From: Isoetes taiwanensis
Taxonomy: Eukaryota > Streptophyta > Lycopodiopsida > Isoetales > Isoetaceae
Assembly: GCA_021234155.1 (NCBI GenBank)
Contig: JAJEKV010000187.1
Span: 310,001 to 374,000, forward strand
Direction of reading: 5' to 3'
DNA: 64,000 bases
Shown here: positions 1-64,000 of the stretch, one piece after another
Position numbering within the stretch: position 1 is the first letter of the stretch
How the letters are laid out: every line of letters starts with the position of its first letter
Notes under the pieces: generated by a model
What the model saw: the letters and a program-made list of their open reading frames with translations, nothing else
Told to the model about the DNA's origin: nothing
Database searches by the model: none
Program-made: the position numbers and the translations under genes

Positions 1-398
1 GAAGTAAGCTACATATCCCAATTGCATGAAACAAGACTTGGTTACCTTTGAGGGTAGAAAATAATTCCCTTTTTGGTGTGCTATATGGACTCACAAAGTC
101 ATTGCCACCAGTATGAACAGTTAGACCTGAATTAGTAAACGGCACCATGCTCTGCAAACCTGGAATTGAATCACAATTGATTATAACTATGCTTTGGTTT
201 TTTTAACTAAGCTCCAGACTTTTTTACTCTCTTTAACTAAGCTCTTTACGATCTCTATGAAGGGTTAGTATCTGCCGCTGATGTAGCAAATCGGCCCTTC
301 TAACTATTCTCCAGTTGCTCCAGGAAACATCTCAATTAATTCTAGAATACATGCAGATTCAAATTTGCTCTACCAAAGCATCAACAATTCTTATCTTA
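1..398. other. AT-rich non-coding left edge
   Basis: No coding segment, repeat or RNA gene could be supported here. It ends with the host A at 398 that precedes the Helitron terminus. Confidence 0.5.
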
Positions 399-426
399 TC
401 TTATATTATAATGTTGTGTAATGGAC

Positions 427-586
427 CACGCCCTAAATCGGACGGCTGAGATCGTTCAATTAAATCGGACGGCTTAGAAGGTTTCTTCTGCAATAGCAGC
501 GTGGGTCACGCCCTAAATCGGGCGGCTGAGATCGTTCAATCAAATCGGACGGCTTAGAAGGTTTCTTCTACAATAGCAGCGTGGGC
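427..586 (+). repeat. 80-bp tandem duplication in Helitron 5' region
   Basis: Two head-to-tail units, 427-506 and 507-586, differ at only a few positions. Each contains CACGCCCTAAATCG, ATCGTTCAAT and CAATAGCAGCGTGGG. Part of the unit (GGACCACGCCCTAA) is also present behind the second Helitron terminus at 4548, so this is conserved Helitron subterminal sequence. Confidence 0.85.
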
Positions 587-1065
587 CGCATGTTCTGATC
601 CCGACTCTAGCCGTGGAGGTGGATCCGGCAAAAGGTACCTTATTTTTCGATCCGGCTATGGCCAAAAAACCTTTGACAATCATATGTTAAGGACGTCAAG
701 GTATGAACCAAATAGCTTTCATGAAGGCAGGCAGATCAAGCGCCTATGGATAGAAGGGAGAACTAGGGCAAAGAACGACGGCTGCGGTTTAGGGTTTGTT
801 GTGGCAGCAAAATGACTATGGCGGTTCGAGCCTACAACCCAGTCTCCGTTCTTCCAAAATCTCCTCCTTTATTTGGTTATCTCGATGCTACTTGATCTTA
901 CAAACAATAATTCTCTTATCCGCTACGCCTATCCGGATTTTTCAAAACCTTAATTTCTCTGACTCCCTTCTACTTTCCAAAGACCCTCGGAGTTGCCATT
1001 TAAACAAACTTCTTTAAACATTGTCTCTTCCAAAATACTATTGTTAACGGGGAAGCCGTTCCAAA

Positions 1066-1410
1066 ATGATTGGACGAAAAGGAAACGGCCTTCAAAGAAG
1101 AATAACTGTGATATTTAGTCAAGCTTGCTTCTTCTTCATAGAACAAAAAGAGCAACTATGGTCTCAGTCAGGGGATCACCGCAGTAAAGGCCGGGATCAC
1201 CGGAGGGTAAAGGTGGTTGCATTCTTTTGTGTGAGGATTATTTTGAGCAACGACTTGAACAAACAAATTGAAATATTTGATCACTTATTGAATATTGAAC
1301 CGTGTAGTTTGTCCAGCTTTTGCCGAAAAGGTCTAGCTTTAATGCAATGTAGACTCGGAAGAAAGAAAGAGAAGAAGCTTCAGAAAGGAATTTGGTTGAC
1401 ATTTTTTTGA
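1066..1410 (+). pseudogene. Possible captured coding fragment, weakly TPR-like
   Basis: An open frame of 114 codons lies inside Helitron A. Its middle (about residues 65-95) reads IEIFDHLLNIEPCS followed by RKGLALMQCRLGRK, which has the spacing of a tetratricopeptide helix pair. The rest is low in conserved residues. Helitrons commonly carry host gene fragments, so a captured exon is plausible. Chance similarity is the alternative, and I do not name a parent gene. Confidence 0.2.
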
Positions 1411-1490
1411 GATAGCATATCCTCATGTACATAGGTGCTAGCCAGTTAGGGAACTCAATTTAGTAAATTTTTTTTTTTTTATTTAATTCG

Positions 1491-2975
1491 GTTTCACATG
1501 TTCAGCTTTGTTTCCTTAGGAGATTGTCAAGGCATGATCCCTGAAGTCGCTTTCGATTCTATCCAAATTTTTCTAAAACTTGCAAATTGATGGAGTAGTT
1601 ATTTTCTAATTTCGTGGATTTGCTAGATGAGCAATTTTAACCTTTCCAGAGTTTTGAAGATGCATAAGAAGAGATTGAACAGACTAGGCATCTGCAAAAC
1701 GTTGAGGGCATGCTTACTCGAGGAGGAGACACCTTATACAAGCAGTCGAGAGGTAACCAATGACTTGGAAAGCTTTGCAGATTTTACAAAGTATTCACAA
1801 AGGCACATATTCCTAAGACACGCTTCTAGGCAAAAAAGGATAGCATATTTATCCGGAAAGAAGAACAATTTAAGATGAGTCAAACATACCGGAAAAGAAG
1901 TGGTTCCCACAAAGACACCAGAAAGAGTTCATGAACTATTTTCATAGGTTATGCATCTTTTCCCCTCGCGTGGAACCTCACGATCAAGTCAAAGACATTC
2001 CCTCGTAGGGTGAAACTAAGGGTTAAAACAAATGGAAGTGCAAAACAAGATATTTGTTACTGTTGATTGGATGCAGTTTGCTTTAACAGTTTCATGTTTA
2101 GCTCTGTTTCCTTAGGAGATTGTCAAGGCATGATCCTTGAAGTCGCCGAAATTCTATCCAAATTTTTCTAAAACTTGCAAATTGGAGTAGTTATTTTCTA
2201 ATTTGGGATTTGCTAAATGAGCAATTTTAACCTTTCTGCAGAGTTTTGAAGATGTGCAAGAAGAGATTGCACGACCGTGCATCCGCAAAACATTAAGGGC
2301 ATGCTTACTCGAGGAGGAGACACGTTATACAAGTCGAGAGGTAACCAATGACTTGGAGAGCTTTGCAGATTTCACAAAGTATTCGCAAAGGCACATATTC
2401 CGAAGACACAGTTCTTGGCAAAAAAGGATAGCATATTTATCCGAAAAAGAACAATCTAAGATGAGTCAAACATACCGTAAAAAGAAGTGGTTCACAAAGC
2501 AGAAAGGCAGAGTTCATGAACTATTTTCATAGGTTATGCATCTTTTCCGTGTGTGAAACCTCACGATCAAGTCAAGACATTCCCAGTAGGGTGAAACTAA
2601 GGGTTAAAACAAATGGAAGTGTAAAACAAGATATTTGTTACCTGTTGATTGGATGCAGCGGCTTTAACGATTTCACATGTTTAGCTCTGTTTCCTTAGGA
2701 GATTGTCAAGGCATGATCCCCGAAGTCGTCGTAATTCTATCCAAATTTTTCTAAAACTTGCAACAATTGGAGTCGTTATTTTCTAATTTCGTGATTTGTT
2801 AGATGAGCAATTTTAACCTTTCCGCAGAGTTTTGAAGATGCACAAGAAGAGATTGCACAGACCATGCATCTGCAAAACATTGAGGGCATGCTTAAGAAGG
2901 AGGAGACACCTTATACAAGCAGTCGAGAGGTAGCCAATGACTTGGAGAGCTTTGCAAATTTCAAGCCGTAAATAC
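1491..2975 (+). repeat. Triplicated unit of about 590 bp (third copy partial)
   Basis: Copies start at 1491, 2089 and 2669, each with TTTCA(CA)TG followed by CCTTAGGAGATTGTCAAGG. The first two run about 598 and 580 bp. The third stops at about 2975, after a shared block containing GAGAGGTA and CTTGGAGAGCTTTGCA. The copies differ by substitutions and many small indels. The best conserved part is the ORF-bearing segment, suggesting the amplified unit derives from a transcribed gene fragment. Confidence 0.85.
1627..2532 (+). pseudogene. Repeated unrecognised coding-like segment in Helitron A
   Basis: Two copies of one open frame, 1627-1878 (83 codons) and 2254-2532 (92 codons), encode similar proteins. 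Both contain KTLRACLLEEET, REVTNDLESFADFTKYSQRH and KRIAYLS, and the second ends with basic KKKWFTKQKGR. A third, broken copy follows at about 2830-2970. I do not recognise the family. The composition (charged, few hydrophobic clusters, Lys/Arg-rich end) looks like a real protein rather than noise, and similarity between copies survives best at protein level. It may be a captured exon amplified inside the Helitron. A start codon within a transposon-borne fragment has no assured meaning. Confidence 0.35.
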
Positions 2976-4520
2976 ACATATTTGAAGTCCACAAATGCCG
3001 TGACGTGCAATCTGCTTTTATCCAGATGTCTGAAGTTCACAAATGCCATAGATGCAATGTCATAGGTGCCATGCTACAGACATCGGCTTTAATCCTTCAA
3101 AATTCGATCCAAAGAGATAATTTACAACTATTTTTTTCCTTTCTCATTATGGATGATCAGAAATTCTTTAGCTAATGATGAAACAAATTAAAAAGAATTT
3201 GTCATCCGAGAGTGGCTTAATTTATTGTTGTACAAAGTATGTTGGTGTCTAGCAATATAGAAAGTTTGTGCATCATTTTTATTACGGTTGGGCATGTTCT
3301 ACTAACTGATATGGAAACAAAGTAGTTGAGATGTGTTAAACCCTTTCAGTCCTACAGATATGGAAACAACGTAGTTGAGATTTGTGAAACTACAAGTCCA
3401 ATTGATAGAAGAGATCCAGATTCAAGATCAATATTACCATATCAATGCTTTTAGAAAAAGAATCCATTTCATAAAGTGGTACTTTAGCATAAAGTGGTAT
3501 GTTCATGACTTCATAACACATTAAACTGCTCAAGTGTTGGAGCCAATGTAGTATAGTCATAAAAAACAAAATAGACCACCATAAAACAAAATGGTCTCCA
3601 TGCATCATAACGTGCTACATAATTTAGGACGTGTGCACCACACAATTGATAATGGATTACCTATAGCTATATTTTGCTCTTTTAATAATGCACACCAACT
3701 CAGTCTCAAGAATCACAATGTTGTTGCACAACTTTTTCCAAAGAAATCCCAACAATACCTTATATTTTGTCCCCATGCACTTTGCAAGAATATGCAAAGC
3801 ATCACCTTGCAAACTATAAAGTGTTCTTGACATTTTTCGGTTTTATTTTGCTCCTTACAGAGTTTTTGCCTTTTAGTCTAATCCCAGTTTACAATTTTTT
3901 GCTTCACATCTAAGTTGTTGAATACATTTTATATTTCTAACATTTTATATTTCTAACATAACAACACAACAATTGTGGATTGCTCCCAACTATGGCACAT
4001 ATAGAGTTTGGATGTCTTGATCAATTTTGCATTTCATAGCAGTATGATTGGAAACCGTTACTTCACAAGGAAATTGGATTAGGAAAATGAGACGGCTTCT
4101 CAGCCACGATTGAGCGGTGATTGGATTGATTGTTAGGTGGGATTTATCATGATACAGGAGGTCCTCCTCATTTTGGGCTTCAAGTTTAAGGTTAGGTGGG
4201 ATTTCCATTTAGAAGCTTACTAAAACCTTATAACCAGGGTTCTAGAATGTAGTCAGAATGGACTTACATGGTACTATCTTAACATCTTAAAATCTTTTGG
4301 GCTTTGTGCTCAAAATACAACACATAATGGGTTTATCTTTTATAAAAGCCCAACATATGCAAAATAACCACATACAAATAGACACTACTTAATCTGATTT
4401 GGATCACATTAAGACCATTAAATTAATACAAACAAAACTCTTATACCATCAATCACGCATCTCCTCACTCTAAGCCCACATCACATGGAACGATCACAAA
4501 GGTGAACAATCACATGTAAA
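2976..4520. other. Non-coding Helitron interior
   Basis: AT-rich sequence with only short shadow ORFs. A short near-repeat of GATATGGAAACAA occurs at about 3309 and 3358. Nothing else supportable was seen before the terminal hairpin. Confidence 0.5.
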
Positions 4521-4537
4521 GCCCACCAACGGTGGGC
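4521..4537 (+). other. Helitron A 3' terminal hairpin
   Basis: A perfect 7-bp stem with loop AAC, followed by AATTTA and then CTAG. It is the rolling-circle terminator signal of Helitrons. The Helitron at 54379-59162 has the same architecture, with the same loop read on its own strand. Confidence 0.85.
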
Positions 4538-4547
4538 AATTTACTAG

Positions 4548-5140
4548 TCTTATATTATAATGTTTTAGTGCAAGTAATGGACCACGCCCTAATTTGAACG
4601 GTCCGGATTGATCTACCCAACGGTGTAGATGATGCCACATTAAAAGCCTTTTAGCTCTAAAAAAAAGCAAAAAAAAAGAAAGGGTTTGGACGTATTAGGG
4701 TTCGAGTCTTTGCTCGCCCGTTGCTTCTAAGTTATCGGCATCTTCGACGCATTCACCGTAATTCTTCAAAGAAGCACCTTCGATCCACCTTGGGCGCTTT
4801 GGATCTCGATCGATGATTTATTACATCTTAAAATTTCTCTAAGACCTATCCCCGATCGTTTGAGTTCTAGAATACTCCCCGCAACTCTGAAGCTCGCGAT
4901 GGCCTCGATCTCGTGGAAGCAAAATAAGATAGGGATTTGATGGCTAAGGACCAGTTTCTTGCCGTGAAAAAGGGTGTTAACATATTTGTTGCCACTTCAA
5001 GAGCTTCCCTTGCATGTTTCAGCAAGACCACAGTTATGAATATTTTCTTTTTTTCTCTCGATGTCCTTTGAGCTTTGCTGTGAACTCAAGTATTATATTC
5101 AACCCTGCAGTATACGTTAAGAGAACCGGGAGCTCTCTAA
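4548..5140 (+). mobile_element. Helitron B, 5' portion (interrupted by copia)
   Basis: TCTTATATTATAATG begins at 4548, immediately after CTAG of Helitron A. It is followed by GTAATGGACCACGCCCTAA, shared with the 5' end of Helitron A. The body continues to 5140, where a copia element with a TCTAA duplication is inserted, and presumably resumes at 9862. I did not find its 3' hairpin/CTAG end, so its length is unknown. Confidence 0.65.
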
Positions 5141-5439
5141 TGTTGCAAAGAGAAATCAAGTGTCTATTGATGTAATGAACGGAACAAGCGTATAGGTAAA
5201 CGAGAAGGCAAGCGCTGGTCGCTATGCCGCATTTATTGCAACTTCGAGAAAAGCTTGGAAAACTATAGCTTGATCTGTTTCTTGAATAGATCAAGCTTTA
5301 CAACGGCTACTGCTAATAATAGAAACTATGAACCAAGAAATGAGTTGAGTAGTTTGTTAACTACTCGAGATCTTCATTGTTGCTGACAGCTTTGTCTTGT
5401 TCTGTAAGTTTGTTAGTATCCAGAACAGTATCAGCAACA
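5141..5439 (-). repeat. Copia 3' LTR (left copy)
   Basis: 299 bp, TGTTGC to GCAACA. It differs from the right copy by scattered substitutions and small indels, concentrated between about 5185 and 5240. Confidence 0.9.
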
Positions 5440-6404
5440 CCCCCACTCAGTGACAGTGAGAGATCTGGACCCCCACTCGAAAAGAGACCAATAGCCATGA
5501 TGAATTTGCTGTGCTTGGGTCGAGCAAGTGCTTTGGTAAGCATGTCTGCGGGCATTTCATGGGTGGGACAATATTTTAGGGAGATGATATGGTCGTTGAC
5601 AAGATTACGTATGAAATGGTATTGAATGTCAATGTGCTTGATACGGCGGTGAAGGACAGGATTTTTAGCAATGGCCATGGCTCCTTGGTTATCAACATGA
5701 ATGAGAGTATGAGTGGTGGCAGTGAAATGGAGTTCAAGACAGAGTCGTTGGAGCCAAATGGCTTCTTTGGAAGCATGACTGAGTGCAACATATTCAGCTT
5801 CTGTACTAGAGAGGGAAATGCAGGATTGTTTGGAACTGTTCCAGCTAATGGCTCCGCCAGCAAGTAAGAATACAAAGCCTGAGATGGATTTACGATCGTG
5901 ATGATCACTAGCCCAATCGGCATCAGATAACCCTTCGATAGGAGTGGTGGAGTCAGCAGAATAATGAATGCCATGGGTAAGAGTACCAGCCAGGTAGCGG
6001 AGAACACGTTTCAAAGATGCACAATGGGAGTTTCTGGGATCAGTGGAAAACTGAGACAATTTGCAGAGGGGAAGGGCAAGGTCTGGACGAGTGGAGATGG
6101 CAGCGAAGTTGATCATTCCGAGAAGGTTCCTATATTGTGCTTTGATGGATTGAAGGGCAGGACTACAGGGTGGATCATCGGGAAGGAGATGGAGGCCAAA
6201 TTCAAGGGGTGTGTACACAGGATTGCAGGTCTGCATGTGAGCTGTGGAGAGGATATCAGCAATGTATTTGGACTGAGTAAGGGCAAGTGTACCAGCTTTT
6301 TGATTGTATGCAATTTCGAGCCCAAGGAAGTAATGGATGCAGCCGAGGTCCTTCATGAAAAACGGAGTTGAGTTGGGACTTGATAGAGAGAAGATCATCC
6401 ACAT
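5361..6404 (-). pseudogene. Copia RNase H / C-terminal polyprotein
   Basis: A 347-codon open frame covering the end of the reverse transcriptase and RNase H. Visible landmarks are the connection segment LGLEIAYNQKAG, the RNase H signature SDADWASDHHDRKS, the carboxylate motif SSTEAEYVALSHASKE and, further on, DNQGAMAIAKNPV then KHIDIQYHFIR. These are the standard Ty1/copia RNase H residues. The frame starts downstream of the catalytic YVDD motif, which lies in the neighbouring frame (6256-7194), so a frameshift separates the two parts. The last residues read into the LTR, as is usual. It acts in reverse transcription, degrading RNA in the hybrid. Confidence 0.88.
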
Positions 6405-7366
6405 AACAAAGAATGCTCAGGAAACTTGGTTGCAGTCGAAAATAGACACTGGGATCTGCGTTGCTGCGTTGAAATCCAAACTGGAGAAGACTTTGATCAA
6501 GACGAGTATACCAGGACCTGGAAGCTTGACGAAGGCCATAGAGTGCCTTATGTAACCTGCAAACTTGAGTAGGATCAGAGGAGTGAAAGCCAGGAGGTTG
6601 CTCAAGATAGACTTCCTCATGTAAATCGCCGTTGAGAAAGGCATTAGTGACGTCCATTCGGTGGATATGGTAACGATTCATGGTGGCATGAGCTAGAATG
6701 GTCCTGATAGAAACCATGCGAGCAACAGGAGCATACGTTTCCTCAAAGTCAACACCTTCGATCTGATTGAAGCCACGAGCAATGAGGTGTGCCTTGAACC
6801 GAGCTATAGAACCATTGGGGATGGGTTTTGATCTTGTAAACTCATTTACAAGAGACAACAGGGCGATCCGAGGGACGCGGAACAAGAGTCCAAGTATGAG
6901 CAGCATGGATGGAATCAATTTCCTCTTGCATGGCACGGGTCCATTCCTCTTTGTAGGGACTGTGAGTGGCGTGAAAGTAGGAGACTGGGTCTGCAGGTAT
7001 AGTCTGAGACAAAAAGGTGTAATCAGCAGCCCATGCTGGTGGTTTGTGAATGCGTGTAGGACGAGACGGAGGAGGAGACAACGGGGGATCTGATGGGGGA
7101 GTGGCAGAGAGTGAATCAATGGAAGGGGAAGGAGAGGCTGGGGAATTGGAGGGTAAAGGGGAGGAGGGTTCAGGATTAGGAGGGACAGGCACAAGAGGAG
7201 GAATGATGGTAGTAGGCAATTCTAGGAGGACCAAATCGGGAGGAAGAGGAAGGTGATGGCAAGGCAGATGTTCTTGGAATTTGACATGGCAGCTTAAGAT
7301 GAGTCGATGGTGATGCAGGTCATAAAGGCGATAGGCCTTGCTGGTGAGGGAATAGCCTAAAAACAT
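6256..7366 (-). pseudogene. Copia reverse transcriptase
   Basis: Two overlapping frames, 6842-7366 and 6256-7194, together give the linker and the reverse transcriptase. The first has a long proline/serine-rich linker (PLPPDL to PPPSRPTRIHKPP), then the conserved W(T)RAMQEEIDSI entry. The second continues with ARFKAHLIARGFNQIEGVDF, TYAPVARMVSIR, the palm motif MDVTNAFLNGDL, KALYGLRQASRSWY and the catalytic CYVDDLL. These are canonical copia RT landmarks. The frame switch between the two pieces, and another to the RNase H frame, mean no continuous polyprotein is encoded. Confidence 0.88.
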
Positions 7367-7997
7367 GCAAGGAATGGCTTTAGGAGCAAGTTTAGAGGAT
7401 GGTTGGGGAGGTGGACGTATGCCTGGCAGCCTAAGACACGCAAGTGATGGATGGAGATGGGCTTACCAGTCCAAGTTTCTTCGGGGATCTTATTGTCAAT
7501 GCTGCGGTGAGGAAGATGATTGAGGAGATAGACTGCGGTATGAGCTGCTTCACCCCAAAATTTGATGGGAACGTTCATGCCAAATAAGAGAGTGCGCATC
7601 ATCTCCAAGATGGTCCTGTTTGCACGTTCAGCCCGCCCATTTTGCTCCGGGGAGTAAGGGACTGAAAATTGATGTTGGATACCATGAGTGGCGCAATACT
7701 GCTGAAATATACGAGAGCTAAACTCGCCGCCTCCATCTGTTCTAAGAGTTACAAGCTTGTGTCCACTCGATTCGTTTTGCGGCGCTCAGCCCACCCATGA
7801 AAAGTGGTGAAATGAGAGAAAACATCACTTTTGTAAGACAAGAGATAAATGAACAATTTGCGGCTATAATCATCAAGGAAGATGAGAAAATATTTGCTGC
7901 CACCAAAGGTTGGAACAGAAATTGGTCCGCATAAGTCACTGTGAACAAGTTCCAGTGGCTTGGTGGCACAAAGATGTTCGAGATGGGAAAGGAGCAA
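7357..7997 (-). pseudogene. Copia integrase core
   Basis: Two pieces in different frames. 7749-7997 has ELVHSDLCGPISVPTFGG and FLIFLDDYSRKLFIYLLSYK, the first two acidic-motif blocks of the integrase core. 7357-7608 has KFWGEAAHTAVYLLNHLPHR and HLRVLGCQAYVHLP. Between them (about 7610-7740) lies the expected ENGRAER-type segment with the third catalytic acid, reached only by frame changes. The HHCC zinc segment is just upstream in frame-broken form. The integrase would insert the cDNA into the host; this copy is broken. Confidence 0.85.
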
Positions 7998-8086
7998 ATG
8001 AGTGATTTTGGTTTAAGACATGTAGAACAAGAGGTGTTTGCATGGGGAATTGAAGAGAAATGACCACGGAAGCAAGAATCAGTAGT

Positions 8087-8776
8087 TTATAGTGGGCAGG
8101 GGTGACCAAGGCGAAAATGCCAAAGATCAGGAGGAAAGGAGGATGTGGAAATGCAAGCATGTTCAGGTGGAGAGACGAGATCCAGACGATACAAATTACC
8201 AATCCTTGTGCCAGTAAGGATGATGTTGTTGTGGGCATTGAGCACTCTACAGGTTTCAGACATGAAATGGACGTGAAGGCCTGCAGAGGTAAGTTTGCTG
8301 ACCGAGATAAGCTGCTTGTGTAAACCAGGGACGTGGAGAACATCAGGAATGAGTTTCTGTGCACCAGACTTAAGGGAGAGGAGAATGTTGCCAGTGGCAA
8401 TGCCTTCTTGAGGATTGTTGTCGCCCATGAGAACAGAACGTGGACTGGAGAGGACCTTGTACGTGGTAAAAATGTGGCAAAAAGGGGTCATATGCGAGGT
8501 TGCTCCAGAGTCCAGGTACCATGCATGGTCAAGATGGGTCAAAGGAACGTCCTGGACATGAAAAAGAAATTCAACGGGTGAGTCCGGAGTATTCAAAAGA
8601 GGAGGGAGGTCACCTTGTTCTTGAGCCATGTTTCCATGCTCAATGGAGGGACGTTTAGAAACTGGAGCAGGAGCAGTACACTCTTTTGCAAAATGGCCTA
8701 TCTTCTCCGCATCCGGTAGTAGAAGTGACAAAGTACGGATCGATTTTGGAACGGCGAGGAACTTTGTTTTCAGCAA
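8087..8776 (-). pseudogene. Copia zinc knuckle remnant, protease and pre-integrase domain
   Basis: A 229-codon frame. Near the start, KIGHFAKEC is the second half of a CCHC knuckle; the first cysteines are lost by a frameshift. The aspartic protease active site follows as WYLDSGATSHMT (DSGA). Further on, ISVSKLTSAGL and GNLYRLD are typical of the GAG-pre-integrase region, and WHFRLGHP begins the HHCC segment. The protease would process the Gag-Pol polyprotein. Confidence 0.87.
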
Positions 8777-9419
8777 CCATGACAGAGTCTGAAGATGATT
8801 TGGTCTTGCCTTGCCTTAAGGCTTCAGCTTGAATGCGATCAATTGTGGCCTCAAAAGTATAGTCTGACAGCCGGCCTTCCAGATTGATAATGAGCCCTTC
8901 ATATGAACGAGGGAGACTGTTGAGGAGGAGGCAAACCTTTTCATCATTGGTGATCTGTACCCCAGTGGCATCAAGATCATCTAACATGGCTTTCAAGCGA
9001 CATATATGGGAAGTGACATCTCCTCCTTCAGAAAGGTGGAGTTCATACAAGGATTTCCGGAGTGCAAGGCGATTTCCTGCCATTTTGGAAGCATAGTGAT
9101 TGTCAAGAAACATCAGCATTTCACTTGCAGTTCTGGCTTCCTTAACCAGTCTTGCAGGTGTGTCACCCAGGCTAGTGCAAATTATCAACCGAGCCTTGCG
9201 GTCCTTTTCAACAGCATCATTCGTCTCATCCAAGACGATCTCAATAGTACTATTACCAGAAGAATCAGGAGCCAAATTTGGCACAGAAGTGATATTCCAG
9301 AGGTTCTTGTCCTCTAAAATCATTTTGAGTCGCCAACGCCACATCTGATAGTCCCTGCCCTCAAAGCGAGGCAGAAGACGCCATTCAGATGAAGGTGGAG
9401 CATTCAGAACAGAATCCAT
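8655..9419 (-). CDS. Copia gag
   Basis: 254 codons starting MDSVLNAPP, the first long frame after the 5' LTR. WRLLPRFEGRDYQMWRWRL near residues 13-31 and later LLNSLPRSYEGLI are hallmarks of the copia Gag (UBN2-type) capsid family. It would form the cytoplasmic virus-like particle. The frame is open over the whole capsid part, then shifts just before the zinc knuckle, so the Gag-Pol fusion cannot be read without a frame change. Confidence 0.88.
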   Translation of the reverse strand: MDSVLNAPPSSEWRLLPRFEGRDYQMWRWRLKMILEDKNLWNITSVPNLAPDSSGNSTIEIVLDETNDAVEKDRKARLIICTSLGDTPARLVKEARTASEMLMFLDNHYASKMAGNRLALRKSLYELHLSEGGDVTSHICRLKAMLDDLDATGVQITNDEKVCLLLNSLPRSYEGLIINLEGRLSDYTFEATIDRIQAEALRQGKTKSSSDSVMVAENKVPRRSKIDPYFVTSTTGCGEDRPFCKRVYCSCSSF

Positions 9420-9559
9420 TTGGATCAGGGAGTAAAGATGGAAGAAACTTTTCTTGGAGCTAAATATAGAGGCGAAGAAAAGGTAGAGAAAAAAAGGAAC
9501 GGATTAGAATTTGTGGTGGTGCGACTTAGGCGCCAAGAGAGAGTCGTGGGCCCATAACC

Positions 9560-9856
9560 TGTTGCAAAGAGAAATCAAGTGTCTATTGATGTAATGAACA
9601 GAACAAGCAGAAGGTAAACAGAAGGCAAGCGTTGGCTGTTATGCCAGACGATTGCAACTCAGGAGAAAAGCTTGGAAAACTACAGCTTGATCTGTTTCTT
9701 AAATAGATCAAGCTTTACAACGGCTACTGCTAATAATAGAAACTATGAACCAAGAAATGAGTTGAGTAGTTTGTTAACTACTCGAGATCTTCACTGTTGC
9801 TGACAGCTTTGTCTTGTTCTGTAAGTTTGTTAGTATCCAGAACAGTATCTGCAACA
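9560..9856 (-). repeat. Copia 5' LTR (right copy)
   Basis: 297 bp, TGTTGC to GCAACA, followed by the TCTAA duplication at 9857-9861. It should contain the element promoter, read on the minus strand. Confidence 0.9.
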
Positions 9857-9861
9857 TCTAA

Positions 9862-11818
9862 CATGGGCGACTGTTGGTCTGAGCTCATAACATTCGGTGA
9901 ACTGCACCTGAATGTTTAGCCGTCTAGAAGAATCCCGCTAAGGATTGAGTTAAGCTCACATTTTCAGGTTCAAGTTAAGGCTGAGAACTGGCGATGGCAA
10001 AACAGTTACGAAAGCCCTTTAGATCATTGTGGTGAATTTGAAATTATTTGGCTACATATCTCAGTTACCATTCTTATTTCCATGTTCTTTTCCCATCACG
10101 ATTTGTTGCACCTTTGTTAGCGTGAGAAAAACCCCAACAAATTGATGTGCTTCTAAGCTTTGGAGAACTGGCATCTGATGTGCAACGGCAAAGCTAGAAA
10201 TGTTCTAAGGTAATAAACATTTCCGTTGTATCATTCTACTGTGGGATGACATTTTCGAAACTTCTAGGATCAGAGAGCTTTGATGGAGCTTACAGGTCTG
10301 GCCGAAATGGTGTCTGGCACTATGATTATGAAGCTGGTTCTAAGACTGCGTAAATCGTGAGGTCGAGCTCAACATGCTGTGGAGCAACTAGATGTTGAAG
10401 AACTTGAAGAAGGTCCAGGATGCAGTGGATAGCCTCTTCCAGGAGATTTGTTCCCAGTTGGCATCATGGCAGATTTTATATTGACCCTAAATAAGGTTTT
10501 ATCTTTGGACGGTTCAGATAACCACAATCTTTTGCCTTTCTTCTTGCTCCAGCGATTTAGAGTACGCAAATGAGCCCGGCTCCCAGCGGAATGCTGCAAG
10601 AATTTCAGAGGAGATGCCTATTTTGGGCTTGCAGGTAGGTATTCAGGAGGAGTAACTCTCAAAACCTTTGTTCATCACTCAAAATCTCTGTTCATCGCTC
10701 AGAATCTCTGTTCATGGCTCTGCAAAAGAGGATTATGGCATGCGGGCTGGTATGCATGCTGGTTATGGTAGTCAAAGGAGATGTTTAAATTGATGGTGGT
10801 TTATTTTCGTAGCTGAGCCAGTGAGGTATTGGTTTATGTTTGGCTTTGTTCTTCTTCACTCATTTCATTTTTCTGTTGGCAACGATAATCTAGCTTCAGA
10901 AACAGTGGACACGATGATTTGTTTGTGTATAGACCCAAGAACATGCATTTGTTGTAGATCTATACTTCTTGGGCAAAAGCAAAGATAGATAGCTTGCTTT
11001 AGGTCCTTAAGTTATTCTGCATATTTGGCTACTGTTAAGTTACTTTAGGGCCTTTCAGAGTAGGAAGCCTTCTAAGGCTACTGTTCTAGGTAATTTAATC
11101 TGCATCTAATTTGAGGTGGATTTTGCAGGAGACGTATATTTCTTTCTATAATGTGAATGTCATATCCACAAGCAAAGAATAAAGATGCTGAGGTAAGAAT
11201 ATGAGCTAAGACTGATGTAAAACAATTATTTTGCCAAGTAGTTATGACAGATTTTGAATGATAAAACTGTTTGGATCATCCATTAAGTGCTGATGCTTAA
11301 GTAAAAACTCAAGTACTAATATGCTTGAGTGGTTGTTGTATCAGACAGCATGCCTTCTGATGTCATTAAGGACTGCGCTGCAGCTTACTTCGGGAGCAAC
11401 TTCAAAACAGGATTCGTGTTCTTGTTTACTTTTCCTACTTCATCAAGGGTTGTTCAGGAGTATTTTGGTGTATGTATTTCCTATCTGACTCATTAGGAGA
11501 TTAAATAAGCATGCCTGGGGGAGATGAAGAAGTTGAGGTGTGAGCTCCTATAGTAATCTCCTCCCGTGCTGTTGCATGTACTCTTATTTCAGAAAATAAA
11601 AAAAGTGGTACCTCCGTTTTTTAAAAAAAAAAAAAAAAAAAAATGAAAACCAAGAAGGAAAAAAATACAGATTTCTTAAGTCCAAATCTACAAGACCTTA
11701 GAGATCCGATTTGCAAGATTATCCTCCAGGTTGATTTGAGCCGGGGTTGGCGTAATTATGATCACCGTGATTTGGTCCCATTGTAACCTCCAAACTGGCC
11801 AGAAGGAAGGGACAACAG
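9862..11818 (+). other. Probable continuation of Helitron B; exon-like islands
   Basis: No intact gene. Short plus-strand islands look like captured exons: about 10265-10345 (SESFDGAYRSGRNGVWHYDY in one frame), 11127-11192 ending in a GT donor, and about 11345-11470 (MPSDVIKDCAAAYFGSNFKT). I recognise no parent gene. Three copies of TCTGTTCATC/GGCTC-like sequence occur at about 10667-10720. An A-tract lies at 11622-11642. No Helitron 3' end was found, so membership in Helitron B is inference. Confidence 0.3.
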
Positions 11819-12109
11819 CTAGGGCAAATCGCCTGTGATATTGCTCGAGCCACAAAGAATTAAGTAGTAGGAAGTTGGTTCCCAAGCACTCCACCAAATA
11901 GGGAACATACTACAGGGGTAATGAAAGTCATAGACTTTCTTCCTCTTGGCATTCCTCATTTTCTCGGCTTCAATCCTCTTCTTGGTAGCAAGATTGAGGT
12001 CCCCTTTCTTCCCGCCCATAAGAACGGCCTTCTCCGGATATGAAGGAGGAATACAAAAATGGTTACGAGAAGAGGACCCAATTTCTACTAAAAACAGTGC
12101 AAGCACCAA
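11819..12109 (-). pseudogene. Unrecognised ORF with Lys/Arg-rich core
   Basis: A 96-codon frame whose middle, SYPEKAVLMGGKKGDLNLAT followed by KKRIEAEKMRNAKRKK, looks protein-like, while the ends do not. I cannot assign a family. It could be an exon fragment. At its upstream end (12113-12180) a 26-bp sequence containing GTCATGGTAGTTTTAGTG occurs twice, 38 bp apart. No partner exon is obvious. Confidence 0.2.
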
Positions 12110-12640
12110 ATACCGTCATGGTAGTTTTAGTGTAAAGGGTCCCAAGCCACGTCATGGTAGTTTTAGTGTAAAGGGTCCAAAAACTATCCAGCACTACTTG
12201 AGCAATTACAAGCATACTTCCACCAAAAATAAGAAATAGAGGCAACATACCGTAGCATCGCTATGTACAGTTCGATGGTAATCGGGGATCGCTTCCAATA
12301 AAAACAACCTAGAGAGGAGTACTACGCCACACAAACCCTAAAAAGGGTTATTTTAGATGTCAATAAATACCATGTTACAACAATAGGTTAAAATATCAAG
12401 AAGAACATATATTTTTGGCCCAAAAGTTACACCTAAAGACCATTATCGAGATATATATGTAGACCATTAGAAATTCCCATGTGAGGACCACATGAATATT
12501 AATTAAAAACCTACCTCCTTCCGTAGATCGGGGGGGCCAATGTAAAAGGAAAAACAGTTCTGTAGCTTAGAAACACGAATCCTAAAAGTTGCGGCATGGA
12601 GAGTAGGACCTCACCAACTAGCAGGCCCGACCCTCTCTAT
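12110..12640. other. Non-coding, short direct repeat
   Basis: Contains GTCATGGTAGTTTTAGTGTA at about 12115 and again at about 12153. Otherwise AT-rich sequence in which I see nothing. Confidence 0.4.
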
Positions 12641-12786
12641 GTAATAACAAAAGATATTTACTCACTGTCGAAGAAGTTCTTTAAGAGTATAGATCATATC
12701 CCTAAGGGAGCATAGAAGACTTGGAAAATCATTATCTTGTAATGTTGTAATCACATTTCTGATCATGTCTTTTCTTCTGAAACCAT

Positions 12787-13107
12787 TTAGACAGAAAGCA
12801 TCAATAAGCCCTTTGATGTCAACTGCTGCAGTGGACAGACATGAGTGGGCATATGCATAAGGTAGAACTTGGGAGATGATAACTTTGGAGGCTTGACCAT
12901 AAGGCCTACATCTTTCTGCTTTGATGAATTTGTGAACTTCAAACGAAAGCTTGCACCTTTTATCATATCTGCATATGGAATATAGACCTCTATTTTGGTC
13001 TCAGAATAAAGAAATGGAGAGATTCGAAAGTTGACTTTATATCCCACTTCTCTACGATCCTCTAGGTGTTTGTAGGCAGTCTCATCTTTAATAGAGAGAT
13101 GTTTCAT
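12787..13107 (-). pseudogene. RT C-terminal (thumb side) fragment
   Basis: A 106-codon frame downstream of the YIDD motif on the same strand. It continues the retroelement with YKHLEDRREVGYKVNFRISP and TKIEVYIPYADMIKG. A charged DxR...F pattern after the catalytic motif is common in this RT group. The boundary to the upstream piece is broken by stops. It has no independent function. Confidence 0.45.
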
Positions 13108-13169
13108 ATTGTAAATTGTGATAGAGGATTCAGTAAAAAGAATTCTTGCAGGTCTCCACCATTTATGAT

Positions 13170-13910
13170 ATTCAAATCATCTATGTATCTCGAGGCATGT
13201 TGAAATTTGAAAATATCTTTAAATCTGCCTTTCTTGGCTAGTTTAATAATAAAACCTAACTCGAACTTGGCGAGGTAAAGATTCTTCAGGCAGGACTAGA
13301 TGCAAATCCCATAGGAATTCCTTTACACTGTCTCCAAATGTGTGAACCATTTTGAACATAGCAATTGCCTTAAAGCCATGCATTAATGAGTTTGAACTCA
13401 TTCCTCTTTCGTGCATTTCCAACCAAAGATTAAGCATCATCTTTTAAAGACTTCAACCATTTAACTGTGAGAATCCCTGCTTTGGTTTTAAACATAAGGT
13501 GGAACATCTGTTCAACTTCCATCTTGTAGCCCCAAACCAGATCTGTAATTTCATTAATACTGCTGATAATGCCACCTTCCAGGGGTATGTTCTCATAACA
13601 TTTTCATGATGTCGGCAGCAAAAACATCATGAATTTTATTGGGTAAATTTAGAATCACATCAATAGAAGTGTTAATGAGCCAGCAAGCATTAACATTCTT
13701 TTCCCATAGCCTGACTTCAGCAGTTTTTCTATGGCAAATTTCTGGCCAGATGGAGATAAAGTCATTAAGAATGACAGTGGTGAACTCAGAAATTTCCGTA
13801 AAAATTGTATCATGAGCATTTGTTAACCATCAGCATTCCTGTTTATGGGCTTTGAAAGTAGCCATAAGGTAAGGAAACTTGTTCGAGCTACATTCACAGT
13901 TGATGTTGAA
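13170..13910 (-). pseudogene. RT palm with GIPMG and YIDD motifs
   Basis: Read on the minus strand in more than one frame. First comes FTEISEFTTVILNDF (about 13790), then LPNKIHDVFAAD, then an expanded insert around KTKAGILTVKWLKSL. Next is CKGIPMGFASSP with NLYLAKFEL, and finally ASRYIDDLNIINGGDLQEFF, ending near 13150. The catalytic aspartates of YIDD are present, but in-frame stops (for example next to the GIPMG motif) make it non-coding today. Confidence 0.6.
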
Positions 13911-13913
13911 ACC

Positions 13914-14675
13914 TTATATTGCAGAAACACACTGCTCTTTAATAAAATTAACCTTGTAGTTAATTTTTTCAAAATCAGAGCTATTAAGCCTGTCATATGT
14001 CATCTCTTTTATATTCTTTGGGCAAATAAACGAGATATTATTGTTGGCTTTATCAAGCCCAGAAATGTAAAAGTTCTGAGTCAGCCAGTTTAAATTTTTG
14101 ATAACCTCCAAGTCTTTCCATAGGAATCTCTTGGAGGACAAATTTTGTTTGTAGAAAACCATTTCAAGATGGCAAAATTTCAGTACCAAGTTGGTTATGC
14201 CAAAGACGCCATCATCCGAAATGTCCGTAAGATCAAAATGGTGAACATGGAAAAATTGTTGGCAAAGTTTGACACATTCATCCATAAAGGTTTGAATGTT
14301 AAACGGATTATCCGGAATATGATTGAGACCATGGGCAAAAGCTTTTCTCAATTTGGATGAATGTACAATTTCCAGATCTGTAGAGCGTATATGACCTATC
14401 AAAGGGTCAATAAACCTGCTAATGTTTGGATTGCTGCAAGGACATTTACCTGCATGATCATTAGAAAAGATTTCTGCAGGTTTGTAAACCTTATGTCTAA
14501 TCAATAACATATTTCCAAAAGAAAATGGTATTATTGACCAGTTCAACACCCCTATCTTGAAGAATTTCCGGCATAATGTTGGAAAAAATAGCTTTGATGT
14601 TAAATCTGTCCAGTACCTTGGAGAGGAAGGTGAAGTGGATAATTTTAGCATTATCCTTTGGCTTGTTGGCAACAA
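13914..14675 (-). pseudogene. RT N-terminal region of the Penelope-like element
   Basis: The longest intact piece, 253 codons. Residues about 75-110 carry a cysteine pair and FIDPLIGHIRSTDLEIVHSS, followed by LRKAFAHGLNHIPDNP. The C-terminal third has ISGLDKANNNISFICPKN. In metazoan and plant Penelope-like proteins a similar region precedes the RT fingers, with a conserved D-K-(A/G)-N string. No host protein family fits better. The final residues run into the palm segment through a frame change. Confidence 0.55.
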
Positions 14676-14843
14676 GATGTTTTCTTCCTCGCTACAATCC
14701 TAGTAATGGACCTAGATGTAGAAGGGAGATCCTACACAGTTACAAAAAGTGAGAAAAACCAACAAATGGAGACAACCTCAAACAGGAAAAAACAGGGACA
14801 CAAACAAGATAAAGATTGTATGATGGCCACTTGTGGCCAGTTC

Positions 14844-15353
14844 TCATATCCATTGTGTGACCAAGTTACATAGCTCACAGAAAAAGCTTGGTAAGAGAAA
14901 GGACAGCACAAAGTTCTTCATAGTTTTGTTCAGGAGTTTAGACATAATGACCATCTTTGCCGTGAGGGTAGTCTCAGGGTAAATATCCTCCATATGGTTA
15001 AGTAAAAACCAGATACCTTGGTCAAACCATATTATGCCACTACCACAGTCCACTTTCTTATCATTTTTCTTTTTCTTCTTATCACACTTACATTTGAAAT
15101 AGGGGCAATGGGTCCTCCAGACCCTTTTGAGGTAAAAGTCACCTCTCTCTTCACTAGGATACTCCATATTGCCCTTTTGACTAATAAACAGGCCAGTATT
15201 TTTAATACAAGCTTGCTCAAAGAAAGTAATATCAAAAGGTACCTCTACTTGCTCCATGATATAATATTTTTCCAGTTTGAGTGCCTTAATTTTGGCTGTA
15301 TTGACCTCAACTTTCCTCGATATCCCCCTCGCAAAAGGCCATCCAAGTTTCAA
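14844..15353 (-). pseudogene. Upstream ORF of the same retroelement, unknown domain
   Basis: 169 codons directly upstream (5') of the RT on the same strand. It contains a Lys-rich stretch and CPYFKCKCDKKKKK, a possible metal-binding or basic segment, then FDQGIWFLLNHMEDIYPETT. I do not recognise a domain. Position and strand suggest the N-terminal part of the retroelement protein. A separate relic cannot be excluded. Confidence 0.3.
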
Positions 15354-15432
15354 GATCTATAGGAGCAAGAGCACCAAAGTTCTGACTCTTCCAGAGAGCA
15401 TGATTATAGGCAGCAAGTTTTTTTTTTCGGGG

Positions 15433-15460
15433 TGCAAATGGCGCCATGGCGCCATTTGCA
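15433..15460. repeat. Perfect 28-bp palindrome
   Basis: The half-site TGCAAATGGCGCCA is followed by its exact complement, giving a gap-free 28-bp palindrome. The sequence AAATGGYGCCATTT recurs in the minisatellite at 16.5-16.8 kb. Confidence 0.9.
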
Positions 15461-15547
15461 TCCTCAAGGTGCCATTTCCAAACATGATGAGGCATCCTCA
15501 AAGATGCATTTGATATAAGATCTGGACCAAATGCATGGTGGTGACGT

Positions 15548-15569
15548 AAATGGCGCCATGGCGCCATTT
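15548..15569. repeat. Perfect 22-bp palindrome, second copy
   Basis: Same core as the palindrome 115 bp upstream (AAATGGCGCCA plus complement). The bases between the two contain further partial ATGGCGCC and ATTTGCATCCTCAA blocks. Confidence 0.9.
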
Positions 15570-15599
15570 GCATTTCTCAACATGCATTTAGTAAAGTAG

Positions 15600-16440
15600 A
15601 CCATGCTAAGGATGCATGCCATTTGCATCCTCAATATGCATCAAGCAAACATATATTCAAGAAATTGGTGCTATTTGACTAGGAAAACTAAAAAATCAAG
15701 TAAAAGAAGACCTACCTTTGCCTTGGAGTCTTGCCTTCATGATTCCCCGATATCTTTAGTGTCCGTGAGTGATGAAAACAAAGGCGCTTATGGGCATACA
15801 AGGCCAATTCTAAGTGCTAGGCATCTAGCAACAACAAGCCAGTGCTTTGCGCTTAGGTTCAATGGGCCATCTAGCGTGGCAGCCGGCAAATGGTCGGGCG
15901 TACCAAGGCCGCAGCGGCGAGAAGTAGGCGGGATGGGCTGGGCGCCAGGCCATCTAGCGGCGCCGGCGCTAGGTCCAATAGGCCATCTAGCAAAGGCCGC
16001 GGCAGCGAAGTCGGGCGCTGGCAAATTGCAAAAGCGGCGGAAGCAAAGGGATGTAGGTGGCGCTGGCGGGTGGGTATGGCGAAGCTCGTGGAAGGGGGGC
16101 GTAAATTTAAAAATGCCCGCCCAAATTTGAAAGCCCTCCGCCCGCCCAAATTTGAAATTCAAAATTTGAAATCCCAAATTTGTTGTTGTTGCTCGACATA
16201 TCATTTCTTTAGGCGCTTGTATCCTTCTATAGGCGGATGCAAGGTCTTCGACGGTTCCTTACCGATCGGCACTTCTAGGCGGCTTCTTGCAATCATTTAT
16301 TTTCAGGTAACATTAGCTGTTTGCACAGGGTTTTTCGGGCGCTTCTTTGAGGCGCTGCAATATTCTTACAAGATCCATATACTCCAGTCGCCGATAGTTT
16401 TTTCACCAAAATGGTGACCACCATACCCAGGTAAGTCTTT
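15600..16440. other. GC-rich non-coding stretch
   Basis: Contains long overlapping ORFs on both strands (for example 15603-16130 plus and 15788-16204 minus) that look like products of GC-richness and lack of stops. Short repeats of GGCCATCTAGC and GCCCGCCCAAATTTGAAA occur. No conserved protein signal was seen. Confidence 0.35.
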
Positions 16441-16499
16441 CTATATGCATCGTCTTTTTGTTAGAGCCATTCATCACATGTACCCCTCTCCAACCCCCA

Positions 16500-16790
16500 A
16501 AGGAGCCATTTGGAGCCCTCAAATGGCTTCATGGCACCATTTGGGGGGTGCCAGGGGGCAGGTATACCACCCAAATGGCGCCATTTGGGGGTGCCAGGGG
16601 CAGGTATACCACCCAAATGGTGCCATTTGGAGGGTGCCATAGGGGGTTTGGAGCCCTCAAATGGCTCCATGGCACCATTTGGGGGGTGCCAGAGGGGGCA
16701 GGTATACCCCTCAAATGGTGCCATTTGGGGGGTGCCATGGGGGGCAGGTATACCCCTACATGGCACCTTGAGGATGTAAATGGCGCCATG
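16500..16790. repeat. Minisatellite with palindromic core, about 5 units of roughly 45 bp
   Basis: Successive units contain AAATGG(C/T)GCCATTTGG, then GGGGTGCCA, then GGCAGGTATACC. Units begin near 16522, 16569, 16612, 16660 and 16713. Two palindromes per unit (AAATGGCGCCATTT and GGTATACC) make the array prone to hairpins. Confidence 0.88.
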
Positions 16791-16799
16791 GCCTCATTT

Positions 16800-17010
16800 G
16801 CGTCCGCCAAAAAATAAAAAATAAAATAAAAAAAAAAAAAAATGCAAATGGTGCATTTTGTTATTTTGCCGCCATTTTTGTTTTGTTGGGGGAAGGGGGT
16901 ATATACCTACCCAATGGCACCCACCAACCGGGGTATACCTGTTAAAAAAAAAAAAAAAAAAAAATGAGGTTTTTTTTTTTTTTTTTTTTGGGGGGTATAC
17001 CTCCTGGGCA
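16800..17010. repeat. A/T homopolymer tracts with GGTATACC blocks
   Basis: Adenine runs at about 16822-16842 and 16944-16963 and a thymine run at about 16971-16989. GGGGTATACC repeats occur near 16930 and 16992. Low-complexity extension of the minisatellite. Confidence 0.8.
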
Positions 17011-17015
17011 CCCCT

Positions 17016-17270
17016 ATGGAGCCATTTGGGGAGCGCCAACGAGGGCAATTATACATGCCATTTGGGGTAAAGAGAGCCACCCTTCATGGCAAGGATGTTG
17101 ATCCATTGAATGTAGCAACAGAGATCACGAAATCTGTGGTGCCATCTATTGAACTTCCAATCATATGCTGGGGTGCAGATAACATTGGTGAAGCAGTAGG
17201 TGCATTTATTCGGTTGCCAAAGAAGGATGTAAGATTGGTTGAGGCTTGTATGCTACAAACATATGTATGA
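17016..17270 (+). pseudogene. Unrecognised coding-like fragment
   Basis: An 84-codon frame. The first 20 residues come from minisatellite sequence, but from about residue 24 the translation has globular composition: HGKDVDPLNVATEITKSVV, then SIELPIICWGADNIGEAVGA, then FIRLPKKDVRLVEA. It ends abruptly at a dispersed repeat. I do not recognise the family; it may be a gene fragment carried in a repeat. Confidence 0.3.
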
Positions 17271-17505
17271 TACATGTGTACTACTCACGTGTATCATACA
17301 CCTGCAGAAGGTCTATAAATCTATTCATGTGTCTTAAAAATATATGTATGATACATGGGTGTCATACCTGTGTACCTAACACATGCAGAAGGTGTATGAT
17401 ACCGAGTAAATATGTTTTCTAAATATTTCATAGTGTACACAACATATGTATGATATAGGAGTACTGTACACGTGTATACAACCCCTGCATAAGGTCTTAA
17501 AAAAA
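17263..17505. repeat. Three imperfect copies of an 80-100 bp unit
   Basis: ATATGTATGATA occurs at about 17263, 17342 and 17443, followed each time by GTGTA-rich palindromic sequence and GCAGAAGGT or GCATAAGGT. The spacing is irregular. The unit includes the self-complementary string TGTATGATACA. Confidence 0.75.
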
Positions 17506-18540
17506 AATCCAGTTTACTAAAAATTTTCCCATTATAATGAAATTGTGCTTTACAATGTAATTTAATCTGGATAAAGTAAACGACAATCAACACAATATGG
17601 CATAATTGACGGAATTACAGGCATTGTTATAACTTCCTTGATACAAAGAAGCAACAAAGACATAAAGATACATGAACATGTTCAAAACTAAGAAAAAAAG
17701 GGAAGTACATTGTTCTTATAGATATGCTTCAACTTCCTACCTAGGATAAGGCAAAAATAAATAAAAACAAAAGAACAAAAAAATTGAACCCTACTTGGTG
17801 GTTTCTTAAAGTCCCTACAAATCTTGATGTCAGCTTGTAGGCTAATCCATCCATTTTTCCAAGCTCCATCTTTCTTAGGATTAGCTAATCGATGTTCTAA
17901 TGGGGGCGGCAAAAAAATTTGGGCTAAAATTTTATTTTTTTGGCATTTTTTCCATTTAGTTTAGCCATTTTTCTTGGAAAAAAAGCTACAAAATAGCCAT
18001 TTGGCTAACCTTAGCCGTTATTTTATTCCATGCTTGTCTAACCCCCCTAGTTATAGAAAAAAAGAGGCTGGGATAACCATTTACCAACACACATGAAAAG
18101 GCATTCTGGTTTAGGCCCATAACCATCTTGATAAGGACTGGATGGATACCAACAGTAATCAACTTTCATGGCCTGCACACCCTTAAATAGGTCTCCTCCC
18201 CTGCAAAAGAAGGGGAAAAAATTTATAGCCATTATTAATAAGGGTGGCATACAAAAAATGCCCTTCCCCTTAAAAGGGCAAAAATTTAAGCAACCTTTAA
18301 AATAAGGGCAAGGATTTAAAAAAGCCTTAAAATTCTATTCACATCAATAGCCAAAATGTATATCGTTATTCTATATATCAATCAATCAATCAATATATTA
18401 ATCATGCCATTTTGGAGGACCCTCAGGTCCATATGGCAAAAGATTTACATTTGTTGTTTTTAGGCAACAACATGGTCTATAGGCGAAGGTTCCAATATGT
18501 ACTGTATAACATCTGTCCTTTCCTAGCCAGCCTAATCATG
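17506..18540. other. AT-rich non-coding DNA
   Basis: No gene seen. Short duplications of TAGCCATTT and AAAAGGGCAAAAATTTAA-like sequence occur at 17930-18320, and ATCA is repeated near 18381-18395. Confidence 0.4.
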
Positions 18541-18724
18541 ACCTATATGTCTTAAATAGCGGAGCTGAGAGAACCATAATTAAATCTGCTGAGCAGCTTA
18601 AGAAGAAAAGTTTGACGACTACAAACTATGTTCAAATGGAGAATAGGGAACTTCAGAAAGTAGAGGAGGTCGGGATGCTAGAGCTTTATGATCTGGATGG
18701 AAAAATAGTCAATTTAAACTATGT

Positions 18725-19500
18725 ATGTGTGTTCCAGGAATAGTTAGAAATCTAATATCCATAAGTCAGTTGGTTGACTTAGGATATAAAGTTTGCTTTG
18801 AGAAGCAGTTTTGTAAAGTTCTTTTCTATAATCAATTGAAGTTCTTAGCTAAACGTGTGGGGAACCTTTTTGGTTTTTGTAAAAGTATTATGGCTGAGAG
18901 TGTAAATATAGTTACAGTACCATCCATAAAAGTGTGGCATGAACGATTAGGACACACACCAAAATAATGTTAAGTATTTGATCAAGAAAGGAAAGCTTGG
19001 TGCCTCAATAGAAAAACAGGAGCAGTTTACTTGTATAGGCTGCAAATTAGGGAAGCACACCCGTCTAGCATTTGGCATATCAAAGAAAAGGGTCAAAGGC
19101 ATTCTTGACCTAGTTCACACTGATCTATGTGGTTCATTAAATGTCAGGAATGTCAGGAGTCTTCATGGAAGAAGATACTTCATAACATTTATTGACGATT
19201 ACTCAAGAAAGGCCAAATGCTATATTCTGAAACATAAGGATCAAGATTCAATGCCTTTAAGATGTTTGAAGCAGAAGTGGAAAGGGAGATGAACAGGAAA
19301 ATCAAGTGTATTAGATCTGACTGTGTAGGAGAATATTTGTCAGGTGAAATCAAGAAATAGTGTTCATTAGATGGCATAAAGAGGCATCTAACTTGCAGGT
19401 ACTTGCCTCAACAAAACGGAGTAGCAGAAAAAAAGAACAGGACGATTCTAGACTCGGTAAGCGCAATGCTAAAACGTATTGGTCTACCTAACTTTCGATC
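18725..19500 (+). pseudogene. Copia pre-integrase and integrase remnant
   Basis: Two open pieces, 18725-18967 and 18978-19292. The first has the ISISQLVDLGYKV block and VWHERLGH (start of the HHCC zinc site). The second has the C-x2-C half of the zinc site (CIGCKLGKH) and the core VHTDLCG...FIDDYSRK. The third acidic block is only found after frame changes near 19400 (QNGVAEKKNR-like). Confidence 0.8.
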
Positions 19501-19537
19501 TATTCATACAGCAATATAAATTTAAAATAGAATACCT

Positions 19538-20720
19538 TTGGCAAGTTTGGCAAGAAAAATTGCAGAAGAGATGTGGAATGAGAAGGAGGTAACTTATGAC
19601 AGATTTAGAGTGTATGGATGTGTTGCATTTGTGCATATTCCAAAAAAATTAAGAAACAAATTGGACGATAGAGCCATTAGATGTTTTTTAGTTGGTTATG
19701 ACGAAGTATCTAAGGCCTATAAGCTGTATGATCAGAAATGAAAAAAATCATCATTAAAAGAGACGTGAGCTTTGATGACGAGAGTGTAGTGTATAGCTCT
19801 CGTGGCTCTATTGAATGGTAAATTAGAACTTGAGCCCCGAAACTAGTATTGAAAAGGGCGAAAAGGAAAGGCCAAACAAATGTAAATTGACATAGATGAT
19901 GAAGTCAAACGGTTGAACGTGATGATGCAAATTCTAAAAATTTAGAGTATATGACATAGGAGCAAGCTCCGACTGAAATTGAAGAGAAGGGGATAAAGAA
20001 AAAAAAGATGGCTGGAGTAGAGAGACTGAAACAGGGAATGGACATTGACAATGAAAGATTTGGGAGGCGAGAAGGAGGCAAAGGTAGAAGGTTAGAGGAA
20101 GAAGAGAATCTGGCAGTTATGGCTATATTGGAACTGCAAACTCCACAAACTTTTGAGGAGGCTATGATTGCAAAAAAAAAAAGCTATGTTAGAAGAGATT
20201 AGTTTGTTCAAGAGAACTAAAACATTTGAGTTGGTAGACAAACCTCCAAGGACAATTATTGTGGGCAATAAATGGATATACAAGTTAAAAAAAGCAAATG
20301 ATGGTTCAAAGAAGTACAAAGCCAGATTGGTAACTCAAGGCTTCATGCAAAAGAAGGGCATTGACTTTGACGATACCTTTTCGCCATTGGTAAAGTTAAC
20401 AAGCATTAGAACATTGTTAGCTTATGCGAATGCAAATGACCATGAAATACATCACATGGATGAAAAAACAATGTTTTTGAATGTTTTTGGTGAAGAGGTA
20501 TACATGAGACAAACTTAGGGCTTTGAGTCGGAGAATGATAAGGTGTGGAAGCTTAAATGAGCGATATATGGGCTGAAATAGTCCTCGAGGCAATGGTATT
20601 TATGCATTGATAGCTTCTTGAAGGAGCGCGGCTTTGAAAAACTTAAAAATGAAGGAAACTTGTATAGGTTCTGATTTGGAGATGATTTTTGCTTGATTGC
20701 ATTATATGTGGATTATTATA
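19538..20720 (+). pseudogene. Copia integrase tail and reverse transcriptase remnant
   Basis: 19538-19741 encodes RVYGCVAFVHIPKKLRNKLD then FLVGYDEVSKAYKLYD, the typical integrase C-terminal segment. 20168-20518 encodes the RT fingers and the start of the palm, ending in EEVYMRQT. A stop interrupts just before the YGLRQ-like segment (YGLK, about 20565), and the YVDD region near 20705 reads YVDYY, so the catalytic pair is damaged. Confidence 0.8.
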
Positions 20721-21071
20721 TAATTATATCTAATAACATGGAGTGCCAAAACAAATGCCCAAGGATAGGTTTGAAATGACAGACTTGGGTGTTTACAGAA
20801 ATTTCTCAGAATGGAAATTACAAGAGACCGTAGCGGAAGAAAACTCACATTAACACAATAGAAGAATATTAAAGGTATGCTTGAAAGGTTTGGTCTCAGT
20901 TCTTGCAAAACAATGAACATTCCTATAGTGCCTGGGCAAAAATTCAGCTTGGAACAATGTTTTTCAAATGGAGCTGAAATGTTAGAAATGGAGAATGTCC
21001 CATATAGAGAGCTCATCGTGCTTATTGTATGTATCTAATCGCATAAGGTCTGAAATATCATTTGAGTTAAT

Positions 21072-21640
21072 TTGCTTAGCAGATATCTAAATAATCCGGG
21101 GAAACAACATTGGCAAGCTGCTAAAACGATTCTGAGATTTTTGAAAGGAACACAAAACTATGGCAGCACTTTTAGTAATGATAATCTTATCCTGAAAGCC
21201 TATTCAGACGCAGATTGGGCTGGAGATGTAGACACACAAAAATCTACCTCCGGATACACCTTGATGTCAGGAGAAGGTGCCATTCCATGGAGAAGCAAAA
21301 AGCAAGGGAGTATAGCCATGTCTACAGCAGAAGCAGAGTACAAGGCTCCTTCACTTGCCCAGAGAAATAGTTTGGGTAAGGAGACTATTAAAAGAATTAG
21401 GTATGTTGCAAGTGCTGCCTACAGTTCTATATTTTGATAGCTTAAGCTGTATTGCAATTACTAAAAACCCTGTTTTGCATAAGAGAACAAAACATATTGA
21501 ATTACATGTTCATTGCATTCGAGAAATGGTAGCTACAGGCTCAATTGTAGTTGAATACTGATGAGCAAATAGCGGATGTAATGACAAAGGCATTGGCAGT
21601 AGGTAAATTTCATAAATTCCAAACTTTACTCTGAGTTACA
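21072..21640 (+). pseudogene. Copia RNase H remnant
   Basis: 21072-21437 and 21355-21561 in two frames. Motifs are KGTQNYGSTF, AYSDADWAGDVDTQKSTSGY, STAEAEYKA and, in the second frame, CIAITKNPVLHKRTKHIEL. The stop before the final EQIADVMTKALA-like segment and the frame change confirm decay. Confidence 0.83.
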
Positions 21641-22870
21641 GAAATATGAAGGACAGAAGAATTCTGTTACAAAAGGTAAGTCTGTTTGAGGTTATATAAA
21701 TGTGAAATGAAGAAGTCTGCACATTACAGAAATAGGACAGGCAGAAAAAAATGCTACAGAGGTTTGAATGACACAGAAGTCTGAGTATTCATCATGAAAG
21801 GGGAATGAGAATTTACCTAAAGGAACAAATATCATTTAAGATAGATGATCGAGTTCGATCAGTCTTTAAAGAAGTTATTCCCTCAAGGAAGATGATCGAG
21901 GACAATCAATCTTGAAAAGCGAAGATTTTATTATGGCACAAGCTCGGTTGAGTGGTTCAAAGGCCTGAAGTATGAAGACAGAATAGAATAGAATAGAATA
22001 TGATTTTATCGTCCACGGAGACCAACTGGCCTATGGGACCCAAGTACAAAGAGAGAGCAGCAGGCGTATTACTACCAGGATTAAAAAACCCCCGCCCCGA
22101 AGGGTTTTCGGGGGAAAAACCTTAGTAGCAATAAGGATGCTGACATACTGCACAGTTATATACATAATCACAAGTACAGCTGAGGTTAATGTCGGACAGG
22201 GGGGCATAACTGAGGTAAGAGCTTGGCAAAAGAACACCATACCATTCAATATTAAGAAGCTAAGTTGGAGACGAAAGTAAACTATTTTAAAAGTATCACA
22301 ACCATACGAATATATATTCTTGAAACAATAATAATATGGCAAATAACAATTATGAGCCTTTACAAACTAACCCACCATTCTAGAATTGCTAAAAGGCCTG
22401 GATAGCTCGAAATATTAGGCCAGATTTCTAGCTAAGGCCTTTGATTTAGCTGCTAGGGAATGATCCTGGTTGCATAATATAGAATCTAGACCTAGAAATG
22501 TTAACATCTTATTTAATAAGGCCGAGATTTAGCTAAGGCCTCTGATATAGCTGCTAAGGTATGAACCTAATATAGAATCTATTTCTTTTTGCCCAAAAGG
22601 ATGATATAACATAGAGGAAGCTAAGAGCAGGAATTCTTGTTTTGCCCTTAGAATTGAGAAATATTGTATTGAAATCCTCTTGTCTTATAGCCATTGTTTA
22701 AGTCTAAATTGCATAATCTCAAGAGGCCCATAGAAGATAGAGCAGCCAGGTTTTATCAGATTCTTAGAAGTGGGTAGAGCAAAAGTAGTTTGGGAACACC
22801 CCATATTTAACATTTTTTTACAAGCATGGATGGCTTGTGAGAATAAGAGATACATGATGGTAGCCAATTA
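21641..22870. other. Non-coding; GAATA microsatellite and hairpin
   Basis: An AGAAT pentanucleotide tract at about 21980-22001 is followed by ATCGTCCACGGAGACCAA. A related ACGTCCATGGAGACTAA occurs near 37810, hinting at a dispersed repeat. CCCCCG...CGGGGG can pair at 22089-22115. The rest is unremarkable. Confidence 0.45.
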
Positions 22871-23273
22871 ATGGCTTCAATATCAGCTAGCATCACATGT
22901 CCTGTTGTGTCATCTTCGAATGTGTCTCCTTCTGCACCAGTTAATTCACCACTATTGCCGTCTCTTGTGTCTTCTCCTCAATCTGCTTTTGCATCACCAC
23001 TTCCTTCTAGTGCATCTGCCTCTCAGAATATGTCATTGAGCCCTCGTAATGAGGAGCAACATTCTCGCCTTCAAGATATTGCTCGCAGACAGAAAAAAGA
23101 AGGTTGCACGCTGCAAGAATAGTTTAGCTCCTTTGATTCATCCGGTAGCTCCAGTATCTAATACTATTGTTATAGTGGATGTCCCTCCACATGATCCAGT
23201 AGCATTCAGACACCAGAAGACAAGTGTGCTTGCTCTTAGTGATTCTATGAATGTGGAACTTCGGCCTAGTTAA
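22871..23273 (+). CDS. Ser/Pro-rich hypothetical ORF pair
   Basis: 22871-23122 encodes 83 residues starting MASISASITCPVV. It is almost entirely Ser/Ala/Pro for 60 residues, then charged (RLQDIARRQKKEG). An overlapping frame (23049-23273) continues with IHPVAPVSNTIVIVDVPPHD, so a single gene with a frameshift is possible. About 190 bp downstream is an A-tract (23460-23473) after a T-rich region, which could be the 3' end of a retroposed transcript. No family recognised. Could be spurious. Confidence 0.25.
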
Positions 23274-24288
23274 GTTTATTTGTATTGAAGATATATGTGT
23301 ATTATTCTTCTCTTTATTGTGAGAAGAAACTAGTTTTTCTTGTCATGCTTAGACAGGTGGCTTTGCTCAATTCGGCATGTTTATACACTGAGTTTATATT
23401 CCTGTCTCTGCATTGTATCATGTATTGTTTGAGAGCGATTATTAAAGTCTGATGTCTTTTAAAAAAAAAAAAACTATATAAATTGGACCACTCTAAGGGC
23501 TCTTAGTCTCTACTTTATTACATGTTAGTTGTAATCATTTTGTTATAGATTGTTTTGTTCCATTAATCAAGCCTTGAGTGTTTGTGGTGGTAAATCTAAA
23601 GATTTTGGAGTGCAACATCACTAGAGGGATTTTGTACCCTATAGATTGTATAGTGGCAAAAAATGATACAAGGTTTTTTTTAGATGATGGTGCCATGGAT
23701 TGCTGGAATAAAACCTTGATATGAGTGAAAAAATTTCCTAATTCAAAAGTTTAGCAATTCATTCCCTAACTAAGTGATCAAGTAGAGAGTCGAGTTGTTG
23801 ACAAATGGCTAAAGCAAAAGTTGCTCGTGAAAACAATCGCGGTGAGAAAGTGATGGATGCTAAATAAAAAGCATGGATGTTAGACACAAGAGCACGTGAT
23901 GATCGTTCGAATAAAAGGCACGGATTTTAAACCCGAGCACGAACTCAAGTGAGTGGATATTAAACACAAGAAAGTGACGCATAAACTGGTGCCATTTAGT
24001 TTCCCACCTGCAGCATTTGTTTGCCACTAAGTTTGGACCTCTTATAGCTGATTGCTCTAGCATTGTTGGATTATGCATTGATTGTTTTGCATCGCCAATA
24101 GAGTAGTCACATTGTACTTGGGACTTTTTTCCACATGTTTGCGTGACAAATTCCACTTCATGAAAATTCATGGACTTGCTTGACGATTAAACATTTACTT
24201 CACGTGTACCATCATTTAGAGCATTTGATGTGAATGCAGACAAAGATTCACAAAAAAATCTGACATATCTTTAAGGCTATAGATAAAA
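23274..24288. other. Non-coding DNA
   Basis: An A-run of about 14 bases lies at 23460-23473. Three related AAAAGCA(T/C)GGAT or TAAACACAAGA-type phrases occur at 23860-23975. No gene seen. Confidence 0.4.
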
Positions 24289-24631
24289 TTGACAACACTA
24301 AAAATAATATCACTGAATTCACCATCCGTCAGCAAAGATTATCTTAATCTGGACAAGTTCAGCATCCTAGACAGAGGAGTTTATCTTAATGTGGACAAGT
24401 ACAGCATCCTATGGGATAACCCTGACCCTAGCCTTCAAACCCGAGGAATTAAAATCACTCCTCCCATCAAGCTATCGTTACCTTAGAGGCTTTGTGGTTA
24501 GCATGAAGCTGCTAAGGGAGAATTCTTCATGCGAGCAATCGGAGCAAGGTGCATTGCAATACATCGGCTCCAGATTCACACTGTTCCCAAGTTCCACCAG
24601 AGCCCATATTTTGGAACTAAAAGGTGAATGA
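24289..24631 (+). pseudogene. Unrecognised short ORFs with a 14-codon duplication
   Basis: 24289-24486 contains a 31-bp direct repeat (24339-24369 and 24381-24411, period 42), read in frame as YLNLDKFSIL and YLNVDKYSIL. The overlapping frame 24389-24631 continues with EELKSLLPSSYRYLRGF and ends EGALQYIGSRF to ELKGE. It lies convergent to DDB1, 145 bp beyond the DDB1 stop. A gene fragment is possible; no family recognised. Confidence 0.25.
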
Positions 24632-24775
24632 ATGCATTACTTAAAATTAAATTGGAAAAAAAAAACCCCAAATTACTCTGTATACGCCTCAAGAAATTCT
24701 TTACATCGTAAATAGTTTACACCCATCGAACTGAGCTATAACAACAGAGAGAGAAACAAATCTACTAGTACAGAA

Positions 24776-27700
24776 TTAATGTAGTCTCGTCATCTCCTCC
24801 ACTTGTTTACATAGTTCTTCAACGGAGACATCCATTGCTCTCGAAATCTCTTCCATTCTGCTTCTACTCAAATCAAGGAAAGACTCAATCAAATCTCCAT
24901 CAAGAAAGTTCTTCGAATCCACAGTCTTCCGCTCATTGCTAAATGAACGCCACTGTTCGTGGCTCAGTCCACCAACACCTTTAATAACCTTAACAAGGTT
25001 CTGCTGTAATTTCTGAAGAAAGAGATATTGTTCTTGAGGAAGAGATGCTATTACACCAATAACTCCATTTACAGTGCCAAAAATAACTGTTGGAATTTGA
25101 CTGACTTCACTGTCAGGCAAGCGCATGACCAATGAACCATGCCTGAACCTGTTGACAAACTCTCCCAGATGGTATTCGCCAACTACTTCCAGGCGACCTC
25201 TCTCCTCATCCGTCGCAGCATCACTGTTTTTTCTTACAGTAAACAAATTAAAGCTGTTTTCTGCACCCAAATAGATATCATCGTCAAGAATCTCCACTGC
25301 AGTCATCCAATTCGCACTATAATCACGTGCTCTTTCTTCAATGGACCCTTCTTCAGGCTGTAACATCACCACAAAATTCTATCAACCACCCAAAAGTCAA
25401 AATTTCAAAGAACATAAACAAGATAATGAAAAGACCTTATAAATCAGCAACGAAATCGATTTCATCAAGTCCCCAACAACAATAAAATCACCACGTGATT
25501 GAACATAAAGTGCCAAAATATGTCCATGGTGTCCACATTCGGGTGAAAGCTCATGAGTACCATCATCTCGCAAAGTCCACTTGTATAACTGAATTTTCTG
25601 ATTGATACCAGCAAGAAGCTTCCCATTGAACGCATTCAAGTTATAAACAGCACCTTTGGTCTCCTTCTCGGCCACTAGCTGAAGCTTGCCATCCTCTACA
25701 ACAAAGACGAGTATTCTTCCCTGCAATTCCATAAATAGTGCTACAAATAAATCCAAGTAACAGAAACATGTTTTTAAAAAGAAGAGAAGGGACAGAATTC
25801 ACCTTTGTCGGTTCATTTTCTTCAGGAAGAGCATATGCCGTCCCAACACAATAGTAAACATTATTATCATCCGTGAAAGAACAGGTGATAATTGAGCAGC
25901 CATTTTCGTATGTGTCCAGTGGATAAGAAGCTACTTTTTCAAATGTCTGATCATCTAATAGCCGGAGAAAGTGCGTTTCAATGTCTTCACCTGTCGACAG
26001 ATTGTGAGTATATTTGACACTTGTAATTGCAAACGTTCTAGAGTGCTCCTGATGGCATATTCGACGAGGATGTTCCCCAAGTGGAACAGTACGAATATGG
26101 AGCTTTTGAATATCATCAATTGTGCCAATTGTAAGTTCCCCTTCTTTCCCTATTGCAAGGCTGTGCATCATATCCTCATGTTTAAATTATTTGAAGAAAG
26201 TGGCATTACAGAAAGTTCTTAAAAAAGGACCTACCTATCTGGAAAAGAGGCTGAATTGAAGGAGCACATGTGATTGACTTCCTTTAGATTAACATTACTG
26301 TAAAGCAGCTTCTTATTGCTGCTATAAATCACAGTTGGCCTGTCTGATGCTGCAAATACATGAGTTGCATTTTTGGAGCGAAAAGTACGAAGTATAATTG
26401 GCTGAGTTCCCAAGGATATCTTTTTCCTATCTGATAGAAGTCCCGTATCAACATCAACAATGAAATTGAATAGATGGCCATCTCCAAGAGCACATAGAAG
26501 ATAAGGCACCTGCAGGTGAAAAAAAACAAACATTACTCGTATCAAAGAATATGAAATTTAATCTGTGGCACTAAATGCCTACAACCAACGTGATAATTAG
26601 CATAAGAGTTTCCTACATACCCCTTCAAATGTACAAAAGAGCACAGATCGTGGAATGATTTCCCCTCCAAGACTCTCTGTAGTAATGACCTCAAGGTTAG
26701 GAAGTGAGAAAACATATACACTGATGTCTGTCCACATCCCGACTGCAGCCAATTGACTGCGCTCAAGATCATTTCCAATTGGATTTATGTCCAAACATGA
26801 GATTTCATAATCCAGTTGAACATGTTTCACCTCAGTCAATGTTCCTTGCCCGATCTCAATATATACAAGATTACCACCACCAGTTGCAAGTAAAACCTGC
26901 AAACAAAACATGTTCTCCAAAATAAATGAACAGCGACCACTTTCTCTCAGACCAGTCTATGATAGAAACAAACCTGCGAGGCATTCGCAGTAGCCACATT
27001 AATTGAAATACCAGGTGGTGCCTTCCATTCCCTCAATTGCCTGCGGGAAGCTGTATCTACAAGCCTCAACGACCCTGCAGTAACCTGATCGTTGGAAACT
27101 TTGGCGCAGTTAACAACCATTAAAGAAACAGAAGCAAACCTTGATATAGCCAACCATTTTAATGACCTATGGCAGACTTTCTTTGTCTAAGCATGACTGA
27201 TAAATCTTAATATGCGAGAAGTAATACTAAACCTCATAAGTGTCACTTTCCTTCAGATAGTAACTTCACAATCTCTCCCTTCCCTATGGATACTGGACAA
27301 AAGCTATGTGCGTTCTCACACATATTTTAAGAATGATTCACCACCTAACTTACTTGTCAAGTAAGACATAATCCTACTTGTCCTTTAAGCAATAATAGAA
27401 ACTTTTCAATGCAGCCTACTTTGCGGCGCGCAAGACTATAAAGTGAATATAAAAGTTGGCTCGTTCCCACCTGCACAAGCTGATCATGTATTGCATTGTG
27501 GCAGAATAGAGTTTGAGCTTCAGAATCAAAGCCATCAATTTCTGTTTCTTCCAGCTCATCATCTGTGTTCATCGCCAAGATGCGAGTTTCACTTATAAAG
27601 CTGACAACCAGAAAAGTATCATAGGCATCTCTTGAAGAAGCTCGTAAAGACCACATCCCTTTTATTCCCTGTAATTCAGCAGAGGCCTGAAAGCAACTAA

Positions 27701-30700
27701 AGTAAGAGATATAGCATTCGCTGATCAAACTCATCAAGCATTTGAAAATTTCATACCTGCTCGTTTATGCCAATCCCATTTCGTACAATTCGCAGTGAAC
27801 CATCTTTAAATGCACCCGAGCATGTCACTACTTGTCCCTGACCTTGGCGTTCTAGGTCCACAACACATAAATCAACAATGGGCCCAAGATTGACAAAACT
27901 TTCCAATACTTCAACACATAGCAGTTCTTTTGATCTGGTTGAGAGTTCAACTTTATAAGCTGGAAGACATGGACCCAATTAATACCTCACCCTTAACAAA
28001 AACATGGAGTCTAGGCATATTTCCCAACATGAACAATTAATACAACATATGAATCAAACTAAAAGTATTCCAATAATCATTTACTTATGGACCAAAAAAT
28101 AGACAACAAAACTAACAAAGATTTTGTTATTTTGCCCCCCCTCCCCAAAAAATGATGGCCATGGATGATTGGATTGTTGGGCTAGATCAATGCCACGTCC
28201 TGTGGGAGGGGGATAATGGGGATAATGAACGTATCCTGGATACTGGACACATTTTATGTCATGCAAAAATGAATTAACATTTGTTTAGGGTGACTTCATT
28301 TGTCGAAAGGATGCTTGCATATTGAAACACAAGCCAATGTCTACTCTTAACGATGCCACAGGACTCCAACCTAACAGCCCCCTTAACGTGATATCAGATG
28401 CAGATAGAGTGAAAAAAGTACTTGTGCGTCTCCATAGCTTGAGCCAACATACACAACACCATTATCCAAGTATGAAAGAGTTGAAGCTGCTGACGCCTCT
28501 CCAAGAGGTTCTACTTTCAAGCCTAAGACCCTGAAATATAAACACATTCATGAATGGGGAGAAGACATTTCACATACAGCTACAACTTCCGATTTCTAAA
28601 TTTGTGAGGCACTATCTTATACACAACAAACATATCTTCATTCTCATTCCACTCTTTCATTTAGTTGACAAATATTTTCTGCTTGAAAAAGACAAAAACA
28701 AAAGAAAGAACTGGTCATGGCCACGGGCCATCCTTTTGAGGGAAAACTTATAAACTTTTAAACAGGAATACTGCAAAAATACATCCTCGGGCAAAGGAAC
28801 TATCAGGCATAACATTAAATTACGAAGAGCTAGAACCGAAGGGACTCGTCAACAATTCGCTGGCTTTGCTTAGCACACTCAAGCAGAGAGATGATAAAGG
28901 GCGGACATAGAGTTATTTGGGCTTATGGACCTCAGTAGAGAGTCATAAACTCTTTTCTATCTTCCAGTAAATTAGACCTCCTTGTCCACTTTCATGCTCA
29001 TGATATTCAAACTTGGTGCAAAATCTCCACTTTCATCACAACAATAGCAATCATGTTGGTTTATTGTTGGCCCTGTTTCCCTTGTTTTCAGTCCCTCTGA
29101 AGGTGCCTTCATCTCATTAATCCTATACATCTTTCGTAGATGTTAATAGATTCCCTTTTCCATATTCTTTCTTCCACTCTCAATTTAGATCCCATGTGCT
29201 AAGTAAGAAAATTTGTTCTATATTCCGATGTAACATTAAGAACATATTCTAGTATGGTGTTTTACCTCTCCTTATCATGAGTAATAACAAGCAAATGTAG
29301 CATGCCTGCATGATCACTGAGCAAATATCGTGAACCATCGGCATCAACCTTTCCATATGCCTTAGTAATTGACTGCAGCAAAACCAGCACGTTACTCAGG
29401 CTAGCATTCCTACTACAATAAGCAACGGACTCGGCCAAAGATTACCGGATTGATTGGAATAGCTTTAAATACAGATCCATTGGAGTATACAATAGTCTGT
29501 TCACCAATTATTATTGCACCTCCTAAAGGTAGAGGGACCGGAATAAGCAAGCCAGCACCACTGTCAAGGTTATTTTGAAGCCACGGACCATCTCCAAAGT
29601 CCTTTTCCTTTAGCTGTACCTCATATGTCTTGACATGCCGTGCATCTTTGTTGTCCTGCAGTCAAAGAAGTTACAAAAGAAGGGAGAAATTATGACCAGT
29701 AAAAAACAAGAGATTATTCGTGCCCAACCTGGTAAAGGACTGCAATTGTCGGCTTTGAGCATCCATATAAAAATTTGATATCAAGTACTTGCAGTTCTTC
29801 CAACCTGTAATATTACTTCTTTGTCAACTTTTGAAGCATACTTGGAATGAGAACAACCCGCAACCTCAGAAGAAAACAGTTTCCAATATACTCTGCTTTA
29901 ACACATAACATAGGTTTGACATATATTCTGAATGAGATGAACGTGAGTACTAAGAACAATGCACACTCTCTTTTTATGGAGCAGTAAAACTGGCAATACC
30001 AACATCGCCAGCTCCCACACATTATAAAGAAAAAATGTCAAAAGGAGACTTGGAAATGCCAGCTCACATCTTGCCTGCCTGACTTGACTGACCTGAACTT
30101 GCTATATAGAACAGGTATTCACAAGTCTTAGTCAAAGGGCTAGTTAAGCCAGAGCTAATTTCAACAGCACTTCTGATATTTACTGATTGTCAAGAAACAT
30201 TGCAACTCATGCTGTGCATGGCTAAGCAAAATATCACAAGAAGGAAAGTAAGAAAGGTTAACATCACAAGCTTGATATGAATTATGAACAACTGCAAATA
30301 GCCATGAAACTAGCTCAGTTCTTAAATGGTCTATTTGCACGGGTCTGATATGCATATTTCGTAATTGTTGTTAAATCTAAGACTTGCTCCACCTGATATT
30401 AAAGGCTTCTTTTAGTTGCCCTTTGCTGTCAATCGGGATCACCTACAACCAACACAACGAACAAAGTAGATTTGAAAAAATATCCATAAGGCAAACAAAT
30501 TGAAGGAAACGTGCAGAAGCAAAGATATATAGATAGGCATAATCCTTATAGTGCTAGTTGAAGGTCAGGACCAAAATGCTCAAAATGGTCTCAGTAGCTG
30601 ATTTCAGCTTAAGGGAGTGGCCAGCAGGCTTATTATTATGCATAGATACAGCATTAAGATGCTAATGATGCAAGCTGCATCCATTATTTTCCCAATGTCT

Positions 30701-33700
30701 GCAAGTCCTCAATGGCAAGGTAGTTCTGGAACATGAAGAAGAGCACAAATGCAAAAGCAGTTTTTTCAAATATCTGCTCTCTTGCTCTTTAATCCAATGT
30801 CCATGTCTCAAAACTATGAAATCACCATTCCATGCTTATGGAAAAGTCTAAATCTCCTCCAACCATGGACTAAGAATACAAATGAAACGAAAATATTGGC
30901 CCCAACCTAAATACAGTACCTTGAAAAGCCCATCATACAGATGAAGGCCGATCAGTCTGCAATCTGGGTCAACAATGCCAATCTGGACAATATTTCAGAA
31001 GTTTATTGAATATTTCAATTATCCAGAGACAATAAACTACAAACTCTACCTGTCCATTGTCTGTTGGACGACCAATACGGTCTGAAACATCCCCCATTGC
31101 TCTGCCACAAAAAGGATGAAACATCACGCAAGCAACCAAGAGAAAGAACTTCATATAGAAGAACATGTAGGATAAAGTAATTTGGCTATATCATATTTCA
31201 TTTTTTCCAGGATGATATAATAACAGCAGTGTCTACGGTGTGTCAACTACTACTAGTGCGCAATCGAATAATATGCTAATAAAGTTGAACTTTCTTACTT
31301 TGTGACAAGCTCTGACGCTTCAGCATCCCATTGCAAGACACAAAACTTGTATCTCTCTGTTGATATGAATAAAACATCCTGAGGTTCACCCTGCCATCAG
31401 AAAGAGTACAGAAGTAAATATTAACTAAATTAGTGCAATATTATTAGCAAGATAAAAGAGCAAATTTGTAAATTAAGGATATGATAATTACAGGTGGTCT
31501 AAACAACTCAAGAGTTGCAATTCGTCCATAAATTGGAACATCCAGAAGTGGCTGCAAGAAGAAAATACTCCTCAATAACCAAAAAGAAGTTAAGAGCAAA
31601 ATAAAGATGTCTAGCATTCAATGATTCCTGCACGTTGTTACAAACTCAGCCACCTACACTAACACAACAGATATGCGAGGCATGCAGTTCCCTTATTGAA
31701 ATAGCAGATTTGACAAACATACACTGTGTTACAATTACTTTTTGTGAGGCTTGAGGCTAGGAGCAATATTTATCATTTATAATGCCTAACCCCATTAACT
31801 GATTTCTTTTCATCCGAGTCAAACAATGATAAGATGATAATGGAGTCATCACAGAAGAGGAAGTATCCTGACCCTAAAGAGGTGACTTTGGCACTGTTTA
31901 AGAAGATAAAACGATCAGCAGCCATGAAACATAAACGCTCCATCAGTCCCAAGGAAACAAGGTAATTCGTCTGATGACGCTCTAAAACAATCTTACTTAT
32001 CTTGCATATACCTTCAACAGCCTTTTCCATCTTCTCTCGAGATCTCTTCCGTCTCTTAGTTAGACCAGCTGCTTTATATATGGAGGAATGGACATGACAG
32101 AAAAAATGGGCTCAAGGCTGTTAATCTATTCTCTGTCCAGAATGATTATGAGCGAAGCCTCTGTGCCACATCCAATCATGTCAGCAGAATTTTCGGCCAC
32201 TCCTCGGCAACTGGATGCAGCATTCCAGTTCGCATCATTTTTGCATAAATTACACCAGCTTGGGTCCTCGCAGTAGGGCCGATGCAGACTTCCATGGATT
32301 GCCTCAAGGCTTAAAAAAAGTTGGCTGAAAAGGGAGTCCAAGGGTGTTGGTGTGCAAAGGCAGTGCAGTGGCCTGCCTCTTTGGGATTTCGTTTGGGAAA
32401 GCCTCCTTTCCAATATCCCACAGCTGCAGCCAATAATGAGGTAAAATATAGAGCTAAAAAAGACTTCAAAATGATATGAATCAGTTGATCCGACATGGTC
32501 TGGAGTTCTCATACATATCAAGGACATGGGTACCTCCAAGTGAGCTTGCCATCAAGATGCAATTTTACAAAGATAACTTCCCTGAGATCAGTAAAGATGA
32601 TTTCATCCAGGGTATTTGAATATTCACCTAGAACATAAAGTGAGGCACGCTATTGGCCAACTCAAAGTCTCATCTCATCAGCTTGAGATAGAGGCTGGCC
32701 ATGTGAGTAGACCTAAGGTCAGGCATCTGAAAAAGATCTGCAAATTTTGTCATGAATGTAATTGAGTCTGAGAAACACTCCAATGGATTATAAAATACGG
32801 GGCAGGTTCCATTGCCTGTTTCAGGAACCTACCTCCCTTTCAAAACTCATCAGATATAAGGACCAAAAATGTATAGCTCTATTCCTTCACCAAATGACTG
32901 TAAATAGAAGAAATCTGTTGAGGGAGCAGGCTGGAGGGAGAGCTGGACACCCTACACAAAGGCAGATCACTCTCTTTCTCATTGAAGGTGATAGTAATAA
33001 TAGACGGAAGTGAGGCCCTCTTCCTGGGCCATCGAATTCCATCCCAAGAAGGGTAACCATGAAAATTTTAAGAAGAACAAAGCGGTCAGCAACGGAAAGT
33101 CCTTTAGAAGAAAACACAAGTCTACCACCTCATACTTTGAGCCAGTGGCTAGAAAAAGACAAAAGTTTCCTAATTTCAAGGTTTCAGTTTTTCGTTTTTC
33201 ATTTTTATGCAGCACATCTAGGAGGCTGCAATTGCCCCCTAGCTGTATATTGCTTTAATAATTGGTCTCTAGACCAAGTGGTTTCTCGTAGATGTTAATA
33301 TAATCTTTCTTTCTTTCTTTCTTTCTTCAAGTTTCATATTCAATATCAACGGCATCAATAATGTTCTCCTCCAATACAATAACTCTACCCTCTACCTTTT
33401 TCATTTACTAAGCAAGGAAAGAAAGAAGGATGCATTCATGTCTACAAAGATCCATAGAGTCTACGAGACCGAGAACATGTAAAAATTTGGATCAGCAAGG
33501 AGGGCGCTGGCCTCCAAGGTGCTTGAAAGCATATTACTAAAGACATCTATTTAAACTTCAATGAGAAATGGTGGACAGGCTACAAATGAACGTAATTTTC
33601 TAGTTGGAAGAAGACTCTTCATACGAAATGTGCTAGGTGCCACCGTCTTTTCCAGAATGTTAATATCTGCATGAATATCGCAACCAGAATTTAAATCTTT

Positions 33701-35448
33701 CTAACTGGAGCAACAGCCATTCACGTGACAATCAAGTGCCAATATGTGCACGGACACAGTTGTTATCTTTTTTCCTTGTTGCATTTTGCTACCTTTGTGC
33801 TAGACTTGAGTAGCCTCATAGATCTTATAAAGCTCCAGTAGACGATAATAACCTTTCATTCTTCCTATTGATGTTAACCAAGACTAATAAACTGTATCGA
33901 TCTTTGAACTTACACAGATTGCCACATTTCCAGTTTTTAAGATGCCATGGGGAAGGAAGAAAAGATTTATTACCATCTACTAGATGGCCCCTAGGATTTA
34001 TGAGACTAATACATACAGAATTTTAAGCCTGCTAGGAGGGCATAAACATCTAATATAACTAAATTCAACAACAACGAAAAATCCTAGAATACAGATCTGC
34101 ATGGACAAGCTCAAAAGCTACTTAGCCAGTCTAAAATAAGTTTTGATGTCAGTGTTTGGTAGGCTGCTTCTTTCGCCAAAGTGATTGCTTGTGCGTTTGT
34201 GTCTCAACGAGCATTCTATTCCTTTGGCAAGTGCTAATGTCACTCCCTTGGGATCAAGACACCTCAATTTCTTTTCTGGGCCCTCCTTCGAGCTAGACTC
34301 CTCTATAACCGTGCAAAGTAGAGTTAGTTATGATGGCATTGGACTTTTTGGTCTCATGCTCTTTCTTTACTGTTTCATAGCTTCTTTTCACCTTTCCAGC
34401 AAAAAGGTAGTTGCACTCCTTTTCATGACTACACTGTCTTATTCAACTGGTTTGCTTCTATGGGCAGTACCAAAATCTCTGGCCCTTCTGGAATGACATA
34501 TTTACTTCCAAACATAATCATTTACAGCTCCTTTGGGTGTCAGGCAAAATACCAATATTTGTCGTTCCTGGTGAGCTCCTGCTTACAAAAACCACCTCTA
34601 CGAGCACAAAACCATGGACGTTGCGTCAGCAACAAGTAGTAGGTTTTCATCTGAAAAACTGTAGGCGCAAGATGTACTTTGTGAATATTTTGTAAATATA
34701 TTTGGACCGACATGGCTCTTATTTTCATGTCTGAATAATACAGATCAAGCTGCAAAGGCCCAAATTCTCACGCATTGTATTTGTCTGTATGCAAAAGCTG
34801 CCCCCTTCCAAGAAATTTAAAGCATTGATTACAGATCATCCAGAAATACCACCATAAGTAAGCTAAGAGAATTTCAATAATCTAGGACAGGATTCAGTAG
34901 ACATTCAAAAAGGTTACGCGAAGGCATCAGAAATGGCGGTGGAGTCTGTCGCAGTTATTTTTTTTTTTAATGAATATAATGGGTGCACAAGAAGCCTCCT
35001 TGTGCTAAAGCAACCAAAATTACATAACATATATCATGTATTGTTCAGAACCAACAACTTCAACTTGCAGATGCAACAATAGCAGAATGCTCACCTGGAG
35101 ACCTTGTGCCGTAAGTAGATGAATCTCAATCCGTGTACATTTCCTGATCTTATTAAAGAAACAACATTCTCGAATTGATACTTACCAGGAACAGTGTCAA
35201 TCAGCCCTAAATTTCTACGAATCTATACTAGGACGAATGATACAATGCAAAACATGCTATTTGCTCCTATGAATAAACCTAAACAAACGCGCCACATGAA
35301 TACATGAACATAGAAAAAGCATAATAAAGACAAGAAACGGATACGCGATAATAAGATTGAGCTCGTGGGGACTGGTAAAGTTTCCAACGCAGGAATGAGT
35401 CACATTAGTTGGTTTATGAGCAGTAACGACATAGTTCCAGATGCTCAT
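24776..35448 (-). CDS. DDB1: DNA damage-binding protein 1, CUL4 E3 ligase adaptor (one frameshift)
   Basis: Nineteen GT-AG exons: 35345-35448, 35095-35143, 31492-31551, 31299-31390, 31050-31101, 30920-30982, 30393-30442, 29729-29804, 29446-29655, 29266-29372, 28422-28530, 27757-27959, 27471-27686, 26974-27084, 26621-26896, 26235-26509, 25803-26160, 25436-25720, 24776-25357. The product would be about 1091 residues, close to the roughly 1090 of plant DDB1. It starts [20 protein letters not shown] and ends [14 protein letters not shown]. It spans the MMS1_N-type N-terminal propellers, the CPSF_A-type C-terminal propeller and the helical tail. DDB1 links CUL4-RBX1 to WD40 (DCAF) substrate receptors in the nucleus. 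All phases agree except exon 12, where 2 extra nt at about 27913-27918 (TATGTGTTGAA for an expected TATGTTGAA) shift the frame at codon 338 and reach a stop shortly after. Intron 2 is unusually long (3.5 kb). Confidence 0.95.
31773..32539 (-). pseudogene. Unrecognised coding-like stretch inside DDB1 intron 2
   Basis: Two minus-strand frames, 32126-32539 and 31773-32030, lie in the 3.5-kb intron. In another frame of the upper part, [20 protein letters not shown] reads well. The lower has [20 protein letters not shown] and later [19 protein letters not shown]. Neither is a DDB1 exon. They may be relics of an insertion that enlarged the intron. No family recognised. Confidence 0.2.
33303..33327. 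repeat. TTTC microsatellite
   Basis: About six tandem copies of TTTC or CTTT in DDB1 intron 2. Confidence 0.9.
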
Positions 35449-35560
35449 GTTGGTCGGACTCTCTCTCGAACACGAACTCCGCTTCAGGGTTTAGGCCCGC
35501 CTCTTTTGTATTTTTTTTTTTTTTTTGATTATTTGTTTGTTTATAAAACGTTGCCTCTCA
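35449..35560 (-). promoter_or_regulatory. DDB1 5' leader and core promoter candidate
   Basis: On the minus strand, TTTTATAA (rc of 35541-35548) lies about 95 bp before the ATG and could be a TATA box. GGCGGGCCTAAACCCTGA (about 35484-35501) combines a GGGCC box with a telo-box-like AAACCCT, common upstream of plant housekeeping genes. A T-rich run on the plus strand (35512-35526) separates them. Proposed from position and consensus only. Confidence 0.4.
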
Positions 35561-36286
35561 AAATGATCCAAAGGGTTTTTGGTTTTTCTGCCTCACACGT
35601 ACTGTTTTTTTTGCACCATTGGATCCAAGCATAGTTCCATGAATATGCCAAATGAATGGCTGTGGAATTTCCCCATCAGACCCACGTATTAGTTTGCGCA
35701 CCCCATACGGCCATTATACGTACATACACATATGGTATACTTCAATCTATACACATAAAAAATGCACGAACACCATTGCATTCATAAAACAGAGATAAGA
35801 CCACTGCAACAGCCGAAGAAGATCGTGGCATAGCACAAAGAGCACTGCAACAGCCGAAGAAGACTGTGGCCCATCGCCAGCAACAATCCCTGAAAACCCG
35901 AGTATAATCCTTGAAAAATCCCTGAAAATTATAAACCCGAGTATGCCGAATCTCTACTGTTGTCGAATGTGAAGGAAGATGATGCATCGAAGCCGCATCC
36001 TCGCCTAATCCTCGCCTTCTGTCTACACCCTAATCTCTGCCTTCTGTGAATGAGCCATCCTCGCAGATCTCCGACAACCGAAATCGAAACAAAACTAAAA
36101 CAGAGCCTATGTATCACTTAACTGCCTCTGTTCACGTCCAAGCCGCATATCAAATATAGAAAAACACATGCATATAAGAAATGTCTAATTTGGGACCATG
36201 GACACAATCCTTTAATCAAACAGAAACCCCCCTTTCTCGCAAAACCATTGCCAGAATCATACTCCAGAGAAAATTTGCAAACCTTA
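35561..36286. other. DDB1 upstream DNA
   Basis: Contains a short direct repeat, CACTGCAACAGCCGAAGAAG, at about 35802 and about 35841. Otherwise no gene supported. Confidence 0.45.
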
Positions 36287-36435
36287 TCGCTTTTTACCAT
36301 AATAAAAACTACAAGAATTTGTCGCGGCGCATTCGCTGCCGATGTATATAATAATGTCAACAGGGCGACGCTTTCGCTTTTTACCATAATAAAAACTACA
36401 AGAATTTGTCGCGGCGCATTCGCCGTCGATGTATA
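36287..36435. repeat. 62-bp direct repeat, period 87
   Basis: 36287-36348 and 36374-36435 share TCGCTTTTTACCATAAT through ACAAGAATTTGTCGCGGCG and GATGTATA, with only a couple of differences and a 25-bp spacer. Confidence 0.9.
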
Positions 36436-36451
36436 AGGAATGTCTATTTAG

Positions 36452-36520
36452 TTGACATTCCTGAGATGGAAACAAGGCAACACGGAGCGTGGAGCCCTGT
36501 TGACATCTCAGGAATGTCAA
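36452..36520. repeat. Perfect 17-bp inverted repeat with 35-bp loop
   Basis: Arm 36452-36468 reads TTGACATTCCTGAGATG and arm 36504-36520 is its exact complement. A further TTGACATT at 36525-36532 extends the family resemblance. It could be a MITE-like end pair or a hairpin RNA. Just beyond it, 36560-36650 carries about four copies of a 20-bp unit (AAGAATGCAAGGTAAA-like). Confidence 0.85.
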
Positions 36521-36659
36521 GTAAATTGACATTACTATAACGTGGAAGCAATCTAGTTACAATTCTGCGGGCCAAGAATGCAGGTAAAACTCCAAGAATA
36601 CAAGGTAAATGCAGAGAATGCAAGGTAAAAGCCAAGAATGTCTGGTAGAAGATGTTGTT

Positions 36660-38865
36660 CATCGCTGTAAAATTTCTGTGCTATATTCCTGGAGATGAAA
36701 CATGCCACATGTCATGATGTGATTGGCTTTGTGGGTAGGATTGCAACTAGATTGCTTTTACGTCATTAGGTACAACAAAAACTAAATGTAGATAGAACAT
36801 GCATCAAATTTACGACACATGGTAAATTAATTACATTCAAAGAAATCTATGGAGTGAAGGAAAACCATTACATTCCTTGTATTTGCTTTGGCAGAGTAAT
36901 GTCTTACAATCAGATGTAAGATTATAGATTATATATGCCTTTAGATTTTTTTCCCTTTTTTGTGACCTGAGGTTCGTAGAAATTTTTTGCCATTTTGAAC
37001 ATTCAGGCATACGAGTTGCTGCTCAAGCTATCTTCAAATGTAATTTTCTCATAAACAAGGTGCTGTGCACGAGGAATTGCCCTTTGGTGGCCTGATAGTG
37101 TGTTTTCATGGGTTCTGTTTCGTTCTTTTGTGTTGGATCTTGTTTGTTTTGTGTGGAGTTGTGTAAATGATATGAACACAGGTTGTCATTTTCTTAGCTC
37201 AAGAAGGTGCTCATTGTCAACTTGGGCTCGGACATTTTGTTCGTAATATGAACTCTGTGGTTATTACATCCTGTGTTTGCGTTGAATCGGGCATTCCGCC
37301 AGTAAAGGCACCGGCAATGTCGCCACACTTGGCGGGGCAGTCGTGGCTTTAGACTTGACGGTGCACGGGCCTGCTTGCCTGGAGCCCTTATTGGGCGAAA
37401 TGATCCTCCTCGGGGCAATTACCATGTGGTTGTAGTCATATAGTCATATGTTGTTGCTCCAAAAACATATGTTTTCATCGTCTTATAAATCAGAATCGTC
37501 TCCATTTTGTGCTCTTCCATGTTGGCCATGAATTTGATATATGAATTTGGTTTCGTATTAGTATTCTTGGAAGATCTACTTGCAAAGCATCAGCATTAGA
37601 ACTACATGCACAATGTTTGACAGTGAACAAAGTGTGCAAGTTGAACTTCTCATGTATAATAGTCAAACAATTGTGTTTCTTCCAATTAGCCTTCTAGAGA
37701 GGCTGAACCTTCTAGAGAGGCTGAATAGCATGAATATAAGTACATACACAAACTATATTACTGGTGTCCATCAATGCTGCAATAAGTTAGAGAGATAGAG
37801 TTTTTAACGTCCATGGAGACTAAATTGGCCCAAATTGGCCATAGGCCATGCGTATAAAATATGAGTGGATCCATAGTCCACAATATGTAGTAAAGGCATT
37901 ACACTTGCAATAAAAGATTGTAAAGAAGCTATGTATATAATATATGATTTCATTTTCTTGGTTCAGGCTAAGAAAATTCTTCCTTCGTTATTGTTTGTTC
38001 CCGTGTTAGATATATGCAAGTACATATATTCTATCTACACTTGATCTTCGAAATGGTTGGTAGGCTTAATCTACCCTGAATCTATTTCTTGGTCCCATTT
38101 ATACGAGACTTTGCCATGTTTATTGCCATGAAATGGTAATCGTTTATTTAGATTGAACATAATGGTTTAAAAAGTTTGAGAAACAGATAAAACTACAGGA
38201 AGTAGAACACAAAAGATAACAGAAGGAAGTCTCCATTTTCATTAATACAACAGAATGTTCCATATTGCAAGGACTACTCAATACTCCCATGCTCATGCCC
38301 TTCAGGTCACAGAAAAACAACATTTCATGGGTACAATCCTGCCCCAACCATGCAATCCTGCAAGCAACAATGCCACAACCTATTTGTTTCGCAAATGCTG
38401 ACCGCAACAATGCAACTGATTGAGACGCAGGACCTTACCCCGTTAATGGCCTAGAGCTTGTCGACCAACAAAAGAATGGCAGCCTGCCCTCGCAATATCA
38501 AATTTGAGCAATCCTGCTTTCACGTCCTATGAATCCTGCCATGACAATGCAAACTTCAAATGGCCCAAGTTCACCAGTCACAAACCCAACAAGGCAATCC
38601 CGCCTTCAGCAACACAGAAGCCTTCCTCCGATCATCCAATCCTGCATGAAAACAGAGATCTGACCACGGCTGCCAAGATCAAAACCTCGACAGAAGCAAT
38701 CCCCCCTCCTCGATCCCAGCGAAGGCAATCCTGTCAATTCCAATGACACCTTCATGCCCAAGTTAGACAGATGACCCCTTTTGTCCTTTTTGGCAATGGT
38801 ATATTGCTGAGAAGGGAAATCCTCTCCGCTTAAACAATCAAGGCATTATATAGTTGTAGAGGGCA
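36660..38865. other. Non-coding; contains one dispersed-repeat copy
   Basis: 37054-37135 matches 40298-40380 (AACAAGGTGCTG, GCACGAGG, TTGCCCTT, GGTGGCCTGA and the following TTTTGTT-rich part). CTTCTAGAGAGGCTGAA is duplicated at 37690-37725. Short ORFs have no protein-like signal. Confidence 0.45.
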
Positions 38866-38871
38866 TCACAA

Positions 38872-39033
38872 TGGCATCAGAGCTTTGATTTCAGTAGAGG
38901 TAGATCAAGCACTGGCCAAAATCCCTACAAAACGAGAGCCTGGATGAACCTAGAAAGAATAATAAGACATCTAATAAGATATTCTAACCAAGAGCCAATC
39001 CACATTGATCATCCTAGGAAGGCTCTGATACCA
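38872..39033. repeat. Two facing initiator-Met primer-binding-site sequences
   Basis: 38872-38883 reads TGGCATCAGAGC (plus). 39022-39033 is the complement of TGGTATCAGAGC. The latter is the standard plant LTR-retroelement PBS. The flanking bases (CACAA before the first, TGATGCC after the second) could be LTR ends facing each other. It may be a remnant of two small LTR elements or of a rearranged one. LTR pairs were not found. Confidence 0.4.
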
Positions 39034-41987
39034 TGATGCCATGATGAAGATCGTGAAGAACTAAAATAAGAGAAAGATGCAAGAATTGAGATTCATTTCT
39101 ATGGAAAGACGAGATGCTTATACATGAATTCTAACGTCTCTATGCTAACAAACTAACAACTTCTGGGACTTTTATCACTCATTTGCCCATATGTAGCGTA
39201 TTTGTCACCAATCTCACAATCCACTAAGTTATCTCACAATCCACTATGACAGGGGCTGATAATACATCAGAAAGATAAGCATCCATTAGTAAATGCTACT
39301 TGGCAGAAAATGACTATAATAGAATATCAAATACAGGATATCTGCCATTCTTTGGTAAAAATGTTATTACACAGGCGTGCAAAAGCAAGCCATTGTTAGA
39401 CTTGCACTCATGGCTTTGTGCATAAAGCGTGCCATTGTTAGCCTTGCACTCATGGCTTTGTGCATATGAAACACAAGAAATGATTTGGCATTGCATTTGT
39501 ACCAGGATCTTTAAGTTCATCACTTTATATGTTTACGACTCAGGTGACATTTAACTAACAAAGTAGAACAAGTGGCATCTGATTATCAAGCACTTTGGAT
39601 ATTCAGATCTTTCTCACGAAATCCGTCCTCTCCCACTTCAGCACCATTCCACTGCAGACCAGCTACAAAATAACTTGTTGGCACTCAATTCCACACACGA
39701 AGCGTCTCTTGAGCATTCGTTGTTTAAAGCACAAAGGAGACACCATATGACTCTCAGTTTTTTATGCAAACACATCTGCAATGTAAACTTATAAAAACTG
39801 CAATGTTTTTGTAGTACTCTGAACGAGCATATGGAAATCACAATGCATGCATTCTACAATTATTTTACGCATATGGAAACCACAATGCATGCATCCTACA
39901 GTCATTTTTTAAATTATGATGCAAATCCAAATGGGCATCCATGATTTCTGTTAGGCTAATTAGCTAGTGACTACCCTTCCTATTTTTGCCATAACCCGAC
40001 CTTTGGACTTTGAAGAAAACTGGTGATTATATTGACCTGCGTCTCCAAATGTTGTTGGGCCAACCTAGATAAAATACATGTCACTTCCATATTAGAAAAA
40101 ATATTAAGAGAAACTAGCACCAAGAAAATAATTTTCGACAAGCAAAAAGCAACAGGTAATGTGTTCCTCAGATACAACCATATGGTCAACCATATGGTGG
40201 TTCCAATGCCTGGCTGCTTATGCATGTTTTATGACAATCAATAAACACTTAGCATGCATGCCTACTGGTTTGTAACCTGTTGTATTATGCATTAGGAAAC
40301 AAGGTGCTGCGCACGAGGGGTTGCCCTTCGGTGGCCTGAGAGAGTGTTTTTATAGATTCTATTTCGTTGTTTCATGTCGGGTGTTTTTTCGAGTGATAGA
40401 ATATGTAAACGCTAATAGATTTAGACTTTTGATAGAATATGTAAATGCTAATAATTTTAGACTTTTGAAGGTATAGATAGCTAAAATTCGTAAGAATGAC
40501 TATGAAATTAGGAAGGAGAAGTAAAAGTTACTAGCAAGAGGGAGAAGACGTGACAGAATAACCTGAGCATGCATTCTGAAGATGTGACAGAACAGACTGA
40601 GCATGCATTCTGACATTATATAGACCTCATCTAGAAGCTCTTTAGGATCATGCGATTGTTCGATAATGCCATATGGCCTCCTATCCCAACATAACATGCT
40701 CCCATTTATAAGAGTGTTTTGATGATGTTTAGAAATTTTATCTTAAAGATGATGCAAGCATAATAGAATTTGTTATGTCATTTTAATACTTTATTTTTAC
40801 ATTTTATTATTGTGCAGAATCACTGAGCTTTATCAGCTATCTGTAGTGCAGAGCGTATTCTATTTTCTTTTTCCCATTTTGTATCTATATTTTGATTTTT
40901 TATATCTCATTATCCCATGACTTTCTATTGGAAGTTGGATCATCATGACACTGTGAACGCTGAAGGCTCTCACTTCAAGAACTAGTGCATCCATATATTC
41001 AAATTGCGAGAAAAGAACCGAAAATTACGAGCATACCAAAGGTCGTTAAGTAAATGATTTAAAATCTCGATTCTTTTGCTCTTTCTAGGGTGGATTGAGT
41101 ACAAAATATCATTTTGTAGAAGTAAAGATGTGCCCTCGATTTGAATACCTTCATGTCATCCACATCCAGGCAAATCGTTTCTTCATGGGATGCAAATCTT
41201 GGCCTAGAAACGAAAAGTTTTTTATTATCTCTAGCATATGTCTTGGCTTTTATTCACCTACTGTTCGGCCTCTCCTATTCCACATGAAAATTTCAACCCC
41301 AGAATTGTGTTAACATGCAATCATCTAGATGCATGTCTTCCAAATTACTTTACAAATTCTTGTGGTCCAAAATCTAAGTTCAGGCGCCTTCAGGATACTT
41401 AGTTTTACGCTTGTGCATAGTTCCCACCTCCAATTCTCTGTTTTTGCCTTCGGTATAAGTATTAAGAAGATGCAACAAGACATGATGGCCGAAAGACTTC
41501 TCGTCTTTTGCTTTGGCAAGGTACAAATGTGAAAGAACCATTGAATTGAACAAAAAAGAACTGCCTTATTGAAAATTTATTTTACAGAGTCCTTCACATA
41601 AAACATTATGATAATTCTAAAGAATCTATATATTGAAATATATATTTCAGTTTAGAGAGTCGTACCTAAGTTTGGAGTCAAAACATTCATTTACAAAGCC
41701 TATCTATGTCTAGGGTCTTCTATTCATTTTACCAAGCATTTAGGTGAGCTATATTGTTGTTATTTGTAATCACACGTTGAAACAAAGAGTAAAAAGGGAC
41801 TTATCATATTAATATTCCATTTGACAAGGTCCTATCAATTGAATTAAAAGCAGGCAAGCCTTTAGGTCAGCTATATTATTGCTTGTTAAAAGTGCAAAGA
41901 CCACGACCTAACACGGCACTGGTTATTGGCATTTAGTCACGAAAGATAGAAACCTCAGCTCCGGAAACTTAGAAAATCTGGGAATCT
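39034..41987. other. Non-coding DNA with short repeats
   Basis: A 36-bp phrase containing GCCATTGTTAG and CTTGCACTCATGGC is repeated at about 39391 and 39432. The second copy of the dispersed repeat seen at 37054 is at 40298-40380. TGATAGAATATGTAAA is duplicated at 40395-40450, and a CATATGGAAA(T/C)CACAATGCATGCAT pair lies at 39830 and 39870. No gene seen. Confidence 0.45.
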
Positions 41988-42138
41988 TCCCTTCACTGCC
42001 CTTATTTTGTTGTCTTTATAAATGCCATCCTCAATAGCAATATCTTCTCTTGTTCCATCCATCCCCTTCACTGCCCTTATTTTGTTGTCTTTATAAATAC
42101 AATCCTCAATAGCAATATCTTCTCTTGTTCCATCCATC
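41988..42138 (-). repeat. 75-bp tandem duplication read as a 25-residue repeat
   Basis: Two units differing at one or two positions. The minus strand is open through both (41955-42137), each reading MDGTREDIAIED, then IYKDNKIRAVKG. The exact multiple of three may be chance; no gene model extends from it. Confidence 0.8.
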
Positions 42139-43325
42139 TATCCTTAATTCAAATCTCTCTGTTAAACACATCTCTCCTAAGTTTCTAATCTCTGTATTGC
42201 CTATTCAGTTTGAATCTTTTTCTATTTATCAACAATGGGGTCTGCTATATGACAGGCACTTTGTATCCACAGGGGAAAAATTTTAGAAGTAATAGGAAAA
42301 GCCTATTCATCAACAATGGAGCTGGTACCTCAAGGAGGTACTACCGGAAAACTAAAGGTGACTCTAGCTGGAGCTACTTAAAGAGATGAGATTGACTAAT
42401 AAGCAACTCAAGAAGCATCGAGGCGGAAAAAACCAGATTGTGGAATGAAAATCAAAGACTGAAGGAAGAGTTAGAGAGAACACGCGAATGGATGTAAATC
42501 TGACAAAGTTTAAAAGCAGCGGCGTGAAGCTACCATAAAAAAATGGGGCATCGGCGGGATCAACAAATTTAATTACCTTTTTGCCGCCATCCTTTGTTGA
42601 AGCACAATGAAACCCGAGCAATTGGGATTGTCTTTCCCTCTTTACTGGGGCATAGCGTGACCATCGCATATCTTTTCAAAGGTAACCTTGCTCCGCTCTT
42701 TAACGTAACCTTGCTCTCCTACTATCCGACTTGCCATAAGAACTAGAAATGCTTACCTTTCTTGATGAATATCCTTACCTTGATGGATCATCCATTTCTT
42801 TCAGCTTCTTTGCAAGCCATTTCAAGTGTATCTTGAAAATAAAGCCCATAACCGAGGTCGGTTTGGCGAAGAGGACATCTCTATTTAACAAGAGATTGGG
42901 ACGGAAAATCGGCCATTCATCTGGGGCATGGGGCCTTACAGAACATTATGCGAGTATATAAATTTCCCTTCTAGATTGTTTTATCAGCTCTAAATTTTGC
43001 AAGCACCCCACCTCCGTGCAACTCAATAGACCGTTCAGAACCACCTGCTTTCGAACTTACTAGGATCATGGCTCGATTGGAGAATCCCACAACAAAGTCT
43101 TGATGAATCCGCCCATAACCGGACAACACTAGCGATTTCGGGCCAAATGGAATTTGCATTGACACGCCAGGAGCCAAGAAATTGCGCCATATCCAATTAA
43201 AACGCGTCTTGAGACCATAAATCCACTGTGACTCTTAGCCGGTTTAGTGCAGAAATAATGGATATTACGAGCCAAAGTCAAATAAATGAGGTTTTGGCGG
43301 AAGAAATATTTCCGGATATTATAAT
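42139..43325. other. Mostly non-coding; two weak minus-strand exon-like pieces
   Basis: 42364-42669 begins MRWSRYAPVKRE and has a GGTAATT donor-like site after DGGKK. 42971-43353 has PGVSMQIPFGPKSLVLSGYG. Either could be a fragment of a host gene; I cannot assign them. Confidence 0.25.
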
Positions 43326-43491
43326 TGTTGGAGTATGTGTAATGGGCACACATGAAGAATGACTTCGATGGAGGAGTCTTGAAAGCCCATCAATGGGCGG
43401 TAGCTCGATGGTAGAGTACTTGGCTTGCAAGCAAGAGGTCTGGGTTCGATCCCCCCTGTCCACCCAATCATAGAAGGCTCATTTCTCAACA
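43326..43491 (+). repeat. TRIM LTR 1
   Basis: 166 bp with inverted TGTTG...CAACA ends. Contains GTAATGGGCACACATGAAG, then the tRNA-like segment, then AATCATAGAAGGCTCA. Intact on both sides. Confidence 0.8.
43395..43465 (+). tRNA. tRNA-like sequence in TRIM LTR1 (Ala-UGC-like, degenerate)
   Basis: 71 nt from GGGCGGTAGCTC to GTCCACCC. A box-like TAGCTCGATGGTAGAG, anticodon-arm CTTGG-CTTGCAA-GCAAG (anticodon TGC after T33, with one stem mismatch) and B box GGTTCGATCC are visible. The acceptor stem pairs G-C at three or more positions but has a C-A mismatch, and the T stem is poor. It is more likely a pol III promoter or tRNA-derived module than a working tRNA. Confidence 0.45.
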
Positions 43492-43504
43492 TGGTATCCG
43501 AGCC
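43492..43504 (+). other. TRIM primer-binding site
   Basis: TGGTATCCGAGCC immediately after the CA end of LTR1; one mismatch to the initiator-Met PBS. Confidence 0.7.
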
Positions 43505-43683
43505 ATGGTCCCAAGTAAAGGGTGCTTAACCGCACCGGGATAGTCCCCATGGTGTAGGGGTGAGAATGAGCAAAGCTTGGCGATGGAAAGCCCAACTCCC
43601 TTGATGTGGTGGAGTTGCCCGAGGAGGGGAGCATGTGGATTGTGGTGAAGGCTGGAATGGATTGGTGTGCCCATTAAGGGGAA

Positions 43684-43841
43684 TGTTGGGTATGTGTAAT
43701 GGGCACACATGAAGAATGACTCGATGGAGGAGTCGCCGAAAGCCCATCAATGGGCGGTAGCTTCGATGGTAGAGTACTTGGCTTGCAAGCAAGAGGTCCC
43801 GGGTTCGATCCCGACTGTCCACCCAATCATAGAAGGCTCAT
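43684..43841 (+). repeat. TRIM LTR 2 (3'-truncated)
   Basis: Matches LTR1 from TGTTGG through AGAAGGCTCATT, with small indels. The last eight or so bases are missing, replaced by copia LTR sequence. Confidence 0.78.
43752..43824 (+). tRNA. tRNA-like sequence in TRIM LTR2 (Ala-UGC-like)
   Basis: 73 nt, the second copy. It has one more base in the D-arm region (TAGCTTCGATGG), and a better T stem (CCGGG-TTCGATC-CCGAC, four of five pairs). The anticodon arm is identical to the LTR1 copy. Confidence 0.45.
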
Positions 43842-44181
43842 TATATAGCCTTTACACATGTCATGTAGAAGCAGCATGAAGCAACAAATGGGAAACCATG
43901 CATGCGGGCATGGCATGCGGAATATAGTTGCATCGCGGGCATGGCGGATAGTATAAGAGGAGACTCACGGAAGGCGAGAAGAAGGTGGAGAGAAGCAAGG
44001 AAGCGGTGCATCCTGGGTGGAACAATCAAGTGATTGGATTGAAGGTGAAGTGGCTGAATTGCGGGTGGCTTTAGGTGGAGTCTTGTTTATGCTTGAAGGG
44101 ATAGAGCTTGGGCTCGGCTGTACATACAGCAGAAAGAGTGCGGCTGTGGCTACAAGCCAGAGTACTGCTAAGAATCGAACA
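43842..44181 (+). repeat. Copia 3 left (5') LTR, start truncated
   Basis: Ends GAACA one base before the PBS. The first bases (TGTTGCA) present in the right copy are missing at the junction with the TRIM. Confidence 0.8.
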
Positions 44182-45081
44182 GTGGTATCAGAGCACAAGA
44201 ACACTTCGGTCATCTTCCGCAGTTGTCCAGAAGACCGGAGGAGGATTGTTTTGTTACCCAGTTTCAAGGAGGACATGGCAAGCATACAAGAGTAGCTTGT
44301 TAATGTGTGTAAGGGAGACTAGGCGGAGCCGTGCTTATGGACGGCAGATGGTTGAATTCAATAGAAAACTTGAAATTGAGAAAGAGAACACAGGAATGAT
44401 TGGAGCAATTGCAAATGTGCGAGGAGGAGAACTCATGTATTGACCATCGACTCTGGGCGAAAGTTTCGATGGTAAGCTCACCAAGAATCTTTGCGTCATG
44501 TTAAAACCAATGAAAAGCATGTAGTCAAGATGGGAAATGGAGTTCTTGAGGGTGTACATGGGCACGGGAATCTAGAATTGACAAGGGAAGGTAAAACTAT
44601 TCTTAATGTGCGAGAGCATTATATGTCCGGGTATGTTGTTCAATCGGTTTTACATGCTTGATTTAGTAGATGATGGTTATGAATTAAGATTTCATAAGGC
44701 TGGGTGCAAGTTCATAAAAGATGGTGTGAAAACCTTTGAGGCACAAAGGAGCGGAAAGGCTGTTTGAATTGGATCAGAGAGAGGTTATCAATAAAGTTTA
44801 CATTATGGATGATCTGCATACATGGCATCTTAGAATGGGGCATGTCAATTATAACGATATTAAAATTACCTGAAACATAAGTTGTTAGATGGGTTGATAT
44901 GTAATGATGAAGATCATGGCGTGTGTGAGGCATGTATGCTTGGAAAGCAAGCTAGACTTCCCTTTAAAAATAAGGGCGGGCGAAAGCAACAAGCGGGTTG
45001 CTTGAATTAGTGCATTCGGCGTGTGTGGACCTATGCAAACCACGAGCCTTGGGGAAAATCATATTTTTGCCACTTTTATAG

Positions 45082-45807
45082 ATGATTGTAGCAGGCGCAC
45101 AAAATGTTATTATCTTAGCACAAAAGATCAAGTATATGATGCTTTTCGGCTTTATGTCGCGAGGTAGAAGCGAGAAACATCAAGCGTGTAAAATCGTTGA
45201 GTCGGATCTCGGAGGAGAATACTGGTCGAGTGAATTCACAAAGTTACGTCATCATGTCGCGGGGTATTAGAAGGCGGTATACATGTCGATATACACCTCC
45301 GGTGAGCGGGGGTAGCGAAACGTAAGAACCGCACCATAATGGATGCGGCTAGATGCATGTTGAAACATGCGGGGATTACTAACTTTTATGGGGAGAAGCG
45401 ATGGCTGCGGCTGCTATGTCTGAAACGGGTTGCCCATAGCTGCATTGAAGGGAGCGGTTCACGAGGAGAAGTGGTGCGGAAGAAGCGATCCGTCGATCGA
45501 TTAAGGGTCTACGGATGTTTAAGCGTACATGCTCGTGCGGAGGAGGCTGCGGAGGAAGTTAGATGATCCAAGTATCCCCACTTTTCTAGTAGGGTATGAT
45601 GAGGAGGCAAATGGCTATAGGCTATATGAACACATGACCCATAAAGTTTATGTTAGCGGGGATGTTGAATTTGATGAAAGAATACTTTATAAGGATAGGA
45701 AATCTTTGGCGATCACGAGGAAGCGTGGAATGGATACCAATAGGCGAAGGCGATCTAGAAAGGATCGCGGGAGAAGATCAAAGGAGACGATGGCGGAACG
45801 GATGTAG
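45082..45807 (+). pseudogene. Copia 3 integrase remnant
   Basis: Around 45060-45250 the frames give FIDDCSRR-like and KIVESDLGGEYWSSEF (the DxGGEY block of the core). 45339-45566 reads MDAARCMLKHAG. 45529-45807 gives RRKLDDPSIPTFLVGYDEEA, then NGYRLYEHMTHKVYVSGDVE, the C-terminal part of copia integrase. Several frame changes are required. Confidence 0.75.
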
Positions 45808-46189
45808 TAATAAGTGATGACTCGGATGATGAGGCGGGATGGGGTGCATGAGACCATAGAGGTCAGCGATTGCACCACATACACGGAGGCGAAACACGAG
45901 GAGGTGCATGAGGCTCTTGGAGCTGATAGTGTGCGGATGTGCAAGAAGAAGTGCATGAAGGAAGGCAAGAAGACATTGAAAGTAGAACAACCACCGTCGT
46001 CTGAGAGGTGGAGCGGCAAAAGCGAGAACTTCCTTTTGATCACGGATGCTTATGGCGGGGACAAAGCGAGTTCAAAACCGAAGATAATATCTTGTGTGGT
46101 GGAGCCCAAGGCAGATGGGAACAAAAGGCGTGATGGGGCTGATTCCCTCAAATGGAAGGAGGCTATGGAGAGTGAGTTGAAATCATTTG

Positions 46190-47150
46190 AAGAAAGCTGG
46201 AACATATGAATTGGTGTCACGTCAGGAGCAAAAATGTGGTTGGCGATAAGTGGCTCTTTAAAATAAAGAAAATCTTGATGGATCGGTAGAAAGGTATAAA
46301 GCTTCGGCTAGTAGCAAAAGGATACACTCGGGGAAGAAGGAGTAGACTATCTGAGATACTTTTTCACCCATAGTCAAGGTGACTAGTCTAAGAACCACGA
46401 TAGCATTGGCGGTTCGAGAATGATATGGAGATAGAGCATATGGGCGTGAAGGCGGCTTTCTTAAATGGAGAACTAGAAGAAGAGATCTATATGGAGCAGC
46501 TGAAGGATATGGCGGGGGAAGATATGGTGTCTGAGGCTGAAAAAAAGCGATATCTGACTTGAGACAAGCATCTAGGCAATGGTATGTTTGCATGAATAAG
46601 TTTTTGCTTTCAATTGGGTTTAGAAAGTTGAAAGCGGAAGGCAATCTATACATGTGGAAAGAAGGGACAAGTGCTTGATTATGGCACTTTATGTTGATGA
46701 TTGTGTCATAGTCGGTAATGACAAATCATACCTAGAGAGATGCAAAGTGTTCTTGAAGAGGCGATTCGAATAAATGAACTAGGTGAGCTCAAAAAGCGTT
46801 GGGTATGGAGGTCGGAAGGAATAGGAAAAAGGGGGCTTGCTTTGGCCTTAAAGCGAGAATATCAAAAGGCTTTGGTCCGATCTGAATGGCAAATTGCAAT
46901 ATATCAAAAACACCCCTTGTACCAGTACAAAAATTAGCGATAAGATGTGCAGAAACTTGGGTGAACAAAGGGAAATGGAAAAGGTGCCGTGTCGTGCATT
47001 GATAGGCTCGCTTTTACATATTATAACAACACAAGGCGGATATCTCTTATCACGATTAACTTGCTCGGTCGTTTTGCAACAATCGGGGCGAGAGCATTGG
47101 ATAAGCGGCCAAAAGGGTTTTGAGATATTTGAAGGGTACTTTGCATGATG
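46190..47150 (+). pseudogene. Copia 3 reverse transcriptase remnant
   Basis: Fragments in all three frames. DKWLFKIKK-like and ERYKASA-like fingers are near 46240-46310. A palm with AAFLNGELEEEIYMEQ lies near 46455-46500. SRQWYVCMNKFL is near 46570, and LYVDDCVIVGN near 46690 keeps the catalytic DD. Stops separate every block. Confidence 0.72.
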
Positions 47151-47189
47151 GTATTCACTTCACCAAGAGTGAAGAAAATGGTTTAACAG

Positions 47190-47676
47190 TTATGCCGATC
47201 TGGTGAGGGAGGAGATCGGATGACGAAGTCAACTTCAGGTTATGTGTGCAAATTAGGTATCTTTGCTATATCTTGGGGGTGTAAGAAGCGAGGAATGTGT
47301 AGCCAAATCTAAGCGAAGCGAGAATATGTAGCAATATCCGCAGGCGACCTCTGAAATAATTTGGTTCACCTTGAGAATGCTCAAGGAGTTGGGATGTTTG
47401 TTGCCGAGTGCTACCAAGCTATCTTTGTGATAACAAGGCGGAGTGGCAATGACTAAAAATCCGGTTCATCATTCTCGTACCAAACACATTGAAATACACC
47501 ATCACTTCATACGGGATGAAGTCGAAAAAGGGGAGATCGATGTGACTTATATCCCCACAAAATTGCAGCCGGTGGACATGCTCACTAAGGCTCTATCTGA
47601 ACCTAAGTTGATAGATGCTAAAAACCAGTCGGAGTTGTGGAGTGTAAAGGCTAAGGGGAGTATGTTGCATATATAG
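47190..47676 (+). pseudogene. Copia 3 RNase H remnant
   Basis: 47443-47676 encodes MTKNPVHHSRTKHIEIHHHF, then IPTKLQPVDMLTKALSEPK, the end of copia RNase H. Upstream, KSTSGYV is visible near 47229-47250 in another frame. The purine tract follows directly. Confidence 0.8.
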
Positions 47677-47906
47677 CCTTTACACATGTCATGTAGAAGC
47701 GACATGAAGCAACAAATGGGAAACCATGCATGCGGGCATGGCATGCGGAATAGTTGCATGCGGGCATGGCGGATAGTATAAGAGGAGACTCACGGGCGAA
47801 GAAGGTGGAAAGCAAGGAAGCGGTGCATCTGGGTGGAACAATCAAGTGATTGGATTGAAGGTGAAGTGGGCTGGAATGCGGTGGCTTTAGGTGGAGTCTT
47901 GTTTAT
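47663..47906 (+). repeat. Copia 3 right (3') LTR, end truncated
   Basis: Starts TGTTGCATATATAGCC after the purine tract. Similarity to the left LTR stops at about 47906, well short of the CGAACA end. Confidence 0.8.
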
Positions 47907-49037
47907 TATTTGCCCGGTTGATTTTAAGTCTTGAAGCTCTTCCAGCGTAAAAATTTGACTTGAAAATAGATTTCTCTTCTCTTACTAGATGTTACGCAGG
48001 TGTAATCCGCGGGCACATTACAACATGATAAATCCATTGAAAGCATGTTCGAGGGAGCTAGTTATTCCTTGCACCACACGGGGCAAAAATTTCAAGCTCT
48101 CCACACCTGATGGCAGAGGATTTTTACGTCCCAAGCGCAGGCTAATCTCTCATTCCGGTTTCTTGGCAATTGGACATGTTAGGGAGCTTCGGACATGATG
48201 GGCTGCGTAGTTTTGATATGGCGAAGATGCGGTTTTTCCTCATTTGATCAATTCCGGAGAAGATTATAATGGCGCCACCGGTTGGCGGTCTCAAAGTGGC
48301 TGCCCAACCACGTGCGGCCCACAGCCAATTTACTGACTTATAGTAAGTTTTTAGCGATCATTGGCATGTTCTTGGTATATACTAGTATATATCTGGAATA
48401 TGCCATAAAGCCACATAAACGAGGGTTTGCCCCCTTAGGGGCAACCCAAAAAGAAGATCAATGATATCCATTATACATTTTATAATAATGTATGCACTCC
48501 TCCATTGTGATAACTGCTAACCTTCAACTCTCTGGAACCAGCATCCTGTTTACCCTGCCATTGCCAACCAACTGCAACCCCCATATCTGGGCCAAGCTAT
48601 AATTTAGCCTGGAAGAAAGCGATAAATGTAATGACTTTTCTCATTGCGGGAACATGAACGGATATTTACTTACTTTGATCCTAATAGACAAGTTCTCTCT
48701 CTCGACTAGACAAGTTTTGAAAAATGCATCTATCCAGGAAGGATCATCAATGAAGATCCAGTTCGGCTTGCATCAAACCTAGAAGCTTGATCCTACAGCA
48801 TCAAATTTCATGCCAGTTAGGCGGTTATAACATCCCCGGCAAACGCAAATGTCTTGATCTTTGCACCAATTTATTAGCAAACGACCCGTTTGGGCTTGAT
48901 TTTGACATATTCTAGGCATATGTCGACATATACTTGGAATATGCCAAAAAGCCATATGAGCAAGGGTTTGCCCCCCTAGGGGCAACCCAAAAAGCATTTG
49001 CAAGTTTTAATTGGTGTTTTGTTGACTTGCTGCTAGT
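47907..49037. other. Non-coding; dispersed repeat pair with hairpin
   Basis: 48366-48452 and 48906-48994 are related. Both contain TGGAATATGCC, AAAGCCA(C/T)AT and the hairpin GGGTTTGCCCCC with GGGGCAACCC, then CCAAAAAG. No gene seen. Confidence 0.5.
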
Positions 49038-49072
49038 TAGAATAGAATAGAATAGAATAGAATAGAATAGAA
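49038..49072. repeat. AGAAT pentanucleotide microsatellite
   Basis: About seven tandem AGAAT units; the same motif as at 21980. Confidence 0.92.
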
Positions 49073-49099
49073 AAAATTAATTATATGGCGGGAATACTG

Positions 49100-49320
49100 G
49101 CATAAAAATATCTGATCCGTGCCCGGCTGGCATTCTCTGGCAGCGCTCCCCACCGCGGATGTAAAGTCGATAAAAGCAAGCGGCGCGGGTTGACTTTTCG
49201 GTCCCAAATACGCGATTATACGGTTGGTATGCCGGCTGACATTATCTGGCGCTCCCTACCCATGACTGTAGATCGAGAAAAAGCAAGTGGCGACCGAGTT
49301 GACTTTCGGGGCCCCTCCTT
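49100..49320. repeat. About 100-bp imperfect tandem duplication
   Basis: GGCTGGCATTCTCTGGC ... GTTGACTTTTCGG and GGCTGACATTATCTGGC ... GTTGACTTTCGGG bracket two related copies that include a CGCTCCC(C/T)ACC core. Confidence 0.75.
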
Positions 49321-51440
49321 GACTCCTTTCCGCCTGTTGATAACCCTCCTAGGGTTTTTGGGTATGCCCGGTCCATTGGAATCACTTCCGCCTTCATCTG
49401 AACTACCTACAAAAAGTTATAGCCCCTCCAAACTTGGGTCCTCCAGTTGCCCTAACCCTCTTAAAACTTACAATCTACTACTTCAACCTAGTACAAAACC
49501 AAACATCAAAGAGCTAAACAATCACACTAGCTTAAACTTCCACCTAACTACCGAACTAACGAGTTAGAGTTTGGTCAGTGCTATGATTTCGAACAATCGA
49601 AATCACGGCTCTGACTCTGCTTGTGATGCTCCCTGAATATATACGACACCCCGGCCGTATACATACGGGGACTTTCCCCTCCCATGGCGACCATCTAGCC
49701 ATGAGCGAAACCCTCCGTCTATCCCGGGCCATCTATAGAAAGATGCCCGAGTGAAGGACACAGAGGGGTCATTATTTGCCACGCCTTCAATGGGACTCCT
49801 AAGTCGCGGAAGCATGAATACAAAGTTAGCACACAACATAAATCATATATAAATAACCACCACGAAGGGTGGCACATCCATCCAAGTACCAACGACAAAG
49901 AAAGTGCATCTAACCCTAAGGAAACACCCCAAACCCCAGGTTCTACCCCGGCTCAGACTCCTGTGAGGATGGATGACGGCTTCCGGTCTCAAGAGATCTG
50001 CTGACGGAGGCATAACACGGCATTGGCGGCATAGAAACGGTGGCTAGGGTTGTCCACTCCATCCGCCCCTCCACATTGCACACCCTGCGAGGATGGATTC
50101 GATTCACGCTATGGCTTCCGCTATAGCCTTAGGAGACGGACTCAAGGCATCACCCTTCGAGCACCTGCTCCGGGGTTCATGAAGCTCTAGTCCAGACGAG
50201 GCAGGTCGGGGAAGTGTCCCCTTCGGGGATCGCAGATGGTTCCATGGGTGAGCTAGAAATACGTGCGCATCGGCGACCCCCGCATCGTGCCCGCTTACTC
50301 ACCTAAATCTACTCAAAGTGCATGGTGCCCCATCACGGGTCACATCACTACACCGAGGGAGTCGGACTCATACCCGGCCCTCACGTGGCCAGGCTATCGG
50401 GCCCTAGCCCACTGTAGGAGTCTTAGGAGCCTTTATGTTCATGCAAGACCCCACCCCCACTTCACCACTGCGTCCCTTCTTTGGTGCTAAGCCATTCCAT
50501 AGCGTCTGACCGGTGGTCTCTTGTACCTGTGCCGCATCAAATGGGAAATCTGAGGAATCAACCTAGGGCATACTACTACACATGGCTCGGAGGTCTCTAC
50601 CCCCTTAATTCCCCATTTCGAGTAATACTATGCAAAGAACTATCAATCCATCCTTTAAAGAGTGAGACCAGAATCGAAATAAAGAGAACTCACCTTTGCA
50701 ATCAAGGGTTAGTTCCCTCTGGTAAAAGCAGAGAAAGCGGAAGAAATGAACCACAGCAAAGTGCCCACAGGCTACTCTAAATTATCAAGCTACACTAACC
50801 ACCCACGAGTTCCTGCTTGGATCCGTTGTCATTTGGTGCTTCCATCTTCCACTGGACTTGGCTCGACTCTGGACACCACCAGTAAAGGTGCTTGGCAAGG
50901 TGGGCTCATTTCTTTGCTCCTCTTGATCGATTTTGGGAGTCAATCAGGGGCTAGGGGTCAAGTTGATGACCCAAATTGGAACTTCCCATCTTTGGCCAAT
51001 CGAGTTAGGCGGTGGTGGCTCCCCTAAATAGCCAATTAGTATTATTCAATTAATTGAATAATTATCCTTTAATGGTTTAATTTAGCATAGCTAAATTAAT
51101 CCCTTTAGGTCAATGTCAAAATACCCCATGGTGGCGTTACCTTTCTTGGTGGCGTGTCGATTATATTATTTATCACATTATCCGTATAAATACATGGAGC
51201 GTCCGAGAATCGATAGGGGCGAAGGTTTCACCCCAAGTGCGTGCAAAAAATGCCTTACACACTTTTGCTCCAAGTCATTCCGAGGTTGCCAAAGGAGCGG
51301 CCGGACCCCAAACCTTGACCCGTCTGAAAGGGCCGGGCTCGACCCGGTGCAGAAAGCGGATGTGACCGATGGCCCCAATCATAGAGCTCTGCACGGTGGT
51401 TTTGTTACGCATGGCATAAAAGCCTTCCGGCCTGCTATCA
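49321..51440. other. GC-richer non-coding DNA, possibly LTR material
   Basis: Long stop-poor frames on both strands but no recognised domain. GATTTCGAACAATCGAAATC (about 49587-49606) is an imperfect palindrome. The composition differs from the AT-rich neighbours. A non-coding part of a large LTR element is possible, but no repeat pair was found. Confidence 0.35.
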
Positions 51441-52490
51441 CCCTTAAGCGGATGGGCGCCTCCCAACCAGGCGAGGAGGGAACTCCACCCCTAGGTACTT
51501 GTAGGTGGTGACCTCCACATCTTTGTCCCGATATGTGAGTGTAGGGCGTGGGGGTGGCGTGAAGAGGATATGAGAACCACCACAGTCTTGGCGATTCATG
51601 CGCGCATGTCGTAGCGGCGAGAATGTGTCTAGGGCATCGGATGAGGCTGCATAGCCGGGGTATGGGCGGAGAAGGTCAACATTGTCGCATAGATGGTGGC
51701 GGATGACACAGTGCAAAAGTTGTATACCATCCCCATGCTTTCGATGAAAGCCCGGGGCTCTAAGCCCGATCAATGTAGAGGCCAAAAGTGTTGGTGGTGA
51801 GGGGCAGCCCTGCAGGACCGATACTACTGGTGAATGCTTGGCCGTCGGTTGCATCTGCCAAAACAACTCTCATCACGGCTGTATATGGCATTACGCACGG
51901 GCGGCCAGCGTGATTAGCCTTGATCTAGCCCATAGCTTTTCAGGGGACTGTATCAAAAGCCTTAGCGAAGCCCACAAAGCAACAATACAAGTCTGCCCGA
52001 TGGTTCCGGCTATCTTCAATGTCGGTGCGCGGTGTAAAGATATAGTCAATCGTTGATTGGCGGGGTCTAAAGCACTTTGCTTGTGTGAGGGCTCGCACAT
52101 CTGCTTTGCCTCTCGCCGGCCCGGTCAAGCTGCTTGCCCGAATGCCGATAGCGGTTTGGCAAATCTTGAGCCCGACCATGATCGTCCGGTGGTGGCGGAC
52201 GGTGTGGGTCGCCCGCCTTGTGAATGGGGACAACCACCTTGTGGTCCATTGTCCGGAAACCTTCTGCAATGCTTTCTGAAGAAGAGGGTAGTGAGGATCG
52301 GCACCGGTAGTTGCCACGCCCATTTGAGTAACTTCGGCTTGCATACCATCGAGGTCAACCGCCTTCCCATTAGCCGGCCGTTCGCGAGGCCCTCCACAAC
52401 ATCCTCCTCCTCGGGGAATCAATGGGGGCCATCTTTGTGGGGGTATGGGCGTGCCCCGGTCCAGTGGGGGTCATAGAGGCTCTTTGCAAA
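51440..52490 (-). mobile_element. LINE reverse transcriptase fragment
   Basis: Minus-strand frames match, block for block, the LINE at the right end of the window. RPRQSTIDYIFTPRTDIEDS and FAKAFDTVP (51940-52030) correspond to the RT region at 63075-63180. YRDKDVEVTTYKYLGVEF (about 51475-51530) corresponds to YRGQQVEVTPTYKYLGVEF at about 63615. Frameshifts and stops abound and the YADD region is not readable. It is a 5'-truncated, decayed copy in opposite orientation. Confidence 0.82.
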
Positions 52491-53155
52491 TCTTGTTCCC
52501 CCCGGGTGTGATGTCCCACAACAGGTTGAAGTGGCCTTGAAGGATAAAAATGCTTATTATGATAATGTATGAGCACGCACAAAAAGTTCATCAAGTTTTT
52601 TACTACATTGATTACTATTATGTTTGTTCTACCAAGGTACAACCATATACATCTAAGTACATCAATAAAGTATGTAGAAAATTTATAAGCGGAACCGAGG
52701 GCACAAGAGCACTTGACCAGAGACAACTATTTTCTCCACTCTTTCATGGGTTTTAGGCAAACCTCATGATGTATTGGCTTCTTTACCACCAGAAGCAGTC
52801 ATTTAGAACTTGATTAGCTGAAGCATTCTACTAAAGAAGCATTGATTAATTAGTCTTACGCATCAATGTTATAGCTATGTGTGGAGCTTGACATCAAGCC
52901 CGATTGTGAGCATCACAGCGGAATGTCGACCGGCTTTGCCCGCGAGCTCTGTCCATAGAGATAGCATAAACTTAGTCTGAAAAGCATCCCAAGGCAACAA
53001 GTGTCCAACCTCATACGACCAAGCACCAACTGTGAGAATATCAGCAAGCCTCCAACACTGCTGAGTCAAAGGATATACATAGCACCGCAGAGGCATGTGA
53101 TTATCGGAGGAATTTCCACCAATCTGGGAGAACCTACCTATGGACACACACGGAT
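52491..53155. other. Mostly non-coding, weak LINE-like ORF
   Basis: 52875-53147 (minus) includes LLPWDAFQTKFMLSLWTELA, which could be a further LINE remnant. Otherwise AT-rich sequence. Confidence 0.3.
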
Positions 53156-53520
53156 TTTTTTTTTTTTTTGAAGGATCAAATTAATTAATATCTGAGTAAA
53201 AGTACAAGAAGAGTGATCTGAGAGGTACTCACACCCAAAGCAACCACCTTTCGGCGAGAACCGAACCATACATAAACATAACTACGACTCGGGAAACGAA
53301 CCCGCCATTACTATCTACAATGAGGAGGGTCCTTTCGCAGATAGCCGCCTTGAACTGCTCTTTCCGAGGGGACGCCAGGTAGGAAAGGTATAATTTGTAC
53401 CTCAACTGAGGGATCAAAGCATCAAGTTGCACCTCTTCATTCCTGAACACCTTCATGCGTCGCCGCTTCCATATGAGCCACAGGAACTAGGCCTTGCACA
53501 AATAGAAGGCCAGACTCTCA
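53156..53520 (-). mobile_element. 5'-truncated LINE 3' end with poly-A
   Basis: On the minus strand, FLWLIWKRRRMKVFRNEE (about 53440-53500), then QLRYKLYLSYLASPRKEQF, is the typical C-terminal tail after the zinc finger of plant LINE reverse transcriptases (the WxIWKxR motif). The thymine run at 53156-53170 is the complement of its poly-A tail. Everything 5' of about 53520 is missing, as is common after incomplete reverse transcription. Confidence 0.7.
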
Positions 53521-53690
53521 TACTCTAAACCCGGGCACAAGGGTTCTTGATCGAACATGCCTTTGTTCTAAGGCTACGGACCTCCAAATAAGGTAACATG
53601 AAGTGCAAATTTAAGCAAAACAAGTCAAGGAACACTACATGGCAATTTGTTGGGTCAAATTTGGGCAATTCATGGTCAAACTAGGTCGAC

Positions 53691-54190
53691 TCGGGTCACT
53701 TCGCGCGTAAGGAGCCTGCGTCGCGAACGCAGAGGCGTTTGGCGCGGAGTGACCGGAGTGGGCTGATTTCTATGCAAAACAAACATTTCTAAGGGTTGTA
53801 AGATACTAAAATGCCTTTTTGGATCAATTCTAGACTAGCTAGCAACTTGTTTCATGCTAATTGGACATCTAAAAGTGTAAGTTTAGCGACTTCGGGTCGC
53901 TTATGATGCGAAAGGGAATGCGTCGCGAACGCAGAGGCGTTTGGCACGGAGTGACCGGAGTGGGTCGATCTTGGCTACTTTTGGATATTTTTAGCAGAAT
54001 TTAAGTACTACAATGCATTTCTAGACGAATTCTAAGCATTCTGACATCTTTTAGTACAAAAAATGGATCAATTTTTACCTCAAATCAAGTGACTCGGATC
54101 ACTTACATACGAAGAAAAGTGCAGCGTCCTTGAAGCATAAAAAGCGTTTGGCGGAGTGGCCGGGGAGGAGTCGATCTCGACCTAATTTTT
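53691..54190. repeat. Three-unit tandem array, period about 200 bp
   Basis: Units start at 53691, 53892 and 54094 (spacing 201 and 202). Conserved cores are TCGG(G/A)TC(A/G)CTT, GCGTCGCGAACGCAGAGGCG (degraded in unit 3) and GGAGTG(A/G)CCGG. Between cores the sequence is AT-rich and less conserved. The period is in the range of plant satellites. Confidence 0.85.
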
Positions 54191-54378
54191 GATTTTTTGA
54201 GACAAAATTTTATACAGATTAAGCAATTAGGAGTATTCTAACTATGATGCAAAAGATTATATTACAATTCAATTCGTATAAAAACACTTTTATGCTAATA
54301 AGAAATTAATTTACAAAAAAAAAGACACTTTTATAGATATGGAGTAGAAATGTACAGACAAAAGCTTATATATATATA
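54191..54378. other. AT-rich DNA before Helitron C
   Basis: Nothing recognised; ends in a TA dinucleotide run at 54367-54377. Confidence 0.5.
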
Positions 54379-54389
54379 CTAGAAAAAGT

Positions 54390-54406
54390 GCCCAGCGTTG
54401 CTGGGC
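54390..54406 (-). other. Helitron C 3' terminal hairpin
   Basis: Perfect 7-bp stem GCCCAGC/GCTGGGC; on the element strand the loop is AAC, as in Helitron A. Confidence 0.88.
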
Positions 54407-55053
54407 TTTTTGATTGGGCATTTAAGTTGGAAATATATTAAATGAAAACATATTAGTTAGAAACATAAACAGATGAAAACATATTAAAAAATGTAGCATT
54501 TGAAGAAGCAACACCAATATTATGTAAAACCTAACTAACCAATTTTTGGAGTACCATGTGTAAAGTTTATAATAAGAAGCATGGACAGTCTTACTGCAGC
54601 TAACATGCTAGATCTTACACTGTGGTTACTGCAAGATCTTTCATAGCCACACGATTTTTATATCGAAGGCGTGATCTACTATAGGAGATTATCGCGATTA
54701 TCTTCCTCAATTATTAGGATAATTTTTTGTACAGACTACTTGTTCCAAGTTTTAGCTTGTTTTGGCCAAGGGCGGTCAGTTATTAAAATCTTTAAGACCT
54801 ATTATTGAAGAAGGGATAAACACCCTTGAGAGCCCCACGAGGCCCATTACCTTAGATAAGCGGGTGAGGCGGTTGATCACGAGATAATGGGCGGCGGGGT
54901 GTTTATCCCCTTAATGGCGGGCGACAAGATTCCTCATCCATAGGCGTGGGTTATCACAAGCTTCGGCGGTGATTATCGAGAGGTTTGTGCGGGCTATAGA
55001 TCGGTTATCACGAGGTTAGTAGATGTTATAGGTCGGTTATCATAGGTTTGTAG

Positions 55054-55317
55054 ATGCAAAGAAGTTTATTCGAGCACGAATCATGCATACCTTGCCCCTC
55101 CGCGAGTTTGCTTGCCTATTATGCCCTATCACGAGCATGGATCAATGGCGAGGAATGGCTTGATCCAAAAGCCTACCCATTAAGGATGGGTTTGCTCATG
55201 GATCAATGGCCGAAATGGCTTGATCCAAAAGCCTACCGATTAAGGATGGGTTTGCTTAGAAGTCTTAACCCGATTGGAGACCTAGGATGTAAGGAGTTGC
55301 TTAGAAGTCTTAATTGA
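55054..55317 (+). repeat. Short tandem repeats (AAAGCCTACC...AAGGATGGG)
   Basis: TGGCTTGATCCAAAAGCCTA is repeated at about 55157 and about 55216, followed each time by ATTAAGGATGGGTTTGCT. CTTAGAAGTCTTAA recurs three times to 55350. The open frame across them is a by-product. Confidence 0.75.
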
Positions 55318-56377
55318 TTCAAGACCTATGATTTAAGAATGGGTTGCTTGGAAGTCTTAACCCATTTGCTACACTTGAAGCTCACATAAATTTTTAAGCA
55401 TGAATAATAGTAACACCACACCCCATTTAGATAAGTTTTTATGAATATACCATGTGCACAAAAGAAGCATGCATTACCAAGCTTTATCAAATGATATTCA
55501 TGGTAAAATTGGCAACGCTTGGATTTCAAGAGCTAGTTCATTAATAATTGAGCTTTTGATCCCCTTTTCTTACACCAAGTGTTCTACTAAAGTTGTGCAT
55601 GTGAATGTATTATAAGGTGAAAAATTTCTTTCATGAAAGGAAACAACAACAAAGGTAATTTTGCAGCTCTTAAACAGAATAAAATACACTACAAGCTCCT
55701 TCTGCATATTGTCATACAAGCTTCCTTTTTGTAAGGAGATTGGTGTTCCGGCATGCAATGTTTTGCCAAATATGGCATCCCAAGAGCCACATTTGAACTT
55801 GTCGTATTGCACATTATGGACATGCATGTGTTGGGCACACACGACCTACTGAAGAAAAAAGTTTCAGTATACAGATCACTCAAAAAATTCTATGTAACGA
55901 CACTATGGCTTTAGAAGCATGACAACCGCAAAACTTTGTTGCGCAGATAAAAGAGTTTGGCCCTCCTTACTTTTCTATGTTTAAGAACTGTTATTTCCTT
56001 AATGATTGGTGAGTACCTGCATTGCAAAAAGGAAAAGAACATAAGAGATGTAACCTACCATATCTAGAATATAAGATCAAAGATATACTCACAAAGGGAA
56101 CACAATTTCCACCCCAAATCCAACAATAACTCTACGTATTCTGAATGTGGTATTTACCCCATTGTTTCTTCTTGAAGTTACTATACCTTAAAGCAAGGAC
56201 ACCCGCCTTTTCATCTGTGGTACTTCCTGGAAAAGGATGAGGAAATGTTAATTCAGTGATTTTAACCACACAAAATGATGACACAGATTAATTACAACTC
56301 AAAGCTGGAACAATAATTCCATAATAAAGTATAAATATCCCGAACTTTTGCTTTGAAATACAAGATTATGCTACTAC

Positions 56378-56559
56378 CTTTATTAAGTTAGACAAAGCCC
56401 AACATGTTGTCGACATCAAGGATGATTGTGGTGATAAGATCAGCCTTGCAAGAGGACGAAGGGCTCCTTGTTCAAGGAGGTCTCTTAATTCTCCATCCTC
56501 TCCAGGAATAATCCCTAATGCTCATGCACATTGCTTGGCAACATGCAGTGCATTTCGTT
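56378..56559 (-). pseudogene. Captured importin-alpha exon (ARM repeats), with stop
   Basis: Splice borders CAG before 56559 and GTAGTA after 56378 are intact. The translation reads ERNALHVAKQCA, then a TGA where importin-alpha has tryptophan, then GEDGELRDLLEQGALRPLAR and CWALSNLIK. This matches the plant importin-alpha ARM region ([AVAEQCAW...LLxQGALxPLAR...WALSNLIKG] pattern), closest in my memory to the divergent IMPA9 type. Importin-alpha binds nuclear localisation signals and carries cargo into the nucleus. The phase-1 junction with the upstream exon (56999-57101) is preserved, so the capture took genomic DNA including an intron. Confidence 0.8.
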
Positions 56560-56998
56560 CTGCATATAGAATGCACCAGAAGCATAATTAGTAAGATTTT
56601 TTTCCACTGCCTGAGCATGATTGCAGACGTTCCAGTATTAGCTCCATTATGTGTGCACTTAAGCTAGCATGATAGTAGAAGATCTACTTTGTCCTGGACC
56701 GCCCCTTTTTGGAACAATTTCACCTAGCATATATACTCTGTTTAGTAACACCTAGACAACAGATGTGCTTGGAGAAATTTGCCATTTAAAAGAACAAGTA
56801 CTTTGACCTTCATAAAAACCACAGATATACTTTGTTAGAGGTCTCATGATCAACAAGCTTCTTTCTATACTCTCTTTGGAGACTTTTCTCTTTTCTTTAG
56901 AATTCTTTAATGGAAAATTCATTTCCTTTTTTTAGATCTTGCAACGTTCAGAAATCATAGAAATCTAATATGCAATACACAAGCTGGAGAACACAAAC

Positions 56999-57101
56999 CT
57001 CCAACATGTGCAATAAGAAGAGGTACAGCTGTTAAAACGGATCGAGCCTCCTTTGAATTTCCTGATGCTATGTTCGTAATGCACCAAGCAGTTTCTAGAA
57101 G
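56999..57101 (-). pseudogene. Captured importin-alpha exon, upstream partner
   Basis: The translation LLETAWCITNIASGNSKEAR, then SVLTAVPLLIAHVG, matches the ARM-repeat segment that directly precedes the other captured exon in importin-alpha. The donor GGAG/GTTTGTG at 56999 is intact. The 5' border near 57101 is less certain because a TAA lies just upstream in that frame. Order and strand agree with a single captured gene segment. Confidence 0.8.
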
Positions 57102-57164
57102 CCGTTAGACATAAGCAGCAGCGATAAATCAAATAAAAGCCCCATAAGATGGTAAATCTTTCTA

Positions 57165-58345
57165 GAAGAGCAATAATTTTGCATGCTGTCTAGCAATAGT
57201 CACATCTGCGGCCGTTATCATAAATTTTATCCTCATCATAGGATGGACCTTACAACTGATAATGGCATAGCCTATAAGAAAAGAATAACAATGGCATAGG
57301 CATGTAATCACTGCACAAATTGTCAACAACCAATCCCCAATATATGAGGATGAGATGGGGCTCTTACCTGTTTCTTAAGCATGATGTATGTTTCTAAGAT
57401 GCTCCAGCCCCCTAGTGGAGAAATATTGTGGTTGGAAAGCTCGATCTTACCATTGAATGCACAACAGGATATGATTAAGCAACCAACAAATGGAAATTTT
57501 GAGAAGATTCTATGCAATGGAGCATAGAGCAGAACATGTACCTGCCCAGTCTGCTTACAAAGAGTTCGTATAGAGCCATTCCAAAAATAAGTATCAGTGT
57601 ACCCGTAAGATAAACATCTGCAGCATGCCCAAATGTGTGAATTAGCATTATCAAAATAGATATATTCTCAGGTAAAGACCCAACAAGTCTAAAAATGCCC
57701 ATATTGAAGCATTTATCAGAGTTCCCAATCAACAACGCCATGCTACAAAGACAGAAAAATAGCTCTCTGCATTCATAAGACATAAAAAATGGCATTGGCA
57801 TAGCCATTGGCATAGCCATTGCCATTCAGTTATCCCCACAAACTATAAAAAAACATCGTTAGGACAAACATCTTATATTGTTAGCATATAAGGATAAGAG
57901 ACAGCTGCAAGATATTTGACGTAGCAATACGCAAAAATCTTTCTAAAAGAGATATTGCATGCTGTCTAGCAATAGTCACATCTGCAGCCATTATGTTATC
58001 ATAAATTTTATCCTCGTCATGGGATGGATCTTACAACTGATAATGGCATAGTCTATAAGAAAAGAATAACAATGGCATAGACATCTAATCACCTTCTGCA
58101 CAAATTGTCAACAACCAATCCCAATATATGAGGATGAGATGGGGCTGTTACATGTTTGTTAAGCATGATGTATGTTTCTAAGATGCTCTAGCCCCCTAAT
58201 GGAGAAATATTGTGGTTGGAAAGCTCGATCTTACCATTGAATGCACGCAAAGGCATGATTAAGCAACCAACAAATAGAAATTCTGACATTAGAAATTCTG
58301 AGAAGATTCTATGGGATGGAGCATGGAGCAGAATATGTACCTGCT
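57165..58345. repeat. Direct duplication of about 390 bp inside Helitron C
   Basis: About 57165-57543 and about 57945-58345 share TGCATGCTGTCTAGCAATAG, GATAATGGCATAG, AATATATGAGGATGAGATGG and AAAGCTCGATCTTACCATTG. The copies differ by small indels. The second copy ends where the first enters the UPF0114-like exon. Confidence 0.85.
57542..57617 (-). pseudogene. Captured exon resembling UPF0114 membrane protein
   Basis: A 76-nt exon bounded by TGCAG (before 57617) and GTACATG (after 57542). It encodes DVYLTGTLILIFGMALYELF, then VSRLG. UPF0114 (YqhA-type) proteins of bacteria and plant plastids have a conserved stretch of very similar form (DVYLxGTxMLIFGMGLYxLF) in a transmembrane helix. The function of the family is not established. 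Only this exon is recognisable. The match is from memory and covers about 25 residues. Confidence 0.55.
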
Positions 58346-59100
58346 TGACAAATATGAGCAATTTCAGTCAAGGACATACCCACATAACTCATTTTGGAAA
58401 GCATATGAAGCAATGGAAATCGAGAAAAATTCACGGTATAGAAGCTTCTCTGACTATTTCATATCAGACAACGCTAGATCAGGGTTTCACAACCGGTTTT
58501 GGCTTTAGAAAAAGCCACCATACCGACATTAGACTCCATCAAATTTCACATTTTATATATCTAGCCACGGATTTTCAATTTAATCTGGGAAACAAATGTA
58601 AGGAAAATAGAGCATTGTAAATCTGTCCATTTTTACTCAAGAGTAAGAGATAAGAAATCGTGTCTATAGCAAGCCGATTGGATTCTTAACCCTAAAACAT
58701 CAAATCTAAAATGACAAGCATAAAAGCTAAAAATTATTATTATACCTCTATGCACAATCAGCCAGGAGCAGGGGACTTCATCTCATGCGCAGATCTGCCT
58801 AAGAAAATAGGCTAGGAAAAGTAAAAAGGATCAAGAATAAATAGGAGATTAGGGCAAATGAATCCTTACAAAAAGAGCCAACGATAAAATGAGCAATGAA
58901 ATGACTGATAACTGCTCAGGGTCTTCCGTGCCTCTCAACAATAACATGTTTCACATGCTCATAATCTACACAGCTCTTCCCATTCGGCTTTTTTGCTCGG
59001 TAGCATCAACTCTGAAAACAAAACGAACCGCCCAAACAAACCGCGCCTAACGAAGGCCCGCCAAACAAACCGCATAACGAAGGGATGAAAATAGGTTAAA
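58346..59100. other. Helitron C 5' interior
   Basis: Possible further captured pieces on the minus strand: about 58338-58380 (GMSLTEIAHICQA before a GTAC donor) and about 58910-59010 (VDATEQKSRMGRA after a TTTTCAG acceptor). I cannot identify their origin. CGCCAAACAAACCGC-like sequence is repeated at 59030-59075. Confidence 0.35.
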
Positions 59101-59191
59101 AAATTTGAACGGCCAGGATTGCGCACAGACTATCACAAAATGCCTTTATTATTATATATAGATAATTTACTTTATGTACAAAATTGGCTCC

Positions 59192-59854
59192 TCAAGGCTT
59201 CTCCTTGCAAATTCTCCTCGCCAAGTAAAGGTCCTTGGGCATGACTGTCACCCGCTTGGCGTGGATTGCGCAGAGGTTGCCGTCTTCAAAAAGCTACACC
59301 AGCTCCGCCTCTGCCGCCTCCTGCAGGGACCGGAGCGTCAGTGGGATTACCTTGTAATTCGTCCGGAACTCCTGCACGATTTCTCGCAGGAGTCACTCGA
59401 ATGGCGCCTTTCTGATGAGGAGATTAGTGCACTGCTGGAAGTGCCTAATCTCCCAAAACACACGGGCGTGTTTAGAGTTGGGCCCGTGATGCACCTTCTT
59501 TGGCGGCTCTGGTCTTGGTGGTGGCGGCTTGGGCTGGTTCTTCGGCCGCCCACCTCTAACGTACTTTTGTACGTTTTGCTTGCAGTACCAGTCATTGTAC
59601 CTCTTCCATCTGCGAAGGTACTCTTGGTACACCTTCTTGCGGCGCTGGAATTCACGATCTTGTTTTAACATGAATTCCCGCTCGCCCACCTTCTGCTTCT
59701 TGATCACCTTAGGTGGCTTGAGCCACTTAGGGTATGGTGGGTGGGCGTCGGGGTTTGAGGGCTCCCCAATGTTTTCTTTGGGCTCTTCTTTTGTTTGCCC
59801 TGCTCCTTCACTCTCCTCCTCTTCCTCCTCCTCATTGGTAGGGTCCTGACTCAT
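59192..59854 (-). pseudogene. Histone H3-like protein with long novel N-terminus, two in-frame stops
   Basis: One uninterrupted frame of 220 codons if two stops are ignored (TGA 59393-59395, codon 154; TAG 59294-59296, codon 187). The C-terminal third is a histone H3 fold: EIRHFQQCTNLLIRKAPFE (alphaN/alpha1), [38 protein letters not shown] (alpha2/loop 2) and [11 protein letters not shown] (alpha3). The stops fall where H3 has Arg (CGA to TGA) and Gln-like (CAG to TAG) codons, both C-to-T changes. Instead of the 40-residue H3 tail there are about 120 residues: acidic tract (8-14), basic-aromatic YQEYLRRWKRYNDWYCKQN (75-93) and proline-rich PKPPPPRPEPPKK (108-120). Loop 1 has canonical H3 length, so it is not an obvious CENH3. 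It is single-exon, GC-rich and lies 30 bp from Helitron C. Probably a pseudogene of an unusual H3 variant. Confidence 0.78.
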
Positions 59855-59864
59855 TGGTAGGGCG

Positions 59865-61040
59865 ATGGTTGAGGATCACACCACTCAGATCTCACACCTG
59901 GTAGAAGAGCAACAAGCCTCCGTCCCCCAAGTGCTTAAGAAGCAGCCGGCTATAGTAAAACAACGGTTCTGCGGGCATTGAGACCCGTGCAACAATTGCT
60001 TGATGTTAAACTTTTGCGGTTTGAAAGGGGAAGCGGGATAGACCGGACTCTTCTTTGGCCTCCTCCGCACAAATAGACACCATGTCTACCGGAGATGAAG
60101 TTATAATGAAGGACAAGGAGAGAATTGAGCAGGAGATGGTCACTATATCTCCCATCTTCGATCGGACATTGCAGATGTCATTGCCACTCCGGGGGCATTT
60201 GAGATAGCAACTAATGAAAGCCAGTTGCTCTGGCCAGGCCCCCGAGCGAGGTCGGCACAATGGAGATCACCTTAACATCGGCATATGATGTGGTTGCCTC
60301 TAGGATCTGAAAGTTGGAACAACGTTCCCTTGTTCAAGAGCAAGAGGCACACGAGCTACGCGAGGCTACAATCCAACAAGGGAAAGGACTCCATGCCAAT
60401 GCACACGAGGCCTTGCAAAATTGTGTATACGAGTTGGATCGGCAGAAACAATTCTAGCAGGAGCCGAGCTCTCGGCTTCAGAAGGCGGAGGCAATCTCAG
60501 GCACCTCAGCTGCCACCCATGCTCAAGCACCCATGTGAAGTCAGTCTAGGCGGGCACCACGACGCTCTACTTCACCATTCCCTTCACGCATACGGGGACC
60601 CTCCGTTCATGGACATCGGACCCCGGCCTTCAACTCCGAGGCGGCCCGCCGATACATGCTGTCCCAGCAAACGTTGATCCACGTGAGCTTAGTGAATGCA
60701 GACGGAGAGGTCATAATTTGGTGATCCGTGGCCTGCCGGAAGAAGAGGGAGAGAATCTCATTCAACGACTCGGATCACGGATCATCAATCGTATGACATT
60801 GCCTAGGCACTGTACACATTGCTCGAGCCCAGTAGTCATGGTGCTCGGCGTTACGCCTACAACCGTATTGTCATATTCCGCGATGCTAGCAGATATGCAA
60901 GTACGGGATGCCATACTGTGCCAGGGCAAGCAATTGAAGGGAACATCCTTGTATGTGGACCCCAGCGCAACAAGAGTCCCGCAGGCATGAGCTCACCAAG
61001 GTTCGAGGCATCCACATTCAAAGAGGAGTTGCGGGACTAG
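59865..61040 (+). pseudogene. LINE ORF1 remnant
   Basis: Starts MVEDHTTQISHLVEEQQASV at 59865. Further pieces: GDEVIMKDKERIEQEMVTIS (about 60087), EAHELREATIQQG (about 60350, heptad-like), VIRGLPEEEGENLIQRLGSR (60718-60790, the RRM start typical of LINE ORF1) and RYAYNRIVIFRDASRYA (about 60850). The role would be RNA binding and chaperone activity. Frames change at least four times. Confidence 0.65.
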
Positions 61041-61336
61041 TTCGAGGCAAGATGCACATTTTCCGCTCACCCGAATGTTGCTTTTGCAGACCCTCCGGGC
61101 CATTCACCGCAGCCCCGCCTCCTCTCGATCATGCTCCTCCACCGTCACTCCAGCCCCACCCTGCTGCCCTTTGCCACTACTCCTCGAGTCATATGCCACC
61201 CCAACTCCTCTTGCTTCTCCTCTGCCCCCCACCCCTCTTCTCTTCTCACTGTCCCTTGACTTCGATCTGCTACCGCTTCCCACTCTTCCCCCACAACTCA
61301 ATATGCGCATGCCTCTGCTACTACCAAATAGGGAAT

Positions 61337-62165
61337 ATGCCTTCGGGTGGTCTCCTGGAATTGTCGAGGTTTCCCATGGCAGAAGGGGGATAGTCTCAAC
61401 TCTGTTGCTGCAGATATGGATCTCATCTTCCTCATGGAGACATGGGAGCACGCAGGACACAGGCTACCTGATCTTCTAGGCTATCAACATTTCTCAGTCT
61501 TCAATAGCTAGGGGACATGGAGGGGTTGCCTGTTATTACTGGGAGTCTTTGGCACAGTTGGTCTTCCTGCACAAGATTGACAAACACAACCGGTACTTGT
61601 GGGTGCGGGTGCAGAATTGTAGTGGCAACCCTCTCTTCTTGGCTGCTTGCTACTTTCCACATGCAGAAAGCAACTTTTACCATGCGCACTCAGATGTGGA
61701 CATGCTAGCTCCATATGTCGATCTATATGATGACATACAACGACATAGACAGTTGGGTAGTGTGGTACTCCTTGGGGACTTCAATGCACGGACATGAGTA
61801 GAGCAGCCCATGAGACCTGATCCTTTAGCTCAGGATGTGTTACAGTTGCACCCAGCGGGAGGCGTACCAGCCCCTGAACATCGGATGATAGTCCGGTCGG
61901 TAGCTTTGGCGGGCGATTGCTTCTACTATGTGGTGTCTTTGACTTGGTAATTTGTAATGGCACGGCACGGTGGCCTTCCTCCAAAAGTGCACTGCCGGAC
62001 AAGAGAATCGGGGATGGAGGATCTAGTGTGGTGGACTATCTATTAGTCGCTGAGCAGGATGTACATTTGATCAACCACTTTCGGGTAGGCACAGACAGTA
62101 GAGATGAGGAGACCAGCTCAGATCACCTTCCACGCTACACCGCAATTGGCTTGGCGGTACTAGAA
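61337..62165 (+). pseudogene. LINE APE endonuclease remnant
   Basis: The first block, VVSWNCRGFPWQKG, then DLIFLMETWEHAGH (61340-61450), carries the N and E catalytic residues. LGSVVLLGDFNART (61755-61797) is the central GDFN motif. VVDYLLVAEQDV and SSDHLP (62030-62130) hold the D and final SDH residues. The enzyme nicks target DNA to prime reverse transcription. Stops at 61508 and 61797 and frame changes break it. Confidence 0.82.
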
Positions 62166-62559
62166 CCCCTTCTATGGCGGCTCCTCGTTATACCTCACTT
62201 GCGATTGGATTATGAGCGGGCAAAGGATTATCTTTGATATGCTCATAGAAGACCTTTCGAGGAATTTTGCGGGCCCCCACGCTAGAAGCGACAAAGCGGG
62301 TCGGTGATTGAGCTACTTGGTGCTTGTCGCCGAAAAAGATGTTTTGGGATAACATGCACCGCGAAGTATCACGGGGGCAAACATTCCCGCGTATCGGTGG
62401 TTTGATCTTTGAGTGTAAGGAATACAAATGCGGCTCTGCCCGGATCCGCGAGATCTGCCAATGCACCCACATGCCACCACCGCGGTATCGTGCTTTCTTG
62501 AAGGCAAAGAAATCTCGATTACATTGCACGTCATCAAAGGGAAATGTTTTACATGTTGG

Positions 62560-63900
62560 AAAGCCATCCTAGAACCTTTTGGCGCAAGGTTCTTCGCAAA
62601 ACCCAGCCCGACCTACGGGGAACATCACTAATGAGCGATGGGAACAATACTTGCGGCAACTCTATGATCCTCAAGGGACACAAGCACTCATACCCCCCAC
62701 GAAATGGTGCGACATTAGAAATCCGCAGAGGATGATGTTACCCGAGGTCTGCGCGTTTGGCCAATGGGAAAGCAACGGACTGGATGATATCTGCGGCGAG
62801 TTGCTCAAGTGGGCGGGGGAGCCTATGGTACCGATCCTAACCACTATGTTCAATAGGCGCTCTGAGGAAGGATTCCCCGCCCGATGGACTACAAAGCGAG
62901 TTGTCACCATTTACAAGGCGGGAGATCCACATAGTCCAACCAATTACCGAACAATCATGGTCGGGGTTCGGTGTTTGCCAAACTTTTGGCATTATTGAGC
63001 AACAATTAACCCGGTGGGCGGAAACAGCAGGCGTCTTGAGCTCTCACACAAGCGGGGTTCGGACCCCGGCATTCAACCATTGATCATATCTTCACATTGA
63101 GGACTTTGGTTGAGGATAGCAAAAACCGTCGGCGGGACTGTATTGTTGCTTTGTTGACTTTGCGAAGGCTTTTGACAACGTGCCTCGGGGAAAAGTTATG
63201 GGAAAGATTCGCGGCAACTGCATGTTCTGTGGATATGCAAAATCGCGATATATAGATTGTAGGAGAGTTGTTCATGTCAGATGCGGGTGACGGGACAACC
63301 ATTCACTAGCAATATTGGGGTCCGCCAGGGATGTCCTCTTTCCCAAACATTGTTTGGTCTGTACATTGACCAGTTGGAACACTGGCTCATGGACAATGGG
63401 GGTGGCGGGACCCAACTTTTGCATTAGGTCATCAAGCAACTCATCTATGCAGATGATGTTGACCTCTTAGCTCATACTCCAGAGGATATGCAGTCTCACC
63501 TAGATGCTCTGGATACATTCTGCTAGGCAACAAACATGAACGTCAATCTAGCCAAGACTAAGGGGTGGTCCTAATCTCATCCTCGCACCATCCAAGGCCC
63601 CCTTCATTCACTTATCGAGGGCAACAAGTGGAGGTGACACCCACCTATAAGTATCTGGGAGTGGAGTTTCCTTCTACACTATCTTTGGGACACTTCCATA
63701 AGATTGCGTGTAGCGGCCGGTGGAAAGCACTTTATGCAATGCGAACAACAATAACCCGCAGGCGGTTGTATGATTGGGGACATCGGGCACATCTGTTCGG
63801 GGGTATTGGTAGAGCCCGTTCTTTTTCACGGGGGTTGAAGTCAGGGGGCCCGATGGTGTCCATTGCTACTTGGGCGACTTAGAGCAGTGCGAGAAGGCCT
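62560..63900 (+). pseudogene. LINE reverse transcriptase remnant
   Basis: 62579-62998 encodes ESNGLDDICGELLKWAGEPM, then WTTKRVVTIYKAGDPHSPTN and YRTIMVG. Further blocks in other frames are DCIVAxxDFAKAFDNVP (about 63140-63185, motif A), GVRQGCPLSPT-like (63320, reading IGVRQGCPLSQT, motif B) and LIYADDVDLLAHTPED (63440-63490, motif C with the catalytic YADD). KYLGVEFPS and WKALYAMRTTITR follow (63645-63760). The thumb and C-terminus run to the window edge. Confidence 0.85.
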
Positions 63901-64000
63901 TCTTAGCAATGCACTTTCGGTGAAATCCACGGTCCCATATCAAATTTTGTTGCGGGAGGCGGGTTTCACGCCACTTCCCAAATGACCCCTTGATAGACAC

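Follow-up and report, generated by a model that had tools for sequence, protein, structure and literature searches.

What does a tRNA-like sequence do in the LTRs of a miniature retrotransposon? The question is raised by a stretch of 64,000 nucleotides from Isoetes taiwanensis (assembly GCA_021234155.1, contig JAJEKV010000187.1, positions 310,001 to 374,000 of the forward strand), hereafter called the window, in which all positions below are counted. At 43326-43842 it contains a TRIM with two LTRs, a primer-binding site (PBS), a polypurine tract and a non-coding interior, a design that a sequence-only reading had recognised and that the sequence and its direct repeat bear out. The 5' LTR (43326..43491, + strand like all features of the element; 166 bp, TGTTGG...CTCAACA) is a direct repeat of the 3' LTR (43684..43842), with edges set from the sequence and from family copies flanked by target-site duplications (TSDs). 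Both LTRs lack the first 8 bases of the family LTR, TGTTGGAA, and the 3' LTR also lacks the final 8 bases, TCTCAACA. The end of the element as first read is corrected accordingly: the 3' LTR match runs only to 43842 and stops short of those final bases. The interior (43492..43683) measures 192 bp instead of the about 180 bp estimated before, and no ORF of at least 150 aa, the threshold of the ORF list, overlaps it. It opens with the PBS TGGTATCCGAGCC (43492..43504), which was found by pattern match and compared with the interior alignment, and ends with the polypurine tract AAGGGGAA (43676..43683) directly 5' of the 3' LTR.

That each LTR carries a tRNA-like segment with a TGC anticodon, as had been claimed, is confirmed by two programs. 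Rfam RF00005 matches 43394..43463 in the 5' LTR and 43751..43822 in the 3' LTR, each with 42.8 bits and an E-value of about 1e-5, and the only two ARAGORN tRNA calls in the window, 43393-43465 and 43751-43825, are both Ala with anticodon TGC. The 5' LTR module contains the box A variant TAGCTCGATGG and box B GGTTCGATCCC. In the Rfam scan of the window RF00005, confined to these two places, was the only family found, with no match to 5S rRNA at the gathering score. Elsewhere in the window, at 24776-26171 on the - strand, two exon-like ORFs match CPSF_A and look DDB1-like by eye.

The family in the Isoetes taiwanensis assembly

The sequence-only reading had proposed a search for other genomic copies with the tRNA-like part, and these are present by hundreds of matches. 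When the assembly (1,658,258,908 bases in 1110 contigs) was searched by patterns, the tRNA core (up to 2 mismatches) gave 347 matches, the U3 core (up to 3) 386 and the interior end (up to 3) 206, counts that may contain haplotype duplicates of single insertions; the reversed control of each pattern gave none. We read 30 loci selected by LTR similarity and 70 regions selected by the interior pattern, excluded 11 duplicate or unrelated loci and removed LTR matches covering fewer than 141 query positions, which left 148 LTRs, 145 of them covering the module.

A complete family LTR is typically 177 bp long (TGTTGGAA...TCTCAACA), the interior about 193 bp and the whole element about 547 bp. A purine tract precedes the 3' LTR in all 17 aligned interiors. 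The PBS is TGGTATCAGAGCC, which we take to be of the initiator-Met tRNA type, in 12 of these 17 and is changed in the remaining five, so the PBS variant described earlier is not typical of the family. From 28 pairs with both outer ends, four beside array units were set aside; among the 24 non-array elements left, TSDs of 5 bp are exact in 21, carry one mismatch in one and are absent in two. Solo LTRs with TSDs occur as well (L016, L020). Since 10 of 51 LTR pairs differ by no substitution, gaps being ignored, the family has moved recently. Three further regions of 1.5 to 2.5 kb (L083, L087, L100) consist of TRIM tandem arrays together with interiors enlarged by internal tandem repeats.

The module was met solely together with LTR sequence. 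Among the matches listed, 85 exact core matches were compared with the U3 list; 34 had no exact U3 core nearby, and all 19 of these that were read bear LTR sequence beyond the module, although in three (L128, L130, L131) almost solely on its 3' side. A free-standing module, be it a SINE or a tRNA gene with this sequence, was not found among these 19 and was rejected as an explanation of the core matches. In the opposite direction, the matches listed include 90 exact U3 matches, 39 of them without an exact core. Of the 20 of these that were read, 16 match the module at 44 or more of its 72 positions; in the other four (L150, L151, L153, L154) the module is absent or reduced to its first 14-25 nt, which is consistent with truncated copies.

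The window copy is unrepresentative of its family. With nine variable columns excluded, 20 LTR differences between it and the majority were scored, and 17 of these lie in CNG triplets, which make up 22 of 177 positions; the corresponding figure for the other loci, minus five error-prone ones chosen by eye (L002, L003, L009, L010, L018), is 261 of 771. The PBS variant TGGTATCCGAGCC alters the CAG of TGGTATCAGAGCC, and the box A variant of the window is also of the CNG type. Nanopore miscalls at methylated CNG sites are the likeliest source of these differences, with real mutation as the alternative; the accessible text of the Isoetes taiwanensis genome paper (PMC8566536) describes nanopore reads from a v9.4.1 flow cell with short-read polishing. 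Two other loci, L002 (contig C1054) and L017 (C76), have near-identical flanks, and some of the differences between them lie at CNG sites, which would fit haplotigs that carry miscalls. They may be haplotype copies of one insertion, and both were retained in the counts. A separate observation on the assembly concerns L032 on the small contig C840. This segment resembles plastid DNA, is very rich in AT and has an rbcL starting with ATG, followed by tRNA-like sequence and, by eye, accD. The rbcL copy on the 11-Mb contig C1052 (L031) differs from it and has ACG in place of the start codon, as is expected where plastid transcripts are heavily edited; L032 may be plastid DNA from a different organism that stayed in the assembly.

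A search for an autonomous partner covered nine regions around the PBS pattern. What four of them (L104, L105, L111, L112) have in common with the TRIM is confined to the PBS or to short words, and two of these were extended into the loci L118 and L119. L118, on contig C293, proved to be a Copia element: it has two LTRs (TGTTGGAA...TTCTCAACA), shares the PBS TGGTATCAGAGCC with the TRIM and has the purine tract GGGGGA; its reverse transcriptase piece matches RVT_2 with an E-value of 1.7e-5 and 25 bits, under the Pfam cut-off of 31.6 bits. LTR ends and a PBS of this type are common among plant Copia elements. The helper of the TRIM is probably a Copia element, as the common cis-signals suggest, and L118 and L119 are candidates only. 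The window itself holds Copia remains at 5361-9419 on the - strand, with matches to RVT_2 and to a Copia-type gag.

The tRNA-like module and host tRNA genes

ARAGORN finds a tRNA in 112 of the 145 family LTRs and in none of 145 shuffled LTRs; together with the lack of reversed-pattern matches, this places the tRNA calls above chance. Box A is TAGCTCAGTGG; 103 of 145 LTRs carry it without change, and the motif TAGCTYGATGG read earlier holds for the window copy but is not the family norm; GGTTCGATCC is exact in 109 of 145. All eight LTRs of four selected little-diverged copies reach 62.2-62.3 bits on the Rfam tRNA model, while two host tRNA-Ala loci reach 59.1 and the window copy 42.8. Since the little-diverged copies tested score as high as host tRNA-Ala loci, LTRs of this kind can add falsely to the number of tRNA genes counted in such genomes.

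Scores as high as those of the tested host loci invite the reading that the modules function as tRNA-Ala(UGC) genes and so enlarge the host tRNA pool. ARAGORN assigns 108 of the 145 LTRs to Ala-TGC, a G3-U pair is present in 136 of 141, and the majority discriminator base is A, all as this reading would have it. Against it, two mismatched stem pairs are retained across the family: acceptor pair 5 is C-T in 129 of 141 LTRs, and the last anticodon-stem pair, which closes the anticodon loop, is G-G in 139 of 144. A run of four or more T is missing from 49 of 51 elements, unlike the three host tRNA-Ala loci that were read, each of which has a T4 run soon after the gene. The assembly also holds 218 matches to a host tRNA-Ala segment when as many as 3 mismatches are allowed, and excision by RNase P and RNase Z would sever the RNA of the element itself. 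We therefore regard working tRNA genes as very improbable. The module may descend from host tRNA-Ala(UGC), the isotype compared: the two resemble each other, with differences that extend to the T loop.

Host tRNA genes form dense arrays on the contigs C926, C232 and C66 (L116, L117); in the piece of C926 a unit of tRNA-Ala(TGC) and tRNA-Trp repeats about every 1.26 kb, and the piece of C66 holds three tRNA-Ala(AGC) and one tRNA-Ser.

Inherited variation and the role of the module

The two LTRs of an element allow two classes of variation to be separated. A difference between the LTRs of one element was counted as post-insertion, and a non-majority base common to both as mostly inherited, a class that gene conversion between LTRs could mimic. 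Across 51 pairs, with gaps excluded and pairs within arrays included, inherited and post-insertion variants stand at 18:147 in the module and at 155:141 in the rest of the LTR (odds ratio 0.11). Post-insertion differences occupy 4.1% of cells in the module and 2.8% in the rest, so the module is no mutational cold spot, whereas inherited variants occupy 0.5% of its cells against 3.1%. It is the line of active copies that lacks variation.

The p-value at the level of cells is inflated by variants that elements share through common descent, which makes a test by columns fairer: a variant in three or more elements is found in 1 of 72 module columns and in 13 of 105 columns of the rest (p 0.009). 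Counting distinct alleles once gives 13:68 in the module and 41:76 outside it (p 0.003). The 37 pairs obtained from the interior pattern give 13:128 versus 121:113, and 36 young pairs with the error-prone loci removed give 9:43 versus 111:49. When a 72-column block was placed at all 177 circular positions, six placements, the module's own included, matched or beat it, and the best-placed block begins 6-8 columns downstream of the module start. The depletion comes from sites outside CNG triplets and CG, where the ratios are 2:67 in the module and 145:115 in the rest; at sites inside them they are 16:80 and 10:26, a depletion that is not significant (p 0.22).

These counts bear on the simplest explanation of the module, a tRNA pseudogene or SINE fragment that was captured once in an ancestral LTR and has since travelled as a neutral passenger; a chance capture of this kind was the alternative named by the sequence-only reading. 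A single ancestral capture is indeed likely, the module being met solely with LTR sequence in the 19 core matches without an exact U3 core, and parts of the module have a raw substitution frequency that is not below that of U3: it amounts to 3.9% in the T arm with box B and 4.9% in the 5' acceptor strand, compared with 4.6% in U3 plus tail, and is low only in the D arm (2.5%) and the anticodon arm (1.2%). However, the module is poor in inherited variants although not in post-insertion changes, so that it is probably not neutral, and the eight LTRs of the four little-diverged copies score above the two host tRNA-Ala loci on the tRNA model. The LTR-pair test disfavours the passenger, to which we assign a small probability. 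The tRNA module seems to be kept by selection, to judge from the pattern of variants, most likely as the promoter of the element.

We consider it probable that the element is a Helenus-type TRIM with a pol III promoter in its LTR and Copia-driven mobilisation, in which transcription, read-through and mobilisation are inferred from sequence. The tRNA module of the 5' LTR would serve as an internal type-2 pol III promoter with TAGCTCAGTGG as box A and GGTTCGATCCC as box B. The transcript would start just upstream of the module, near a CAA that 137 of at least 146 LTRs have kept, and would continue across the interior to end within the 3' LTR or beyond it; read-through is proposed because nearly all sampled elements are free of T-run terminators. 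With TGGTATCAGAGCC as the priming site of reverse transcription, the proteins that make the cDNA and integrate it with 5-bp TSDs would come from an autonomous Copia element that shares the LTR ends and the PBS of the TRIM and has a similar purine tract. As the promoter would lie inside the transcribed repeat, every new copy would receive it in both LTRs. The presence of boxes A and B, the scarcity of T4 runs and the depletion of inherited variants all fit an LTR-borne pol III promoter. The T4 runs were not accepted as proof of pol III transcription: such runs occur in 2 of 51 elements where shuffled elements lead one to expect about one each, but the copies are related and A4 runs, too, are below the shuffles (38 versus 96).

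The boxes, whose conservation had been put forward as a check, are depleted of inherited variants when taken together (10:51, compared with 155:141 in the LTR outside the module); neither this comparison nor the number of genomic matches, which answer to the two refutation tests of the sequence-only reading, went against it. The module outside the boxes, at 8:96, appears at least as constrained as they are, which is more than a two-box promoter needs. Depletion beyond boxes A and B would be expected if the module acted as an RNA fold, in processing, strand transfer, packaging or movement, with transcription by pol II from U3. In the majority module 19 of the 21 cloverleaf pairs are standard and are kept paired in most copies, and 136 of 145 LTRs have CC right after the discriminator position, a feature that hinders tRNase Z. 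Nevertheless, the two kept stem mismatches speak against such a role, and the minimum-energy structures computed with RNAfold, for the module alone and with its flanks, are not cloverleaves; we consider a role mainly as RNA unlikely. A doubtful further proposal is selection on the module as a complete tRNA-like RNA beyond a two-box promoter, in which the repeat region (R) of the transcript would be, or would contain, a folded domain seen by host tRNA enzymes, and the mismatches and the CC would tune recognition without excision. If this were true, a tRNA would set both the promoter and the ends of the RNA.

The LTR-pair comparison is evidence of selection on an LTR tRNA module whose constraint may extend past the two promoter boxes.

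Comparison with known elements

The sequence-only reading knew of no named family with this structure. However, TRIMs with tRNA-derived LTR sequence have already been named Helenus, and according to the accessible text of Kojima 2024 (PMC10886601) they occur in fungi, in animals and, among plants, only in Selaginella moellendorffii. The quillwort family looks like a new member, placed by structure and set beside Helenus-1_SMo by description. Both have tRNA-derived sequence in the LTR, detected here by Rfam in both window LTRs and by ARAGORN in 112 of 145 family LTRs; plant Helenus elements are described with 5-bp TSDs, as are found exactly in 21 of 24 quillwort elements, and fungal ones with Copia-like cis-signals, which the quillwort family shares. 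The Selaginella element is smaller as described in that text, with an LTR of 120 bp and an interior of 85 bp, against typically 177 bp and about 193 bp in the quillwort. The same text gives tRNA predictions for some Helenus families of bivalves and fungi, holds a tRNA function to be unlikely and stresses conservation around the boxes, whereas inherited variants in the quillwort family are depleted across the module. Pol III transcription of Helenus is a proposal there too. Gao et al. 2016 describe TRIMs in Selaginella in a main text, the part consulted, from which the word tRNA is absent. In the portion of the literature on Helenus, TRIMp3 and Isoetes TRIMs that was covered, we found no account of the quillwort family.

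Isoetes would thus be an apparent second plant host for Helenus. TRIMp3 is the proposed class of pol III-driven LTR elements, and a family that has moved recently and has hundreds of LTRs in an extant plant opens the claim behind this class to experiment.

Two other TRIM groups are built on a similar principle, as described in the sources at hand. Cassandra likewise has a module derived from a pol III gene in each LTR and, like the quillwort family, forms tandem arrays, but its LTRs carry 5S rRNA sequence, whereas the window element has a tRNA module and no 5S rRNA match. Ajax, in the accessible part of Kojima 2024 (PMC10886601), is also a TRIM whose LTRs contain a module presumed to be a pol III promoter; there the module is derived from 5S and known from two nemerteans, in contrast to the tRNA-like module of the quillwort. 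Finally, tRNA-derived SINEs are also short and non-autonomous and have a tRNA-derived internal promoter, which in the quillwort element is putative. Unlike them, the quillwort element has LTRs, a PBS, a polypurine tract and 5-bp TSDs, the marks of LTR-type reverse transcription and integration.
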